A model generated the notes under the pieces. It made no database searches and had not been told where the DNA came from. It saw nothing but the letters and a program-made list of their open reading frames with translations. A stretch of 64,000 nucleotides of DNA from contig JAJDVM010000217.1 of NCBI GenBank assembly GCA_022826125.1, forward strand, positions 1-64,000, read 5' to 3'. The DNA is from Defluviicoccus sp. (lineage in GTDB: Bacteria; Pseudomonadota; Alphaproteobacteria; MPNO01). The position numbers were made by a program, and so were the translations under genes. This document shows, piece after piece, positions 1 through 64,000 of this stretch; the first letter of the stretch is position 1, and every line of letters begins with the position of its first letter.

Positions 1-1
1 A

Positions 2-212
2 GATCTCACCGATCGCCCGCTGACCGGGTCCGCCACCTGGCTCGGCATCATGGTGGGAACGCCGGTTGTCGGGGACGATCGCGGCGACCGGCTGGTCGGG
101 ACGGCGGCGCTGAACTACGGCATGCCGACCGGCGGGCTCGACGTCGGGTTCAGCGGCATCAAGAACATCGACCGCGGGACGGCTCATTCGACGGAGGCGA
201 TGCTCTTCACCG
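2..212 (+). pseudogene. 5' fragment (runs off the window) of a TbpB-like/Slam-type surface lipoprotein gene interrupted by an IS1595-family element
   Basis: Frame 2 reads DLTDRPLTGSATWLGIMVGTPVVGDDRGDRLVGTAALNYGMPTGGLDVGFSGIKNIDRGTAHSTEAMLFTG, then a TAG (221-223) inside the IS end; the frame continues exactly at 3337 when the IS and one TSD copy are removed. Confidence 0.75.
205..212 (+). repeat. 8-bp target site duplication CTTCACCG (left copy)
   Basis: Identical to 3329-3336 and directly abuts the 25-bp terminal inverted repeat. Confidence 0.9.
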
Positions 213-244
213 GGGGATTATAGCGAATAGTCACATTCCGGCAA

Positions 245-427
245 TCAGTCCGCGCCCTCGCGCCGGACGTTGAAGGGCCGGAAGAACGCCCGCCGAATCG
301 TCTTCAACGATGCCCCCGGCATGTCGTGTTCCTTCTCCCGCTCCGCCTTCGGCGGCTGGTAACTCTGATCGGGGAGCGTGATCGTCCGGGGCTTGCGGAG
401 CTTCCCCCGTCTCGCCTTCGCCGTCAT
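245..427 (-). CDS. 60-aa passenger protein of the IS (unknown function)
   Basis: MTAKARRGKLRKPRTITLPDQSYQPPKAEREKEHDMPGASLKTIRRAFFRPFNVRREGAD; its ATG overlaps the stop of the upstream methyltransferase-HNH gene (ATGA). Confidence 0.7.
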   Translation of the reverse strand: MTAKARRGKLRKPRTITLPDQSYQPPKAEREKEHDMPGASLKTIRRAFFRPFNVRREGAD

Positions 428-1833
428 TGCGTCGCCCTCCATTCGGCCATGGTCTTCCCGCCCTTGCTCCGGTTGCAGCCGGAGCAAAGCAGTTGAAGGT
501 TGTCGGGATGATCGGTTCCGCCGCGCGAGCGGGGCAGCATGTGGTCGACGTCCATCACCCGGAACGGGAAATGCGTCTCGCACCCGGCGCACACGCCTTC
601 CTGTTCGCCGTAGAGGCGATGCCGGTGCGTCCGGTAGTTGGGAAGGTCGCCGAGGTCGGTGCGCGCCGGCGGGGCCGTCAGGGCCAGCGCGCCGCCCCAC
701 GGCATGGACCCCCGGTCGCCCGCGATCCGGTCATCAACGAGTTTCACCGCCAGCGCGGATAGATCGATTCCGACCCAGCGCCGGGACAGCCGATCCGCCG
801 CCACCAACGCCGTTGCGCAGCCGCAAAACGGGTCCAGAATCATGTCATCCGGTTTCGTGCTGGCGAGGATCACCCGCTCCAACAGCGCCAGCGGCTTTTG
901 CGTAGGAAACCCTGTCCGTTCCTTGGCCTGGGAGTTCACTGGCGGAATGTCGGTCCACACGTCCGGCGGGACCTGGCCGGGATTCGCGTGGAGATACCGC
1001 TTCAAGCGCGGCGTGCCGTTCGCCGTGAAAACGATCATGTCGGCGGCATCAAGCATATCGAGCCGCGCGAGGATGCTTTCCTCGGCGAGATAGTCGGGGA
1101 TGATGTTCTCGGCGATCCAAGCCGCGTAATCGCCGGTTTTCGGCACGCTCCAACACCGCCCTATGTCGGTCGGGTTCCAGCCCCGCCACGGTTGTCCGGC
1201 CTCGCCCTCGGTCGTCTTTGGGCCGGTCAAATCCGTGTCCTGATAGCGGCCACGATTGTCGGTTCGGCGATATTTCGCAGCATTCGATTCCGAAAGCGGA
1301 ACCCTTACCCCCCCCCGCTCTATGTCGGAGCCGTAGAACAGCAGCCGGTCGCCGGTGCGCCCGAACCGGCCCGCGTCGTTGTGGTTTCCGATCCGTTTCC
1401 AGACGATTTCGTTGCGGAACGCGGCCACGCCGAACACCGCGTCCATCAGCGCCCGGAGCCAATGCCCGGCGGCATCGTCGCAATGCAGATAAATTGAGCC
1501 GTCCGCTTTGAGGACCCGGCGCATTTCCAAGAGCCGGACGGCCATCATGATGAGATAGGACTGCATGGACTTGCCGTGCGCCTGCCGCGCGGCCTCGATC
1601 ACCGAATAGGCCGCCGGGTGGCGGTCGGCCAGCTCGCCGTGTTCGTGAACGTCCACGTCCGATAGCGTCCAAGTGTCCTTGAACGCCGCGCCCGCCGCTT
1701 CCGAGCCGATGGGAGCCGCGTAGTCTCGATTGCTGTTGAACGGCGTGAGGTCGATACAGGCATCGTTCATGCCGCGCATGACGGGGAGATTGTCGCCCGT
1801 CCAGACCGTGCCGGACGCGAAATTGGCGCTCAT
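424..1833 (-). CDS. Beta-class DNA methyltransferase fused to a C-terminal HNH endonuclease domain (IS passenger); methyltransferase motif IV looks deleted
   Basis: AdoMet motif LDPFCGCATALVAADRLSRRWVGIDL; HNH part CAGCETHFPF..DVDHMLPRSRGGTDHPDNLQLLCSGCNRSKG; expected DPPF region reads CIDLTPFNSNRDY. Start set at MSANFASG, ATGA-coupled to the previous gene. Confidence 0.85.
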   Translation of the reverse strand: MSANFASGTVWTGDNLPVMRGMNDACIDLTPFNSNRDYAAPIGSEAAGAAFKDTWTLSDVDVHEHGELADRHPAAYSVIEAARQAHGKSMQSYLIMMAVRLLEMRRVLKADGSIYLHCDDAAGHWLRALMDAVFGVAAFRNEIVWKRIGNHNDAGRFGRTGDRLLFYGSDIERGGVRVPLSESNAAKYRRTDNRGRYQDTDLTGPKTTEGEAGQPWRGWNPTDIGRCWSVPKTGDYAAWIAENIIPDYLAEESILARLDMLDAADMIVFTANGTPRLKRYLHANPGQVPPDVWTDIPPVNSQAKERTGFPTQKPLALLERVILASTKPDDMILDPFCGCATALVAADRLSRRWVGIDLSALAVKLVDDRIAGDRGSMPWGGALALTAPPARTDLGDLPNYRTHRHRLYGEQEGVCAGCETHFPFRVMDVDHMLPRSRGGTDHPDNLQLLCSGCNRSKGGKTMAEWRATQ

Positions 1834-2258
1834 TCGAAGAACAGTTTGCCGAGCGATCCGCGCCGGAGTTCCAGCGTGGAAATGCTCATTTCGTCCAACG
1901 TGATCGAGCATCGGAGTTGATTGTGATCCCAGCCGAGGATGACTTCGCCAATCGGCTGTTCGGAGTAGAGCGCGCGGCCCCCACCGTTCCGATAGTGGAG
2001 CGACACGGAAACCGACGATTCGCCGCTCGGCTTGAACGACACGAAAGCATCGGCCTCGGTCGCCCCTTTGAGTCGCCGGAACACGCGGAGGAACGCGGCC
2101 TCATCCTCGGACGAAAGGGAGAACGACTTGTCCGGCTCAAACTGCTTATTGGCCTCGATCACGTCCCGACAGATTTCGGCGCGGAGCTTGCGAAGGAAGC
2201 CGGACGGCGTGCACTCGGCACGGACCCGAACCCAGTTGTCCTCGGCCGCGCCCGTCAT
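1830..2258 (-). CDS. 142-aa passenger protein of the IS (unknown function)
   Basis: MTGAAEDNWVRVRAECTPSGFLRKLRAEICRDV...; ATGA overlaps at both ends. Confidence 0.75.
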   Translation of the reverse strand: MTGAAEDNWVRVRAECTPSGFLRKLRAEICRDVIEANKQFEPDKSFSLSSEDEAAFLRVFRRLKGATEADAFVSFKPSGESSVSVSLHYRNGGGRALYSEQPIGEVILGWDHNQLRCSITLDEMSISTLELRRGSLGKLFFE

Positions 2259-3250
2259 GACCGGGCTCCGCTCGACAGGCCGTTGTCGGCGATCAGTTCC
2301 CGATACCGCAGCCGCTTGCCCTGCATCCCCGAGACGATCCCGGCCATTTGGTCGACGGTATCGGCTTCGCGGTCATTGTGCCGTCCGGCGAATTCCGTGA
2401 CATAGCGATCGAGGTGCTTGGGGCTGAACTTGTGATAGATGCCATGCTGCCCGCGCTTGAACATCGACCACAGTGCCTCAATCCCGTTGGTATGGGCATC
2501 GCCGCGGACGTATTCGGAAGCCGAGTGATTGACTGATTCGTGATCGAACCATGGATCGAGCGCGTTGTAGACGGCGGCATCGTCGGTATACGCCTTCGCG
2601 CCGATCCGGGTTTTCTCCGCGACGAACCCGGCGACGTGCGGCGTGTCCGTCCGGGTGACATGACGGGCCGCGACCTTGTTCGTCGCGCGGTCTTTCACGC
2701 CGACCACGGCTTCCATGTCCACCGCGCCGCGCCCGGTCGCCGCCTTGCGTTCCGCGTTGCTCTTGTTCTTCCGCTTCCCGCCCACGTAAGTCTCGTCTGC
2801 CTCGACTGGCCCGGCGAACGGCCCGGTCTCGGCTTCCATCGCCAGCCGCAGCCGGTGCAGCATGAACCATGCCGCTTTCTGACTGATCCCCAATTCGCGA
2901 TGCAGCCGCATGGACGAGACGCCCTTGATATTCGTCGTGAACAGGTAAATCCCGACCGCCCATGCCCGGTATTTCAGGTTCGACCCTTCCATCACCGTGC
3001 CGGTCTTGATCGAGAACATGGTCTTGCTTTTGCCGGTCATGCAGTCGCGGCAGCGGTGCGTCATCGTCCGATGCTTGATCCCGGACTGGACGTTCACCGA
3101 TCCGCATTTCGGGCAATGCGGGCCGTCCGGCCAACGCTGCGACGCGATCCAGTCCCGCGCCGTGTCTTCATCGCGGAACATGTCGGCGACCTCCATGAAG
3201 GTCAGTCCCTTGCGATGCGATTTTCCGGGTGCCTTGCGAGCCATCTTCAA
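2255..3250 (-). CDS. IS1595-family (ISXO2-like) transposase
   Basis: N-terminal zinc ribbon CPKCGS..HRCRDC; core VEADETYVGGKRK, AYTDDAAVYN, HTNGIEALWSMFKRGQHGIYHKFSPKHLDRYVTEFAGRHN. Confidence 0.95.
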   Translation of the reverse strand: MKMARKAPGKSHRKGLTFMEVADMFRDEDTARDWIASQRWPDGPHCPKCGSVNVQSGIKHRTMTHRCRDCMTGKSKTMFSIKTGTVMEGSNLKYRAWAVGIYLFTTNIKGVSSMRLHRELGISQKAAWFMLHRLRLAMEAETGPFAGPVEADETYVGGKRKNKSNAERKAATGRGAVDMEAVVGVKDRATNKVAARHVTRTDTPHVAGFVAEKTRIGAKAYTDDAAVYNALDPWFDHESVNHSASEYVRGDAHTNGIEALWSMFKRGQHGIYHKFSPKHLDRYVTEFAGRHNDREADTVDQMAGIVSGMQGKRLRYRELIADNGLSSGARS

Positions 3251-3267
3251 TCCCCTTGTGTGACTAT

Positions 3268-3296
3268 AAGATAGGGATTGCCGGGCCGGAGTTCAA
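3268..3296 (-). promoter_or_regulatory. Putative sigma70-like promoter of the IS transposase operon
   Basis: On the minus strand TTGAAC (3296-3291), 17-nt spacer, TATCTT (3273-3268), upstream of the AAGGGG ribosome-binding site and ATG. Confidence 0.5.
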
Positions 3297-3328
3297 GCGA
3301 AAAATGTGACTATTCGCTATAATCCCCC

Positions 3329-3336
3329 TTCACCGG
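3329..3336 (+). repeat. 8-bp target site duplication CTTCACCG (right copy)
   Basis: Identical to 205-212. Confidence 0.9.
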
Positions 3337-3484
3337 CCTCGAGGTCGGCCCGGACGGGACGTTCTCGCGGGGCCAGTCGGGCGCGCGTATCCAGGGCGGC
3401 TTCTACGGTCCGGGCCACGCCGAGGCGGGGGGCATCTTCGAGCAGTCCGACATCGTCGGCGCCTTCGGCGCGAAGAAGCTGTGA
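3337..3484 (+). pseudogene. 3' fragment of the IS-interrupted TbpB-like surface lipoprotein gene
   Basis: Continues the frame: GLEVGPDGTFSRGQSGARIQGGFYGPGHAEAGGIFEQSDIVGAFGAKKL stop; the GGFYGPGHAE.GGIFE..DIVGAFGAKK ending is typical of TbpB-like barrel domains. Confidence 0.8.
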
Positions 3485-3503
3485 GCCAAAGACGGGAGCC
3501 CGT

Positions 3504-3743
3504 CTACTTCCGGAACGGGCTCTCGTCCTTCTTCTGAGCGATCCGCTTCAGCGTCTCGTTGAACCGGCCTTCGTCCTCCTCGCAGTCGAGCTCGCGCGCG
3601 ACGCTGACTTGGGTGAGCTTCCGCGCCTTGCGCAGCTCGCGCGGCGCCATCTCCTCGGCGATGAGCTCCGCGGCGCGGTCCTCGATTTTGCGGCGCCTTG
3701 CGGGGTTGAGGTCCGCCATCATGTCCTTCAGGCTCACGGTCAT
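3504..3743 (-). pseudogene. Truncated or chimeric HTH antitoxin (HigA/XRE-like)
   Basis: MTVSLKDMMADLNPARRRKIEDRAAELIAEEMAPRELRKARKLTQVSVAREL looks like an XRE antitoxin start, but the rest of the HTH is replaced by DCEEDEGRFNETLKRIAQKKDESPFRK. Confidence 0.55.
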
Positions 3744-3829
3744 CGCGACCCTCCTTTCCCGGCGAGCCGGACGAGGTGTCGGTCGAAGCGCTCGTCGGCC
3801 TTGCGGATGAGCGTCCGGTTACAAACACG
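3740..3829 (-). pseudogene. C-terminal remnant of a RelE/HigB-type toxin
   Basis: Minus-strand frame directly upstream of the antitoxin start reads ..IRKADERFDRHLVRLAGKGGSR stop, overlapping the antitoxin ATG. Confidence 0.45.
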
Positions 3830-4233
3830 CTTCGGAATAGACCCGGCTCACGATCTCTGCGTACTGACCAGCGACCCGGAAATCGCAGCGGCCACCCTTG
3901 TGCAGCCGGGGGACCACACCCGTGTCCATCAGGGTATGTCAGAACTGGACCTCACGACCCGAGTCGCGCAGCCGTTCGACGTCGATCCCCTTGAGGGGAG
4001 GGCGGAAGCGAGCAGGCGTTTGAGGCTGGGGGTCGGGGTTTGTCCGGGAACCAGACATACGTCCCCGCGTGGCGTTCAGGACCGGTCAAGGCTGCGGTGA
4101 CCCAGCGCACTCTCACCGCGTATCGGACCCACGCTTCACCTGCGATTTTCCGACGGTATCGTTCAGCCGCTTCTTTACTCCTACTCCACGTCGCCGAAAC
4201 TCCAGTTTCCGGCAATTTAGCTCGAACGACCGC

Positions 4234-5322
4234 TCAGAATATACTGGCGGTTCGGTTGTCCGTTTCTCTTCCCGCGTCGGTTTCGGTCCGACGTATGAGA
4301 GCAGGCCGCCGCCTGCCGCCGTCTTCGGGAAGCGGCGCGGACTTGCGCTCGTCGCTGCCGTTCCAGAGCAAGCCGGGATGTGCAACACGGTAATACCCTT
4401 CATCTCTCTTCGACGTTCTTGGTTTCGGCGGCTCCCTTTCCGTCTCGAACCGTCCCTTCGCGCCTTGGAGGTATTTCTCGACGAGCTCTACGCATATCCA
4501 CTTGCGGCCGAGACGCTCGGCAACCTCGCCGGTGACGCAACTCCCGCCGAAGGGGTCGAAAACCATGTCTTCCGGGTCGGTCAGCATACGGATGAAATAC
4601 TCAGGCAAGGCGGCGGGGAAGCGGGCCGGATGTGCCTTGATACCTTTCTCCTTGCAGTAGCGCAGGTAACCGCTGTTGCTCTCCGTATTGGGTATGGCGA
4701 TCAGGTTCGGAGGAATGGAGGCCCCGTTATCGATGGCGAACTTCTCGCTGATGTCATGCCCCGACGGCCTTAGCTTCGCCCTGTAGCCATTGCTCAGGAG
4801 CGTCTTCATGCTCTCGCTGTAGGGTTGAAGGACGCGTCGGTTGCTCGCGCGTGGCCACGGCGTTTTGGATAACCACCACACGGTGTTGATTCCGTCCTTC
4901 ACGCGGATGCGACGGATGTTCACCCATTCGGCCGGTGCCGGCAGTTTCGACGGATTCCACCAGTAGAATTCCTGGGCGAGGTGAAAGCCGTATTCCTCGC
5001 ACAACATGATCAGGAGCTTAAAGTGATAGAGGCTGCGTTCCGGAAGGCCCGGCTTCCATGCGCCGCCGAGGTCGATCACGAGGCTGCCGTCGTCTTTCAG
5101 GATGCGGTGGAACTGCTCCGCGAAATCCCTGAACCATTCGAGATAGGCGTCTTCCTGTTCATTCCCATAGTCCTTCTTGCGTGTCAGCGCGAAAGGAGGA
5201 CTCGTCATGATGAGGTCGACGGACGCCGTTCCGGTCCGCTCCATCACGTCCAAGCTGTCAGCGTGGTGGATGCACCCGAGAGGGGTTCGGTGATAAACGG
5301 TCGGCAGTTGGCCGTTCGTCAT
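4234..5322 (-). CDS. Site-specific DNA methyltransferase (TSPPF motif; probably N4-cytosine, beta class)
   Basis: VDLIMTSPPFALTRKKDYG; C-terminal DPFGGSCVTGEVAERLGRKWICVELVEKY; next to a putative restriction endonuclease. Confidence 0.88.
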   Translation of the reverse strand: MTNGQLPTVYHRTPLGCIHHADSLDVMERTGTASVDLIMTSPPFALTRKKDYGNEQEDAYLEWFRDFAEQFHRILKDDGSLVIDLGGAWKPGLPERSLYHFKLLIMLCEEYGFHLAQEFYWWNPSKLPAPAEWVNIRRIRVKDGINTVWWLSKTPWPRASNRRVLQPYSESMKTLLSNGYRAKLRPSGHDISEKFAIDNGASIPPNLIAIPNTESNSGYLRYCKEKGIKAHPARFPAALPEYFIRMLTDPEDMVFDPFGGSCVTGEVAERLGRKWICVELVEKYLQGAKGRFETEREPPKPRTSKRDEGYYRVAHPGLLWNGSDERKSAPLPEDGGRRRPALIRRTETDAGRETDNRTASIF

Positions 5323-5335
5323 TGTCCTGTCTTCC

Positions 5336-6733
5336 CTAGAGTTCGAGCTTCTTGAGTTTCATCGCGTGACGGGCCTCGCGGTCGAAGGCACGCAAAATCG
5401 CGGCGGGACGCTCGCCGATGGATTTCAGGTCGCTCCCATCGAGCATGATCACGGCCAGGTTTGAATCCGCCATGATCCTATTGGCGTAGCGGCGCGCTTC
5501 GCTGCCGATCTGGCCAGTTGTGACGACGACAATGACGTTGCTTTTCAGGACATGCGTCAGCCCCACTTCCTTTGCCACGTCGTCGAGCGAGACGCGGGCG
5601 GTATTCTTGCACTGCACCTGCCAGCGGGAGAAAACAAGGCGGGCATTCTCGAAAATCAGGTCGACCTCCGCGCCTCCCGTCTGATTCGCCCGCAATCGGG
5701 TTGCGATGAAGGTCATGTCGAGTAGGCGCATGATCTTGAAGGCGAGGGCTTCGAGCGCCAGTCCCGCCTTGTGGCGATCCTTGCTCTTCATTTCTTTCAG
5801 GATGGCGGAAAGCGGCGTGCGCAACAGTGCCAGAAGCTTGGGATCCGTCTGTCCTTTGAGTTGCTCGATGAGGGGATCGACCACATCGGCGACCAGCTTG
5901 GACGTCGGGGAAACCAGGAAAGGTTTGGCACCGCGACCCGAGGTGGTCTTTGTGGCGGTGATATAGCCGGCGTCTTGCAGAGCGTGGAGCACAAGCTTCG
6001 GCAGGCTCTTTTCGGGGAACCTCACGCCATAGGTCGCTGCGGCGAGCCTGGCAATTTCGTTTGTGGGCTGGGGCTTCGTCGTCCCCGTGTTGGCGAGCGC
6101 TCGCAGGAACGCGCGTTGCTCCGGCGTAAAGTCGGCCAGCACCTCGAACTCGTCAGGACCGAGCCCGAGAATGTCTTCGATTTTGTGAGGATCGACCTGC
6201 CAGCGCTTGCCGACGAAGACGCCTGCCTTGGCAAGCCAGAGGCGCATCATGCTCGGGTGTTTCCCGCCCGACGGGTAGTGGACGCCGCGTGCGGCGAGCC
6301 CCTCGCGCAGCGTGGTAAGATTGACCCGCTCGCCTGCTGCCGCCATGTCCTGGATGCAGCGCACTAGTGTCATGCCGTGCAGGTTCAGGAGAATGTGCTT
6401 TGCAAGCTGGCGGTAAAGGGTGGCTTCGTCGTCCTTCGAAGCAAGAAGTTCTCGTCCGAAGTCGGTAAGGGCGGCGTCGCGGTCGATGATGCCGTAGGCG
6501 ATCATCCCCAGCTTCGTGTTGTTGGCGAGTTTGTTCCGGTTGTAATCGTCGGTCTCGTGTTTCTCGAAAAAACCGGCCCGCACGGCTTGCTCGAAAGCGT
6601 GCCAGTCGCCGCCGTGAGTGTCGGCCAATTCCAAAACCGCCGTAAGCTCGATCTGCGAGGGCGAAAACTCGCTGCCGAAGGGAAGGTCGCTCTTCTTGCT
6701 CACTCTTTTCCCATCCAACGGTTCGTTCGACAC
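5336..6733 (-). CDS. Putative type II restriction endonuclease (PD-(D/E)XK, Mrr-like C-terminal domain)
   Basis: C-terminal GLALEALAFKIMRLL..GGAEVDLIFENARLVFSRWQVQCKNTARVSLDDVAKEVGL; 13 nt upstream of the methyltransferase. Confidence 0.8.
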   Translation of the reverse strand: MSNEPLDGKRVSKKSDLPFGSEFSPSQIELTAVLELADTHGGDWHAFEQAVRAGFFEKHETDDYNRNKLANNTKLGMIAYGIIDRDAALTDFGRELLASKDDEATLYRQLAKHILLNLHGMTLVRCIQDMAAAGERVNLTTLREGLAARGVHYPSGGKHPSMMRLWLAKAGVFVGKRWQVDPHKIEDILGLGPDEFEVLADFTPEQRAFLRALANTGTTKPQPTNEIARLAAATYGVRFPEKSLPKLVLHALQDAGYITATKTTSGRGAKPFLVSPTSKLVADVVDPLIEQLKGQTDPKLLALLRTPLSAILKEMKSKDRHKAGLALEALAFKIMRLLDMTFIATRLRANQTGGAEVDLIFENARLVFSRWQVQCKNTARVSLDDVAKEVGLTHVLKSNVIVVVTTGQIGSEARRYANRIMADSNLAVIMLDGSDLKSIGERPAAILRAFDREARHAMKLKKLEL

Positions 6734-6821
6734 GTGGAGCGTTAGCCTTGGCGTGCCCCGCTACAGGTCCCAAGGCGGCGCTCATCCACCCTATAGCCGG
6801 TTCTCACCACAACCCGAACGA

Positions 6822-6836
6822 GAACATTTAGGGAAC
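6822..6836 (-). promoter_or_regulatory. Putative LexA (SOS) box, alphaproteobacterial type GTTC-N7-GTTC
   Basis: Plus strand GAACATTTAGGGAAC; minus strand GTTCCCTAAATGTTC; 89 nt upstream of the restriction endonuclease start codon. Confidence 0.55.
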
Positions 6837-6920
6837 ATTCTGCCGCTTTGCGTCTCTACTGTAAACCCTGTTTTCTTCAACCGATTCGCTTGTCTTGCCG
6901 GTCACATCGCTAGCAGGCCT

Positions 6921-9236
6921 CTACGCCTTCCCCGCCCGCTTCAGGATCGCCCGCAGCCGTTCCGGCGTGACCGGCAGGCGGTCGATGGCGCCGGGGATGC
7001 CGATGGCGGCGTCGATGGCGGAGGCGATGGCCGCGCCGACCGCGTTGATCCCGCCTTCGCCGGCGCCCTTCACGCCGAGCCCGTTATAGGGGCTCGGCGC
7101 GTCCTCGGTGAGCAGCAGGTCGATGGGCGGGGTCTCGGCCAGCGTCGGCATCAGATAGTCGGCGAAGGTGACCGAGAGCGGCGCGCCGGTCTCGTCGTAG
7201 CGGAACTCCTCAAGGAGCGCGCCGCCGAGCCCCTGCACGCAGCCGCCGGTGAGCTGGCCGTCGACCAGCATCGGGTTCACCGCGCGGCCGACATCGTAGG
7301 CGACCAGGAACCGCTCGACCTCGACCGCGCCGGTGCCCGGGTCGACGCGGACCTGGGCGATGTGGACGCCGTAGGGGTAGGCCATCAGGTCGGTGCGGTG
7401 CCAGCCTTCCGCCGAGAGGCCGGGATCGCGCCCCGCCAGCAGCGGCGAGCCCGGCGCCAGCCGGCGGGCGATCTCGCCGAGCTCGATCTCCGCGCCGCCC
7501 TCGCGGTCGGTCCGCGCGACCTTTCCGCCGGCGACGTCGAGCGCGTCGGCGGGCGCCTGGAGCAGTTCCGCCGCCGCCTCGACGGCCCTGGCGCGCAGCT
7601 TCTCGCTCGCGATCCGGACCGCCTCGCCGGTCATCACCGTGGCGCGCGAGGAATGCGCGCCGAAGCCGTAATCGATCAGGTCGGTGCGGCCGTGGACGAC
7701 GCGGACCCGGCGGTAATCGACCCCGAGCGTCTCGGCGCAGATCTGGGCCATGACGGTCTCGAACCCCTGGCCGAGCGAGGCGCCGCCGGTCAGCAGCTCG
7801 ACCGCGCCCGTCGTGTCGACCCGGATACGCACCCCATCGGCCGGGCCGGGGCCGCTCTTCTCGACGAACAGCGCGAGCCCGGCGCCGGCCAGCTCGCCGT
7901 TCGCGCGGCGAGTCGACATTCCGGCCTGCATGTCGTCCCAGCCGGCGCGCGCCAGCGCCTTGTCGAGCAGCCTCGCGTAGTCGCCCGAATCGTAGACCAC
8001 CTCGTGGTCGATCGTGTCGATGCCGCCCGCGAACGGCATTTCGTCCGACGCGATCAGATTGCGGCGCCTTATGTCGACCGGGTCGGCATTCAGATATGCC
8101 GCCACGGCATCGAGCAGGCGTTCGCGGACGAATGTCGCCTCGTAGCGCCCGGGCGAGCGGTAGGTCGCGGCCGGCGTCTTGTTGGTCAGCCGCACATGGC
8201 CGCGCGACCGGTAGGCCGGGAACCGGTAGGGGCCCGGCATCATGCCGGCCGTCATGTCGGGCACGCGCACCCCGTGGGTGCGGATATAGGCGCCCTGGTC
8301 GTGCAGGAAAATGTCGTCGACACCGCGCACGATGCCGTCGGCATCCACCGCCGCGCGGATCCGGTGGGTCTGCTCGCGCGAATGGTTGGTCGCCTGCAAA
8401 TGCTCCCAGCGATCCTCGATCCACTTGACCGGCCGGGCGAGGCGGAGCGCGGCGGCGCAGACCAGATATTCCTCCGGGTACAGCTCGCCGCGCACGCCGA
8501 ACCCGCCGCCGATCTGCCCCTCGTAGAACTGGACAGAGGAGGGCGGGCGGCCGAGCGCCGCCGCCATCTGGTCGCGGTTGAAATGCGGCCGCTTGGTCGC
8601 GCCGTGGAGCTCCAGCACGTCGCGCCCGGCATCGTGGACCGCCACCGCGCCCCTGGTCTCCATCGGCACCGCGGAGTGGCGTCCGACCGAGACCTCGATC
8701 CTGACCGTCGCGTGGGCGGCCTCGAACGCCGCCTCGACGTCGCCGCGCGCCTTCTCCAGCACATGCGCCTCGGTCGAGCGCTCGGCGTCGAACGGTCCCG
8801 GCTCGTCCTCCGCCGAGAGGATCGGCGGCAGGTCGCGATAGGACGCCGCGACCAGCTCGGCCGCGTCCTCCGCGCGGTACGGGCTGTCGGCGAACACCGC
8901 CGCGACCGGCTCGCCGACATAGCGCACCTTGCCGCGCGCGAGGATGTGCTGCCGGTAGGGCTCCAGCCCCTTCACCCGGGTCGCGCGGAACGCGATCGGG
9001 CCGATATCGGCGACGTCTTCGGCGGTCCATACCGCGGCGACGCCCGGCGCCGCGCGGGCCTCGTCGGCGTCGACGGAGAGCAGTTCGGCGTGCGCGCGGT
9101 CCGAGCGCACGATGCGCATGTGGAGCTGGCGCGGAAAGGATATGTCGCCGACGAACCGGCCCGCGCCGCCGATCAGCGGCGGGTCTTCGAGACGCGCGAC
9201 GCGCTTGCCGATCCACGCCTCGCGGCGCGCCGTCAT
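6921..9236 (-). CDS. Xanthine dehydrogenase/CO dehydrogenase-family molybdopterin-binding subunit (CoxL-like)
   Basis: MTARREAWIGKRVARLEDPPLIGGAGRFVGDI..GGGFGVRGELYPEEYL..; ATGA overlap with the 2Fe-2S subunit; start corrected from the longer ORF. Confidence 0.92.
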   Translation of the reverse strand: MTARREAWIGKRVARLEDPPLIGGAGRFVGDISFPRQLHMRIVRSDRAHAELLSVDADEARAAPGVAAVWTAEDVADIGPIAFRATRVKGLEPYRQHILARGKVRYVGEPVAAVFADSPYRAEDAAELVAASYRDLPPILSAEDEPGPFDAERSTEAHVLEKARGDVEAAFEAAHATVRIEVSVGRHSAVPMETRGAVAVHDAGRDVLELHGATKRPHFNRDQMAAALGRPPSSVQFYEGQIGGGFGVRGELYPEEYLVCAAALRLARPVKWIEDRWEHLQATNHSREQTHRIRAAVDADGIVRGVDDIFLHDQGAYIRTHGVRVPDMTAGMMPGPYRFPAYRSRGHVRLTNKTPAATYRSPGRYEATFVRERLLDAVAAYLNADPVDIRRRNLIASDEMPFAGGIDTIDHEVVYDSGDYARLLDKALARAGWDDMQAGMSTRRANGELAGAGLALFVEKSGPGPADGVRIRVDTTGAVELLTGGASLGQGFETVMAQICAETLGVDYRRVRVVHGRTDLIDYGFGAHSSRATVMTGEAVRIASEKLRARAVEAAAELLQAPADALDVAGGKVARTDREGGAEIELGEIARRLAPGSPLLAGRDPGLSAEGWHRTDLMAYPYGVHIAQVRVDPGTGAVEVERFLVAYDVGRAVNPMLVDGQLTGGCVQGLGGALLEEFRYDETGAPLSVTFADYLMPTLAETPPIDLLLTEDAPSPYNGLGVKGAGEGGINAVGAAIASAIDAAIGIPGAIDRLPVTPERLRAILKRAGKA

Positions 9237-9718
9237 CCGCCCCCGGCCTTCATCGCGGCCCGGGCGTCCTTCACCGCGTCGAGAATGTTGAGATAGCCGG
9301 TGCAGCGGCAGAGGTTGGACGCCAGAGCCTCGCGCAGCCCCGCCTCGTCGATATCGGGCTCGCGCTCCAGCACGCCCAGGGCCAGCATCAGGAATCCCGG
9401 GGTGCAGAACCCGCATTGCAGCGCGTGACGGTCGATGAAGGCCCGTTGCAGCGGGTGCAGCTTATCGCCGTCGGCGAGCCCCTCGACGGTGCGGATCTCC
9501 GCGCCCTCCGCCTGGCCCGCGAACATCAGGCAGCTCCTGACCGGCGCGCCGTCAAGCAGGATCGTGCAGGCGCCGCACACCCCGTGCTCGCAGCCGAGAT
9601 GGGTGCCGGTCAGCCCGCAATCCTCGCGGATCGTGTCGGCCAGCGTCTTGCGCGGCTCGACGCGGACGGTATGCGCCTCGCCGTTGACCGTGAACGAGAC
9701 TTCGCGCGGCGCCGTCAT
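9233..9718 (-). CDS. (2Fe-2S)-binding subunit (CoxS-like)
   Basis: VSFTVNGEAHTVRVEPRKTLADTIREDCGLTGTHLGCEHGVCGACTILLDG..QCGFCTPGF..NLCRCTGY. Confidence 0.95.
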   Translation of the reverse strand: MTAPREVSFTVNGEAHTVRVEPRKTLADTIREDCGLTGTHLGCEHGVCGACTILLDGAPVRSCLMFAGQAEGAEIRTVEGLADGDKLHPLQRAFIDRHALQCGFCTPGFLMLALGVLEREPDIDEAGLREALASNLCRCTGYLNILDAVKDARAAMKAGGG

Positions 9719-10572
9719 CGGGCGGCGTCCGCCAGCGCGCGCTCGACCATGACGGCGGCGATCTCGCTCCGGTAGCCCGCGCTCGCGTGGGAATCCGCCA
9801 TCGCGTCCACGGCTTCCGAAACGGCCGCGCCGGCCTCGCGGAACAGGTCCGGGCCCGGCGCGCGGCCGGCCAGCACCGCCTCGCCCTCCGGGATCCGGCG
9901 CGGACGGGCCTCGACCCCGCCGAGCCCCACCCTCGGCTCGACGATCGCCCCGTCCTCGACCCGGTAGAGGACGAGCGCCATCGCCAGCGCGAAATCGCCG
10001 GCGCGGCGGGCGAACTCGCAAAACCCCCAGCGTGTGTCCGGCGCGGGGCGGGGGAGCTCGGCGCGGACCAGCAGCTCGTCTTCGGCGAGCGCGGTCGTCA
10101 TCGCCCATTCGAAGAAATCGGCCGCCGCGATCTCCCGCTCGCCGCGCACGCTCCGCGCTGTCAGCCTTGCGTCCAGCGTCGCCGCGGCGAGGCACCACTC
10201 CGATGCCGGGTCGGCATGCGCGAGGCTGCCGCAGAACGTGCCCCGCATGCGGATCGGGTAGTGCCCGATATGACGGACCATGGCGGCCAGAAGCGCGCCG
10301 AGCGGCCCGTCCTCGACCGGGCGGTGGAAGTCGCAATGCCTGGCGAGCGCGCCGATCGACATCGAGTCGGCATTTGCCGCGATCCCCTCGAGGCCGGAAA
10401 TGCCGTTTATGTCGACCAGGTGCGCGGGACGCGCGAGCCGGAACGCCATCGTCGGCACCAGGCTCTGCCCGCCCGCCAGAATCCGCGCGTCCTCGCCGGC
10501 ATGGGCGGCAAGGAGCGCCGCCGCCTCGTCGACCGTCCCCGGCAAATGATGGGTGAACGGCGCCGGCTTCAT
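9715..10572 (-). CDS. FAD-binding subunit (CoxM-like)
   Basis: MKPAPFTHHLPGTVDEAAALLAAHAGEDARILAGGQSLVPTMAFRLARPAHLVDIN; ATGA overlap with CoxS. Confidence 0.93.
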   Translation of the reverse strand: MKPAPFTHHLPGTVDEAAALLAAHAGEDARILAGGQSLVPTMAFRLARPAHLVDINGISGLEGIAANADSMSIGALARHCDFHRPVEDGPLGALLAAMVRHIGHYPIRMRGTFCGSLAHADPASEWCLAAATLDARLTARSVRGEREIAAADFFEWAMTTALAEDELLVRAELPRPAPDTRWGFCEFARRAGDFALAMALVLYRVEDGAIVEPRVGLGGVEARPRRIPEGEAVLAGRAPGPDLFREAGAAVSEAVDAMADSHASAGYRSEIAAVMVERALADAAR

Positions 10573-10662
10573 CGGGGTCTCGGCATGTCGGACGTCGCCG
10601 CGATCGGCTGCATGTCCGGAACACTTATAGAAGCGTATGCATCCTGCCTAGAGCGGAGCCCC
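10515..10662 (-). repeat. Copy A of a 148-bp duplication (coxM leader plus first codons)
   Basis: Aligns without gaps to 11172-11319 (offset 657) with about seven differences by eye. Confidence 0.9.
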
Positions 10663-10762
10663 GGCGGCCGGTACTGAGCAACCGGATAAAAGGGTAGCAC
10701 TACGGACCGATTGGATGGGTAACAGTGTTCCGGGTTCGTTCGGCTTCCGCCGGTCCAACGGA

Positions 10763-11002
10763 TCAGAGCGCCATCGAATACGAAAGAACCTCCGGCTTTT
10801 CGTCGACGATTTTCTGGGCGATGAAGTTTTCCGGGCCGAAGCGTTCGTTGCCGACATAGACGGCGCGCTCCATGCTGTCGAAGAAGTCGACGACTTCCCC
10901 GTTGTAAATCACCGCCACGTGGCCTTCGTGCGTCTTCAGGAGCTCGGGCAGTTGCCCGAGGAAAGCCTCGTAGTTCTCTTCTAGCGTTGTCTCTCTTGCC
11001 AT
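10763..11002 (-). CDS. 79-aa DUF5678-like small protein
   Basis: MARETTLEENYEAFLGQLPELLKTHEGHVAVIYNGEVVDFFDSMERAVYVGNERFGPENFIAQKIVDEKPEVLSYSMAL; companion of a retropepsin-like ORF. Confidence 0.65.
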   Translation of the reverse strand: MARETTLEENYEAFLGQLPELLKTHEGHVAVIYNGEVVDFFDSMERAVYVGNERFGPENFIAQKIVDEKPEVLSYSMAL

Positions 11003-11229
11003 TGCTCGCCCTCCACGACGAAAGTGAGCGAAAGTCCACCTTCGGGTCTTCTGATGAGGAAGGTGTTTCCCTTCCCGATGATGTCCATGCCGATCAGGAT
11101 GTCGTTCCCACCCAGTTGCCCATCGTCTTCCAACCCGGCGATCTCGGTGAAGTAAAGCGTAGGACCGTCCGGCGCCGTCGCCTCGTCGACCGTCCCCGGC
11201 AAATGATGGGTAAACGGGGCCAGCTTCAT
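10981..11229 (-). CDS. Chimeric ORF: duplicated CoxM N-terminus fused to a retropepsin-like (aspartyl protease) C-terminal half
   Basis: MKLAPFTHHLPGTVDEA (CoxM leader) followed by TAPDGPTLYFTEIAGLEDDGQLGGNDILIGMDIIGKGNTFLIRRPEGGLSLTFVVEG (retropepsin-like DILIGMDII core). Confidence 0.65.
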   Translation of the reverse strand: MKLAPFTHHLPGTVDEATAPDGPTLYFTEIAGLEDDGQLGGNDILIGMDIIGKGNTFLIRRPEGGLSLTFVVEGEQWQERQR

Positions 11230-11319
11230 CGGGGTCTCGGCATGTCGGGCGTCGCCGCGATCGGCTGCATGCCCCGAACACTTATAGAAGCGTATGCATC
11301 CTGCCTAGAGCGGAGCCCC
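11172..11319 (-). repeat. Copy B of the 148-bp coxM-leader duplication
   Basis: See 10515-10662. Confidence 0.9.
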
Positions 11320-11453
11320 CGTTCGCCGCCCTACCCCGACCCCTCCCGCCTTTCCCGCTCTTCGCCCGCGCGGGTATGTCTGCTATCGTGCCGGCGGCGG
11401 CGCGATCCGCTTGAGTTCGCACGGTCGGGGCGCCGCTCGGGGCGAGAGGGTGA

Positions 11454-12569
11454 ATGGACCCGGATAGATCCAGCATCGTCAGGTTCGACCGCGTCCAGAA
11501 GAGCTACGACGGCGAGACGCTGGTCATCAAGGACCTCAACCTCGACATCGAGGAGGGGGAGTTCCTGACCATGCTGGGGCCGTCCGGGTCGGGCAAGACG
11601 ACCTGCCTGATGATGCTCGCCGGGTTCGAGCCGGCGACCCACGGCGAGATCTATCTCAACGACCGGCCGATCAACCATGTCGCGCCGCACCGGCGCGGCA
11701 TCGGCATGGTGTTCCAGAACTACGCTCTGTTCCCCCACATGACGGTGGCGGAGAACCTCGCCTTTCCGCTGCAGGTCCGGCGCCTGCCCAGGGCCGATAT
11801 CGGGGCCAGGGTCGAACGGGTGCTCGACATGGTCCGGCTGTCCGGGTTCGGGAACCGCCGGCCCGCGCAGCTTTCCGGCGGCCAGCAGCAGCGCGTGGCG
11901 GTGGCGCGGGCGCTGGTGTTCGAGCCGGCGCTGGTGCTGATGGACGAACCGCTCGGCGCGCTCGACAAGAACCTGCGCGAGGAGATGCAGTACGAGATCA
12001 AGCATATCCACGAGACGCTCGGCGTGACGGTGATCTACGTCACCCACGACCAGTCCGAGGCGCTGACGATGTCGAGCCGGATCGCGGTCTTCAACGACGG
12101 CGTCATCCAGCAGCTAGCGACGCCGAGCGTGCTCTACGAGGAGCCCGAAAACTGCTTCGTCGCGCAGTTCATCGGCGAGAACAACCGCTTGCACGGCACC
12201 GTGGAGTCGGTTCACGGGGAGTTCTGCGAGGTGGCGCTCGACGACGGGGCGACGATCCGCGCGCTCAAGGTGAACGTGGACGGCGACCGGGAGCCGACGA
12301 CCCTCTCGCTCCGCCCCGAGCGCGTCGCGATCGAGCCCAACGGGGAGGCGGCGGACAATGTCGTCAGCGGCCGCGTCGAGGAGCTGATCTATCTCGGCGA
12401 CCATATCCGCGCCCGCCTCACCGTCGCCGGCAACGACGAGTTCATCGTCAAGGTCCCCAACGCCAACCGGCATGCCTCGCTCAGCGAGGGTGCACAGGTT
12501 CGCCTCGGCTGGGCGGCGGAGGATTGCCGGGCGCTCGACGCGGCGGGAACGATGTCCGCGCCCGGATAG
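11454..12569 (+). CDS. ABC transporter ATP-binding protein (PotA-like, spermidine/putrescine type)
   Basis: GPSGSGKTT, LSGGQQQRVAVARAL, VLMDEPLGALD, TOBE-like C-terminus. Confidence 0.95.
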   Translation: MDPDRSSIVRFDRVQKSYDGETLVIKDLNLDIEEGEFLTMLGPSGSGKTTCLMMLAGFEPATHGEIYLNDRPINHVAPHRRGIGMVFQNYALFPHMTVAENLAFPLQVRRLPRADIGARVERVLDMVRLSGFGNRRPAQLSGGQQQRVAVARALVFEPALVLMDEPLGALDKNLREEMQYEIKHIHETLGVTVIYVTHDQSEALTMSSRIAVFNDGVIQQLATPSVLYEEPENCFVAQFIGENNRLHGTVESVHGEFCEVALDDGATIRALKVNVDGDREPTTLSLRPERVAIEPNGEAADNVVSGRVEELIYLGDHIRARLTVAGNDEFIVKVPNANRHASLSEGAQVRLGWAAEDCRALDAAGTMSAPG

Positions 12570-12632
12570 CGCGGCAAGTGCGTGCGGACCGGACGGTCCG
12601 GTCGATTCGGTCAAGCAAAAGGGAGAGTCCCG

Positions 12633-13736
12633 ATGAAATACAAGATGAAATCCGCAGCGGCCGCGGCCGCCCTTGCCCTGTGCGCCGGCGGCGTCCACGC
12701 GACGGACCTGACCATCGTGTCGTGGGGCGGCGCCTACACGGCGAGCCAGCAGAAGGCCTATCACGACCCCTACATGGCGGCGAACCCGGGGGTGAAGATC
12801 GTCAACGACGATTCGGCCGCCGAGGGGCTGGCGAAGCTGAGGGCCCAGGTCGAGTCGGGCAAGGTGACCTGGGACATCGTCGACATGGTCGCCGCCGACG
12901 CGATCGTCGCCTGCGACGAGGGGCTGCTCGAACAGGTCGACCCCGACAGCTGGCTGGCGGCGGCGCCCGACGGCACCCCCGCGTCGAAGGACTTCTTCGC
13001 CGGCACGCTGACGATCGGCGGGACCAATTGCTTCATCCCGCAGATCGTCTACTCGACGACGTTCGGCTACCGCACCGACGCCTTCAAGGGCAGGCAGCCG
13101 TCGACCATCGCCGACGTGTTCGACCTCAAGACGTTCCCCGGCAAGCGCGGGCTGGAAAAGAAGCCGATCGCGAACCTGGAATGGGCGCTGATCGCCGACG
13201 GCGTTCCGGGCAAGGACGTCTACAAGGCGCTGAGCACGCCCGCGGGCGTGGACCGGGCGTTCGCCAAGCTCGACACCATCAAGGATCAGGTGATCTGGTG
13301 GACCAAGGGCGCCCAGCCGCCCCAGCTCCTGGCGGACGGCGAGGTGGCGATCTCCTCGGCCTATAACGGGCGTCTGTTCTCGGCCATCGTCGAGAAGAAG
13401 CAGCCGATCGCGATGCTGTGGGACTGGCAGGCCTTCGACCTGGATGGCTGGGTGGTGCCCAAGGGAGTCAAGGACCTCAAGGCGGTCAAGAAGTACCTGC
13501 GCTACGCCACCGACACGCAGCGGCTGGCCGACCAGGCGAAGTACATCTCCTACGGCCCGGCGCGGTACTCGTCCGCTCCCAGGGTCGGCAAGCACGCCGA
13601 CCTCGGTATCGACATGAAGCCGCACATGCCGACCAGCCCGGAGAACGCGAAGACCATCCTGATCTTCGACTATGTCTGGTGGGCGGATCATCGGGCCGAG
13701 CTCGACGAGCGGTTCAACGCCTGGCTCGCCAAGTAG
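12633..13736 (+). CDS. ABC transporter extracellular substrate-binding protein (PotD-like)
   Basis: Signal peptide MKYKMKSAAAAAALALCAGGVHA then TDLTIVSWGGAYTASQQKAYHDPY. Confidence 0.93.
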   Translation: MKYKMKSAAAAAALALCAGGVHATDLTIVSWGGAYTASQQKAYHDPYMAANPGVKIVNDDSAAEGLAKLRAQVESGKVTWDIVDMVAADAIVACDEGLLEQVDPDSWLAAAPDGTPASKDFFAGTLTIGGTNCFIPQIVYSTTFGYRTDAFKGRQPSTIADVFDLKTFPGKRGLEKKPIANLEWALIADGVPGKDVYKALSTPAGVDRAFAKLDTIKDQVIWWTKGAQPPQLLADGEVAISSAYNGRLFSAIVEKKQPIAMLWDWQAFDLDGWVVPKGVKDLKAVKKYLRYATDTQRLADQAKYISYGPARYSSAPRVGKHADLGIDMKPHMPTSPENAKTILIFDYVWWADHRAELDERFNAWLAK

Positions 13737-13748
13737 CGGCGTTCGCCC

Positions 13749-13784
13749 GGGCGGACGCGATCGGAGCGTCCGCCCGGCGCTTTT
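13749..13784 (+). terminator. Putative rho-independent terminator or attenuator between binding-protein and permease genes
   Basis: GGGCGGACGC-GATCGGA-GCGTCCGCCC perfect 10-bp stem, then GGCGCTTTT. Confidence 0.7.
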
Positions 13785-13814
13785 CTCCGCCCCGCCGGAC
13801 GACCGGTACCGCCC

Positions 13815-15077
13815 ATGTCCACGGCGCCGGATGACGTGATGCGAACGGCGGACGGCGTGCCGCTGAAGATCAGCCTCCGGCGGGCGCAGGTGCGCGGCCG
13901 GATCCGCGCGCTGCTGCTGGTGCTCCCGCTGCTGGGCTTTCTGCTCGTCGCCTTCCTGCTGCCGATCGGCGACATGCTGTTCCGGGGCGTCGACAACCGG
14001 ATCGTCGCGTCGGTCCTGCCGGGCACCGCCGCCGCCATCCAGGACTGGAACCCCAACGGCGCCGAACTGCCGGACGACGCCGTTTTCCACGCCCTGGTCC
14101 TCGACATTCGGGCGGCCTTCGAGGAAAGGACGCTGGGCCGCGTGGGCCGCCGGCTGAACTACGAAAAGCCCGGCATGTCGAGCCTGTTCCGGAAAACCGG
14201 GAGACGCGCCGCGCGGATAGCCGGGCCGCCCTGGCGCGACCGGCTCGTCGCGGTCGACAGGCGCTGGGCCGACATCGACATCTGGCGCCTGATCCATCGG
14301 GAATCGGGCGCGTTGACGGGCAGCTACTTCCTCGCCTCGGTCGACTTGCGGCTGAACGACCGGGGCGAGGTCGTCAGGCAGCCGGAGCCGCGTCGCATTT
14401 ACCTGACGCTGTTCGTGCGCACGCTCTGGATGAGCGGGGCGATCACCCTCTTGTGCCTGCTGCTCGCCTATCCGGTTTCCTACCTGATGGCGACCCTGCC
14501 GCTCAGGATCAGCAATTTGCTGATGATCTGCGTGCTGCTGCCGTTCTGGACGTCGCTGCTGGTGCGGACGACGTCGTGGATCGCGCTGCTGCAGACCGAA
14601 GGGGTGCTGAACGATTTGCTGGTCTTCGCCGGGCTGATCCCGGAAGACGGCCGGCTGCAGATGATCCACAACAAGTTCGGCACGTTCGTGGCGATGGTCC
14701 ACATCCTGCTGCCGTTCATGATCCTGCCGCTTTATTCGGTGATGAAGACGATTCCGCCGTCGCTGATGCGCGCCGCCCGCTCGCTCGGGGCGACGCCGTT
14801 CACCGCCTTCGTCAGGGTCTACATGCCGAACACGGTCTCCGGCGTGGGCGCCGGCTGCATCATGGTGTTCATCCTGTCGATCGGCTACTACATCACCCCG
14901 GCCCTGGTCGGCGGCCGGACCGGCACCTTCATCTCGAACTTCATCGCGATCCATGTCAGCGAGACCCTGAACTGGGGTCTCGCGGCGGCGCTCGGCGCGT
15001 TGCTGCTCGGCCTCGTGCTCGCGCTCTATCTGCTCTACGACCGGATCGTCGGCATCGACAACATGAAGCTGGGTTGA
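13815..15077 (+). CDS. ABC transporter permease (PotB-like) with a long insert after TM1
   Basis: Binding-protein-dependent permease signature MRAARSLGATPFTAFVRVYMP; about 130-aa insert between the first and second TM segments. Confidence 0.9.
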   Translation: MSTAPDDVMRTADGVPLKISLRRAQVRGRIRALLLVLPLLGFLLVAFLLPIGDMLFRGVDNRIVASVLPGTAAAIQDWNPNGAELPDDAVFHALVLDIRAAFEERTLGRVGRRLNYEKPGMSSLFRKTGRRAARIAGPPWRDRLVAVDRRWADIDIWRLIHRESGALTGSYFLASVDLRLNDRGEVVRQPEPRRIYLTLFVRTLWMSGAITLLCLLLAYPVSYLMATLPLRISNLLMICVLLPFWTSLLVRTTSWIALLQTEGVLNDLLVFAGLIPEDGRLQMIHNKFGTFVAMVHILLPFMILPLYSVMKTIPPSLMRAARSLGATPFTAFVRVYMPNTVSGVGAGCIMVFILSIGYYITPALVGGRTGTFISNFIAIHVSETLNWGLAAALGALLLGLVLALYLLYDRIVGIDNMKLG

Positions 15078-15084
15078 GACGGCG

Positions 15085-15936
15085 ATGGCGCTGCCGGTCT
15101 ACACCACCCCGACGGAGAAGGCCTGGCACTACGCCTACCGGACGATATGCGCCGCGATCTTCGTGTTCCCGATCGTGCCGATCTTCGTGATCGTCCCGCT
15201 GAGCTTCAACGAGCTGCCCTATTTCACTTTCACCCCGGAAATGCTGGCGCTCGATCCGGCGGGCTACAGCACCAGATGGTACCGCGAGTTCTTCACCGAG
15301 GATTCGTGGCAGGACGCGGTCCGGAACAGCCTCGTCATCGCGATTTTCGCGACGCTGATCTCGACCGTCCTCGGGACGCTGGCCGCCCTCGGCCTCAGCC
15401 GGTCGGAGATGCCGTTCAAGACCGGCCTCATGGCGCTCCTGATCTCGCCGATGGTGGTTCCGCTGATCATCTCCGCCACCGGCATGTATTTCTTCTACAC
15501 CCGGATCGGGATCTCCTCGACGCATCTGGGCGTCATCGTCGCCCACGCCGCCCTCGGCACCCCGTTCGTGCTGATCACCGTCACGGCGACGCTGGTGGGT
15601 TTCGACCGTTCGCTGACCCGCGCGGCGGCGAGCCTCGGCGCCAACCCGGTCCAGACCTTCTTCAGGGTCGTCATGCCGCTGATCCTGCCGGGGGTCGTCG
15701 CCGGCGCGCTGTTCGCCTTCATCACCTCGTTCGACGAGGTCGTGGTGGTGCTGTTCGTGGGCTCGGTGGAACAGCGCACCATCCCGTGGAAGATGTTCTC
15801 CGGCATCAGGGAGGAGATCCGCCCGACCATCCTCGCGGTGGCGACGCTGCTGGTCTGCGTCTCGATCCTGCTCCTGACCACGCTGGAGCTGCTGCGCCGG
15901 CGCGGCGAGCGCCTGCGCGGAATCCGGCCCGGCTGA
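15085..15936 (+). CDS. ABC transporter permease (PotC-like)
   Basis: TRAAASLGANPVQTFFRVVMPLILPGV. Confidence 0.93.
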   Translation: MALPVYTTPTEKAWHYAYRTICAAIFVFPIVPIFVIVPLSFNELPYFTFTPEMLALDPAGYSTRWYREFFTEDSWQDAVRNSLVIAIFATLISTVLGTLAALGLSRSEMPFKTGLMALLISPMVVPLIISATGMYFFYTRIGISSTHLGVIVAHAALGTPFVLITVTATLVGFDRSLTRAAASLGANPVQTFFRVVMPLILPGVVAGALFAFITSFDEVVVVLFVGSVEQRTIPWKMFSGIREEIRPTILAVATLLVCVSILLLTTLELLRRRGERLRGIRPG

Positions 15937-15989
15937 CGCGGGGGGCAGGACGGGAAACGGTCCCAATCGACACCGGCAAAGGCGCGACC

Positions 15990-16063
15990 TGGCTGGGGGA
16001 CCTGGATTCGAACCAGGACTGCTCGGGTCAGAGCCGAGAGTTCTACCGTTAAACTATCCCCCA
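15990..16063 (-). tRNA. tRNA-Gln (CTG), CCA encoded
   Basis: Minus strand TGGGGGATAGTTTAACGGTAGAACTCTCGGCTCTGACCCGAGCAGTCCTGGTTCGAATCCAGGTCCCCCAGCCA; cloverleaf with anticodon loop CTCTGAC. Confidence 0.93.
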
Positions 16064-16216
16064 GCGGATCGGGAACGGCAGAGAATAGCGTCATTCGATG
16101 CCCGATCAAGACGCTCCCCGAGCGCGTGTCCCGGCGGCAATTGTTCGATATCTAACGTTGCCTGTAGAATTTCCCGGCGGGACTGTCCGATCGACGACCC
16201 GGGAGAGGCGGAGGAC

Positions 16217-17257
16217 GTGCGAGACCGGCCGACACAGCGGCACCGATCTGCGAGGACGGCGGCGGGCGGACGCCGCCGGGGCCGCACGATCGCCGCCCTC
16301 GATCTCGGCACCAACAACTGCCGGCTGCTGATCGCGCGGCCGAGCGCGGACGGGTTCAGGGTGATCGACGGGTTCTCGCGGATCGTGCGGCTGGGCCAGG
16401 GGCTCGAAGCCACCGGGGAGCTCTGCGAGACGGCGATCGAGCGCACCGTCGCCGCGCTCGCGGTCTGCGCCGACAAGGTGCGCCGGCACCGGGTCGCCCG
16501 CGCCCGCTACGTCGCCACCGAGGCGGCGCGACGGGCGGCGAATTGCTCCGGGTTCCTCGCGCGGGTGGCGGAGGAGACCGGCATCGAGCTCGACATCATC
16601 TCGTCGCGCGAGGAAGCGAGGCTCACCCTCCAGGGCTGCCTGCCGCTGTTCGATCCGGCGGTGCCCTATGGGCTGATCTTCGATGTCGGCGGCGGCAGCG
16701 CCGAGATCGTCTGGCTCCGGCTCTCGGGCGACGGCGGGCAGGAAATCCTCGGTTGGGTCTCGCTCCCGGTCGGCGTGGTGACGCTGACCGAGCGGCACGG
16801 GCCCAACGACTTTTCCGCCGAGGAGTACGAGGCGACGGTCCGCGAGGTCGCCGCCATGTTGGCGCCGTTCGATACCGAGCACGGCATCCGGCGCCGGATA
16901 GACCGGGGCCGCGTCCAGATGCTGGGGACCGCCGGGACGGTGACCACCATCGCGGGCGTCAGCCTCGGGCTCAAGCGATACGACCGCGCCGTCGTCGACG
17001 GCTCCTATCTCGGCTTCGACGAGATCCGCCGGATCAGCGGCCTGTTGTCGCGCTCGAGCTATGCCGAACGCGCGGCCCATCCGTCGATCGGCAACGGACG
17101 GGCGGACCTCGTGGTCGCCGGCTGCGCGATACTCGAAGCGATCTGCCGCACCTGGCCGGCGGGCCGGCTTCGGGTCGCCGACCGCGGCGTCCGGGAGGGC
17201 ATCCTGCTCCAGCTGGCCGCCGAGCTCGGCGGCGGGTCCGCCCGTGGCCGCGCGTGA
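16217..17257 (+). CDS. Ppx/GppA-family phosphatase
   Basis: TIAALDLGTNNCRLLIARP..FDVGGGSAEIVWL..GTAGTVTTIAGV. Confidence 0.9.
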   Translation: MRDRPTQRHRSARTAAGGRRRGRTIAALDLGTNNCRLLIARPSADGFRVIDGFSRIVRLGQGLEATGELCETAIERTVAALAVCADKVRRHRVARARYVATEAARRAANCSGFLARVAEETGIELDIISSREEARLTLQGCLPLFDPAVPYGLIFDVGGGSAEIVWLRLSGDGGQEILGWVSLPVGVVTLTERHGPNDFSAEEYEATVREVAAMLAPFDTEHGIRRRIDRGRVQMLGTAGTVTTIAGVSLGLKRYDRAVVDGSYLGFDEIRRISGLLSRSSYAERAAHPSIGNGRADLVVAGCAILEAICRTWPAGRLRVADRGVREGILLQLAAELGGGSARGRA

Positions 17258-17954
17258 CGGGAAACGGGGCGGCAAGCGCGGCAAGCGGGTCGGGCGACGG
17301 GGGCCGACCGTCCGGGTGAAGACGGCCCGGGGGCGCAAGCCCTCGTCCACGCGGTGGCTGCAACGCCAGCTCAACGATCCCTATGTTGCCGCCGCAGCCA
17401 GGCACGGCTACCGCTCGCGTGCCGCCTGGAAGCTGATCGAGATCGACGACAGGTTCGGCCTGCTCGGCGGCGGCGCCGCGGTTCTCGATCTCGGCGCCGC
17501 GCCGGGCGGATGGACCCAGGTCGCCGTGGAGCGCGCCCCGGGAGGCCGCATCGTCGCCCTCGACCGCGTCGAAATGGAGCCGGTCGACGGCGCCGAGATC
17601 CGCACCGTCGATCTCGACGACGACGCGGCGGCCGACGTGCTGATCGGCGAGCTGGCGGGCGGTATCGACCTCGTCCTGTCCGACATGGCGATCTCCGCCA
17701 CCGGCCACCGCGGCACCGACCAGGTGCGCAACCGGCGGCTCGCGGAGCTCGCCTTCGACGTCGCGCGCCGCGTGCTGAAGCCGGGCGGCGAGTTCGTGGT
17801 CAAGGCGTTCCACGGCGGCGGCGACGCAAGCTTCGTAGCCGGGCTCAAGCGCGCCTTCCGCGAGGTCCGCAGCGTCAAGCCTACCGCCTCGCGCCCCGAG
17901 TCCGCCGAGCTCTACCTCGTCGCCCGCGGGTTCCGGGGCGGGGAGGCGGGCTGA
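17244..17954 (+). CDS. rlmE: 23S rRNA (uridine-2'-O-)-methyltransferase RlmE/FtsJ
   Basis: RWLQRQLNDPYVAAAARHGYRSRAAWKLIEIDDRF..VLDLGAAPGGWTQVA; GTG start overlapping the Ppx stop. Confidence 0.93.
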   Translation: MAARDGKRGGKRGKRVGRRGPTVRVKTARGRKPSSTRWLQRQLNDPYVAAAARHGYRSRAAWKLIEIDDRFGLLGGGAAVLDLGAAPGGWTQVAVERAPGGRIVALDRVEMEPVDGAEIRTVDLDDDAAADVLIGELAGGIDLVLSDMAISATGHRGTDQVRNRRLAELAFDVARRVLKPGGEFVVKAFHGGGDASFVAGLKRAFREVRSVKPTASRPESAELYLVARGFRGGEAG

Positions 17955-17994
17955 GGTGTTGGAGGGTTCTTCGACTCCGTTTTCTTTTGCCACA

Positions 17995-18020
17995 TTGTAA
18001 CTTATGTTTTAGTGTTACAA
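17995..18020. promoter_or_regulatory. Inverted repeat TTGTAAC-N12-GTTACAA, candidate operator of the downstream wHTH-Fic pair
   Basis: 7-bp perfect arms in an AT-rich patch, 39 nt upstream of the 18059 start codon. Confidence 0.45.
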
Positions 18021-18058
18021 ACGACGCCCGCATGGGCTCGGGCGAACGAGGCGATGTG

Positions 18059-18560
18059 ATGCCTACGATCCGCATTTCGGACGACTCGATGCGCCGACTG
18101 AAGGCATGGGCCGAGCCGCTGGAAGACACCGCGAACTCGGCGCTTGAGAAGGCTTTGGACGCCGCTGAACGCTATGTTGCGCAAGGTGGGGCGGGAGGGC
18201 CCGATCCGGTCCGGCGATCGCGGCCGGCCGCCAAACGCTTTCTCAAACTTCCGGAGGATGAGTTTTTCGTCCCTCTCCTGGAGACGATCCATGAAATGGG
18301 TGGCGCGGCGCACGTGCGGGATATACGGCCGGCCATGAAGGAGCGTCTGAAGGCGCGAATGCTTCCGCACGACTTCGAGCGCGTTCCGTCGGGCGAGGAA
18401 CGGTGGTGGAACACCGCCCACGCGGCGCGGTTCCGCCTGGTCCGGGACGGTCTTCTCCGGAAGGATTCGGGACACGGCGTCTGGGCCTTGTCCGAAGAGG
18501 GACGCGGCTTCGTGGAGGCCCGGCTCGCGAAATCCGGCTCCGGCGAAGGGAATGCACCGG

Positions 18561-18568
<8 letters not shown>
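18059..18568 (+). CDS. 169-aa protein with RHH-like N-terminus and winged-helix (Mrr-N-like) domain
   Basis: [39 protein letters not shown] .. [85 protein letters not shown]. Confidence 0.65.
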
Positions 18569-21606
<3,038 letters not shown>

Positions 21607-21613
21607 GGGCGGC

Positions 21614-22153
21614 GTGACGGAAACGCTCAGACCCGCCCGGCCGAGCGACGCCCCGGCGATCGCGCGGATCTACGTCGCCGGCTGGCAGGACGCCTATCCC
21701 GGCCTGCTGCCCGATCGTCTGCTGGTCGGCATGCGCCGGACGGACGGGCGCGCCGAGCGTTGGGCGGGGACGATCCGCCATCCCGCGCGCGGCGAGAGAA
21801 TCATGGTCGCGGAGGCCGGGGACGGGACCGTGATCGGGTTCGCCGGCGGCGGCCCCGCCCGGGCGCGCGGCTTCGCCTACGACGCCGAAATCTACACGCT
21901 CTATGTCGACGGCGATCATCAGGAAGGCGGCGTCGGACGGCGGCTGTTTTCCGGCCTCGCTCTCGATCTCGCCCGCGGGCTGGGGCCGTCCTTGATCGTG
22001 TGGGTGCTCGCCGGCAACCCGGCGCGCTATTTCTACGAGGCGCTGGGCGGTCGCAATGTCGGCCGCCGGGCGGGTTCGCTGGGCGGCGCGGCGATCGAGG
22101 AGCTCGCCTTCGGCTGGCCCGACGCCGCGGTGCTCGCCGCGCCGCACGGCTAG
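21614..22153 (+). CDS. GNAT-family N-acetyltransferase
   Basis: LRPARPSDAPAIARIYVAGWQDAYPGLLP..TLYVDGDHQEGGVGRRLF. Confidence 0.88.
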   Translation: MTETLRPARPSDAPAIARIYVAGWQDAYPGLLPDRLLVGMRRTDGRAERWAGTIRHPARGERIMVAEAGDGTVIGFAGGGPARARGFAYDAEIYTLYVDGDHQEGGVGRRLFSGLALDLARGLGPSLIVWVLAGNPARYFYEALGGRNVGRRAGSLGGAAIEELAFGWPDAAVLAAPHG

Positions 22154-22168
22154 GGGCCGAGGCCCCGA

Positions 22169-23725
22169 ATGGAGCGTTCCGGCGACGCCGTCCTGATCCT
22201 CGATTTCGGCTCCCAGGTCACCCAGCTGATCGCGCGCCGGATCCGCGAGAACGGCGTCTATTGCGAGATCCACCCGTATTTCCACGACGAGGCCGCCATC
22301 CGGGAGTTCGGGCCCAGGGCCGTCGTGCTCTCCGGCGGGCCGGACTCGATCACCCGGACGGATTCGCCCCGGGTTCCCGATATCGTGTTCGATCTCGGGG
22401 TGCCGGTTCTCGGCATCTGTTACGGCCAGCAGGCGATGTGCGCGGCGCTCGGCGGGGCGGTCGACAGCGGCGAGGAGCGCGAGTTCGGCCGCGCGGATCT
22501 CACCGTGACGCAAGAGTGCGCGCTGTTCGACGGCGTCTGGCGTCCGGGCGACAACGCGCAAGTCTGGATGAGCCACGGCGACCGGGTGACCCGGCTGCCC
22601 GAGGGATTCGCCCCCGCGGCGGTCAGCGAAGGCGCGCCCTACGCGGCGATCGCCGACGACGCCCGCGGATATTACGGCGTCCAGTTCCACCCCGAGGTCG
22701 TCCACACCCCCGACGGCGCGGCGCTGCTCCGGAGCTTTACCCACCGCATCGCCGGCTGCGGCGGGGACTGGACCATGGCCGCCTATCGCGACCGGGCGAT
22801 CGAGCGGGTGCGCGCCCAGGTCGGCGACGGCCGCGTCGTCTGCGGGCTCTCCGGCGGCGTCGACAGCGCGGTGACCGCCGTCCTGCTGCACGAGGCGTTG
22901 GGAGAGCGGTTCTTCTGCGTCTACGTCGATACCGGGCTGATGCGCGCCGGCGAGAGCGAGGCGGTGGTCGACCTCTTCCGCGGCCACTACAACATCCCGC
23001 TCCGCGCCGTCGACGCGCGGGAGCGCTTCCTCGCGGAGCTCGCCAGCGTGACCGACCCGGAGGAGAAGCGCAAGCGCATCGGGTCGGCGTTCATCGACGT
23101 CTTCGCGGCCGAGGCCGAGGCCGCCGGCGGCGCCGAGTTCCTCGCTCAGGGCACGCTCTATCCCGACGTGATCGAGTCGGTCTCCGTGACCGGCGGGCCG
23201 AGCGTGGTGATCAAGTCGCACCACAATGTCGGCGGTCTCCCCGAGCGCATGGACATGGCGCTGGTCGAGCCGCTGCGCGAGCTCTTCAAGGACGAGGTGC
23301 GCGAGCTCGGGCGCACGCTCGGCCTGCCCGAGACGATGATCGGGCGGCATCCGTTCCCGGGTCCCGGTCTCGCGATCCGCATCCCGGGCGAGGTAACCGG
23401 GGAAAGTCTCGATATTCTCCGCCGCGCCGACGCGATCTATCTCGAGGAGCTGCGGGCGGCCGGGCTCTACGACGAGATCTGGCAGGCCTTCGCGGTTCTC
23501 CTGCCGGTCCGCACCGTCGGCGTGATGGGCGACGAGCGCAGCTACGACCGGGTCTGCGCGCTCCGCGCCGTGGTCTCCACCGACGGCATGACGGCCGAGA
23601 GCTACCCGTTCGACCACGCCACGATCGCGCGGATCGGCACCCGGATCGTCAACGAGGTCCGGGGCATCAACCGCGTGGTCTACGACGTGACCTCGAAGCC
23701 TCCCGGCACCATCGAGTGGGAGTAG
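22169..23725 (+). CDS. guaA: GMP synthase (glutamine-hydrolysing)
   Basis: [49 protein letters not shown]-terminus KPPGTIEWE. Confidence 0.98.
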
Positions 23726-23796
23726 AGGTGTTCCGGACCGGGACAGAACCGGGAAAGCCGGTGGACTGCGTGTAGGCGGGCTGCTAGATTCAACCG

Positions 23797-24228
23797 GTGA
23801 TGGATCCGGGTCTCGCCGTTTTCACCGCTTCCGCTACGCTGTTCGTGGCCTTGGCCACGCTGATGCTCGGCCTGTTCGCATGGCTGCGCGCCGACATGCG
23901 CCATATGGAGGAACGCATGGAAGCCCGCATGAACGAGCGGTTCGACCGGATGAACGGGCGGCTCGAAGGGATGAACGGGCGGCTCGACGGGATGAACGGG
24001 CGGCTCGACGGGATGGACGAGCGGTTCGACCGGATGGACCAGCGGCTCGACCGGATGGACGAGCGGTTCGATCGAATGGACGAGCGGTTCGATCGAATGG
24101 ACGAGCGGTTCGACCGGATCGAGACACGGCTAGCCGCGGTGGAGCACGGCGAGGCTAAGCTCGAAGGGCTGCTCGAGGGCCTGCGGGAGGCGATTGCCGG
24201 ACGGGTCCCCCGCGACGCCGTCCAATAG
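23797..24228 (+). CDS. Membrane-anchored coiled-coil protein built of heptad repeats
   Basis: N-terminal TM FTASATLFVALATLMLGLFAWL, then nine heptads MNERFDR/MNGRLDG/MDERFDR. Confidence 0.7.
   Translation: MMDPGLAVFTASATLFVALATLMLGLFAWLRADMRHMEERMEARMNERFDRMNGRLEGMNGRLDGMNGRLDGMDERFDRMDQRLDRMDERFDRMDERFDRMDERFDRIETRLAAVEHGEAKLEGLLEGLREAIAGRVPRDAVQ
23929..24117 (+). repeat. 21-bp tandem repeat (9 units) encoding a 7-aa coiled-coil unit
   Basis: ATGGACGAGCGGTTCGATCGA-type units in register with the reading frame. Confidence 0.9.
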
Positions 24229-24374
24229 GCCGGTCGGACGGCCCCGGCGCCGCGAGTCCCCCTCCCTCGCCGGGAAGGGGGACGGGGTGAGGGGCGTCGG
24301 CGGGCAGCTCTCAGCACACGACCGAGACCGTGGCATGCTATAGTCCGGGCAAACCCGATCTGGAGGCCCGAAAG

Positions 24375-25184
24375 ATGATCGTGCAAAGCGCACCCCCGGA
24401 AGAGCCGCGTTTCGTCATCACGATGGCCCAGCACACGACCTTCGCCGGGCGCCTCGCCCGCGCCTTCGGCAACGAGGACTTCGAGTCCGTCGAGCCGCGC
24501 GACGTCGTTCTCTACATCGTCGACCACCACGATGCCGGCTGGGCCGACCTCGACGGGGAAGGGCGGATCGATCCGGCCACCGGCCTGCCCTACAACCTCG
24601 TCCAGACGCCGTTCTCGGAGATCGTCAAGACTTCCGCCGCCTCGCCCGAGTTCAACAGCCGCCGCCACGCCTATTGCGGGCTGTTGTCGAGCATGCACAG
24701 CTGGGGCCTCTATAACGGCCGCTACGGCATGTCGGACCATGTCCTGCTCGACAAGCTGGCCGCGGAAAACCGCGTGACGGCGGAGGGCATGCTGAACGGC
24801 GAGCTCGAACGCCAGGCCCGCCTCAAGCATGCGCTGGCGGAGAATCCCGACACCGCGGAATGGGTGGACGAGGCGCAGGTGATGCAGAACTACAAGCAGC
24901 TGCAGTTCTTCGACACCATGGCGCTCTACTTCAACTGCAACGGCGCGGCCGACCGCAAGCCCGAGACCTTCACCCACGTGCCCAAGTCGAGGGACGAGGA
25001 CGCCACCGTCGCGCTTACGCCGCGGGACGATATGACCTACGCGCTCGATCCCTACCCGTTCGCCGAGGACGGGCTCGAAGTGTCGTTCGCCGGGCGCTAC
25101 CTGGCGCCCCTGCGGGACGCGGCGAATGTCGACCTCGAGGCGATCGACGCGGAGTGGCAGACGGTGCGTCTGGTCGCCGGCTGA
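24375..25184 (+). CDS. DUF3891-family protein
   Basis: MIVQSAPPEEPRFVITMAQHTTFAGRLARAFGN..VVLYIVDHHDAGWADLD..; family assigned from memory. Confidence 0.75.
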   Translation: MIVQSAPPEEPRFVITMAQHTTFAGRLARAFGNEDFESVEPRDVVLYIVDHHDAGWADLDGEGRIDPATGLPYNLVQTPFSEIVKTSAASPEFNSRRHAYCGLLSSMHSWGLYNGRYGMSDHVLLDKLAAENRVTAEGMLNGELERQARLKHALAENPDTAEWVDEAQVMQNYKQLQFFDTMALYFNCNGAADRKPETFTHVPKSRDEDATVALTPRDDMTYALDPYPFAEDGLEVSFAGRYLAPLRDAANVDLEAIDAEWQTVRLVAG

Positions 25185-25190
25185 GGCGCG

Positions 25191-26294
25191 ATGAGCGGCG
25201 ACATCGAGGCCCGCAAGAGGCAGCATATCGATACCGTCCTGGGGGAGGACGTCTCCGCCAAGGGGATATCGACGGGCTTCGAGCGGTTCTTCTTCGAGCA
25301 CGCCGCGCTGCCGGAGATCGATCTCGACGCGGTCGACCTGTCGACGCGGCTGTTCGGGCGCTCCCTCAGGGCGCCGCTGCTGATCGCGAGCATGACCGGC
25401 GGGACCGCCCGGGCGCGTGACATCAACCGGAACCTCGCCGCCGCCGCCGAGGCTCTGGGCATCGCGATGGGCGTGGGCTCGCAGCGCGCGATGATCGAAG
25501 ACCCGGCCCTGGCCGGGTCCTACCGCGTGCGCGACGTCGCTCCGAACATCCTCCTTTTCGCCAATTTCGGCGCCGTTCAGCTCAACGACGGTTACGGCGC
25601 CGACGAGGCGCGGCGCGCCGTCGAGACGATCGGCGCGGACGCGCTGTTCCTCCATTTCAACCCCTTGCAGGAAGCGGTGCAGCCGGGCGGGGATCGCGAC
25701 TGGTCCGGGCTTTATCGCAAGGTCGAAGAGCTTGCCGAGTCGCTCGACGTTCCGATCGTCGGCAAGGAGGTCGGCAACGGCATCGGGGCCGAGGCCGCCG
25801 CGCGGCTGATCGGTTGCGGTCTGGCGGCGGTCGACGTGTCGGGCGCCGGGGGCACCAGCTGGAGCGAGGTGGAGGCCTACCGCCAGCCCGATCCCGAGGT
25901 CCGGGCCGTGGCGCACAGCTTCGCCGGGTGGGGGATACCGACCGCGGCCGCCCTGATCGACGTGGTGCGCGCGATTCCCGATAGTCCGGTGTTCGCGAGC
26001 GGCGGAATCCGCGACGGTATCGATGCCGCCAAGGCGATCCGGCTCGGGGCTTCGCTGGCGGGGACCGCGGCCCCGATGCTGGAACACGGCGACGATGCGG
26101 CCGAAGCGGCAGGCAGGCGGATGGGGCGGATGATCGAGGAGCTCAGGATCGCCGCTTTCTGCGTCGGCGCCCGCGATATCGGGGCGCTTCGCCGCGCGGT
26201 GCTGCGCAGGACCTCGGACTGGGAGCCCGTGCCGGAGATACCGTCCGCCATTTCCGGGGCGGCCGCCATCCCCCGCCGCGCGCTGCGCCGATGA
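25191..26294 (+). CDS. fni: Type 2 isopentenyl-diphosphate delta-isomerase
   Basis: RKRQHIDTVLGEDVSAKGISTGFERFFFEHAALPEIDLDAVDLSTRLFGRSLRAPLLIASMTGGT..VDVSGAGGTSWSEVEAYR. Confidence 0.95.
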   Translation: MSGDIEARKRQHIDTVLGEDVSAKGISTGFERFFFEHAALPEIDLDAVDLSTRLFGRSLRAPLLIASMTGGTARARDINRNLAAAAEALGIAMGVGSQRAMIEDPALAGSYRVRDVAPNILLFANFGAVQLNDGYGADEARRAVETIGADALFLHFNPLQEAVQPGGDRDWSGLYRKVEELAESLDVPIVGKEVGNGIGAEAAARLIGCGLAAVDVSGAGGTSWSEVEAYRQPDPEVRAVAHSFAGWGIPTAAALIDVVRAIPDSPVFASGGIRDGIDAAKAIRLGASLAGTAAPMLEHGDDAAEAAGRRMGRMIEELRIAAFCVGARDIGALRRAVLRRTSDWEPVPEIPSAISGAAAIPRRALRR

Positions 26295-27001
26295 ATTCCT
26301 CTCCCCCTCCGCCGCCGGTCCGCGCGCCCGGCGACCCTCTCGCGCGGCCGCGCGACGCGGCGACGCTGATCGTCTACCGGGAGAACGCCGGCGTTCTGGA
26401 GGTGCTGATGGGCGAGCGGCATTCTAGGCACCGGTTCATGCCCAACCGGTTCGTGTTTCCCGGCGGGCGGATCGACGCCCGGGACTCGAGAGTGCGCTGC
26501 GCCACCCCCCTCGCGCCCGGGACGTCGGCGCGGCTGGGTCGGCGGCTCGCCCCCGCGCGGGCGCGCGCGATGGCGGTGGCCGCGATCCGCGAGACCTTCG
26601 AAGAGACCGGGCTGATCATCGGCGGGCCCGATCCCGATCCCCGCCGGCCGCCGCCGCGCGGCTGGGAAGGGTTTTTCGGCGCCGGTTTCGCGCCGGCGCT
26701 GGGCGCGCTCTCCTATGTCGCGCGCGCCGTGACTCCGCCGATCCGCCCGGTCCGGTTCAACGCCCGGTTCTTCGTCGTCGCCCACGACCGCGTGACCGGG
26801 GAAGCGCGGGATTCCCGCGAGCTCCTGGGGCTGAAATGGTTCACCGTCGAGGAGGCGTTGACGCTGGAGCTCGCCCAGATCACCCGGCGGGTGCTGACCC
26901 ATTTCGGCGCTTCCTTCGGGGATGTCGCGGGAACCGAGGACGACGGTCCGGTGCCCTACTTCAAATGGACGCCGACCGGCCACGTCCTGATCGACGAGTG
27001 A
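26291..27001 (+). CDS. NUDIX hydrolase
   Basis: FPGGRIDARD..AAIRETFEETGLIIG. Confidence 0.9.
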   Translation: MNSSPPPPPVRAPGDPLARPRDAATLIVYRENAGVLEVLMGERHSRHRFMPNRFVFPGGRIDARDSRVRCATPLAPGTSARLGRRLAPARARAMAVAAIRETFEETGLIIGGPDPDPRRPPPRGWEGFFGAGFAPALGALSYVARAVTPPIRPVRFNARFFVVAHDRVTGEARDSRELLGLKWFTVEEALTLELAQITRRVLTHFGASFGDVAGTEDDGPVPYFKWTPTGHVLIDE

Positions 27002-27019
27002 GGCGCGCCGCGCTCCCGG

Positions 27020-27352
27020 TCAGACCAGCCGGAGCGTCGGCTCGAAGAGGTCGAGCACCGCGCCCAGGGACGTACCCCGCCGAAGCCGCCGCGAACCGTC
27101 ATAGACCATGTATTCGGGCTCGCCCCGGTCGCCCGCCGCCACCTTGACGACGGTATAGGCGGGCCGGTCGGAGGCGCGGCGGAAGACCGAGAACATGGCC
27201 ATTCCGTCGCCCGCGCCCAGGGCGTAGTCCTTCCATTCGCCCATGGTGACGCGGCTGCTGTAGAGAGTCAGGAGGCGGTTGAGGTCGTGGCGGTCGAAAA
27301 AGACAGGGTCGGGTTTCTGCCGGTAGGCACGAAGGTCGAATAACGTCGCCAT
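27020..27352 (-). CDS. DUF2794-family protein
   Basis: FFDRHDLNRLLTLYSSRVTMGEWKDYALGAGDGMAMFSVFRRASDRPAYTVVK. Confidence 0.8.
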   Translation of the reverse strand: MATLFDLRAYRQKPDPVFFDRHDLNRLLTLYSSRVTMGEWKDYALGAGDGMAMFSVFRRASDRPAYTVVKVAAGDRGEPEYMVYDGSRRLRRGTSLGAVLDLFEPTLRLV

Positions 27353-27563
27353 TCTTCCGCCGTCACGCTCCCTCGGGATGACAATTTTGTGACCCTATCT
27401 ATATCGCTCATTCGGGCGGTGGCGTCCAGAGCGGGCCGGCGGGATTCGGGCGGCCGGCGCCGCGAATGTTGCGGTTTCCGCCGCGAGGCTGTAATCCCAT
27501 TGCCCGGCGGACCGTGGGCGGTGCCGGCCGCCGATACTGACCGGACCTGGCGGAGGGCCGAGC

Positions 27564-28217
27564 GTGGCCGACATCTTTCGCGAAATCGACGAGGAGTTGC
27601 GCCAGGAACGGGCGGAAAGGCTCTGGCGGCGCTACGGCAAATATGCCATCGGCGGCGCCGTGGCGGTGGTGGTGGCGATTGCCGCCTATACCGGTTGGCA
27701 GGAATACCGGACCGACCGGCAGCTCGAGGCGGGGGCGAAGTTCGCCGCCGCCAAGGCGCTCGCCGAAGAGGGCAAGACCGGCGACGCGGAAGCCCTGTTC
27801 GCCGCGCTCGGGGCCGAGTCCGGTACCGCCTACGGGGTTCTGGCCCGGTTCCACGCGGCCGCCCTGCGCGCCTCGTCCGGCGACCGGGCGGGCGCGGCGC
27901 TCGCCTTTCGCCAACTTGCCGGGGACGACTCGCTGGACCGGCCGATGCGCGATCTCGCGACCCTGCTCGCGGCGCAGAACGCGCTCGATGCGCCGGGCGC
28001 CGACGGGCAGGGAATCGCCGCCGACATCGAGCCGCTGACCAGGCCGGGCGGCGCGTGGCGTCACCTGGCGCTCGAGACCCTGGGCCTGATCGCGCGAAAT
28101 GCGGGGGATCCCGAACGGGCGAAGACATATTTCCAGCAGATCGTCGACGATCCCGGCGCGCCGCCGAACGTTCGCCTGCGCGCCTCCCACCTGCTGAAAC
28201 TGGTGACCGGCGCATGA
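27564..28217 (+). CDS. YfgM-like tetratricopeptide-type membrane protein
   Basis: MADIFREIDEELRQERAERLWRRYGKYAIGGAVAVVVAIAAY; directly upstream of bamB. Confidence 0.85.
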   Translation: MADIFREIDEELRQERAERLWRRYGKYAIGGAVAVVVAIAAYTGWQEYRTDRQLEAGAKFAAAKALAEEGKTGDAEALFAALGAESGTAYGVLARFHAAALRASSGDRAGAALAFRQLAGDDSLDRPMRDLATLLAAQNALDAPGADGQGIAADIEPLTRPGGAWRHLALETLGLIARNAGDPERAKTYFQQIVDDPGAPPNVRLRASHLLKLVTGA

Positions 28218-29560
28218 GGCCGACGGGCGGGGCGCGCATGCGTATGATCCGGCGTCTCGCGGCGGTCGGCGCGCTGCTGCTGACCGCCGGCTGCGGAGGC
28301 GGTTTCTTCGGCGAAGCGGAAGATCCCCCGCTTCCCGGCGAGCGGCTTCCGGTCATCGGCCTCGAAGAGACCCTCGTCCCCGATCCCCGGATCGCCGGTT
28401 TGCGCGTGGAGCTGCCGCCGCCGACGGTCAACGCGAACTGGCCGCAGGCGGGAGGACTCCCGAACCATGCGATGCATCACCTGGCCGCGCCCGGTGAGCT
28501 CGACCTCCGCTGGCGCGTCGACATAGGGCGCGGTTCCGACGGCGACGGACAGCTTCTCGCGCAGCCCGTCGTCGCCAGGGGGCGGGTCTACACGCTCGAC
28601 GTCGACGCCGAGCTCCGGGCCTTCGATCTCGACGACGGATCCTTCCTGTGGAATCGCGAGCTCGGGGACGAGACCCGCGAAGAGGGAACGCTCGGGGGCG
28701 GCCTCGCGGTGGGCGAGGGCCGGATCTACGTCACCACCGGGTTCGCCTACGTATTCGCTCTCGACGTCGACACCGGGGAGGAGTTGTGGCGGCGCAGGCT
28801 GTCCAACCCGATCCGCGCCGCGCCGACCGTCCGCGACGGCCGGGTGTTCGTCGTCACCCTGTCCAACGAGCTCTTCGCGCTCGACGCCGAGTCGGGTCGG
28901 GTTCTCTGGTCGCACGACGAGATCGTCGAGCCGGCGGGGCTGGCCGGCGGCGCATCCCCCGCCGTCGACGGCGGGATCGTCGTGGCGCCGTTCTCTTCCG
29001 GGGCGATCGTCGCCCTGCGCGCGGCCAACGGTAGGGTCGTGTGGTCCGACCGGCTGGTGGCGCTTCGGCGAACCGATCCCGTCTCCAGCCTCGCTCACGT
29101 GCGCGGCTTGCCGGTGATCGACCGCGGCCTCGCGATCGGCGTGAGCAACAGCGGCCGGACGGTGGCGATCGACCTCAGGACGGGGCGCCGGCTGTGGGAG
29201 CAGCGGATCGGAGGAACCAACACCGCCTGGGTGGCGGGCGAGTTCGTCTATCTGGTGTCCAACGACAATCAACTCGCCTGCCTGTCGCGCCGCGACGGAA
29301 GGGTGCGCTGGGTCCGCTCGCTGCCGCGGTTCGAGGACGAGGAGGACAAGACCGGACCCATCGGCTGGTCCGGGCCGGTGCTGGCGAGCGACCGGCTTCT
29401 GATCGCCGCCAGCACCGGCGAAGTACGGTCGGTCTCGCCCTATACCGGGGAGCCGCTCGGCCGCGTCGAAGTGCCGGACGCGGTGTTCATCCCGCCCGCG
29501 GTCGCCGGGGAGACCGTGTTCCTGCTGACCGAGGACGCGGAACTACTCGCGCTCAGGTGA
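28214..29560 (+). CDS. bamB: Outer membrane assembly lipoprotein BamB (PQQ beta-propeller)
   Basis: Lipobox LLTAGC; repeated PQQ-type blades; ATGA overlap with the upstream gene. Confidence 0.9.
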
Positions 29561-30909
29561 TGCCGTTCACCGTCGCCATCGTCGGGCGGCCCAATGTCGG
29601 CAAGTCGACCCTGTTCAACCGCCTCGTCGGCCGCCGCCAGGCCCTGGTGCACCCGGCGCCCGGCGTGACCCGCGACCGCCGCGAGGGCGAGGGGAGCCTC
29701 CTGGGCCTGTCCTTCAAGGCGATCGACACCGCGGGGCTCGAGGACGAGCGCGGGGAGACGCTGGCCGGCCGCATGCAGGTCCAGACCGCACGCGCCATCG
29801 ACGAGGCCGACGTGCTGCTGATGCTGATCGACGCCCGCGCCGGGGTCACGCCTCTCGACTCCCACTTCGCCGACATGCTGAGGCGGGTCTCGAAGCCGGT
29901 CGTGCTGGCTGCGAACAAGTGCGAGGGCGGCGCCGGCGCGGCCGGCCTGATCGAGGCCTACGGGCTCGGCCTCGGCGAGCCGGTGCCGATCTCCGCCGAG
30001 CACGGGGAGGGGCTCTCCGCGCTCTACGACGTCATCGCGCCGCACGCCGAAGCGGCCGGCCCGGGCGAGGACGGGGACGCGGACGCCGAGGGCGGACCGC
30101 TCAACCTCGCGATCGTCGGGCGGCCCAATGTCGGCAAGTCCACGCTGGTCAACCGGTTGCTGGACGACGAGCGGGTCCTCACCGGCCCCGAGCCCGGCGT
30201 GACCCGGGACTCGATCTGGGTCGACTGGTCGTGGCGCGGGCGCGACATAAGGCTGATCGACACCGCCGGGCTCCGCCGCAAGGCGCGGGTCAGCGAGCGC
30301 CTGGAGCGTCTGACCGCCGCCGACACCGCGAACGCGATACGCTTCGCGCATGTCGCGGTGCTGCTGGTCGACGGGCTCGAGGGGCTGGAGAAGAGCGACC
30401 TCGCCATCGCGCGGCAGATCGCCGAGGAGGGCCGCGCGATGGTGCTGGCGGTCAACAAGTGGGACGCGGTCGAGGACAGGAGCGGCCGCATGAGCCGGAT
30501 CGGCGACCGGCTGGAGCGGTCGCTGCCGCAGGTCCGGGGACTCCCGGTTCTCACCCTGTCCGCCCTGACCGGGCGCGGCGTGAACGGGCTGTTGCCGAAG
30601 GCGTTCGAGATCTACGAGGTGTGGAACCGCCGGGTCGACACGGGACCGCTCAACCGCTGGTTCGCCGATGCGGTCGACCGCCACCCGCCGCCCATCGTCG
30701 ACGGACGCCGGCTGAGGCTGCGCTACATCACCCAGGTCAAGGCGCGCCCCCCGACCTTCGCGCTCTTCACCACGCGCCCGTCGGCGGTACCCGAATCCTA
30801 TCTGCGCTATCTGACCAACGGGTTGCGCGACGATTTCGGTCTGCCGGGCGTGCCGATCCGGATCGCGCTCCGCAAGGGCCGGAATCCCTACGTGGCGGAA
30901 CGGGGATGA
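29560..30909 (+). CDS. der: Ribosome biogenesis GTPase Der
   Basis: Two GTPase domains [20 protein letters not shown] and [20 protein letters not shown]-terminal KH-like domain. Confidence 0.97.
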
Positions 30910-30924
30910 TCGCCGGAGGCCGGT

Positions 30925-31647
30925 TCAGTAGGCGCGCACGATTTCGCCATGCCGCGTGCAGTCGGCGGCGGCGAGTTCGACGAAGATGTCGCCCAGCGCG
31001 TCCGGCGGCTTGAGCGTTTCGGGGTCCTCGCCGGGATAGGCCGCGGCGCGCATCGCGGTTCGCGTGCCGCCCGGATCGACGACGTTGACCCGCAGCCGCG
31101 TCCTCGCGGTCTCCGCCGCCCAGGAGAGCGCCATCGTCTCCAGCCCCGCCTTGGAGACCGCGTAGCTCCCCCAATAAGGGTGTCCGCCCCGCGCCGCGCC
31201 GGAGCCGACGAAGACCGCGCGGCCCGCCTCGACCGCGCGCAGGATCGGATCGAAGGCGCGGATCAGGCGGAAATTGGCGCCGAGATTGACGGCGAGCACC
31301 CGGTTCCATTCCTTCGGGTCGATCTGGTGCATCGGTCCCAGCGTCCCCAGCATCCCGGCGTTCGCCACCAGGATGTCGAGCCGGCCGAAACGCTCGGAGA
31401 TCGCCGCCGCCAGCCGGTCCGCGGCGCCGGCATCGGCGAGGTCGATCTCCACCAGGGTGGCCGACCGTGCCCCGTTCGAAGCGGCCCGAATCTCGTCGTC
31501 GACCTCCTCCAACCCGCCCACGCTGCGCGCCGCCAGCACCGGTCTCGCCCCCTCGGCGGCGAAGCGGCGCGCGACCGCGGCCCCGATCCCGCGCGACGCG
31601 CCCGTGATCAGGGCGACGCGCCCGTCGAGCCGGGGCGCCGCCGCCAT
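30925..31647 (-). CDS. SDR-family oxidoreductase
   Basis: GRVALITGASRGIGAAVARRFAAEGA..YAVSKAGLE. Confidence 0.93.
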   Translation of the reverse strand: MAAAPRLDGRVALITGASRGIGAAVARRFAAEGARPVLAARSVGGLEEVDDEIRAASNGARSATLVEIDLADAGAADRLAAAISERFGRLDILVANAGMLGTLGPMHQIDPKEWNRVLAVNLGANFRLIRAFDPILRAVEAGRAVFVGSGAARGGHPYWGSYAVSKAGLETMALSWAAETARTRLRVNVVDPGGTRTAMRAAAYPGEDPETLKPPDALGDIFVELAAADCTRHGEIVRAY

Positions 31648-33102
31648 TCAGTGCGTCTCCGCGAGCAGCGAGAGCTGGCCGTCGGTGTCTCCTTCGTAAC
31701 GGTCGACGAGGGGGATGGGATAGCTGCCCGAAAAACAGGCATCGCAGAACCGCGGCGCCGTCTCGTCGCGGCCCGGCTCTCCCAGCGCGCGATAGAGCCC
31801 GTCGAGGGAGAGATAGGCGAGGCTGTCGACGCCGATGAGCCGCATCATCTCCTCGACATTGTGGCGTGCCGCGAGGAGCTCGCTCCGTTCCGGCGTGTCC
31901 ACGCCGTAGAAGCAGGAATGGGTGGTCGGAGGCGAGGCGATCCGCATGTGGACTTCCGCCGCGCCTGCGTTGCGCACCATCTCGACGATCTTGGTCGATG
32001 TCGTGCCGCGGACGATGCTGTCGTCGACCAGGATCACCCGCTTGCCGCGGATCAGGTTGCGGTTCGCGTTGTGCTTGAGCTTGACGCCGAGATGGCGGAT
32101 GCGGTCGGTGGGTTCGATGAAGGTGCGCCCGACATAGTGGTTGCGGATGATGCCGATCTCGTAGGGGATCGCGGCCTCGCGGGCGTAGCCGAGCGCCGCC
32201 GGCACGCCGGAGTCGGGGATCGGGATCACCAGGTCGGCCTCGACCGGTTGCTCGCGGGCGAGCTCCTCGCCGATGCGCCGGCGCGCCTCGTACACGTTGA
32301 CCGAATCGACCGTCGAGTCGGGCCGCGAAAAGTAGATGTATTCGAACACGCAGAACCGCCTCGGGCGGGGCGCGAACGGGGCGAAGCTCTCCACCCCCGC
32401 CGCGCCGATCGTCACGATCTCGCCCGGCTCGACGTCGCGCACATACTCCGCGCCGATGATGTCGAGCGCGCAGGTCTCCGAGGCGAGGATCCAGCCCTCC
32501 CCGATGCGCCCCAGCACCAGGGGCCGCACGCCGAGCGGGTCCCGGACGCCGATCAGCGCCGTGTCGGTCATCGCCACGAGGGAATAGGCGCCGACGATCT
32601 GTTCCAGCGCGTCCACCAGCCGGTCGACCAGCGCATCCTTCGACGAGGTCGCGATCAGATGGACGATGACCTCGGTGTCGGTGGTGGAATGGAACAGGCA
32701 TCCGCGCTCCACCAGCGCGCGGCGGATGCGCCGCGCGTTGGTGAGGTTGCCGTTATGCCCGATCGCGAAACCGCCCGACGAAAGGTCCGCGAACAAAGGC
32801 TGGATGTTGCGCAGCACCGCCTCGCCGGTGGTCGAATAGCGGTTGTGGCCCATCGCCCGGTCGCCGGGGAGGCGCCGGATCACCTCTTCGTCGCTGAAAT
32901 TCTCGCCCACCTCGCCGGGCGCGTGGTGGCTGTGGAACCGCGCGCCGTCGAAGGAGACGATCCCGGCCGCTTCCTGTCCGCGATGCTGGAGCGCGTGCAG
33001 GCCGAGCGCGGTCAGCGCGGCGGCGTCGGCGTGATTCCACACGCCGAATACGCCGCACTCCTCGCGCGGCTTGTCGTCGGTCTCGCCGGTCGAAAAGGCC
33101 AT
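31648..33102 (-). CDS. purF: Amidophosphoribosyltransferase
   Basis: ECGVFGVWNHADAAALTALGLHALQHRGQEAAGIVSFDG..VILVDDSIVRGTTSTKIVEMVR. Confidence 0.98.
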   Translation of the reverse strand: MAFSTGETDDKPREECGVFGVWNHADAAALTALGLHALQHRGQEAAGIVSFDGARFHSHHAPGEVGENFSDEEVIRRLPGDRAMGHNRYSTTGEAVLRNIQPLFADLSSGGFAIGHNGNLTNARRIRRALVERGCLFHSTTDTEVIVHLIATSSKDALVDRLVDALEQIVGAYSLVAMTDTALIGVRDPLGVRPLVLGRIGEGWILASETCALDIIGAEYVRDVEPGEIVTIGAAGVESFAPFAPRPRRFCVFEYIYFSRPDSTVDSVNVYEARRRIGEELAREQPVEADLVIPIPDSGVPAALGYAREAAIPYEIGIIRNHYVGRTFIEPTDRIRHLGVKLKHNANRNLIRGKRVILVDDSIVRGTTSTKIVEMVRNAGAAEVHMRIASPPTTHSCFYGVDTPERSELLAARHNVEEMMRLIGVDSLAYLSLDGLYRALGEPGRDETAPRFCDACFSGSYPIPLVDRYEGDTDGQLSLLAETH

Positions 33103-33113
33103 GCGCGCCCCGC

Positions 33114-33770
33114 TCACTGGTTGGCGTTGAAGAGGCGGTCCATCTCGCGCCGTTCGTCCTTGCTGTAGCCGGATTTCTCCTGCGGTTCCGGCTTCTCGGG
33201 AACGGGTGTCATCAACCGTTTGGCGTCCTCGCCCGCATCGGCCGGCACGGCCGGGGAGACCTCTTCGGCGCCGCTGGCCCTGCGCCATTCTTCCGGCAGC
33301 CAGGACAGAAGCGAGCGCGCGGTCCATCCCAGCAGCGGCGCGGTCCGGGACCCCTGCAGCCATTCCGGCCGCTCGCTTTCCCGGGACGGGATTTCGAGCA
33401 GGCGTTCGGCCACCAGGTAGGCGCCCGAGGTTATCACGATACCGAGCGCGAGCCCGGCCACCAGGCCGAGCGAGCGGTCGACCGCGCCCAGCGCGGTTCC
33501 CCGCACCCTCTCCGCGATCATATGCGTCAGCACGGTAAAGAGCACCAGCCCGACGACAAAGATCGACCCGCCCGCCGCGAGGTCGGCGAGGAGGGGGCTC
33601 TCGATCCAGTCCCGCGCGGTGGGTCGAAGGAGCGGCAAACCGTAAACGGTCAGAATCGCCGCGCCGATCCAGCTGCCGATCCCCAGCAGCACCCGCACCA
33701 CGCCGAGCCACAGCCCGAGCAGCGCGGCCAGCACCACGAGCGCGATTACCGCGAGGTCGAGCGGAGACAC
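33114..33770 (-). CDS. CvpA-family protein
   Basis: SPLDLAVIALVVLAALLGLWLGVVRVLLGIGSWIGAA; downstream of radA, upstream of purF. Confidence 0.88.
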   Translation of the reverse strand: MSPLDLAVIALVVLAALLGLWLGVVRVLLGIGSWIGAAILTVYGLPLLRPTARDWIESPLLADLAAGGSIFVVGLVLFTVLTHMIAERVRGTALGAVDRSLGLVAGLALGIVITSGAYLVAERLLEIPSRESERPEWLQGSRTAPLLGWTARSLLSWLPEEWRRASGAEEVSPAVPADAGEDAKRLMTPVPEKPEPQEKSGYSKDERREMDRLFNANQ

Positions 33771-33771
33771 G

Positions 33772-35178
33772 TCAGGCCTCCTGCCGCCGCGGCCAGCCCG
33801 CGTCCCGCGCCGGTCGGGGCGGTCCGAACATCGCGACGAGATCGTTCAGGTGGTCGATCGCCGTCACCTCGATTTCCGCGTTCGGCGCCTGTTCGCCGCC
33901 GCTGCGGGTCGGCGCCACGGCGCGCGAGAAGCCGAGCTTGGCCGCTTCGCGCAGCCTGAGCGCCGGCCGGCCGACGCCCCGGACCTCTCCGCCGAGACCG
34001 ATTTCGCCGAACATGACGGCATCCGCCGGGGCGGGCCGGTCCGATACCGCCGACAGCACCGCGCCGGCCACGGCGAGGTCGGCGGCGGGCTCGGCGATCC
34101 GCATCCCGCCCGCGACGTTGAGATAGACGTCGCGGCCGGCGAGGCCGATCCCGCAGCGCGTCTCGAGCACCGCGAGCACCATCGCGAGCCGGGCGGAGTC
34201 CCAGCCGACGACCGCGCGCCGGGGCGTGGCGAGCGGCGAGGGGGATACCAGCGCCTGGATCTCGACCAGCACCGGGCGGGTCCCTTCCATGCCGGCGAAC
34301 ACGGCGGCGCCCGGGACGTCGTCCTGGCGCTCGGCGAGAAACAGCGCCGAGGGGTTGGAGACCTCGATCAGGCCGCGGCCGGTCATCTCGAACACGCCGA
34401 TCTCGTCGGTCGGGCCGAACCTGTTCTTCAGGCCGCGCAGCAGGCGGAATTCATGGCCGCTCTTGCCTTCGAAATAGAACACGCCATCGACCATGTGTTC
34501 GAGCACACGCGGACCCGCGATGGAACCGTCCTTGGTGACGTGTCCGACCAGCAGGAGGCAAAACCCGCGGCGCTTCGCGAGCTGGATCAACTCCTGCGCG
34601 CTGGCGCGAACCTGGCCGACCGTACCGGGCGCCGACTCCAGCGTGTCCACATACATGGTCTGGATCGAATCGACCACTACCGCCCGCGGCGGCTCGCCGC
34701 TCTCCAGGGTGGCGACGATGTCGCGGACGCTGGTCGCGGCGGCGAGCCCCACCGGGGCCTCGCCGAGCCCGAGCCGCCGGGCGCGCAATCGAATCTGGTC
34801 CGTCGCCTCCTCGCCCGAGATGTAGACCACCGGCGCCGTCGCGGCGAGCGCCCCGGCAACCTGCAGCAGCATGGTCGACTTGCCGATGCCGGGATCGCCC
34901 CCGATCAGCAGCGCCGAGCCGTCGACCATCCCGCCTCCGGTGACCCGGTCGAACTCGGCGATGCCGCACGCCAGACGCGGCGGATCGGAGTCGCTGCCGG
35001 CGAGGGAGACCAGCTCGATCGTCTTCCCCCGGCCCGCCCCCAGCCCGCGCGGAGCGGCGGGGCGCGCCTCTTCCTCGACGATCGCGTTCCATGCGCCGCA
35101 CGCGTCGCACCTGCCGCTCCACTTGGGAAAGACGGCGCCGCATTCCTGGCAGACATACCGGCTGGCCTGACGGGCCAT
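33772..35178 (-). CDS. radA: DNA repair protein RadA
   Basis: YVCQECGAVFPKWSGRCDACGAWN..LLIGGDPGIGKSTMLLQ..KNRFGPTDEIGVFEM. Confidence 0.97.
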   Translation of the reverse strand: MARQASRYVCQECGAVFPKWSGRCDACGAWNAIVEEEARPAAPRGLGAGRGKTIELVSLAGSDSDPPRLACGIAEFDRVTGGGMVDGSALLIGGDPGIGKSTMLLQVAGALAATAPVVYISGEEATDQIRLRARRLGLGEAPVGLAAATSVRDIVATLESGEPPRAVVVDSIQTMYVDTLESAPGTVGQVRASAQELIQLAKRRGFCLLLVGHVTKDGSIAGPRVLEHMVDGVFYFEGKSGHEFRLLRGLKNRFGPTDEIGVFEMTGRGLIEVSNPSALFLAERQDDVPGAAVFAGMEGTRPVLVEIQALVSPSPLATPRRAVVGWDSARLAMVLAVLETRCGIGLAGRDVYLNVAGGMRIAEPAADLAVAGAVLSAVSDRPAPADAVMFGEIGLGGEVRGVGRPALRLREAAKLGFSRAVAPTRSGGEQAPNAEIEVTAIDHLNDLVAMFGPPRPARDAGWPRRQEA

Positions 35179-35217
35179 TCTCGACGTCTCCCGCGGCGGG
35201 TTACGCGTCTCCGCCGC

Positions 35218-36018
35218 TCAGGCCGCGTGGACGGCCGTGCGGATCGGGCCTTCCGTCCGGCCGTGGATGAACTGATCGACCGCTTCGTTGCCGCTCTCGT
35301 CGACATCCCCGGCGGGACCGGCCCATATGATCCTGCCTTCGTGGATCATCGCGATCCGGTCCGCGATCTTGCGCGCGCTCGCCATGTCGTGGGTGATGGT
35401 GAGCGCCGTCGCGCCCAGGCTCCGCACGCATTCCACGATCAGGTCGTTGATGATCTCGCCCATGATCGGACCCAGCCCGGTCGTGGGTTCGTCGAAGAAC
35501 AGGGTTTGCGGCTCGGCCGCGATCGCGCGCGCGAGACCGACCCGCTTTTGCATGCCGGTCGAGAGCTCCTCCGGGTAGCGGTCCGCCTGGGCGGGGCCGA
35601 GCCCTACCAGCGCCAGCTTGACGATCGCCGCCTCGCGCGCCTCGTCCCGGGGCAAGCCGCGGTTGTGGATCAGCCCGAACGCCACATTTTCCCATACCGG
35701 CATGCTGTCGAACAGCGCCGCGCCCTGAAACAGCACCCCGAAGCCGGCGAGGATCCTGTCGCGCGCCGCTCCCGCGAGTCCCACCGTCTCCTTGCCGTCG
35801 ATCTCGATGCTGCCCGCGTCCGGCCGCATGAGGCCGACGATGTTCTTGACCAGGACCGATTTGCCGGTCCCCGACCTGCCGATCACCGCCAGGGACTCGC
35901 CGCGCGCGATATCGAGATCGAGCCCGTCGAGCACGCGGTTGGTCCCGAAGGCCTTGCAAAGGCCCCGCACGCGGATCGTCGGGACGGCGGCGTCGGTCGG
36001 GGTTCCGGTTGCGGTCAT
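35218..36018 (-). CDS. ABC transporter ATP-binding protein (MlaF-like)
   Basis: VIGRSGTGKSVLVKNIVGLMRPDAG..LSTGMQKRVGLARAIA..FFDEPTTGLGPIMG. Confidence 0.93.
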   Translation of the reverse strand: MTATGTPTDAAVPTIRVRGLCKAFGTNRVLDGLDLDIARGESLAVIGRSGTGKSVLVKNIVGLMRPDAGSIEIDGKETVGLAGAARDRILAGFGVLFQGAALFDSMPVWENVAFGLIHNRGLPRDEAREAAIVKLALVGLGPAQADRYPEELSTGMQKRVGLARAIAAEPQTLFFDEPTTGLGPIMGEIINDLIVECVRSLGATALTITHDMASARKIADRIAMIHEGRIIWAGPAGDVDESGNEAVDQFIHGRTEGPIRTAVHAA

Positions 36019-36788
36019 CGCGTGAAGAACGCCTCGGTGATCAGGTAGTTGAACGCGAGGATGAGCACGGACGCGGACACCACCGCGTTCGTCGTCGCCG
36101 CGCCGACGCCCTGCGCCCCGCCCCGCGAGTAGTAGCCGTGGTAGCAGCCCATCAGGGCGATCAGGAAGCCGAAGACCGCGGCCTTGACCAGCCCGGAGAC
36201 CACGTCGAGCACTTCGAGATACTGATAGGTGCTCTGGAGATACGCCGCCGTGTTGAAGCCGAGCTTGTTGATCGCCACCAGATAGCCGCCGAAGACGCCG
36301 ATGACGTCGGCCGCGAGCACGCAAAGCGGCAGGGTGAGGGTGCCGGCGATGAGGCGCGGCGCGACCAGGTACTTGAAGGGGTTGGTCGAAAGCGCCGTCA
36401 GCGCGTCGATCTGCTCGGTGACCCGCATGGTGCCGATCTCGGCCGCCATCGCCGCGCCGATCCGGCCGGCCACCATCAGCCCGGCGAGGACCGGGGCCAG
36501 CTCGCGGGTGATCGACAGCACGACGATCACCGCGACCGCGCTCTCGGCGTTGAACCGCGAGAATCCGCTGTAGCTCTGCAGCGCCAGCACCATCCCGGTG
36601 AAGAGCGCCGTCAGGCCGACCACCGGCAGGGAGTAATACCCCACCTCGATCATCTGGCGGCCGATCAGGCGGAAGTGGAACGGCGGGCGGACGCAATGCA
36701 TCGCTCCGGTGCCGGCAAACAGCGTCAGGCGACCGGCGGCGGCCAGGAAGTTGAGCGTCGCGCGCCCGACCGAGGCAACGGCGTTCAT
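36015..36788 (-). CDS. MlaE-family ABC transporter permease
   Basis: LPVVGLTALFTGMVLALQSYSGFSRF..LAGLMVAGRIGAAMAAEIGTMRVTEQIDAL. Confidence 0.93.
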   Translation of the reverse strand: MNAVASVGRATLNFLAAAGRLTLFAGTGAMHCVRPPFHFRLIGRQMIEVGYYSLPVVGLTALFTGMVLALQSYSGFSRFNAESAVAVIVVLSITRELAPVLAGLMVAGRIGAAMAAEIGTMRVTEQIDALTALSTNPFKYLVAPRLIAGTLTLPLCVLAADVIGVFGGYLVAINKLGFNTAAYLQSTYQYLEVLDVVSGLVKAAVFGFLIALMGCYHGYYSRGGAQGVGAATTNAVVSASVLILAFNYLITEAFFTR

Positions 36789-37876
36789 TCGCGGGTCCCG
36801 TTCCCGCCGCCGCGATAGACGCGCCGGACGCGCCCCCCGATCCGCGCGAGAATCTCGTAGCCGATCGTGCCGGCCTCCGCGGCGAGGGCGTCGGCGTCGT
36901 GGCCGTCGCCGATCAGATCGACGGCCCGGCCCGGGCGCACGAGGTCGGGTGCAATTCCGGTTACGTCAAGGGTGGCGAGATCCATGGAAACCCGTCCGAC
37001 GAGCGGCACCGGCCTGCCTGCGATGCGCCCGCTGCCGCTGTCGCCCAGCGCGCGCGGCAGCCCGTCAGCGTAGCCCATCGCGATGGTCGCGAGCGTGGAA
37101 CCGGCGGCGATCAGGCGGTCGGCACCGTATCCAACGGGTGTTTCGGAGTCAACGAAACGCGTCTGGAGGATCCTCGCCTGCAACCGGACGACGCGCCTCA
37201 TCCCGTTCCTCCGTCCGGAGACGACGGAGAGCCCGTAGAGCGCGGCGCCCGGGCGAACCGTGCCGTAATGGAAGTCCGGTCCGAGAAAGATCCCCGCGGA
37301 GTTGGCGAACGACGCGGGCGCGGCGGGAAGACGCGCCCGCATGTCGTCGAAGGCCGCCTTCTGGCGCGCGTTGAGCGGGTGGGCCGGCGTGTCGGCGCAG
37401 GCGAGATGGCTCATCGCATAAGCGAGGTCGATCGCCGACAGGCGATCCGGTTCGGCGGAGAGCGTCGCCGTGTCGGACGCGCCGAGGCCGAGCCGGGTCA
37501 TGCCGGTATCCAGCATCAGCGCCGCCCGCCGCCCGCCGCGATCGCGGGCGTGCCGGGACCAGATCGCCACGCCTTCGAGCGTGCCCAGAACCGGCGTGAG
37601 CGCATGGCGGTCGTAGCGCTCCGACTCGCCCTCCACTTCGCCGTCCAGCACGAGGATTTCCGCCGGCGCCTCCCCGAGCGACTGCCTGAGCTCGATGCCC
37701 TCCCGCGGGCTGGCGACAAAGAAAACCCTGCATCCCGCCCGGCTCAGCGCCGGGCCGACCTCGGAGGCGCCGAGCCCGTAGGCGTCCGCCTTCACCACCG
37801 CCGCGCATTCCGCGCCGGGCGCATGGCGGGCGAGCGTGCGCCAGTTCTCCGCGACCGCGTCGAGGTCGACGGTCAT
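36785..37876 (-). CDS. alr: Alanine racemase
   Basis: VDLDAVAENWRTLARHAPGAECAAVVKADAYGLGA..GYADGLPRALGDSG..RVSMDLATLDVT. Confidence 0.95.
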   Translation of the reverse strand: MTVDLDAVAENWRTLARHAPGAECAAVVKADAYGLGASEVGPALSRAGCRVFFVASPREGIELRQSLGEAPAEILVLDGEVEGESERYDRHALTPVLGTLEGVAIWSRHARDRGGRRAALMLDTGMTRLGLGASDTATLSAEPDRLSAIDLAYAMSHLACADTPAHPLNARQKAAFDDMRARLPAAPASFANSAGIFLGPDFHYGTVRPGAALYGLSVVSGRRNGMRRVVRLQARILQTRFVDSETPVGYGADRLIAAGSTLATIAMGYADGLPRALGDSGSGRIAGRPVPLVGRVSMDLATLDVTGIAPDLVRPGRAVDLIGDGHDADALAAEAGTIGYEILARIGGRVRRVYRGGGNGTRE

Positions 37877-37902
37877 CCACGCGCGCTCGGAGGGGCCGGC
37901 GT

Positions 37903-39393
37903 TCAGTAGTGCCCGTCCTCGGGATCTTCCAGATTGTCGAACTTCGTCACCTCGGCAAAGAAGCGGAGCATGATCCGCCCCGTCGGGCCGTGTCGCTGCT
38001 TGGCGACGATGACTTCGGCGAGGCCGGACGCCTTGTTGCGGCGCTCTTCCCACTGCTGCTGACGCTCGGCGAACTTGGTCCCGTCCTCGTCCGCCCGCGG
38101 CGACGGTTGCTGCCGGTCGAGATAGTATTCCTCGCGGTAGATGAACATGACGACGTCGGCGTCCTGCTCGATCGTCCCCGATTCGCGAAGGTCGGCCAGC
38201 TGCGGGCGCTTGTCCTCGCGGTTCTCTACCGCGCGGGAGAGCTGGGAGAGCGCGAGCACCGGAACGTCGAGCTCCTTCGCCAGCGTCTTCAGGCCGCGGG
38301 TGATCTCCGAAATCTCCTGGACCCGGCTCTCGTTGCGCGCGTTCCGCGAGCCCGAGACGAGCTGCAGGTAATCGACCACCAGCAGCGCCAGCCCGTGCTG
38401 GCGCTTGAGGCGTCGCGCCCGCGTCCGCAGCGCCGAAACGGTGAGCGCGGGCGTATCGTCGATATAGAAGGACAGGCCCTCGAGTTCCCCGCTGGCCCGC
38501 ACCAGCTTTTCAAACTGGGGCTCGTTCAGCTCGCCGCGGCGAATCTTGTCGGAGGCGATCTGCGTCTGTTCGGCGACCATCCGGTTCGCCAGCTGCTCGG
38601 CCGACATCTCCAGCGAATAGAAGCCGACCACCGGGGCGCCCGCGCCCGGGTCCTTGGTCTCGGCGTCGACCGCGCGGGCGACGTTGAAGGCGATGTTGGT
38701 GGCAAGCGCCGTCTTGCCCATCGACGGGCGCCCCGCCAGCACGATCAGGTCCGACTTGTGCAGCCCGCCGAGCATCAGGTCGATCTGGGTGAAACCGCTC
38801 GGCACGCCCACGGTCTTGCCGTCGCGCTTGAACGCGGCCTGGGCCATGTTCACCGCTTCGGTGACCGCGTCTTTCAGGGACCGGAAACCGCCTTCGTAGT
38901 TGCCCGTGGTCGCGAGGTCGTAGAGGCTCTGTTCGGCGGTCTCGATCTGGTCGACGGCGGTCACCTCCAGATCGCCCGAGAACGCGTCGTTGACGACGTC
39001 GGTCCCGAGCTCGATCAGCTCGCGCCGAAGGTAGAGGTCGTGAATCAGCCGGCCGTAATCGGCGGCGTTGATGACCGTGGTCGCGTTGGCCGCGAGCCTC
39101 GCGACATAGGGCGCGCCGCCGATCGCGCGATAGACCTCGTCGGACTCGAAGAAATGGCGGAGCGTGGTCGGATCCGCCTTCTGGCCGCGTTCGATCAGCG
39201 TCTTGCAGGCGCTGTAGATGCGGCGGTGGAACTCTTCGCTGAAATGCTCGGCGGCGAGAAATTCCGAAACCCGCTCGAACGCCCGGTTGTTGATCAGGAT
39301 CGCGCCGAGCAGCCCCATCTCCGCCTCGACGTTGGCGGGCGGGCTGCGATGCTCCTCGCGTTCGCTCTCGATGATGGAAACGGTTTCGGCCAC
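37903..39393 (-). CDS. dnaB: Replicative DNA helicase DnaB
   Basis: PPANVEAEMGLLGAIL..LIVLAGRPSMGKTALATNIAFN..VVDYLQLVSGS; likely GTG start. Confidence 0.97.
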   Translation of the reverse strand: MAETVSIIESEREEHRSPPANVEAEMGLLGAILINNRAFERVSEFLAAEHFSEEFHRRIYSACKTLIERGQKADPTTLRHFFESDEVYRAIGGAPYVARLAANATTVINAADYGRLIHDLYLRRELIELGTDVVNDAFSGDLEVTAVDQIETAEQSLYDLATTGNYEGGFRSLKDAVTEAVNMAQAAFKRDGKTVGVPSGFTQIDLMLGGLHKSDLIVLAGRPSMGKTALATNIAFNVARAVDAETKDPGAGAPVVGFYSLEMSAEQLANRMVAEQTQIASDKIRRGELNEPQFEKLVRASGELEGLSFYIDDTPALTVSALRTRARRLKRQHGLALLVVDYLQLVSGSRNARNESRVQEISEITRGLKTLAKELDVPVLALSQLSRAVENREDKRPQLADLRESGTIEQDADVVMFIYREEYYLDRQQPSPRADEDGTKFAERQQQWEERRNKASGLAEVIVAKQRHGPTGRIMLRFFAEVTKFDNLEDPEDGHY

Positions 39394-39576
39394 GCGCCAC
39401 TCCCCCGGGTGCGGCAAGGACGGTAATCGAGCGCGGTCCGAATCGGTAGCGCCGCGGCCGCCGGGCCGCGTCTTTATTGGGGGCGAAACTTATCCACACG
39501 GCCCAAATCGCGGGGACATTGCGCCCGCCCGTCCGCCCAGCAAGGCCGGCCGGGGCGGCGCGGCGTGTGGATGGAC

Positions 39577-40818
39577 TCAGGCGGCGATATCGTCCCGGCG
39601 ATCTTCCGCGCCGGCGAGCTGCGCGCGCTCCCAGTCGGTGATGTAGTCGCGGGTAAGCGGCACGGCGTCCTGGTTGCGGGCGATCTGCATCTGGAACACC
39701 ATCTGGTTCCAGTACTTGAACGCCATTTCGCAGCCCTTCAGGTAAAACTCCCACATCCGGCAGAAACGCTCGTCGTAGAGGTCGGCGATCTGGGCGCGGT
39801 TGGCCTGGAACCGCTGGTGCCAGTGGGACAGCGTCTTGGCGTAGTGGAGCCGCAATATCTCGATGTCCGTGACGTAGAGCTTTTCCCGCTCCAGGGCGGC
39901 CAGCACCTCCGACATCGCCGGCGTATAGCCGCCCGGGAAGATGTACTTCCTGAGCCACGCGCTGGTGGTGCCCGGAGGCTCCATGCGGCCGATGGAATGG
40001 AGCAGGGCGACGCCGTCGTCGGGCAGCAGCTCGCGCAGCTTCGCGAAGAACTCGCGGAAATGCCGGGCGCCGACATGCTCGAACATGCCGACCGAGACGA
40101 TGCGGTCGTACTGGCCGGTGCGGCGGCGGTAGTCCTCGAGCAGGAAGCGCACCCGTCCCGACAGGCCGGCCTCGGCGGCGCGGCGCTCCGCGACCCTGTG
40201 CTGTTCCTCCGACAGGGTCACGCCGGTGACGTCGACATCCGCGACGTCCGCGAGATAGAGCGCGAGCCCGCCCCATCCCGAGCCGATGTCCAGCACCCGC
40301 TGGCCCGGCGCGAGCCGGAGCTTCGCTGCGAGGTGACGTTTCTTGTTGTTCTGCGCCTCTTCCAGCGTGTTGTCGTCGTCGGTGAAGTAGGCGCAGGAAT
40401 ATTGCCGGTCCTTGTCGAGGAACAGGTCGTAGAGCGTGTCGGACAGGTCGTAATGATGGGCGACGTTGCGCCGCGCGCGGCCGATCGGGTTGTGCTGCTG
40501 CAGCCAGCGGGTCCGGCGGTTCAGCCATTCCGACAGCTTGAAGACCGGATTGTCTTCCGCCTCGCTCGAATTGATGCAGCAATACTCGATAAAATCGCCC
40601 AGCGTCCCTTCCTCGATGGTCAGCGTGCCGTCCATATAGGCCTCGCCGACCCGGAGCCACGGGTTGGTGACCAGCTGGAGGTGCAGCCGCCGGTCGTGGA
40701 GCCGCACCGTGCATTCCGGCCCGGGCGATCCTTCGATCCGGTGGGTGCGTCCGTTCGCGTCGATCAGCGTCAGGCTTCCGGTGGACGCCACCTTGCCCAA
40801 CGCCCAGTTGAGCAGCAT
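39577..40818 (-). CDS. Cyclopropane-fatty-acyl-phospholipid synthase family
   Basis: VLDIGSGWGGLALYLADVADVDVTGVTLSEEQHRVAERR..FIEYCCINSS..NVAHHYDLSDTLYDLFLDKDRQYSCAYF. Confidence 0.94.
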   Translation of the reverse strand: MLLNWALGKVASTGSLTLIDANGRTHRIEGSPGPECTVRLHDRRLHLQLVTNPWLRVGEAYMDGTLTIEEGTLGDFIEYCCINSSEAEDNPVFKLSEWLNRRTRWLQQHNPIGRARRNVAHHYDLSDTLYDLFLDKDRQYSCAYFTDDDNTLEEAQNNKKRHLAAKLRLAPGQRVLDIGSGWGGLALYLADVADVDVTGVTLSEEQHRVAERRAAEAGLSGRVRFLLEDYRRRTGQYDRIVSVGMFEHVGARHFREFFAKLRELLPDDGVALLHSIGRMEPPGTTSAWLRKYIFPGGYTPAMSEVLAALEREKLYVTDIEILRLHYAKTLSHWHQRFQANRAQIADLYDERFCRMWEFYLKGCEMAFKYWNQMVFQMQIARNQDAVPLTRDYITDWERAQLAGAEDRRDDIAA

Positions 40819-41150
40819 CGAAACAGCCCCCCGCAGTTGCGCCGGTTCCGGCAACCGGCCGGCAGGTCCGGAGCGTGCCGCAAAATTTTAACGCCGCGTT
40901 TCCCTCGCTCCAACGGTCAATTCACGCGATGCGAACCGGCCCGTCGTCGTCTTTCCGCCCGACTTCCGCGGAGCCGGCGCCTGCTTTCCGCTCCTTGCCG
41001 AGTCGTTGTGGATAGTGGCGCCAATCGCCCCGATACTGTAGGTTCGTCCGGGTAACCGCCATTGACCCCGAAGGGTTCACGGGCTAACCCTAGCCGCGGC
41101 GAAACGCACCGGACAGCAAACCGCTTCCGACCGACGGAGGAGATACGAGA

Positions 41151-41435
41151 ATGAAGATTTTGAAGACCTGCGCGCTCGTCGCGCTGCCCGCGATGTTCCT
41201 CGCGGCCTGCGACACGGTGCAGATGAGCCGGTTCGAGGCCACGGAAGCGACCGCGAAGCAGGCCGCCGACGCGGCCGCTGCGGCGGGCGCCAAGGCCGAT
41301 GCCGCCGGCAAGCGTGCCGAAGATGCGGCCCGCGCCGCCGAACGCGCCGCCGCCGCCGCCGAGCGCGCCGCCAGTCAGGCCGCCGAAGCGATCGAGAAGG
41401 CGAACCGCATGATGCAAGCCAAGATGCGCAAGTAA
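41151..41435 (+). CDS. Small Ala-rich Lpp-like (alanine-zipper) lipoprotein
   Basis: Lipobox FLAAC; heptad-like A-rich coil; C-terminal MMQAKMRK similar to Lpp/OprI-type proteins. Confidence 0.8.
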   Translation: MKILKTCALVALPAMFLAACDTVQMSRFEATEATAKQAADAAAAAGAKADAAGKRAEDAARAAERAAAAAERAASQAAEAIEKANRMMQAKMRK

Positions 41436-41457
41436 CGGTTTCTCCGGTATGGGGCCG

Positions 41458-41489
41458 GGCGATCCCGGACGCGAACGTCCGGGATCGCC
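41458..41489. terminator. Putative bidirectional terminator hairpin
   Basis: GGCGATCCCGGACG-CGAA-CGTCCGGGATCGCC, perfect 14-bp stem between convergent genes; no clear U-tract. Confidence 0.6.
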
Positions 41490-41501
41490 TGTCTCCGGAA
41501 G

Positions 41502-42539
41502 TCAGCCCGCGGCGTCGGCGGGCTTCAGTACGCTAACCGGGAGACCGCTCCGCCGCCGAAGGGTCCGGCGGATCGTGGGCCAGTCGAGTCGGCCCGCCTC
41601 GGTGCGCGCGGCGTAAATCAGCCGGTACGCGACCTCCGGGGCGCTTGCCCGCGTCATCAGATCCCCGGCTTCCACCTCGTCCGCCTGAGCCTGGGTCGGA
41701 TGCGCCTCCAGCATCAGCTCACGACCCACCCAGGCGATCTTGACCGGCTGGTCGACCACGGTGACCGGGGTGCCCACCGGGATTTCCCCGAACAGCCGCG
41801 CGATGTCCTCCGGATAGAGCCGCACGCAGCCATGCGAGGCGCGCCGCCCGATTCCGTACGGCATGTTGGTCCCGTGCAGCAGGTAGGCGTTCCAGCCGAG
41901 ATAGAGGGCGTGCGAGCCGAGCGGGTTGTCGGGGCCGGGCGGAACCGCTTTCGGGAGGTACGGACGCTCGGCCCGGATCGACTTCGGCACGTACCAGGTC
42001 GGCCGCTTCTTCTTGCGCACGATCTTCGTGCGCCCGGTGGGAGTCCACCAGCCTTCCCGGCCGATTCCCACCGGGAACGAGACCACGGTTCTGCCGTCCG
42101 GCTTGAAATGATAGAGCCGCTGATCCCCCAGGTTGAGCACGAGCCCCTTCTTGCCGGCCTCCGGCACGATATGAGCGGTCGGGATCAGGATCTCGGTGCC
42201 GGCGCCGGGCAGCCACGGATCGACGTGCCGATTGGCCGCCAGCAGCTCGGTGTAGCCCAGGTTGAATCGGCGCGGAAGGTCGATCAGCGTGTCTTCGTAC
42301 TTCGCCCGGTAGCGGATCGTCTGGCCGATCATCGTCGGGTAGGCGGACGCGCCGGGCGCGGGCGTCCGGGCCGCGCCGGCGGCGTCCTCCGCCGCGCCCG
42401 CCGGAGCGGCGGCCAGCAACGCCGCGATGCCGAGCGCTAGCGCGGAAACGGGCGAAAGGCCCGCACCGGCGCGCCGGCGGTCGCGCTTCGATATACGGTC
42501 CCCGTTTCCGATCGCGTGCGGTCGGCCCTGCCAGCGCAT
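41502..42539 (-). CDS. L,D-transpeptidase (YkuD) with LysM-like region
   Basis: HGTNMPYGIGRRASHGCVRLYPEDI; RYRAKYEDTLIDLPRRFNLGYTELLAANRHVDPW. Confidence 0.93.
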   Translation of the reverse strand: MRWQGRPHAIGNGDRISKRDRRRAGAGLSPVSALALGIAALLAAAPAGAAEDAAGAARTPAPGASAYPTMIGQTIRYRAKYEDTLIDLPRRFNLGYTELLAANRHVDPWLPGAGTEILIPTAHIVPEAGKKGLVLNLGDQRLYHFKPDGRTVVSFPVGIGREGWWTPTGRTKIVRKKKRPTWYVPKSIRAERPYLPKAVPPGPDNPLGSHALYLGWNAYLLHGTNMPYGIGRRASHGCVRLYPEDIARLFGEIPVGTPVTVVDQPVKIAWVGRELMLEAHPTQAQADEVEAGDLMTRASAPEVAYRLIYAARTEAGRLDWPTIRRTLRRRSGLPVSVLKPADAAG

Positions 42540-42620
42540 CACGGCGTCCTTTTCGCGAAGTGCCTCATTCGCTAGATTGGCGCCGCCATTATAACAGACC
42601 GCGTCGTTGGAGGGTTGTCC

Positions 42621-43244
42621 ATGGACCGCATCATTGTCGGGATCACCGGCGCCACCGGCACGATCTACGGCGTGCGGCTGATGGAGATGCTGCGCCAGAC
42701 GAACGCGTACGAAATCCATCTCGTGATGAGCCGGTCGGCCAAGCTGACGCTCAAGATGGAGCACGACGTCGACATCGCCCATATCAACGCGCTCGCCCAC
42801 GAGGTGCACGAGGTCGGCAATATCGGGGCGTCGATCTCGTCCGGATCCTTCCATTCGAGGGGCATGATCATCGCGCCCTGCTCGATCAAGACGATGTCCA
42901 ACGTCGCCATGGGCAATACCGGCGACCTGATCAGCCGCGCCGCCGATGTCGTGCTCAAGGAGCGGCGCACGCTGCTGGTGGCGATTCGCGAGACGCCGCT
43001 CCATTCCGGCCATCTCGACAACCTGGTTCGGCTGAGCAGGCTCGGGGCGGTCATATTTCCGCCGGTCCCCGCGTTCTACAACCGGCCCGTGACGCTGCAG
43101 GACATCGTCGACCAGAGCTGCATGAGGATGCTCGACCAGTTCGACATCCACATCGAATCCGCGCCCCGCTGGGGCGAGGAGGGCGGCGTGCCCGCGGTCG
43201 GCCAGAAGATCGTCGGCGGCAAGGCGGTCGCGGCGGAGGACTAG
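42621..43244 (+). CDS. UbiX-family flavin prenyltransferase
   Basis: IIVGITGATGTIYGVRLMEML..SGSFHSRGMIIAPCSIKTMSNVAMG.. Confidence 0.93.
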   Translation: MDRIIVGITGATGTIYGVRLMEMLRQTNAYEIHLVMSRSAKLTLKMEHDVDIAHINALAHEVHEVGNIGASISSGSFHSRGMIIAPCSIKTMSNVAMGNTGDLISRAADVVLKERRTLLVAIRETPLHSGHLDNLVRLSRLGAVIFPPVPAFYNRPVTLQDIVDQSCMRMLDQFDIHIESAPRWGEEGGVPAVGQKIVGGKAVAAED

Positions 43245-43380
43245 GACCTAGCCGGTTCCCTGGCCGGACACCGGCCTCGGCTAATTCCAACCGACGGTAG
43301 TGCTGTTCGATCGGCGCTCCTCTTGATTCGTCCGACTTGCGCCCGCTATATTTGCCCAGAGCAGGCGACGGAATTGGACC

Positions 43381-43572
43381 ATGATCACCCGGGCCGACGC
43401 CCCTGAAGACGCTTTCGGTCAACGGCTGGCGAGGATCGAATCTTTCATGGAGCACGTTGCCACCCGCGAGGATGTGCTCAACCTCAAGGCGTGGATTTTG
43501 CTCAGGGCCTTAGGCGCCATCGCGGGCGGAGCCATGCTCGCGATCGCGGTCGTCCAGTTGTTCGTCAGGTAA
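43381..43572 (+). CDS. Small single-TM protein
   Basis: MITRADAPEDAFGQRLARIESFMEHVATREDVLNLKAWILLRALGAIAGGAMLAIAVVQLFVR. Confidence 0.55.
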   Translation: MITRADAPEDAFGQRLARIESFMEHVATREDVLNLKAWILLRALGAIAGGAMLAIAVVQLFVR

Positions 43573-43579
43573 CGGATCG

Positions 43580-44371
43580 TCAGTCCAGCCTGACTTCGGC
43601 CGTCCCCAGCCCTTCGATCTCGACCCGCGCCGTCGCGGGGAAGCGCTCCAGCCAGACCGTCTTCACGAGGGAACCCGTCATCGCCAAATCGCCCGCGCGG
43701 AGGATCGCGCCGCTCCGGCCGAGCGCCCCGGCGAGCCAGGCAACCGCGTCGAGAGGGTGACCCAGCACGTCGGCGCCGTTGCCCCGGCCGGTCTCGGCCC
43801 CGTCGATCAGGGTCCGGCCCGCGACGGTATCGAGCGCCATGGGATCGCAACCCGTTGCCGGGGATCCGAGGACGCAGGCCGCCTGGAAGAAATCGTCCGC
43901 GATCAGGGTCGGGGTGCCGAGAGCGGTCCAGTCGCCGTAGCGGTTGTCCACGATCTCGATCGCCGGCATGACTTCGGCGATCGCCGCCGCCGCGTCCTCG
44001 CGGGTGGGAAGCCGGCCGCGCGCGTCGAGATCGGCGCCGAGCCGGACCGCGATCTCGCACTCGACGCCGGGCGCGATGAAACCGGACGATGGCATTGCGG
44101 TCCCGCTTCGATGGACATCGCCCGCGCGAACGCCGCCATGGACCGGCGCGTCGACCCCCAGCATCGCCTGCATGACGGGGGTCGTGCAGCCGAGCTTGTA
44201 GCCCGCCGGCGGCGGATCGCCCCGTTCGGAGAACCACGCGCGCAGCGCCCGCTGGATACGGTAGCCGCCCGTCTCGTCCGCCGGCCGCACCGATTCCGGG
44301 AGCGCGTCCACCGGCGCGCTGGTCAGACGCGCCTCGCCGAGCAGCGCCGCCGCGGTCTCCTCGGAGGTCAC
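43580..44371 (-). CDS. 2-keto-4-pentenoate hydratase/fumarylacetoacetase-fold protein
   Basis: GYKLGCTTPVMQAMLGVDAPVHGGV..FIAPGVECEIAVRLGADL; GTGA overlap with the upstream gene. Confidence 0.85.
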   Translation of the reverse strand: MTSEETAAALLGEARLTSAPVDALPESVRPADETGGYRIQRALRAWFSERGDPPPAGYKLGCTTPVMQAMLGVDAPVHGGVRAGDVHRSGTAMPSSGFIAPGVECEIAVRLGADLDARGRLPTREDAAAAIAEVMPAIEIVDNRYGDWTALGTPTLIADDFFQAACVLGSPATGCDPMALDTVAGRTLIDGAETGRGNGADVLGHPLDAVAWLAGALGRSGAILRAGDLAMTGSLVKTVWLERFPATARVEIEGLGTAEVRLD

Positions 44372-45087
44372 ACCACCGGCCGTTCGTCCTCGAAGCGGGC
44401 GGCCTTCCGGGCCGCGTTCCTCGCCCGCTCGGCGGCGCAATCCTCGAACAGCGTATCGGGGTAGAGGTCGCGGAAATCCCCGATCACCCGGTCGAAGTCG
44501 AAATCCGACCAGACGCCGTGGTCCCTGATGTATTCCATGTGGCGCCGGCCCCGGCCGTCGAACTCCTGGAACAGCGCGTGTTCCGTGCCGTCGAACTCGG
44601 TCGGCAGCACGTCGAACTTCTCGCAGAGCTCGAGATTGAAGGTCGCCGCCGCCTTGATCCAGCGCCCCTCCAGATGGAGCACCGCGTAGCCGTGGTGGAT
44701 GAACAGGTTGCTGCCCCCCATCAGCCTCAGCAGGCGCTCGGTGCAGAGATGGTTGGTCACGTCCGACAGCCCGAGCCCGGCAGGGATGCCGAGGGCTCGC
44801 GCGCAGGCGACGAGGAGGTTGCCCTTCGGCACGCAGAAGGCCGCTCCCGCCTCCAGCACGCGGCTCGCCCGATAGTCCGCGCGGTCGTCGGAGATGGTGT
44901 AGGGGTCGTAGCGGATCTCGTCGCGGATCGCGTAGAACAGCGCCACGGCCCTGGCGACCGGGGTATCGGCGCCGGCGGTCTTGGCAAGCGCGAACTCCCC
45001 GACGGCGGGCGTGTCGTGGTCGAAATACCAGGTGGGCTCCAGGTAAAGCGCGCCCGGCTCCGGAAAGCCCCCTTCGACATGCTCCAT
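44368..45087 (-). CDS. Transglutaminase-like domain protein
   Basis: AFCVPKGNLLVACARALGIPAGLGLSDVTNH..YAVLHLEGRWIKAAATFN. Confidence 0.85.
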   Translation of the reverse strand: MEHVEGGFPEPGALYLEPTWYFDHDTPAVGEFALAKTAGADTPVARAVALFYAIRDEIRYDPYTISDDRADYRASRVLEAGAAFCVPKGNLLVACARALGIPAGLGLSDVTNHLCTERLLRLMGGSNLFIHHGYAVLHLEGRWIKAAATFNLELCEKFDVLPTEFDGTEHALFQEFDGRGRRHMEYIRDHGVWSDFDFDRVIGDFRDLYPDTLFEDCAAERARNAARKAARFEDERPVV

Positions 45088-45202
45088 CGCGATTTCTCCC
45101 CCCGCGCCCGCGGCCGGCGGCACCATAGGTACCCGCCCTCCGCGCTGCAACTTCGGGAAATGTTGGTATGATGCGCGCCGTTCGAGAGGAGAGGGTGCCC
45201 GG

Positions 45203-46699
45203 ATGCCGAAGGACGGAGCCAAGCACAGGGAGAGCCTGAGAGACGGGCGCGAGGTCTATCTCGACGGCGTCCGCGTCGGCGACGTCACCGTTCATCCGGC
45301 CTATCGGAACGCGGTCGATTCCGCCTGCGCGCTCTACGATTTCCAGTGCCGCCCCGAGAATCTCGACCTGATGACGTTCGAATCGCCGACGAGCGGCGGG
45401 CGGGTCAACCGCGCCTGGCAGCTCACCAAGTCCTATGACGAGCTGGTCCAGCGCCGCAAGGCGATCGTCGCCTGGATGCGGCTCTCCGGGGGCTGGCTCG
45501 GCCGGTCGCCCGACCACATCGCCTCCTCGATGGCGGGGCAGGTGATGGGCATCCATCTGTTCCGCCGGCACAGCGAGGAGCGCGCCCAGGCGCTGCTCGA
45601 TTACTACGCCTGGGCCCGGGACAACGACATCTACATGACCTACGTCATCATCAACCCGCAGGCCGACCGGTCGAAGGACACCGGCGAGCAGGGCGACGAG
45701 TTCCTGACCTGCGGGGTGGTCGACGAGGACCCGGAAGGCATCACGGTGCGCGGCGCGAAGATGCTGGGCACCGGCTCGATCATGGCGAACGAGGTGCTGT
45801 GCGCGAACATCCAGCCGCTCAAGCCGGGCGAGGAGAAATACGCGATCTCCTTCGCCGTGCCGATGGCTCAGAAGGGCGTCAAGGTGATGTCCCGGCGCTC
45901 CTACGAGGGCTCGGTGACGACCGAGTACGACTATCCGCTGTCGACCCATTTCGACGAGAACGACGCGCTGATCTATTTCGACGATGTGAAGGTCCCCTGG
46001 GAGCGGGTGTTCGTCTATCGCGACACCGACATGGCGCGGGCCCAGTTCTCCGACACCTACGCGCATTACATGCAGAACTACCAGGCCCAGACCCGCCTGA
46101 TGGTGAAGATGCAGTTTCTCGTCGGCGTCGCGCACAAGATCACCGAGACCATCGGCACCGCGACCATCCCCTCGGTCCGCGAGCAGCTCGGCCACCTCGC
46201 CGCGCAGACCGCGATGGTCAAAGGGCTGGTCTACGGCATGGAGGCGGGCGGCGGCGAATATCACGGCTACTACGTTCCCGACCGCAACCTGATGTACACC
46301 TCCCAGGTCCTGACCCAGGAGCTCTACCCCAACTTCATCACCAAGCTCCGCGAGCTCGCGGGTGGCGCGCTGATCATGCTGCCGTCCTCGGCGAAGGACT
46401 TCGCCAACCCGGCGCTCGCCGACTATATCGAGCGCACCCAGCAATCGCCGGTGTCGGACCCCGAATCCCGGGTGAAGTTCCTGAAGCTCGCCTGGGACGC
46501 GATCGGCTCCGAGTTCGCCTCGCGCCACGCCCAGTACGAGATGTTCTATGCCGGCGCGCAGTTCGTCACCCGGAACCACGCCTACCGCACCTACGACTGG
46601 CAGGCGGCGACCGGCCTCGTCGACGAGATGCTCGCCCGCTACGACCTCGCCGCCTCGATGGGCCCGGCCACAGGCGAAGCGAGCGAGGCGGCGGAGTAG
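45203..46699 (+). CDS. HpaB-family (4-hydroxyphenylacetate 3-monooxygenase-type) flavin-dependent hydroxylase
   Basis: YHGYYVPDRNLMYTSQVLTQELYPNFITKLRELAGG; KVPWERVFVYRDTDMA. Confidence 0.9.
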   Translation: MPKDGAKHRESLRDGREVYLDGVRVGDVTVHPAYRNAVDSACALYDFQCRPENLDLMTFESPTSGGRVNRAWQLTKSYDELVQRRKAIVAWMRLSGGWLGRSPDHIASSMAGQVMGIHLFRRHSEERAQALLDYYAWARDNDIYMTYVIINPQADRSKDTGEQGDEFLTCGVVDEDPEGITVRGAKMLGTGSIMANEVLCANIQPLKPGEEKYAISFAVPMAQKGVKVMSRRSYEGSVTTEYDYPLSTHFDENDALIYFDDVKVPWERVFVYRDTDMARAQFSDTYAHYMQNYQAQTRLMVKMQFLVGVAHKITETIGTATIPSVREQLGHLAAQTAMVKGLVYGMEAGGGEYHGYYVPDRNLMYTSQVLTQELYPNFITKLRELAGGALIMLPSSAKDFANPALADYIERTQQSPVSDPESRVKFLKLAWDAIGSEFASRHAQYEMFYAGAQFVTRNHAYRTYDWQAATGLVDEMLARYDLAASMGPATGEASEAAE

Positions 46700-46736
46700 G
46701 GGAGGGCGGTCGCCCGCGGTCCGGCGGAACCGCCTC

Positions 46737-47069
46737 TCAGCTCTCCACGTGAGAGGTTATGCGCGGCGTGCCCTTGAATGGAGCGACCTCGATCTCTCCG
46801 GCCCGGCTGCGGGTCCGGGCGATGTCGTAGCTGTTCTGCATCCTCATAAGCGTGTCCATCGACACGCCGAACGCCTTCTCGATCCTCAGCGCCATCTCCG
46901 GCGAGAGGCGGGCGCGCCGGTTGAGAACGGCCGACAGCGCGGCGCGTGTCACGCCCAACGCCCGGGCCGCCTCCGTAACCGAGAGGCCGAGGGCTTCGAT
47001 AATCTCGTGCTTCACGAAACCGCCGGGATGGACGGGCTCCTTCATGCGGATGCCTTGCGTTGAATTCAT
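46737..47069 (-). CDS. HigA-type antitoxin (XRE HTH)
   Basis: VHPGGFVKHEIIEALGLSVTEAARALGVTRAALSAVLNRRARLSPEMALRIEKAFGVS. Confidence 0.9.
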   Translation of the reverse strand: MNSTQGIRMKEPVHPGGFVKHEIIEALGLSVTEAARALGVTRAALSAVLNRRARLSPEMALRIEKAFGVSMDTLMRMQNSYDIARTRSRAGEIEVAPFKGTPRITSHVES

Positions 47070-47110
47070 TTCCGGCCCTCAGTGGCAGTCCTCATAATCG
47101 AGCACGACCC

Positions 47111-47404
47111 TCACGTTCGGCCGTCACGACGCGCCCTGCGGGCTTCGGCGATGTCGGCGAGAATCTCTTCCATCATTTCGTCCTCGGAGCGTCCGGCATC
47201 GTCGGGCGAAGGCTCGGACCGCGCCAGAATGGATGCGATCCGGTCGGCGGACGCTCCGCGGTCCACCACGTCCTTGGGACGCAGGAGGATGCCGTCGCCG
47301 ACGAGGGTCGCCTCCATGAGGTCGCCTTCGCGCAAATCGAGCCCCTTGCGGAGTTTCGCGGGGATGGTGACCTGGAACTTCGGCTTCACGGTGACCAGGG
47401 GCAT
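47111..47404 (-). CDS. AbrB/SpoVT-family antitoxin
   Basis: MPLVTVKPKFQVTIPAKLRKGLDLREGDLMEATLVGDGILLRPKDVVDR. Confidence 0.9.
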   Translation of the reverse strand: MPLVTVKPKFQVTIPAKLRKGLDLREGDLMEATLVGDGILLRPKDVVDRGASADRIASILARSEPSPDDAGRSEDEMMEEILADIAEARRARRDGRT

Positions 47405-47593
47405 CGCGGGCCTCGTATGACATCGGTTGGAAATTCATACTTTCGTACCACACGATACCGCAAACCGGAATACGCAGAATCGACGGCCACGCCCCCGCCC
47501 TAGCCGTCCTCCGCCGAATCCGCCTATAACCGGCGTCAACGGGGTCCCTCGATTGCCGCGCCTGTCCGGGGGGTTGCCGGGCACGGGGGTCCC

Positions 47594-48856
47594 TTGGCCG
47601 CAGGACGATCGACCGACATCGACGCGCGCTCGACCGGCAGGGGCTGGGTCGTCGTCGGCGCGCTGTTCCTGATGCTCGGCATCGTGATCACCGCGCGCAA
47701 TTCCATCGGGTTATTGATGCCCTACCTCAAGGAGGATCTGGGCTGGAGCTACGGCTTCGTCTCGTCCGCGGGCGCGGTCATGCTGGCCACGATGGCGCTG
47801 GTCGCGCCCGCCGCCGGGATGGCGATCGACCGGCACGGCCCGCGGCCGGTCTACGCCCTCGGCATGTCGCTCGCCGCGATCGCGATCGGGCTCGCATCCG
47901 TCATGTCCGAGCCATGGCAACTGGTGCTGTTCATCGGCATCGTCGGCGGCATCGGCTTTGCCGCGATCTCCCCCTCGCTGGTGTCGACCACCGTCGCGGC
48001 CCATTTCGACCGCGGTCTCGGCCTCGCCACCGGGGTGGCGGTATCGGGCAGCACCGCGGGCCAGATCGCGCTCATGCCGTTGCTGGCCCTGCTGATCGGG
48101 CTGTTCGGATGGCGTTCCAGCCTGGCGATCGCGGCCGCCGCCATCGTTGCCACCGCGATCGCGGTCAATCTTCTGATCGGGCGGCGCGATGCGACCGCCG
48201 GCGCGGCCCCGGCCATGCCGGCTCGCGGCTCGCGCCCGCGTTTTCGCGCCGTGATGTCCGGGCTCGCCCGCCAGCGGACGTTCTGGCTGCTCGCCGGCGG
48301 CTTCGCGATCTGCGGCTTCACCACCGGGGGCGTGATCAAGATTCACCTGATCCCCTATGCCGTCGCCTGCGGCTTCCCCCCGCTCGAAAGCGCCACCGCC
48401 TATGGGGTGATGTCCGCGTTCAGCCTCGCCGGCATGATCGCGTTCGGCCATCTTTCGGACCGTTTCCACCGTCCGGCGCTGCTCGCCTCCATCTACTTCA
48501 TGCGGGCGCTCACCTTCCTCGTTCTCCTGCAGATTCCCGGAAGCTCGACGCTCCTCTTCGCCTTCGCGATCCTGTTCGGCATGTTCGATTACGCAACCTT
48601 CCCGATCGTCGCCAGCCTCGTGGCGAGCCACATGGGAAGGCACATCATGGGCTTCACGATGGGACTCATCTTCGCCGCGCATTCGCTCGGCGCGGCGGCG
48701 GGCTCCTTCCTCGGGGGCCACCTGTTCGAGCTTTTCGCGCGTTACGACTGGGTGTGGATCGTGTCCTTCGCGCTCGCGCTCGCGGCCGCGCTGCTTTCGA
48801 TCCTGATCCGCGAGAACCGCGACCGAAGTCCCGCCCTCGCGCCCGCCGGGGCCTGA
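47594..48856 (+). CDS. MFS transporter
   Basis: 12-TM pattern; GLLMPYLKEDLGWSYGFVSSAGAVMLATMALVAPAAGMAIDRHGPRPV. Confidence 0.93.
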   Translation: MAAGRSTDIDARSTGRGWVVVGALFLMLGIVITARNSIGLLMPYLKEDLGWSYGFVSSAGAVMLATMALVAPAAGMAIDRHGPRPVYALGMSLAAIAIGLASVMSEPWQLVLFIGIVGGIGFAAISPSLVSTTVAAHFDRGLGLATGVAVSGSTAGQIALMPLLALLIGLFGWRSSLAIAAAAIVATAIAVNLLIGRRDATAGAAPAMPARGSRPRFRAVMSGLARQRTFWLLAGGFAICGFTTGGVIKIHLIPYAVACGFPPLESATAYGVMSAFSLAGMIAFGHLSDRFHRPALLASIYFMRALTFLVLLQIPGSSTLLFAFAILFGMFDYATFPIVASLVASHMGRHIMGFTMGLIFAAHSLGAAAGSFLGGHLFELFARYDWVWIVSFALALAAALLSILIRENRDRSPALAPAGA

Positions 48857-50179
48857 ATGAACGGCCGTTCGATCGCCGCCCGGCTGCCGTTCTATTACGG
48901 CTGGGTGGTGGTGGGGATCGCCTTCGTGACGATGTCCGTCGGCGTCAGCGCCAGAACGTCGTTCTCGCTCTTCTTCCCCCCCATCCTCGACGAGTTCGGC
49001 TGGGAGCGGGGCGTGACGGCGGCCGCGTTCTCGCTCGGGTTCGCGGCGTCCATCATGCTGGTGCCGACGCTCGGGTTCGTCATGACGCGGTTCGGGCCGC
49101 GCCTGATCGTCCCGGCCGGCGCGACGATCACCGCGACCGGGCTGGTATGCGCGACCCTGGCGACGACGCCGGTCGAATTCTATCTCACCCTCGGCGTCAT
49201 GACGGTGACCTTCGCGGTCTCGATGAGCTATGCCGGCCACGCGATGTTCCTCCCGGTCTGGTTCGTGCGCCGCCGTGGGCTGGCGACCGGGATCGCGTTC
49301 TCCGGCGTCGGCGTCGGCGCGATCGTCATCCTGCCGTGGATCCAGCGCGTCATCGAAACCGACGGCTGGCGCGACGCCTGCGTGTCGCTCGCCGTGCTGC
49401 TCGTGGCGGTCATCGTGCCGCTCAACGTCATCGCCCAGCGCAAGGACCCGGCCTCGGTCGGCCTCGAGCCCGACGGGCTCGACCGGAGCGGGGGCGACGC
49501 GGCCGCCCGCGCGCCCGACACCGTGGTGGACCGGCTCTGGGTCGCCACCGACTGGACGCTCGCCCGCGCGTTGCGGACCTCCCGTTTCTGGTGGGTCACG
49601 TTCGGATATTTCACCGGGCTTTTCGCCTGGTACGCGGTTCAGGTCCACCAGACCCGGTATCTGCTGGATCTAGGCTTCGCGCCCGATTTCGCCGCGCTCG
49701 CCCTCGGCCTGGTCGGGTTCTGCGGCATCTTCGGGCAGATCGGCGTCGGCGGGCTGTCGGACCGTATCGGGCGGGAGTGGGGCTGGACGATCGCGCTGTC
49801 CGGTTTCGCGCTCTGCTATGTCCTGTTGCTCGTGCTGCCGGGCGCGCCCTCGCCGTTGCTGGTCTATGCGATCGTCGCCTGCCAGGGCCTGTTCGGCTAC
49901 GGGCTCGGCGCGCTCTACGGCACCATCGCCGCCGACATCTATTCCGGCCCGCGCTTCGCCGTGGTGTTCGGCTTCATCAGCGTCGGCGGCAATCTGGGCG
50001 CCGGCGCCGGCCCGTGGGTCACCGGGGTGATTTTCGACCGCGCCGGCACCTACGGGCCCGCCTTCACGCTCTGCGTCGCGCTGGCGCTGGTCTCGATCTT
50101 CTGCATCTGGATGGCGGCGCCGCGCGGGGTCCGGCTCGCCGCCGGCGTCGCCCTCAGCCGGGCGCGGCGGGCCTCCTGA
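48857..50179 (+). CDS. MFS transporter (tandem family member)
   Basis: FYYGWVVVGIAFVTMSVGVSARTSFSLFFPPILDEFGW; TGA|ATG directly abutting the upstream MFS gene. Confidence 0.93.
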   Translation: MNGRSIAARLPFYYGWVVVGIAFVTMSVGVSARTSFSLFFPPILDEFGWERGVTAAAFSLGFAASIMLVPTLGFVMTRFGPRLIVPAGATITATGLVCATLATTPVEFYLTLGVMTVTFAVSMSYAGHAMFLPVWFVRRRGLATGIAFSGVGVGAIVILPWIQRVIETDGWRDACVSLAVLLVAVIVPLNVIAQRKDPASVGLEPDGLDRSGGDAAARAPDTVVDRLWVATDWTLARALRTSRFWWVTFGYFTGLFAWYAVQVHQTRYLLDLGFAPDFAALALGLVGFCGIFGQIGVGGLSDRIGREWGWTIALSGFALCYVLLLVLPGAPSPLLVYAIVACQGLFGYGLGALYGTIAADIYSGPRFAVVFGFISVGGNLGAGAGPWVTGVIFDRAGTYGPAFTLCVALALVSIFCIWMAAPRGVRLAAGVALSRARRAS

Positions 50180-51254
50180 GCCCCATTCTCTCGAGCCGCG
50201 GCAAAACCTCGTCGCGGAAATAGGGGAAGTGCTTGAGATAGTTGGGGAAACCCAGCGCGAGCGCGGTCACCCCGCCCTCCGAAAGCCGGCGCATGGTCTC
50301 GGCGACGCCGTCGGGATCGCCGACGATCGGGAAGCCGCTGTTCCCCCCCGCCGCGCGCAGGCGGAACAGCCGCCGGCGCTCCTCCGGGATGCCCGGCCGG
50401 TCCCAGCCGCGTTCGACGACCATCGTTTCCACCGCCTCGGTGTCGCGATGCTCGACGGCATAATGATGATGGTAGTCATCCGCCTCGTCCCGGGTCGGCC
50501 GGCAGACGACATAGGCGTTGGTGAAAATGCCGACCTCGCGGCCCTGCGCCCGCGCTTCGCCGCGGATCTTTGCCGCCTGAGTCGGCAAATCGTCGAGGTC
50601 CCAGACCACGGTAAACAGCATGTCGGCATTTCTGAGCGCGAACGCGCGCCCGGTGGGCGACATCGCGGCCGAGACCAGCATCGGCCGGCGACGGTCCAGC
50701 GGCTTGGGTTCGAGCACGGTGGACCTGAGGGTGAAGAACTCGCCGTCGAAATCGAACGGCTCTTTCTCGGTCCACACCCGGTTGACGATGTCGAGCCATT
50801 CCTGGCCGAGGTCGTAGCGGCGGTCGTGGGCGCCGAGATCGACGCCCAGCATGTCGAACTCCTTCTGGTACCAGCCGCAGACGATGTTGAGCCCGAACCG
50901 TCCGCCGCCGATATGGTGGCAGGTGACCATCTGCTTGGCGGCGAAGACCGGGTTGATCAGCGTCACGTGCAGCGTGCCGAATGCCATGATGCGCCTGGTG
51001 GCGGCGAGAATGCCCGCGGCCCAGGTCAGGGTCTCGAAATTGGAGCCGTTATGGTTGGTCTCGCCGCCGTAGCCGATCCAGCGTCCCAGCGGCAGCATGA
51101 AGTCCATGCCGGCATCGTCCGCCATGCGGGCCAGCGCGAGGTTGTTCTCCCAACTCGCGTCCCAGCGGTCGGGAAAGGTCGACGTGGCCAGCCCGCCGGA
51201 ACAGTTGGCGCCGAACAGGCCGAGGCTGAGCGTGTTGCGGTGGAGGCCGGTCAT
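50154..51254 (-). CDS. LLM-class flavin-dependent oxidoreductase (alkanesulfonate monooxygenase-like)
   Basis: LALARMADDAGMDFMLPLGRWIGYGGETNHNGSNFETLTWAAGILAATRRIMAFGTLHVTLINPVFAAKQM. Confidence 0.93.
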   Translation of the reverse strand: MTGLHRNTLSLGLFGANCSGGLATSTFPDRWDASWENNLALARMADDAGMDFMLPLGRWIGYGGETNHNGSNFETLTWAAGILAATRRIMAFGTLHVTLINPVFAAKQMVTCHHIGGGRFGLNIVCGWYQKEFDMLGVDLGAHDRRYDLGQEWLDIVNRVWTEKEPFDFDGEFFTLRSTVLEPKPLDRRRPMLVSAAMSPTGRAFALRNADMLFTVVWDLDDLPTQAAKIRGEARAQGREVGIFTNAYVVCRPTRDEADDYHHHYAVEHRDTEAVETMVVERGWDRPGIPEERRRLFRLRAAGGNSGFPIVGDPDGVAETMRRLSEGGVTALALGFPNYLKHFPYFRDEVLPRLERMGLRRPAAPG

Positions 51255-51356
51255 CGCGGCGCGAGCATAGGAAGTCCGGACCCGCCTGACGAGGGGCTCG
51301 GTTGTCCCGGGGCGGTTGGCGGCGTATATGCCCTTGGTCGAAGGCAGGGGGCGGCA

Positions 51357-52763
51357 TTGAAGTATCTGAGCACGCGGGGCGACGCCCCGCCTGTCGATTT
51401 CGAGGATGTGCTGCTGAGCGGGCTTGCTCCCGACGGCGGCCTCTACCTGCCCGAAACCTGGCCGAGTTTCGACGCAGGCACGCTGGCGGGGTTCGCGTCG
51501 CTCCCCTATCACGAGGTCGCGGCCCGCGTGATGGCGCCGTTCACCGGGCCCGAAATCGAGGAGTCGACGCTCGTCGAAATCGCCTCCGCGGTTTACGACG
51601 GGTTCGAGCATCCTGTGGTCGCGCCGCTGGTCCAGCTCGACTCCAACGACTGGCTTCTGGAGCTGTTTCACGGGCCGACGCTGGCCTTCAAGGACTATGC
51701 CCTCCAGATCGTGGGCCGCCTGTTCGACCACGTGCTCGCGAAGCGCGGCGAGACGGTGACGATCGTCGCGGCGACGTCCGGCGATACCGGCTCGGCGGCC
51801 ATCGAAGCCTGCCGCGACCGGGCCGGCATCGAGATCTTCGTGCTGCACCCCAGGGGCCGGGTATCCGAGGTCCAGCGCCGCCAGATGACGACGGTCGATG
51901 CCGCCAACGTCCACAACATCGCCGTGGAAGGGACGTTCGACGATTGCCAGGCGCTGGTTAAGGCGATGTTCGGCGACGCCCGGTTCCGCGCCGAAAGCCG
52001 GCTGACCGCCGTCAACTCGATCAACTGGGCGCGCATCGCCGCGCAGGCGGTCTACTACGTGACCGCCGGGGTCGCGCTCGGCGCGCCCCACAGGCCCGTC
52101 GCGTTCTCGGTGCCCACCGGCAATTTCGGCAACGTGTTCGCGGGCTACGTCGCGCGGTGCATGGGCCTGCCGGTGGACCAGCTGATCGTGGCGACCAATC
52201 GAAACGACATTCTCGCCCGCTTCCTCGAGACCGGCGCGATGGAGATCGGCGAGGTCGTGCCGACGATCAGCCCCAGCATGGACATCCAGGTGTCGAGCAA
52301 TTTCGAACGCCTGCTCTACGACTATGTCCGCCGCGATCCCGCCGCGGTGCGCCGGGCGATGGAGCGCTTCCGCCAGTCCGGGCGGATGACCGTCGCGGCG
52401 GTGACGATGGCCGGCATGCGCGGCCTGTTCTCGGCCGGCCGCCGCGACGACGACGAGACCCGCCGGACAATCGCGGAGGTCTTCCGGCGCTCGGGCAATC
52501 TCCTCGATCCTCACACCGCCGTCGGGTACGGGGTCGGGCGGGAGCAGAGGCGCGACCCGGACATTCCGCTGGTCGCGCTGGCGACCGCGCACCCCGCGAA
52601 GTTCCCGGACGCGGTCGAGGCGGCGACCGGCGCGCGGCCGGACCTGCCCGCCCGGCTCGAGTCGCTGATGACGCTCCCGGAGCGCGTCGAGACCTTCGCC
52701 AACGACCCGGCGGCCATCAAGGCCTTCGTCCGCGACCGGATCGGCCGGAGGGGGGCCGCATGA
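51357..52763 (+). CDS. thrC: Threonine synthase (TTG start inferred)
   Basis: LKYLSTRGDAPPVDFEDVLLSGLAPDGGLYLPETWP..LFHGPTLAFKDYALQ. Confidence 0.95.
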   Translation: MKYLSTRGDAPPVDFEDVLLSGLAPDGGLYLPETWPSFDAGTLAGFASLPYHEVAARVMAPFTGPEIEESTLVEIASAVYDGFEHPVVAPLVQLDSNDWLLELFHGPTLAFKDYALQIVGRLFDHVLAKRGETVTIVAATSGDTGSAAIEACRDRAGIEIFVLHPRGRVSEVQRRQMTTVDAANVHNIAVEGTFDDCQALVKAMFGDARFRAESRLTAVNSINWARIAAQAVYYVTAGVALGAPHRPVAFSVPTGNFGNVFAGYVARCMGLPVDQLIVATNRNDILARFLETGAMEIGEVVPTISPSMDIQVSSNFERLLYDYVRRDPAAVRRAMERFRQSGRMTVAAVTMAGMRGLFSAGRRDDDETRRTIAEVFRRSGNLLDPHTAVGYGVGREQRRDPDIPLVALATAHPAKFPDAVEAATGARPDLPARLESLMTLPERVETFANDPAAIKAFVRDRIGRRGAA

Positions 52764-54016
52764 CCGTCCGTTCGACGCGGCTTCCGAGCGGGCTCCGGGT
52801 TGTCACCCACCGTATGGCGACGGTGGAGACGGTTTCGCTCGGCGCGTGGATCGATGTCGGCACCCGGCACGAGCGCGCCGAGGTCAACGGAATCGCCCAT
52901 CTGGTCGAGCACATGGCCTTCAAGGGCACCCGCCGGCGCTCGGCCCGGGCGATCGCGGAGGAGATCGAGTCGGTCGGCGGGCACCTGAACGCCTACACCT
53001 CGCGCGAGTTCACCGCCTTCCATGCCACCGTCCTCGCCGGCGACGAGGGGCTCGGCCTCGACATCGTCGCCGACATCCTGCAGCACGCCGTGCTCGACGC
53101 CGAAGAGCTCGAACGCGAGCGGGCGGTCATCCTGCGCGAGATCGGCCAGAGCAACGACACGCCGGAAGACGTCGTGTTCGACCGCTATCAGGAGACCGCG
53201 TTCCCCGACCAGCCCGTCGGCCGGCCGACGCTCGGCACGCCGCAACTGGTCGGCGCGATCGAGCGCGGAGACATGGTCGATTACATCGCCCGCCACTACA
53301 CGGCCGACCGGATCGTCGTCGCGGCGGCGGGAAAGGTCGACCATGACGATTTCGTCCGCCGCGCCGGCGATGCCTTCGGCTCGACGGAGGGCGCGGCGGG
53401 CTTCGCGCCCGAGCCGGCCGTCTACGCGGGCGGGGACAGCCGGGAGGTCCGGACGCAGGAACAGTTGCATCTGCTCGTGGGCCTCGAAGGCATCCCCCAC
53501 GCCGATCCCGACTATTACGCGCTGGCGGTGTTTTCGGCGGCGCTCGGCGGCGGCCTGTCGTCGCGCCTGTTCCAGGACATCCGCGAGGAGCGGGGGCTGG
53601 TCTATTCGATCTACAGCTTCAATTCGAGCTACGCCGACAGCGGTCTGTTCGGCGTCTACGCGGGCACCGGAGCGGAAAGCGCCTCCGAAGTGGTCGAGCG
53701 CGTCTGCGCCAATCTGACGACGCTGGCCGACGACATCTCGGAGGCCGAGTTGCAGCGCGCGAAGGCCCAGCTCAAGGCGGGGATCCTGATGTCGCTCGAA
53801 AGCACCGCGGCGCGGGCGGAGCAGATCGCGCGCCACACGCTGATCTTCGGCCGGGTGCTGCCGACCGAGGAGGTCGCCGAAGCGGTGGACGCGGTCGGCC
53901 GGGAGTCGGTCCTGCGCATTTCGGGGCGCCTGCGGGCCGGCCGGCCGACGGTCGCGATCCTCGGGCCTGAGGCAGCGATTCCTGCTTACGAAGAGATCGC
54001 CGCGGCGCTCAACTGA
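52760..54016 (+). CDS. M16-family zinc peptidase
   Basis: Inverted zinc motif HLVEHMAFKGT; ATGA overlap with thrC. Confidence 0.95.
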   Translation: MTVRSTRLPSGLRVVTHRMATVETVSLGAWIDVGTRHERAEVNGIAHLVEHMAFKGTRRRSARAIAEEIESVGGHLNAYTSREFTAFHATVLAGDEGLGLDIVADILQHAVLDAEELERERAVILREIGQSNDTPEDVVFDRYQETAFPDQPVGRPTLGTPQLVGAIERGDMVDYIARHYTADRIVVAAAGKVDHDDFVRRAGDAFGSTEGAAGFAPEPAVYAGGDSREVRTQEQLHLLVGLEGIPHADPDYYALAVFSAALGGGLSSRLFQDIREERGLVYSIYSFNSSYADSGLFGVYAGTGAESASEVVERVCANLTTLADDISEAELQRAKAQLKAGILMSLESTAARAEQIARHTLIFGRVLPTEEVAEAVDAVGRESVLRISGRLRAGRPTVAILGPEAAIPAYEEIAAALN

Positions 54017-54048
54017 CGCGGCAACGGGGGCACGTCCCGCGCCCCGTT

Positions 54049-54074
54049 GTCACCCGGAACAAGTCCGGGGTGAC
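54049..54074. repeat. Imperfect palindrome GTCACCCGGA-ACAAG-TCCGGGGTGAC (REP-like or terminator)
   Basis: Core TCCGGGGTGACA recurs at 54327-54338 and 57326-57337. Confidence 0.6.
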
Positions 54075-54094
54075 AGCCTTGGGGTGGGGTCCAA

Positions 54095-54110
54095 TGTTTC
54101 ACGTGAAACA
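54095..54110. promoter_or_regulatory. parS: parS (ParB-binding) site
   Basis: TGTTTCACGTGAAACA, exact 16-bp perfect palindrome identical to the parS consensus. Confidence 0.88.
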
Positions 54111-54410
54111 AAGGTCAACAATGCTGACGTATCCGTGACGTGAAGAACTTGCCCTAAGCCGTTAATGCGGTCCCGCGTGGCCCGGACGGGCGGGGGAAGA
54201 GCGGCGGCAGTCCGGCCCGCCGCGTCCCCGGGGGACGCGAATCGCCCGAAACGCCCCGCCGGCGGGGGCATCGCCCGCCAATATTCGCTACCCATCGGTA
54301 GTGAATTACGCCCCCGACGGAACGAGTCCGGGGTGACAGTCTCGGGGTCGGCAACGGCGCGGGCTTTCCGCCGGCTGTCGGTGGGAAATGCGGGTTAGAG
54401 CCTCGCCGGC

Positions 54411-54986
54411 TCAGGCGCGGCCGGCGGCGCCGGACAGCATGCCGGCGTCGATGCCGAGCTTGGCGATGGCGCGCTCCCAGCGGTCGTCGAGCCCCTCGCC
54501 GAAGATGAGGCCGTCGTCCGCCGGGACCGACAGCCACCCGTTGCGCTGGAGCTCGTCGTCGAGCTGGCCCGGCCCCCAGCCGGCATAGCCGAGCGCGAGC
54601 AGGCTGAATTTCGGGCCCTTGCCGGTGGCGATCGCCTTCAGGATGTCGATCGTGGCGGTCAGCGCCACGGTGTCGTCGATCACCAGCGTCGCGTCCTGAA
54701 CGTAGTCGGCGGAGTGCAGTACGAAGCCCCGCCCGGTTTCCACCGGGCCGCCGAAATGGACGTTGACGCCGTCCGGCGCCTCGGCTCCCGCGAGGTTCAG
54801 CTGGTCCAGCAGGTCGGGGAAGCTGATATTGTCCATCAGCTTGTTTATCACCAGCCCCATCGCGCCCTCGGCGGTATGGGCGCACATGTAGATGACCGAC
54901 CTGACGAAGCGCGAATCCTCCATCTGGGGCATCGCCACCAGAAGCTGACCCGTCAGATAGCCTTCGCTGTCGTCCCCGGCACTCAT
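54411..54986 (-). CDS. YqgE/AlgH-family protein
   Basis: [40 protein letters not shown]. Confidence 0.95.
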
Positions 54987-55165
54987 GCCACGTTCTCCCG
55001 ACAGGTCCGAACCGCGGGGCGAAACCGGCTCGGAAAGTCCCGGCGCACACGACGATTTGAATTTTCGACGCGCGCCGCCGATCTATATACCCGGTACGCT
55101 GGCCACACCGGCCTTCGTTCGAAGTATAGCCCAGGATCGGCAAGAACGATATTGGTGCAACCGAC

Positions 55166-57307
55166 GTGATTCGCAACGCGACAACCGTTGTGGCCGCTTT
55201 CCTCGGCCTCGCCGCGCTGGCGCTGCCCGCGGCCTGGCCGGGCGAGGCGCGCGCGGCGGCGTCCCAGTGGTGGACCAACGAACACGGCGCGGTGCGCCTG
55301 ATCGCCGCGTCGGATGCCGTCGGCGACCGCCGGACGCTCCGCCTCGGCATCCATTTCCGGATGAACGACAACTGGAAGATCTACTGGCGTTCGCCGGGCG
55401 ACGCCGGGTTCCCGCCGCAACCGGACTGGTCGGGCTCGCGGAACCTCGACAAGGCGGCGCTGTCCTGGCCCGCGCCGGAGCGTTTTTCGGTCATCGGCCT
55501 GGAGACGCTGGGCTACAGCGGCGAGGTCGTTCTTCCGGTCGACGCGACGCTCGTCGAGCCCGGCAGCCCGCTCGTCCTCAGGGCAAAGATCCCCTATTTG
55601 ACCTGCGACGACGTCTGCGTTCCCTATGTGGCGGATCTCGCGCTTCGGCTGCCGGGCGGGGCGGCGACGTCGTCGGTCGAGACGGCGCTGATCGAGCGAT
55701 TCGACGCGCTCGTCCCGCGCAGCGGCCCGGGCCTGCCGATCCGCGTCGCGTCGGTGGCCGCGGTCGGCGGAGACGTAACCCGGGCGCTGGAGATCTCCAT
55801 CGCGGCGGACGCGCCGCTGTCGCGGCCGGACATCTACGTGGAGGGGCCGGACGGCTGGGCCTTCGGCGCGCCCGATTACCGGATCGGCTCTGACGGCAAG
55901 ACCGCCTTCGCGCGCGTCGCCGCTCTCGCGCCGCCCCGGGGCGGCGGTAGCCTGGCCGGCCGCGAGATGCGCTTCACCGTGGTCGACGGCGTCCGGGCCG
56001 CCGAGCAGGCGCTGACGCCGGCAGCCGCGCGGACCGCTTCTCCGGCCGCGGCGCCGCCGGCGGAAAGAGGGCTGTGGCTGGTCCTCCTTCTGGCCGTGGC
56101 GGGCGGGCTCATCCTCAACCTGATGCCCTGCGTGCTCCCGGTTCTCTCGCTGAAGCTGGTTTCCGCCATGGGACACGGCGGGGGCGACCGGCGCGACGTG
56201 CGGACCGGCTTTCTCGCCTCGGCGGCAGGCATCCTCGTGTCCTTCCTCGTGCTCGCCAGCGGCGTCGCCGGGCTGCGTCTCGCCGGCGAGTCCGTGGGCT
56301 GGGGTGTCCAGTTCCAGCAACCCGTCTTCCTCGCCTTCATGGCGGTCGTCGTAACGCTCTTTTCCGCCAATCTCTTCGGCCTGTTCGAGGTCCGCCTTCC
56401 CGGCAGGGTGTCCGACATGGCCGTGGGCGCAAGCGGCCACGGGAAGAAGGGGATGGTGGGCCACTTCCTGACCGGCGTCTTCGCGACGCTCCTGGCGACG
56501 CCGTGCTCGGCTCCGTTCCTCGGCACGGCGGTCAGCTTCGCGCTCTCGCGCGGCAGCGCGGAAATCTATGCCGTATTCCTGTGCCTCGGGATCGGTTTGG
56601 CGCTCCCCTATCTGGCGGGCGCCGCCTTCCCCGGCATCGCGACCCGGATGCCGCGCCCCGGGCAATGGATGGTGACGCTCCGGCGCGGTCTCGGGATCCT
56701 GCTGCTGGGGACCGCCGTCTGGCTGGTGACGGTGCTGGCGGTCCAGCTCGGCACCTGGCCGGCGGTCGCGGTCGCCGCGGCGCTCGGGATGCTGCTCGTC
56801 GGGCTCGCGTTCGCGCGCCCCGGGGCCGAACGGACGCCGCGGTTCGGGCGCGGCGTTGCCGGGGTTGCAGGCGCGGCGGCGCTGGCGATCGCGGTCTGGT
56901 CGGGCTCCGCGCCGGACGGCGCAAGGACCGCCGCCGCGCACTGGATGCCATTCGACCGGCAGGCGATAGCATCCGCCGTGGCGTCCGGCGCGGTGGTGTT
57001 CGTCGACGTGACCGCGGACTGGTGCATAACCTGCCAGGTCAACAAGGCGCTGGTCCTCAACAACGACCCCGTGCGGGGCCGGCTCGCCGGGGACGGGGTG
57101 GTGGCGATGATCGCCGACTGGACCCGGCCCAGCGACGAGATCGGCGCCTATCTCGAGTCATTCGGCCGCTTCGGGATACCGTTCAACGCGGTGTACGGTC
57201 CGGCGCGCCCCAACGGCGAGCCGCTGCCCGAACTCCTCACCGAGGCGGCGGTGCTCGAAGCCATGGACCGGGCCGCCGGCAAGCCTCCCCGGATCGCCGA
57301 ACGCTGA
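55166..57307 (+). CDS. DsbD-family protein-disulfide reductase
   Basis: N-terminal periplasmic domain, NLMPCVLPVLSLKL TM core, C-terminal FVDVTADWCITCQVNK thioredoxin-like domain. Confidence 0.93.
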   Translation: MIRNATTVVAAFLGLAALALPAAWPGEARAAASQWWTNEHGAVRLIAASDAVGDRRTLRLGIHFRMNDNWKIYWRSPGDAGFPPQPDWSGSRNLDKAALSWPAPERFSVIGLETLGYSGEVVLPVDATLVEPGSPLVLRAKIPYLTCDDVCVPYVADLALRLPGGAATSSVETALIERFDALVPRSGPGLPIRVASVAAVGGDVTRALEISIAADAPLSRPDIYVEGPDGWAFGAPDYRIGSDGKTAFARVAALAPPRGGGSLAGREMRFTVVDGVRAAEQALTPAAARTASPAAAPPAERGLWLVLLLAVAGGLILNLMPCVLPVLSLKLVSAMGHGGGDRRDVRTGFLASAAGILVSFLVLASGVAGLRLAGESVGWGVQFQQPVFLAFMAVVVTLFSANLFGLFEVRLPGRVSDMAVGASGHGKKGMVGHFLTGVFATLLATPCSAPFLGTAVSFALSRGSAEIYAVFLCLGIGLALPYLAGAAFPGIATRMPRPGQWMVTLRRGLGILLLGTAVWLVTVLAVQLGTWPAVAVAAALGMLLVGLAFARPGAERTPRFGRGVAGVAGAAALAIAVWSGSAPDGARTAAAHWMPFDRQAIASAVASGAVVFVDVTADWCITCQVNKALVLNNDPVRGRLAGDGVVAMIADWTRPSDEIGAYLESFGRFGIPFNAVYGPARPNGEPLPELLTEAAVLEAMDRAAGKPPRIAER

Positions 57308-57392
57308 GCCGAAAAAGAGCGTCCGTCCGGGGTGACAAGCAGGCGCCCATCGCCTATGTCACCCGGATCGACACACCAGCGAGGGGCATGAC

Positions 57393-57875
57393 ATGACAAT
57401 CCAGGTCGGCGACAAGATTCCTTCCGCAACCCTGACGGCAATGGGCGCGGACGGTCCGGCGGCGGTCGAGACCGGCGATTTGTTCTCCGGCAAGAAGGTC
57501 GTTCTCTTCGCGGTTCCCGGGGCGTTCACCCCGACCTGCTCCGCCAAGCACCTGCCCGGCTTCGTCGAGCAGGCCGACGCGATCAAGGCCAAGGGCGTCG
57601 ACACCGTCGCCTGCGTCGCGGTCAACGACGTTTTCGTGATGGATGCCTGGGGCAAGAGCCAAAGCGTCGGCGACAAGGTGCAGATGCTGGCGGACGGCAG
57701 CGCCGATTTCGCCCGGGCGCTCGATGTCGAGCTCGATCTCGTCGGCCGGGGCCTCGGGGTACGGTCGCGCCGCTACTCCATGATCGTCGAGGACGGCACC
57801 GTGACCCAGCTCAATCTCGAAGAGGGCGGCGGGTACGAGGTGAGCGACGCGGGCACCATCCTCAGCCAGCTCTGA
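57393..57875 (+). CDS. Peroxiredoxin (Prx5-like)
   Basis: [50 protein letters not shown]. Confidence 0.95.
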
Positions 57876-57890
57876 CCCCGAAAGAACGGA

Positions 57891-58337
57891 TTACGCATCG
57901 GCCTCGCGCGCCTGCGCGAGGCCCTTGCGCGCCAGCGCGTCGGCGCGCTCGTTGTCGGGGTGGCCGGCATGGCCCTTGACCCAGCGCCACTCGATTTCGT
58001 GCCCCGCCGCGGCGGCGTCGAGACGTTGCCACAGGTCGACGTTCTTCACCGGTTTCTTCGCCGCGGTCTTCCAGCCATTGGCCTTCCAGCCGCCGATCCA
58101 GCGCGTGATCCCGTCCCTCAGATAGGTGCTGTCGGTATGGAGCCGCACCGTGGACGGGCGCTTCAGGGCCTCGATCGCCCGGATCGCGGCCAGCAGTTCC
58201 ATCCGGTTGTTGGTGGTCGCGTCCTCGCCGCCGCAGATCTCCTTTTCGGTGTCGCCGTAGCGCAGCAGCGCGCCCCAGCCGCCCGGGCCGGGATTTCCGC
58301 TGCAAGCGCCGTCGGTGAAGATGTCGACCGCAATCAT
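57891..58337 (-). CDS. rnhA: Ribonuclease HI
   Basis: [58 protein letters not shown]. Confidence 0.97.
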
Positions 58338-59299
58338 GTTTCGAGTCCGTACGCTCCGGGGTCCGTCACGCGCTGGTGAAAGCGCAGCTTGTGAAGATAC
58401 TCCAGGGGGTCCTTCCGACCCACGAGCACGCCTTCCGGCGGAAACAGCGCGTCGTGGAGGCGGGTCAGGAAAAACCGCAGCGCGGCTCCCCGGGCGAGCA
58501 CGGGAAGGGCCGCTATCTCCCGGTCCTCCAGGGCGCGCACCGAACGGTATCCCGCGATCAGCCGCCGGGCCTTGGTGACGTTGAAGCTGAGATCCGCCTC
58601 GAAACACCAGGCGTTGAGGCAGATCGCGAGCTCGTAGGCGTAGAGGTCGTTGCAGGCGAAATAGAAGTCGATGATCCCCGACAGCCGGTCGCCGAGGAAG
58701 AAGACGTTGTCCGGGAACAGGTCCGCGTGGATCACGCCGGCGGCGGCGTCCCCCGGCCAATGCGCGTCGAGAAAGTCCAGCTCCTCGTCGATCTCGCGGC
58801 GGACGCCCGGGGCTATCCCGTCGGCCGAATCGCGGCATGTCGCGAACAGGGGTCGCCAGCCCGGCAAACCCAGCGCGTTCTCGCGCCCCGGGGGGAAATC
58901 CTCTCCCGCGCGGTGCATTTCGGCGGTCGCGCGGCCCAGCGCGGCGCAATGCTCCGCGCCGGCTCTCCTGACGCACATCCCGTTGAGGAAGGTGACGATG
59001 GCCGCGGGACGGCCGCAGAGCTCGCGCAACGCCTCGCCGTCGCGGCCCGGCACCGGGGTGGGGCAGGCGATGCCGCGCCCGGCCAGATGCTCCATCAATC
59101 CGAGAAAGAAGGGCAGGTCTTCCGGCGCGACCCGGCGTTCGTAGAGGGTGAGAATGAACGTGCCCCGCTCGGTCTGCAGCAGGTAGTTGGAGTTTTCGAT
59201 CCCTTCGGCGATGCCCTTGCAGGCGAGGACGCCGCCGATGTCGTAAGCGCCGACGAACGCGTTGAGCGCGTCGTCCGGGACGTCCGTGTAGACCGCCAT
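58334..59299 (-). CDS. thrB: Homoserine kinase (ThrB2 type)
   Basis: [67 protein letters not shown]. Confidence 0.94.
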
Positions 59300-59318
59300 T
59301 TCAGGGTTGGCGACCGGG

Positions 59319-60263
59319 TCAGGCCGTGAGCGCCCGCGGCAGGCTGAACTCGACCGACTCCTCGATCAGCGAGACCTCTTCGACCGTGACGTCGAACAGC
59401 GTCCGGCAACGATCGATCAACTCCTGAACCAGGATCTCGGGCGCGGACGCGCCGGCGGTCAGGCCCAGCGTGCCGACGCCGTCCAGCCAGGCCGGATCGA
59501 TTTCGCGCGCGCGCTGGATCAGGACCGCCTTTTCGCACCCCGCGTCTTTCGCCACCTCGGCCAGCCGCTTGGAGTTGGACGAATAGGGCGCGCCGATCAC
59601 CGCAAGCGCGTCGCAGCGCTCCGCGATCGCCTTGACCGCGGCCTGGCGGTTGGTGGTCGCGTAGCAGATGTCTTCCTTGCGCGGCGGCTCGATGGCGGGA
59701 AAGCGCTCCATCAGGACCTCGACGATCGCTTCGGTCTCGTCGACCGAGAGCGTGGTCTGGGTGACATAGGAAAGCCGTTCCGGATCCGCGACCTCGACGG
59801 TTCTCGCCTGTTCCACGGTTTCGACGAGGATCATGCCGCCCTCGGGAAGCTGGCCCATGGTGCCGATCACCTCGGGATGGCCCGCGTGGCCGATCAGGAT
59901 GACCTGGCGGCCCTCGCTCTCGTGCCGGCGCGCGTCGACATGGACCTTGGTGACCAGCGGGCAGGTGGCGTCGAGATAGAACAGCTCGCGCTCGTCGGCT
60001 TCGGAGAATACCGCCCTGGCGACGCCGTGGGCGCTGAAGACGACCGGAACGCCGTCCGGAATCTCTTCCAGCTCTTCGACGAAGACCGCGCCCTTTTCCT
60101 CCAGCGCCTCGACCACGAAGCGGTTGTGGACGATCTCGTGGCGGACATAGACCGGCGCGCCGTATTTCTCGAGCGCCAGCTCGACGATCTTGATCGCGCG
60201 GTCCACGCCCGCGCAGAAACCGCGCGGCCCGGCGAGCAGAATTTTGAGCGGAGGCTTTTGCAT
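59319..60263 (-). CDS. ispH: 4-hydroxy-3-methylbut-2-enyl diphosphate reductase
   Basis: [52 protein letters not shown]. Confidence 0.97.
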
Positions 60264-60365
60264 CGGCTCCTGACTCCGTCCCGATCCCCGCCTTGAGGAT
60301 CGGTGGGCGGAACACTAGAGTGCCGGATCAGATAGCACAGCGGCTTTCGGATAGGAACCTTGGTC

Positions 60366-60605
60366 ATGGCGGAACCGGTCATCGCGCAGAAGGAGCCCTA
60401 CGGCGTCGAGGTCGAGACGGGCAAGGAATATTGGTGGTGCGCCTGCGGGCGCAGCCAGTCCCAGCCGTTCTGCGACGGCTCTCACAAGGGTACCGGCCTC
60501 GCGCCCATGCAGTACGAGGCGAAGGCGGACCGGACGATCTGGTTCTGCGGCTGCAAGAGCACGTCCAACAGCCCGGTCTGCGACGGCACCCACAACGACC
60601 TCTAG
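60366..60605 (+). CDS. CDGSH iron-sulfur domain protein (two motifs)
   Basis: [17 protein letters not shown] and [17 protein letters not shown]. Confidence 0.93.
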
Positions 60606-60611
60606 CCCGGG

Positions 60612-61169
60612 ATGGCGCGTCCCCGGGGCTGCCCCGCCTTGCCGGCCCGCCGCAGGATCGCCGTCGCGCTGGCCGCGGCGTCGATACCGTTGCTGCTCTA
60701 TGCCTGCGGCGGCGGGGACAGGTTCTCCCAAAGGATCTGCCCCCGGGTCCAGATCCTCGAATATGCCGACAGGCTGACCGAATTCGCCCAAGGGTCGGGG
60801 CGGGACCTCACCGATGTCGTGCTGAATGGCCGGCTGGTCAATTTCGACGGGGAATGCAACGTCGAGGACGACAGGGTCGAGCTGGACCTCGCGGTCGAGT
60901 TCGTTCTCGAGCGCGGGCCGGCGAACCGCGGCCGCGAGGGGCGTTTCGCCTATTTCGTCGCGATCCCCGAGTTCCACCCCGCCGAGCGCGGCAAACGGGT
61001 ATTTCCCGTCGAGATGAAATTCGAGAGCGGCGCCAACCGGGTGCGCTATCGCGACGAGATCTCCATCGCGATACCGGTGACCGGACAGCGCGGCGCATCG
61101 GACTTCAACGTCTTCCTGGGTTTTCAACTGAGCCGAGACCAGCTCCGCTTCAACCGGTCCGGCGGTTGA
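60612..61169 (+). CDS. Putative lipoprotein of unknown function
   Basis: Signal-peptide-like [14 protein letters not shown] lipobox; conserved-looking beta-rich body. Confidence 0.65.
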
Positions 61170-61237
61170 CGCGGATATACCGGCCCATTAGATAAGACCT
61201 GTCCGGCCCCGGGCCGGACGCTGCGCTACACAGACGA

Positions 61238-61427
61238 CGCCTGCGGGAGAGTCCGGTTCATCACCGGCGCCGAAGGAGCAAGGGCCCCGGAAACTCTCAG
61301 GCAAACGGACCGCAGGTCGATGTGTCTCTGGAAAGCGGGCCGCTTCGCGGATAGGGGAGCGGCTCCACCGAAGGGGTAAGCGGAACCGCCAGGTTTCGTG
61401 AATCTCTCAGGTCCACGGACAGAGGGG
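61238..61427 (+). ncRNA. Tandem glycine riboswitch (two aptamers)
   Basis: Aptamer 1 GGGAGAGTCC..GCGCCGAAGGAGCAAGG..AAACTCTCAGGCAAACGGACC; aptamer 2 TCTCTGGAAAG..CACCGAAGGGGTAAGC..AATCTCTCAGGTCCACGGACAGAGGG; directly upstream of gcvT. Confidence 0.93.
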
Positions 61428-61470
61428 GCGCGCGGCGCACTACGCGCGCGTGCTGTCCGTGGAGATTCCG

Positions 61471-62592
61471 ATGAACGAGCCCGAAGCCGCGGCGGCGAAA
61501 ACGACCCCGCTGACCGGTCTGCACCGGGAGCTCGGCGCCAGGATGGCGCCGTTCGCCGGCTACGACATGCCAATCCAATACGCCGGCGGCATCGTCGAAG
61601 AGCATTTGCATACGCGAAGCGCCGCTTCGCTGTTCGACGTTTCGCATATGGGACAGCTCGTAATCCGGGGCGACGACCGGGTACGGGCGCTGGAGGCGCT
61701 GGTGCCGGGCGACATCGCGGGGCTCTCGCCCGGCGGCATGCGCTACACGATGCTGACCGACGATTCCGGCGGCATTCTCGACGACCTCATCGTCACCGAT
61801 GTCGGCACCTATTTGTTCGTCGTCGCCAACGCGGCCTGCAAGGAGGACGACATCGCGCACATCCGCGCGGCGCTGCCGACGGGATGCGTGCTGGAGGAGC
61901 TCGACCGCGGGCTGGTGGCGCTCCAGGGTCCGAAGGCGGCCGCGGCGCTGACGGCTCTGGCGCCGGGCGCGGACGCGCTTCCCTTCATGACCGCGGCGCC
62001 CTTCGAGATCGACGGCGTCAAGCTCGCCATTACTCGGTCCGGCTATACCGGCGAGGACGGGTTCGAGATCTCGATCCCCGCCGGGGACACCGAGCGGGTC
62101 GCCCGCATGCTGCTCGACCTGCCGGAAGTCCGGCCCGCCGGGCTCGGCGCGCGCGACACGCTGAGGCTGGAGGCCGGGCTCTGCCTCTATGGGCAGGATA
62201 TCGACCGGACCACCACGCCGGTCGAGGCGGGGCTCGCCTGGACCGTCGGCAAGCGGAGGCGGGCGGAGGGCGGCTTTCCCGGCGCCGGCGTCATCCTCGA
62301 TCAGATAGCCTCGGGTCCGCCGCGCCGCCGCGTCGGTATCCGTCCGGACGGCCGGGCGCCGGCCCGCGCCCACACGACGGTGCGGGACGTCGGGGGCGAG
62401 GCCGTCGGGGAGATCACCAGCGGCGGCTTCGGGCCGAGCGTCGGCGGTCCGGTGGCGATGGGCTACGTCGCCGCCGGGGCGAGCGAGGCGGGCCGGCCGG
62501 TCGAGGTCGTCGTCCGCGACAAGCCGCTTCCGGCGCGGATCGCGAAGCTGCCGTTCGTTCCGCACCGCTATTTCAAGGACAGGGGAGGGTAG
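61471..62592 (+). CDS. gcvT: Glycine cleavage system T protein
   Basis: TPLTGLHRELGARMAPFAGYDMPIQY..SLFDVSHMGQ; follows the glycine riboswitch. Confidence 0.97.
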   Translation: MNEPEAAAAKTTPLTGLHRELGARMAPFAGYDMPIQYAGGIVEEHLHTRSAASLFDVSHMGQLVIRGDDRVRALEALVPGDIAGLSPGGMRYTMLTDDSGGILDDLIVTDVGTYLFVVANAACKEDDIAHIRAALPTGCVLEELDRGLVALQGPKAAAALTALAPGADALPFMTAAPFEIDGVKLAITRSGYTGEDGFEISIPAGDTERVARMLLDLPEVRPAGLGARDTLRLEAGLCLYGQDIDRTTTPVEAGLAWTVGKRRRAEGGFPGAGVILDQIASGPPRRRVGIRPDGRAPARAHTTVRDVGGEAVGEITSGGFGPSVGGPVAMGYVAAGASEAGRPVEVVVRDKPLPARIAKLPFVPHRYFKDRGG

Positions 62593-62596
62593 GGCG

Positions 62597-62971
62597 ATGG
62601 CCGAACTCAGATACAGCGAGGAGCACGAGTGGGTGCGCGTGGAGGGCGATATCGCCGTGATCGGGATATCGGACTATGCGCAGGATCAGCTCGGCGACGT
62701 GGTGTTCGTCGAGCTCCCCGAACCCGGCCGCGCGGTGGCGAAGGGCGAGGAGGCCGCCGTCGTCGAATCGGTGAAGGCGGCGAGCGAGGTCTATGCCCCG
62801 GTGACCGGAGAGGTGGTGGAGGTCAACGAGCCCCTGGCCGACGACCCGGGCCTGGTCAACCGGGAACCCACCGCCGGCGGCTGGTTCATGAAGGTGCGGA
62901 TGGCCGATCCGGGGGAGGTCGAGGCGTTGCTGGACGAAGCCGCCTACGACAGCTTCGTCTCCGCCCTCTGA
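62597..62971 (+). CDS. gcvH: Glycine cleavage system H protein
   Basis: [62 protein letters not shown]. Confidence 0.98.
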
Positions 62972-62991
62972 AGCATCCGGGAGGCCGAGCG

Positions 62992-64000
62992 ATGCGCTAT
63001 CTGCCGCTGACCGATGCCGACCGCCGGGCGATGCTCGCCTCGATCGGCGCGCCGTCCGTCGACAGCCTGTTCCGGGACGTGCCCGAAGTGGCCCGCGATC
63101 CGGTTTTCGATCTGCCCGATCACGCCGGGGAGATCGAGGTCGAGCGCGATCTCGGTGCGCTCGCCGCACGGAACGTCGCCGCCGGATCGGTCCCGTTCTT
63201 CCTCGGCGCCGGCGCCTACCGCCACCACGTTCCGGCAAGCGTGGACGCGCTGATCCAGCGGGGCGAATTCCTCACCTCCTACACGCCCTATCAGCCCGAG
63301 ATTTCCCAGGGGACGCTGCAGGCGCTGTTCGAATTCCAGACCCAGGTCGCGCTGATCGCGGGGCTCGATGTCGCCAATGCCTCGATGTACGACGGCGCGA
63401 CCTCGTGCCTCGAGGCCGTCAGCATGGCGCTCCGGGTGACAAGGCGGCCGGGCGTGGTCCTGTCCGGCGCGCTCCATCCGCAATACCGCGAGGTGACGGA
63501 GACCGGTCTCAGGTACCTTTCCGCCGAGCTCGACTGCCCGCCGCCGGACTTCGACGGCACCGAGTCGCTCGTCGACCGGATCGACGCCGGGACCGCCTGC
63601 GTCGTCGTCCAGTATCCCGATTTCTTCGGCCGGGTGCGCGATCTGGCGCCGCTCGCCGAGGCGTGCCACGACGCCGGCGCGCTGCTCATCGTTGCGGTGA
63701 CCGAGGTCGTGGCGCTCGGCGCGCTGAAATCGCCCGGGGAGATGGGCGCCGACATCGTCGCCGCCGAGGGCAAGTCGATCGGCAATCCGCTCACTTTCGG
63801 CGGACCCTATGTCGGCCTGTTCGCCTGCCGCGAGCGTCACGTCCGGCAGATGCCGGGGCGTCTGGCGGGAGAGGCGCTCGATGCCGACGGGAAGCGCGGC
63901 TGGGTGCTGACGCTGGCGACGCGCGAGCAGCACATCCGGCGCGAGAAATCGACCAGCAACATCTGCACCAACTCGGGCCTCTGCGCGCTCGCCTTCACCA
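62992..64000 (+). CDS. gcvPA: Glycine dehydrogenase (decarboxylating) subunit 1, partial (runs off the window)
   Basis: [81 protein letters not shown]. Confidence 0.96.

Follow-up and report, generated by a model that had tools for sequence, protein, structure and literature searches.

The window, that is, the whole 64,000-nucleotide stretch of Defluviicoccus sp. DNA analysed here, comes from one contig of an assembly with 377 contigs and carries near its left end a complete IS1595-type element, inserted in a protein-coding gene. The genes and features at this locus are as follows.

2 to 212, plus strand: interrupted target gene, left part (the frame resumes at 3336)
205 to 212: target-site duplication CTTCACCG, left copy
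213 to 3327: complete IS1595-type element, 3115 bp, with perfect 25-bp inverted ends and an 8-bp duplication
213 to 237, plus strand: terminal inverted repeat GGGGATTATAGCGAATAGTCACATT
424 to 1833, minus strand: beta-class DNA methyltransferase fused to a C-terminal HNH nuclease, 469 aa (Pfam N6_N4_Mtase, 115 bits; HNH, 42 bits)
442 to 591, minus strand: HNH nuclease domain, every conserved residue kept (alignment, Pfam)
805 to 834, minus strand: AdoMet-binding motif I DPFCGCATAL, intact (alignment)
976 to 1326 (approximate), minus strand: target-recognition region, variable among relatives (alignment; domain swap in relatives)
1738 to 1758, minus strand: motif IV remnant CIDLTPF, with the 12-bp deletion junction between 1746 and 1745
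1830 to 2258, minus strand: orf2, 142 aa, no assigned family, with ATGA overlaps to the transposase stop and the methyltransferase start
2255 to 3244, minus strand: IS1595-family transposase (ATG at 3244; TTG at 3250 is also possible; Pfam DDE_Tnp_IS1595 and Zn_ribbon_IS1595, NCBIfam transpos_IS1595)
3303 to 3327, minus strand: terminal inverted repeat, identical on the other strand
3328 to 3335: target-site duplication CTTCACCG, right copy
3336 to 3484, plus strand: interrupted target gene, right part

The terminal inverted repeats match at 25 of 25 bp, and the transposase was recognised by PF12762 (5.2e-35), PF12760 (4.7e-09) and NF033547 (166.6 bits against a cut-off of 75). The inverted repeats and the target duplication confirm the view of a first-pass annotation of this DNA that the methyltransferase is the passenger of an IS1595 element. 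Removal of the element and one duplication copy restores a single open frame, and the same target gene is uninterrupted, at 97% identity, in a species of the same genus (G003), which indicates a recent insertion of an element that still looks mobile. The interrupted gene, within which the contig starts, belongs to a multi-copy family in the genus, single genomes having as many as 12 matches. Two more IS1595 elements were observed in the same genome: one (L102:1455-4629) has the 8-bp duplication CTTCGATA and a lipoprotein-like passenger gene, and the other (L103:641-2965, 2325 bp) has the duplication TTCTCAAG and no methyltransferase. Just outside the element, at 4234-6733 on the minus strand, a second beta-type methyltransferase (TSPPF motif IV; PADLOC Type II, 404 bits) adjoins a gene with an Mrr_cat nuclease domain, the two forming a candidate two-gene restriction-modification pair.

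Within the element, the transposase, orf2 and the methyltransferase-HNH gene are joined by an ATGA overlap at both junctions, which suggests that all three lie on a single transcript with coupled translation. The methyltransferase-HNH gene most likely starts at 1833, in the overlap with orf2, rather than at 1911. Profile and annotation searches with the window copy of orf2 gave no family match. As in the window, an orf2-like gene separates the transposase from the methyltransferase in L072 and L120; the homologues at this position, in L072 and L057/L120, are weak, a comparison of two sequences giving 21% identity with an E of 3e-6. The orf2-like small protein starts with [ND]WVxxRxxCT and ends with LF in the window (1830-2258), L072 (3863-4285) and L057 (617-1033).

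The fusion protein shows the beta-class order, with the motif IV site (residues 28-32) followed by the recognition region and motif I (334-337), together with a match to PF01555. As the first-pass annotation had noted, DPFCGCATAL and the HNH box are present; the PF01844 match of 42 bits lies above the cut-off of 21.4, and all invariant H, N and Cys-pair columns are kept, so that, at the level of sequence, the fused nuclease looks intact as proposed. The catalytic (D/N/S)PP(Y/F) motif of beta-class amino-methyltransferases is absent, and CIDLTPF stands in its place, at residues 26-32 counted from the ATG at 1833 (positions 1758-1738, minus strand), within a few bases of the 1735-1757 first reported. 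The minus-strand codons at the site read GCC TGT ATC GAC CTC ACG CCG TTC AAC AGC AAT CGA.

We searched public genome contigs, together with the order and class to which the window's genome belongs, for relatives and built an alignment of 30 full-length proteins. DPPF stands at the corresponding place in all 29 other members, in the setting D-L-x-x-x-D-P-P-F-N, and the window protein has a gap of exactly 4 columns with undisturbed surroundings. Of the columns invariant in the other 29 members it departs from only two, those of the D and of the P next to it in DPPF. The missing DNA is 12 bp, in frame, corresponding to 4 residues, as judged from the DNA of the nearest relatives, for example GACCTGATCTATCTCGATCCGCCGTTC in L073. 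The comparison with homologous IS1595 passenger methyltransferases, a check proposed together with the original claim, thus upholds a clean 12-bp in-frame loss of motif IV. The assumed ancestral codons were right only in part: GAC had been supposed and most relatives have GAT, but GAT and GAC are both compatible with the loss of TCTATCTCGAYC. Slippage between repeats was ruled out as the origin of the deletion, there being no direct repeat of the right length across the junction. Searches of the window genome's own order and class, and of the orders to which the nearest relatives belong, turned up no other instance of the deletion. We therefore regard the 12-bp loss as genuine, peculiar to this copy among the aligned members and disabling for methylation; as a mutation it is ordinary, and more interest attaches to the protein family.

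In beta-class enzymes, strand 4 ends in motif IV, the D and P of which hold the target amine. In AlphaFold models, the pLDDT over residues 31-60 was 49/37/53 for the window protein, a model that rests on relatives possessing motif IV, versus 77/73/76 for the intact L073 protein, and two short strands of the L073 model (37-40 and 51-54) are absent from that of the window protein. With the catalytic D-P gone as in no relative and both model confidence and two strands lost, the window methyltransferase is almost surely dead, as the first-pass annotation had predicted. Apart from the 12-bp deletion, the alignment and pN/pS revealed no further lesion in the gene. The window protein carries six substitutions, mostly mild, at positions invariant in its 14 nearest relatives, whereas other members carry 0-5, with one exception. 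In the HNH part, pN/pS between the window copy and its relatives is 0.09-0.19, similar to the values among intact genes; since synonymous sites are near saturation, these values are uninformative about lineage-specific relaxation.

In about ten further loci, too, the methyltransferase-HNH fusion accompanies an IS1595 transposase; it is co-directed with the transposase in L021, L070, L072, L074 and L120, as in the window, and convergent with it in L012, L017, L071, L098 and L099. Inverted repeats and a target duplication were detected in five of them (L012, L017, L070, L072 and L098). No relative was found on viral contigs, and those on plasmids all stayed under 60% identity and for the most part matched the methyltransferase portion alone. 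Both the methyltransferase and the HNH domain were identified by Pfam in 30 of the 30 aligned members. More distant homologues of the methyltransferase core, at about 34-43% identity, carry a C-terminal T5orf172/GIY-YIG-type domain (L088-L091 and L093) or an Mrr_cat domain (L048, L050 and L061) instead of HNH, and two of the ten scanned (L092 and L060) have no nuclease domain. Several copies of GIY-YIG- or Mrr_cat-fused methyltransferase cores per genome were also seen in G087 and G369. In one genome (G303), two IS1595 elements (L070:1801-4968 and L072:1176-5340) carry the same methyltransferase-HNH gene, the start of which is 97% and the end 91% identical between the copies, but the middle is unrelated (420 versus 294 bp). 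Because beta-class enzymes hold their recognition domain in the middle, this swap probably changes the specificity. The repeated joining of unrelated nucleases and the exchange of the recognition part fit a one-chain restriction-modification enzyme, and the intact relatives are most likely enzymes of this kind, with a recognition region shared with HNH.

Taken together, we consider it probable that the window gene is a recently inactivated cargo, early in decay, within an intact transposon, its methylation lost and its nuclease silent. Its intact relatives would combine a beta-class amino-methyltransferase core, a replaceable recognition region and a C-terminal HNH domain using that same region. 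In the window copy, strand 4 and motif IV have lost (I)YLDP through a single 12-bp in-frame deletion, and from the chemistry of DPPF/Y enzymes this should abolish methyl transfer. An active cognate nuclease would cut the unprotected chromosomal sites, so the nuclease half is most likely silent, whether misfolded, unexpressed or dependent on a competent methyltransferase half. Type II nucleases are highly toxic when their methyltransferase is missing (PMC3488263). We found neither a second copy nor a protecting methyltransferase paralogue in the genome, where no other match exceeds 37% or extends beyond 90 aa. In the closest clade, six members are intact (L012, L017, L073, L074, L078 and L079) and six are broken: the middle of L018 (the same record as L104) is gone, L021 and L100 carry frameshifts, and L022, L023 and L101 are fragments, so that loss of the gene appears to be a common fate. 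The fragment in L023 (578-921) has an independent motif IV lesion (LGSPF) followed by a frameshift. It is the toxicity without methylation, the lack of a protecting paralogue and the broken relatives that lead us to early decay with a silent nuclease. It counts against decay that the deletion is its sole positive sign and that the gene is otherwise as constrained as intact ones; if the gene is decaying, normal constraint and the lack of a second lesion imply that the inactivation is recent.

The first-pass annotation had also offered repurposing during transposition. In that case the protein, its methylation no longer wanted, would live on as a nuclease or nickase, finding its former target through the preserved recognition region and serving, for example, in the cleavage of modified or foreign DNA or as an aid to transposition. 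Such a role would agree with the preservation of the HNH domain, the AdoMet motif and all other invariant columns, with the normal pN/pS and with the operon shared with the transposase. However, the deletion is confined to the window copy, an active cognate nuclease would attack a host whose genome yielded no protecting paralogue, many near relatives are visibly ruined genes, and related IS1595 elements without such a gene exist (L102 and L103). The deletion is unshared, the arrangement of orf2 and the transposase is ordinary, and broken genes make up about half of the closest relatives. Decay therefore explains the locus more simply, and repurposing, which nothing favours, is improbable. Its narrower form is very doubtful: a living, methylation-free and sequence-specific HNH nuclease or nickase, descended from a beta-class restriction-modification enzyme carried by a transposon, which the host would tolerate because its action is restricted to modified or mobile DNA and which would be retained for helping the element to spread.

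It is likewise unlikely that the intact relatives are solitary methyltransferases or homing-like nucleases, in which case the loss of methylation would be neutral to the host and uninformative about the nuclease. The members are known from sequence alone and ride on transposons, and HNH domains are also common in homing nucleases; nevertheless, one core has been joined to three kinds of nuclease domain, and the swap of the recognition region between near-identical copies fits restriction-modification better. An artefact of sequencing or assembly, with DPPF in the organism's true gene, is quite unlikely: the assembly is a draft with an estimated contamination of 8.2%, but a clean 12-bp in-frame loss at a site with neither homopolymer nor direct repeat would be an untypical consensus error, and the rest of the element is flawless. 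The first motif IV residue may vary (D, N or S) in amino-methyltransferases, and the window model still has a strand (27-33) ending at the motif IV site; even so, it is hardly credible that LTPF works or that the upstream D28 takes over and methylation persists, because the first motif position has no D, N or S, four core-strand residues are gone and the model confidence collapses just beyond.

The broken copy is a natural test of whether a fusion of this type can lose modification first with the cell surviving. More broadly, compact proteins that unite methyltransferase and nuclease in one chain, and whose recognition regions are exchangeable, travel on IS1595 transposons, and their methyltransferase core is found joined to nuclease domains of the HNH, GIY-YIG or Mrr type. 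The window element shares with the IS1595 family, including its members with passenger genes, the transposase domains, the 8-bp target duplication, the inverted repeats and a passenger beside the transposase, but its passenger is a methyltransferase-HNH fusion accompanied by orf2. The literature searched, which did not include the founding 2009 paper, held nothing specific on methyltransferase cargo of IS1595 elements or on a methyltransferase-HNH fusion. The HNH domain resembles those of the Gme HNH nickase, IscB and Cas9 in its fold, Cys pairs and H and N residues, but the likeness is at the domain level and there are no guide RNA parts here. An IscB or Cas9 identity was rejected, the matches being confined to the HNH domain. 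The best structure and sequence matches of the methyltransferase are beta-class N6-adenine methyltransferases (M.BceJIV, M.MboIIA, M.RsrI, CcrM and EcoP15I Mod), which have the same fold and the same order of motif IV, TRD and motif I; these enzymes have DPPY/F and no HNH domain, whereas the window copy has lost motif IV.

Type IIG/IIC enzymes (MmeI, BpuSI, BcgI and BtgZI) likewise combine nuclease and methyltransferase in one chain, as do all 30 members here. The known enzymes share one exchangeable recognition part between the two activities, and exchange of domains in combined restriction-modification enzymes alters both activities together (PMC4081073); in the present family the recognition region is swapped as a unit between L070 and L072 and may likewise serve both. 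Known Type IIG/IIC enzymes mostly have an N-terminal PD-(D/E)XK nuclease and a gamma-class methyltransferase, BtgZI being the one alpha-class case (PMC4081073), but the present family has a beta-class methyltransferase and a C-terminal HNH domain, and the gamma-class (rarely alpha) methyltransferase with PD-(D/E)XK does not occur in it. Working methylation, another feature of these enzymes, would be missing from the window copy through the deletion of motif IV, which is intact in its relatives. We do not file the family under Type IIG/IIC, since one defining feature is absent and its members are sequence predictions; judged by its domains, the beta-class/HNH form is a variant of combined restriction-modification enzymes. 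Should the intact members prove able both to cleave and to modify DNA, transposition would be spreading a beta-class equivalent of Type IIG, from which new specificities could arise.

Follow-up and report, generated by a model that had tools for sequence, protein, structure and literature searches.

The exact parS site in the stretch of Defluviicoccus DNA analysed here (64,000 nucleotides, in the following called the window) is probably the parS module of a small intergenic element, which is dispersed and multiplies parS across the chromosomes of the genus. The original prediction had recognised a consensus parS and had explained it by proximity to the replication origin or as a satellite parS. 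The site itself is very probably bound by ParB, since a canonical parB gene is found in the genome of the window beside parA, mnmG and additional parS sites, and since parS is nearly invariant between species while its surroundings have diverged. The explanation probably does not hold in either form: the site is part of a multi-copy element and the window copy is a young insertion.

parS in the window, the genome and the genus

The site at positions 54095–54110 (no strand assigned) matches exactly the 16-bp palindrome TGTTTCACGTGAAACA and is, as predicted, perfect; in a motif scan it remained the sole parS match of the window even with up to three mismatches allowed (0.01 expected from dinucleotide shuffles). 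It is located between the reading frame of an M16 peptidase, the stop codon of which lies at 54014–54016, and the convergent yqgE (54411–54986, minus strand), the 3′ end of which borders the insertion. Both neighbours had been named correctly, as had the lack of parB: a search of the window contig (C196) resulted in no ParB-family match. The genome to which this contig belongs (G000) is a 5.87-Mb assembly of 377 contigs with an estimated completeness of 100% and a contamination of 8.22%. A scan of this whole genome, which had been proposed along with the prediction, identified 35 exact parS sites and only three additional ones at one to two mismatches, and the reversed control pattern gave 0 matches.

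Four congeners contain 35, 23, 52 and 23 exact copies. For a member of the same family but of another genus 2 copies were counted, for the rest of the order 0–4 and for 56 other sampled members of the class 0–9. Contamination can be rejected as the cause of the high count, because the four other genomes of the genus are equally rich in parS and share positions with the window’s genome. The same composite is also found in public genomes titled Defluviicoccus sp. Moreover, two contigs labelled as Vicinamibacteria bacterium (L066 and L130, JAJEEA01) contain parS doublets that are typical of Defluviicoccus and include the spacer described below; they are probably mis-binned in this record.

Anatomy and constraint of the composite element

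Most parS copies reside in an intergenic composite, in which parS is followed by a 21-bp palindromic spacer (SP) of the form GGWCAR-N5-YTGWCC, then by either a second parS or a tail and finally by a 13-bp palindrome, GTCCCCSGGGGAC. The element has a size of about 130–400 bp and is present in all five genus members examined; a few parS sites of the window’s genome stand alone, having neither SP nor the 13-mer. Ten parS pairs in this genome have a start-to-start distance of exactly 37 bp (doublets, class D), and ten single sites including the window copy (class S) have the same spacer followed by TATCC...GAAGAA replacing the second parS. In the window, the SP palindrome AGGTCAACAATGCTGACGTA (54112–54131, plus strand, GGWCAR-N5-YTGWCN type) adjoins parS, the class-S tail TCCGTGACGTGAAGAA (54132–54147, plus strand) stands in the place, 37 bp on from the first parS, at which class-D elements have their second parS, and the 13-bp palindrome GTCCCCGGGGGAC (54224–54236, no strand assigned) lies 113 bp past the end of parS.

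The arrangement is regular. Within the spacers 12–16 of 21 positions are self-complementary, compared to 0–10 in other flanks, and the distance from the last parS to the 13-mer is 24–28 bp for doublets and mostly 101 or 113 bp for singles; these spacings and the 37-bp parS pairs repeat across the four species examined. Both additional palindromes go along with parS: the SP pattern has 18 matches in the 5.87-Mb genome, every one of them next to parS, and the 13-mer occurs 19 times, never more than 130 bp away from parS. Likewise, for 19 of 21 copies in the congener G001 and 7 of 9 in G002 the distance to an exact parS is no more than 130 bp. Among the outgroups, six genomes of the order or class contain 0 copies and G005 contains 1.

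A general 37-bp rule for parS is not claimed here, since the search itself was set to 37 bp and the spacers elsewhere are unrelated, pairs of this distance occurring in many bacteria. As an example, six consecutive parS sites with an exact 37-bp period and an unrelated spacer were observed in another alphaproteobacterial family (L154, G256:C5:85888-86088). Noc-binding sites (TATTTCCCGGGAAATA) are palindromes of a ParB-family paralog and are dispersed on chromosomes. The 13-mer differs from these by its odd centre and its sequence, and no Noc assignment could be made for it. In a contig labelled Bacilli bacterium (L132, JAFWJA01, about 2023–2953) a parS array with a 37-bp period is accompanied by TATTTCCCGGGAAATA (Noc-type) sites, which places predicted ParB and Noc sites adjacent to each other within one locus. 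Neither SP nor the 13-mer could be linked to a protein.

Two other readings of the element can be dismissed: a known structured RNA, as Rfam returned no family match at the element, and a promoter within the spacer, as its TTGAC-like ends are not accompanied by a −10 sequence at proper spacing. Elsewhere in the window, tandem glycine riboswitch aptamers (RF00504) were identified at 61234–61322 and 61326–61424 (74 and 47 bits, respectively). Outside of the window, contig C97 encodes a 6S RNA (RF00013, L026:13630-13787) at a distance of about 2.9 kb from its parS element.

The comparison between species indicates that the parS sequence is kept by selection. When orthologous elements were aligned in 20 pairs, the divergence was 0.6% for parS, a value that is biased downwards because the loci were gathered via exact parS, 1.7% for the 13-mer, 9.6% for SP, 14.5% for the remaining element and 20.3% outside of the element. 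The divergence of the 13-mer and the second parS of the doublets are free of this selection bias. These substitution levels indicate that parS and the 13-mer are under strong constraint. Furthermore, comparison of the flanks revealed that many elements are located at a gene junction shared by at least two species. The S113 type, to which the copies in the window and on C53, C97 and C159 belong, has no positional counterpart in other species.

Insertion of the window copy and its neighbouring genes

The junction between the M16 peptidase and yqgE is only 3 bp long in G002 and 5 bp long in G004, compared to about 395 bp in the window, where the additional segment (54012–54405, plus strand) is without counterpart in these two congeners. 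In G001 the junction consists of 127 bp of unrelated sequence, and in G003 the two orthologs are located on separate contigs. Moreover, a unit of 392 bp (54040–54431, plus strand) recurs at 95% identity on contig C159 (L028). As this repeat takes in the last approximately 20 bp of yqgE, the copy on C159 probably derived from a locus like that of the window. Because the junction is empty of the element in congeners and a near-identical copy exists elsewhere, the window copy is a recent, lineage-specific insertion. The parS core is flanked by two copies of a 34-nt direct repeat (54055–54088 and 54318–54351, both plus strand, 88% identical), and neither clear terminal inverted repeats nor a target-site duplication were found at the window copy.

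The element is multi-copy and was inserted in the window in a lineage-specific manner at an otherwise empty site, as is typical of MITE/REP-type repeats, and like REP/BIME and MITE repeats it is short, intergenic and rich in palindromes. The element could be selfish, its palindromes including parS being kept for its own copying and not for segregation. This is an unlikely explanation, to which the dispersed repeat families with homology extending past the motifs, the recent duplication with flanking direct repeats and the insertion at gene ends would fit; at 16 of the 188 element ends checked in G000–G003 the adjacent reading frame terminates at a TAA or TGA codon in contact with parS, so that the element seems to provide the stop. 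However, most copies other than those of the S113 type are found at positions shared between species with parS and 13-mer unmutated, unlike dead selfish copies, and a search for a cognate transposase, which was not systematic, identified none. In contrast to REP/BIME and MITE repeats, the element of the genus contains an exact centromere site together with the strictly conserved 13-mer, its motifs are strongly constrained, and neither terminal repeats nor, in the same non-systematic search, a transposase were found for it.

A second group of observations concerns toxin-antitoxin (TA) genes. An operator-like palindrome, TTCGCTACCCATCGGTAGTGAA (54284–54305, no strand assigned), lies in the window copy; in its sister copies on C53 and C97 it is located immediately 5′ of the start of a DUF433-type gene. 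The relatives of the window copy on C53 and C97 and that in G003 extend into such a reading frame; Pfam assigned DUF433 to the frame of G003 and to another, related frame of C53, but not to the shorter frame of C97. The window copy kept the palindrome and is without the gene. Downstream of several elements, genes of unrelated TA families are encoded (dnstrm_HI1420 antidote, MazE-like, RHH, PIN, Fic/DUF4172, DUF433), which applies to a minority of the copies, and the link of the elements to TA genes is a lead only.

The elements might accordingly be promoter or operator regions of TA genes, with parS, SP and 13-mer having a regulatory role, e.g., by ParB silencing, and being dispersed together with TA cassettes; the window copy would then have shed its TA genes. 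The similar distance at which antitoxins and toxins of differing families follow the elements, the operator-like palindromes ending class-S copies at constant spacing and the DUF433-type frames adjoining the relatives of the window copy are in line with this idea. It is nevertheless improbable, as most elements including that of the window precede or face ordinary genes, and as the spacing and constraint of parS are the same with or without TA genes.

Distance from the origin, the host partition system and implications

The distances from the origin were derived by synteny with G011, a genome assembled as a single contig that belongs to another family of the order and for which 1.6 Mb around parB were compared; they stem from the gene order of another family and not from the genus, and are only estimates because gene order differs between families. 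G011 contains two parS sites, both less than 5 kb from parB, and the cumulative GC skew has its minimum at parB (1.6 Mb examined). The G011 orthologs of genes on element contigs are located 1–8 kb (C86), 16–24 kb (C63) and 16–33 kb (C336) from parB, and for further element contigs at 120–240 kb (C253), 541–548 kb (C97), about 695 kb (C257), 738 kb (C43) and 874 kb (C311). For the window, a protein search placed the ispH ortholog 1.14 Mb from parB, the maximum possible distance being 2.07 Mb. This position in G011, which is complete, makes it unlikely that the window lies near the origin. That the parS copies are ordinary centromere sites accumulated near ori, the window included, is therefore a very remote explanation: it would be compatible with C86, C63 and C336 being within about 33 kb of parB and with the elements often being paired at distances of 1.3–6.7 kb, but the other element contigs at 120–874 kb, the position of ispH and the lack of the window copy at this gene junction in three congeners speak against it.

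The closest PDB relative of the ParB encoded in the window’s genome is C. crescentus ParB (6t1f). At its locus, one parS is located at mnmG-rsmG, and three more with SP spacers between them form a triple site immediately 5′ of mnmG; a gene for a PIN-domain (VapC-like) protein (L025:11603-12154, minus strand) ends about 11 bp from this triple parS. About a dozen additional ParB-domain matches were observed in G000, including C190:22229, C159:11455, C348:28454, C119:13969 and C166:8782. Among 386 genomes of the class, parS together with SP was found outside the window’s genome in only two genomes of one other family, and this second alphaproteobacterial family has a parS-SP-parS doublet at the apparent mnmG-rsmG junction. 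This fits an ancestral parS-SP-parS arrangement of the partition locus, from which copies would later have spread in the genus, the direction being inferred.

For a parS module of a dispersed element, the following course can be proposed. The element would spread as repeat-flanked segments are copied, with an ancestral parS pair at mnmG-rsmG as the probable starting point. The host ParB would load at each element parS, creating many ParB loading sites in the genus, some far from the origin, and hence many SMC loading sites. SP and 13-mer may be sites for one or more putative dimeric DNA-binding partners acting with ParB, and ParB sliding from parS may affect the TA promoters downstream of several copies. 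The best supported part is that each element would carry a working ParB-loading site. A further-reaching possibility, put forward tentatively, is a polycentric chromosome with a self-dispersing composite centromere, at which ParB and two putative partners at SP and 13-mer would form tens of segregation or SMC-loading sites.

The chromosomal ParABS systems of Bacillus, Caulobacter and Streptomyces share with the genus the 16-bp consensus and the mnmG-rsmG-parA-parB locus with parS. In contrast, the genus has 23–52 exact copies, these are part of a repeated element with two more palindromes, and the distance between parB and the orthologs of element-contig genes ranges from 1 kb to over 1 Mb. 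High parS counts covered by a review are 20–23, near the origin (PMC7333895). The mobile element SGI1, a large integrative mobilizable element, is reported to hijack a plasmid ParABS that is not its own, i.e., that of the IncC plasmid (PMC10954446). In comparison to SGI1 as described there, the units of the genus are short, non-coding and chromosomal, and both would represent mobile DNA exploiting a partition system that it does not encode. In the literature searched, no precedent was found for parS in dispersed repeats or for parS of Defluviicoccus.

Caulobacter tolerates additional parS clusters up to about 500 kb from ori, and those placed mid-arm are disfavoured (PMC5815017). A genus with 23–52 perfect parS sites on a dispersed element, copies of which are probably far from the origin, represents a natural test of this rule; tolerance in the genus would need explaining, perhaps via the partners of SP and 13-mer, and the two conserved palindromes point to candidate ParB partners. 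The expansion of bacterial centromere regions and its driver were named as an interesting question (PMC5815017), and the element offers a concrete route to studying how bacterial centromeres may multiply.
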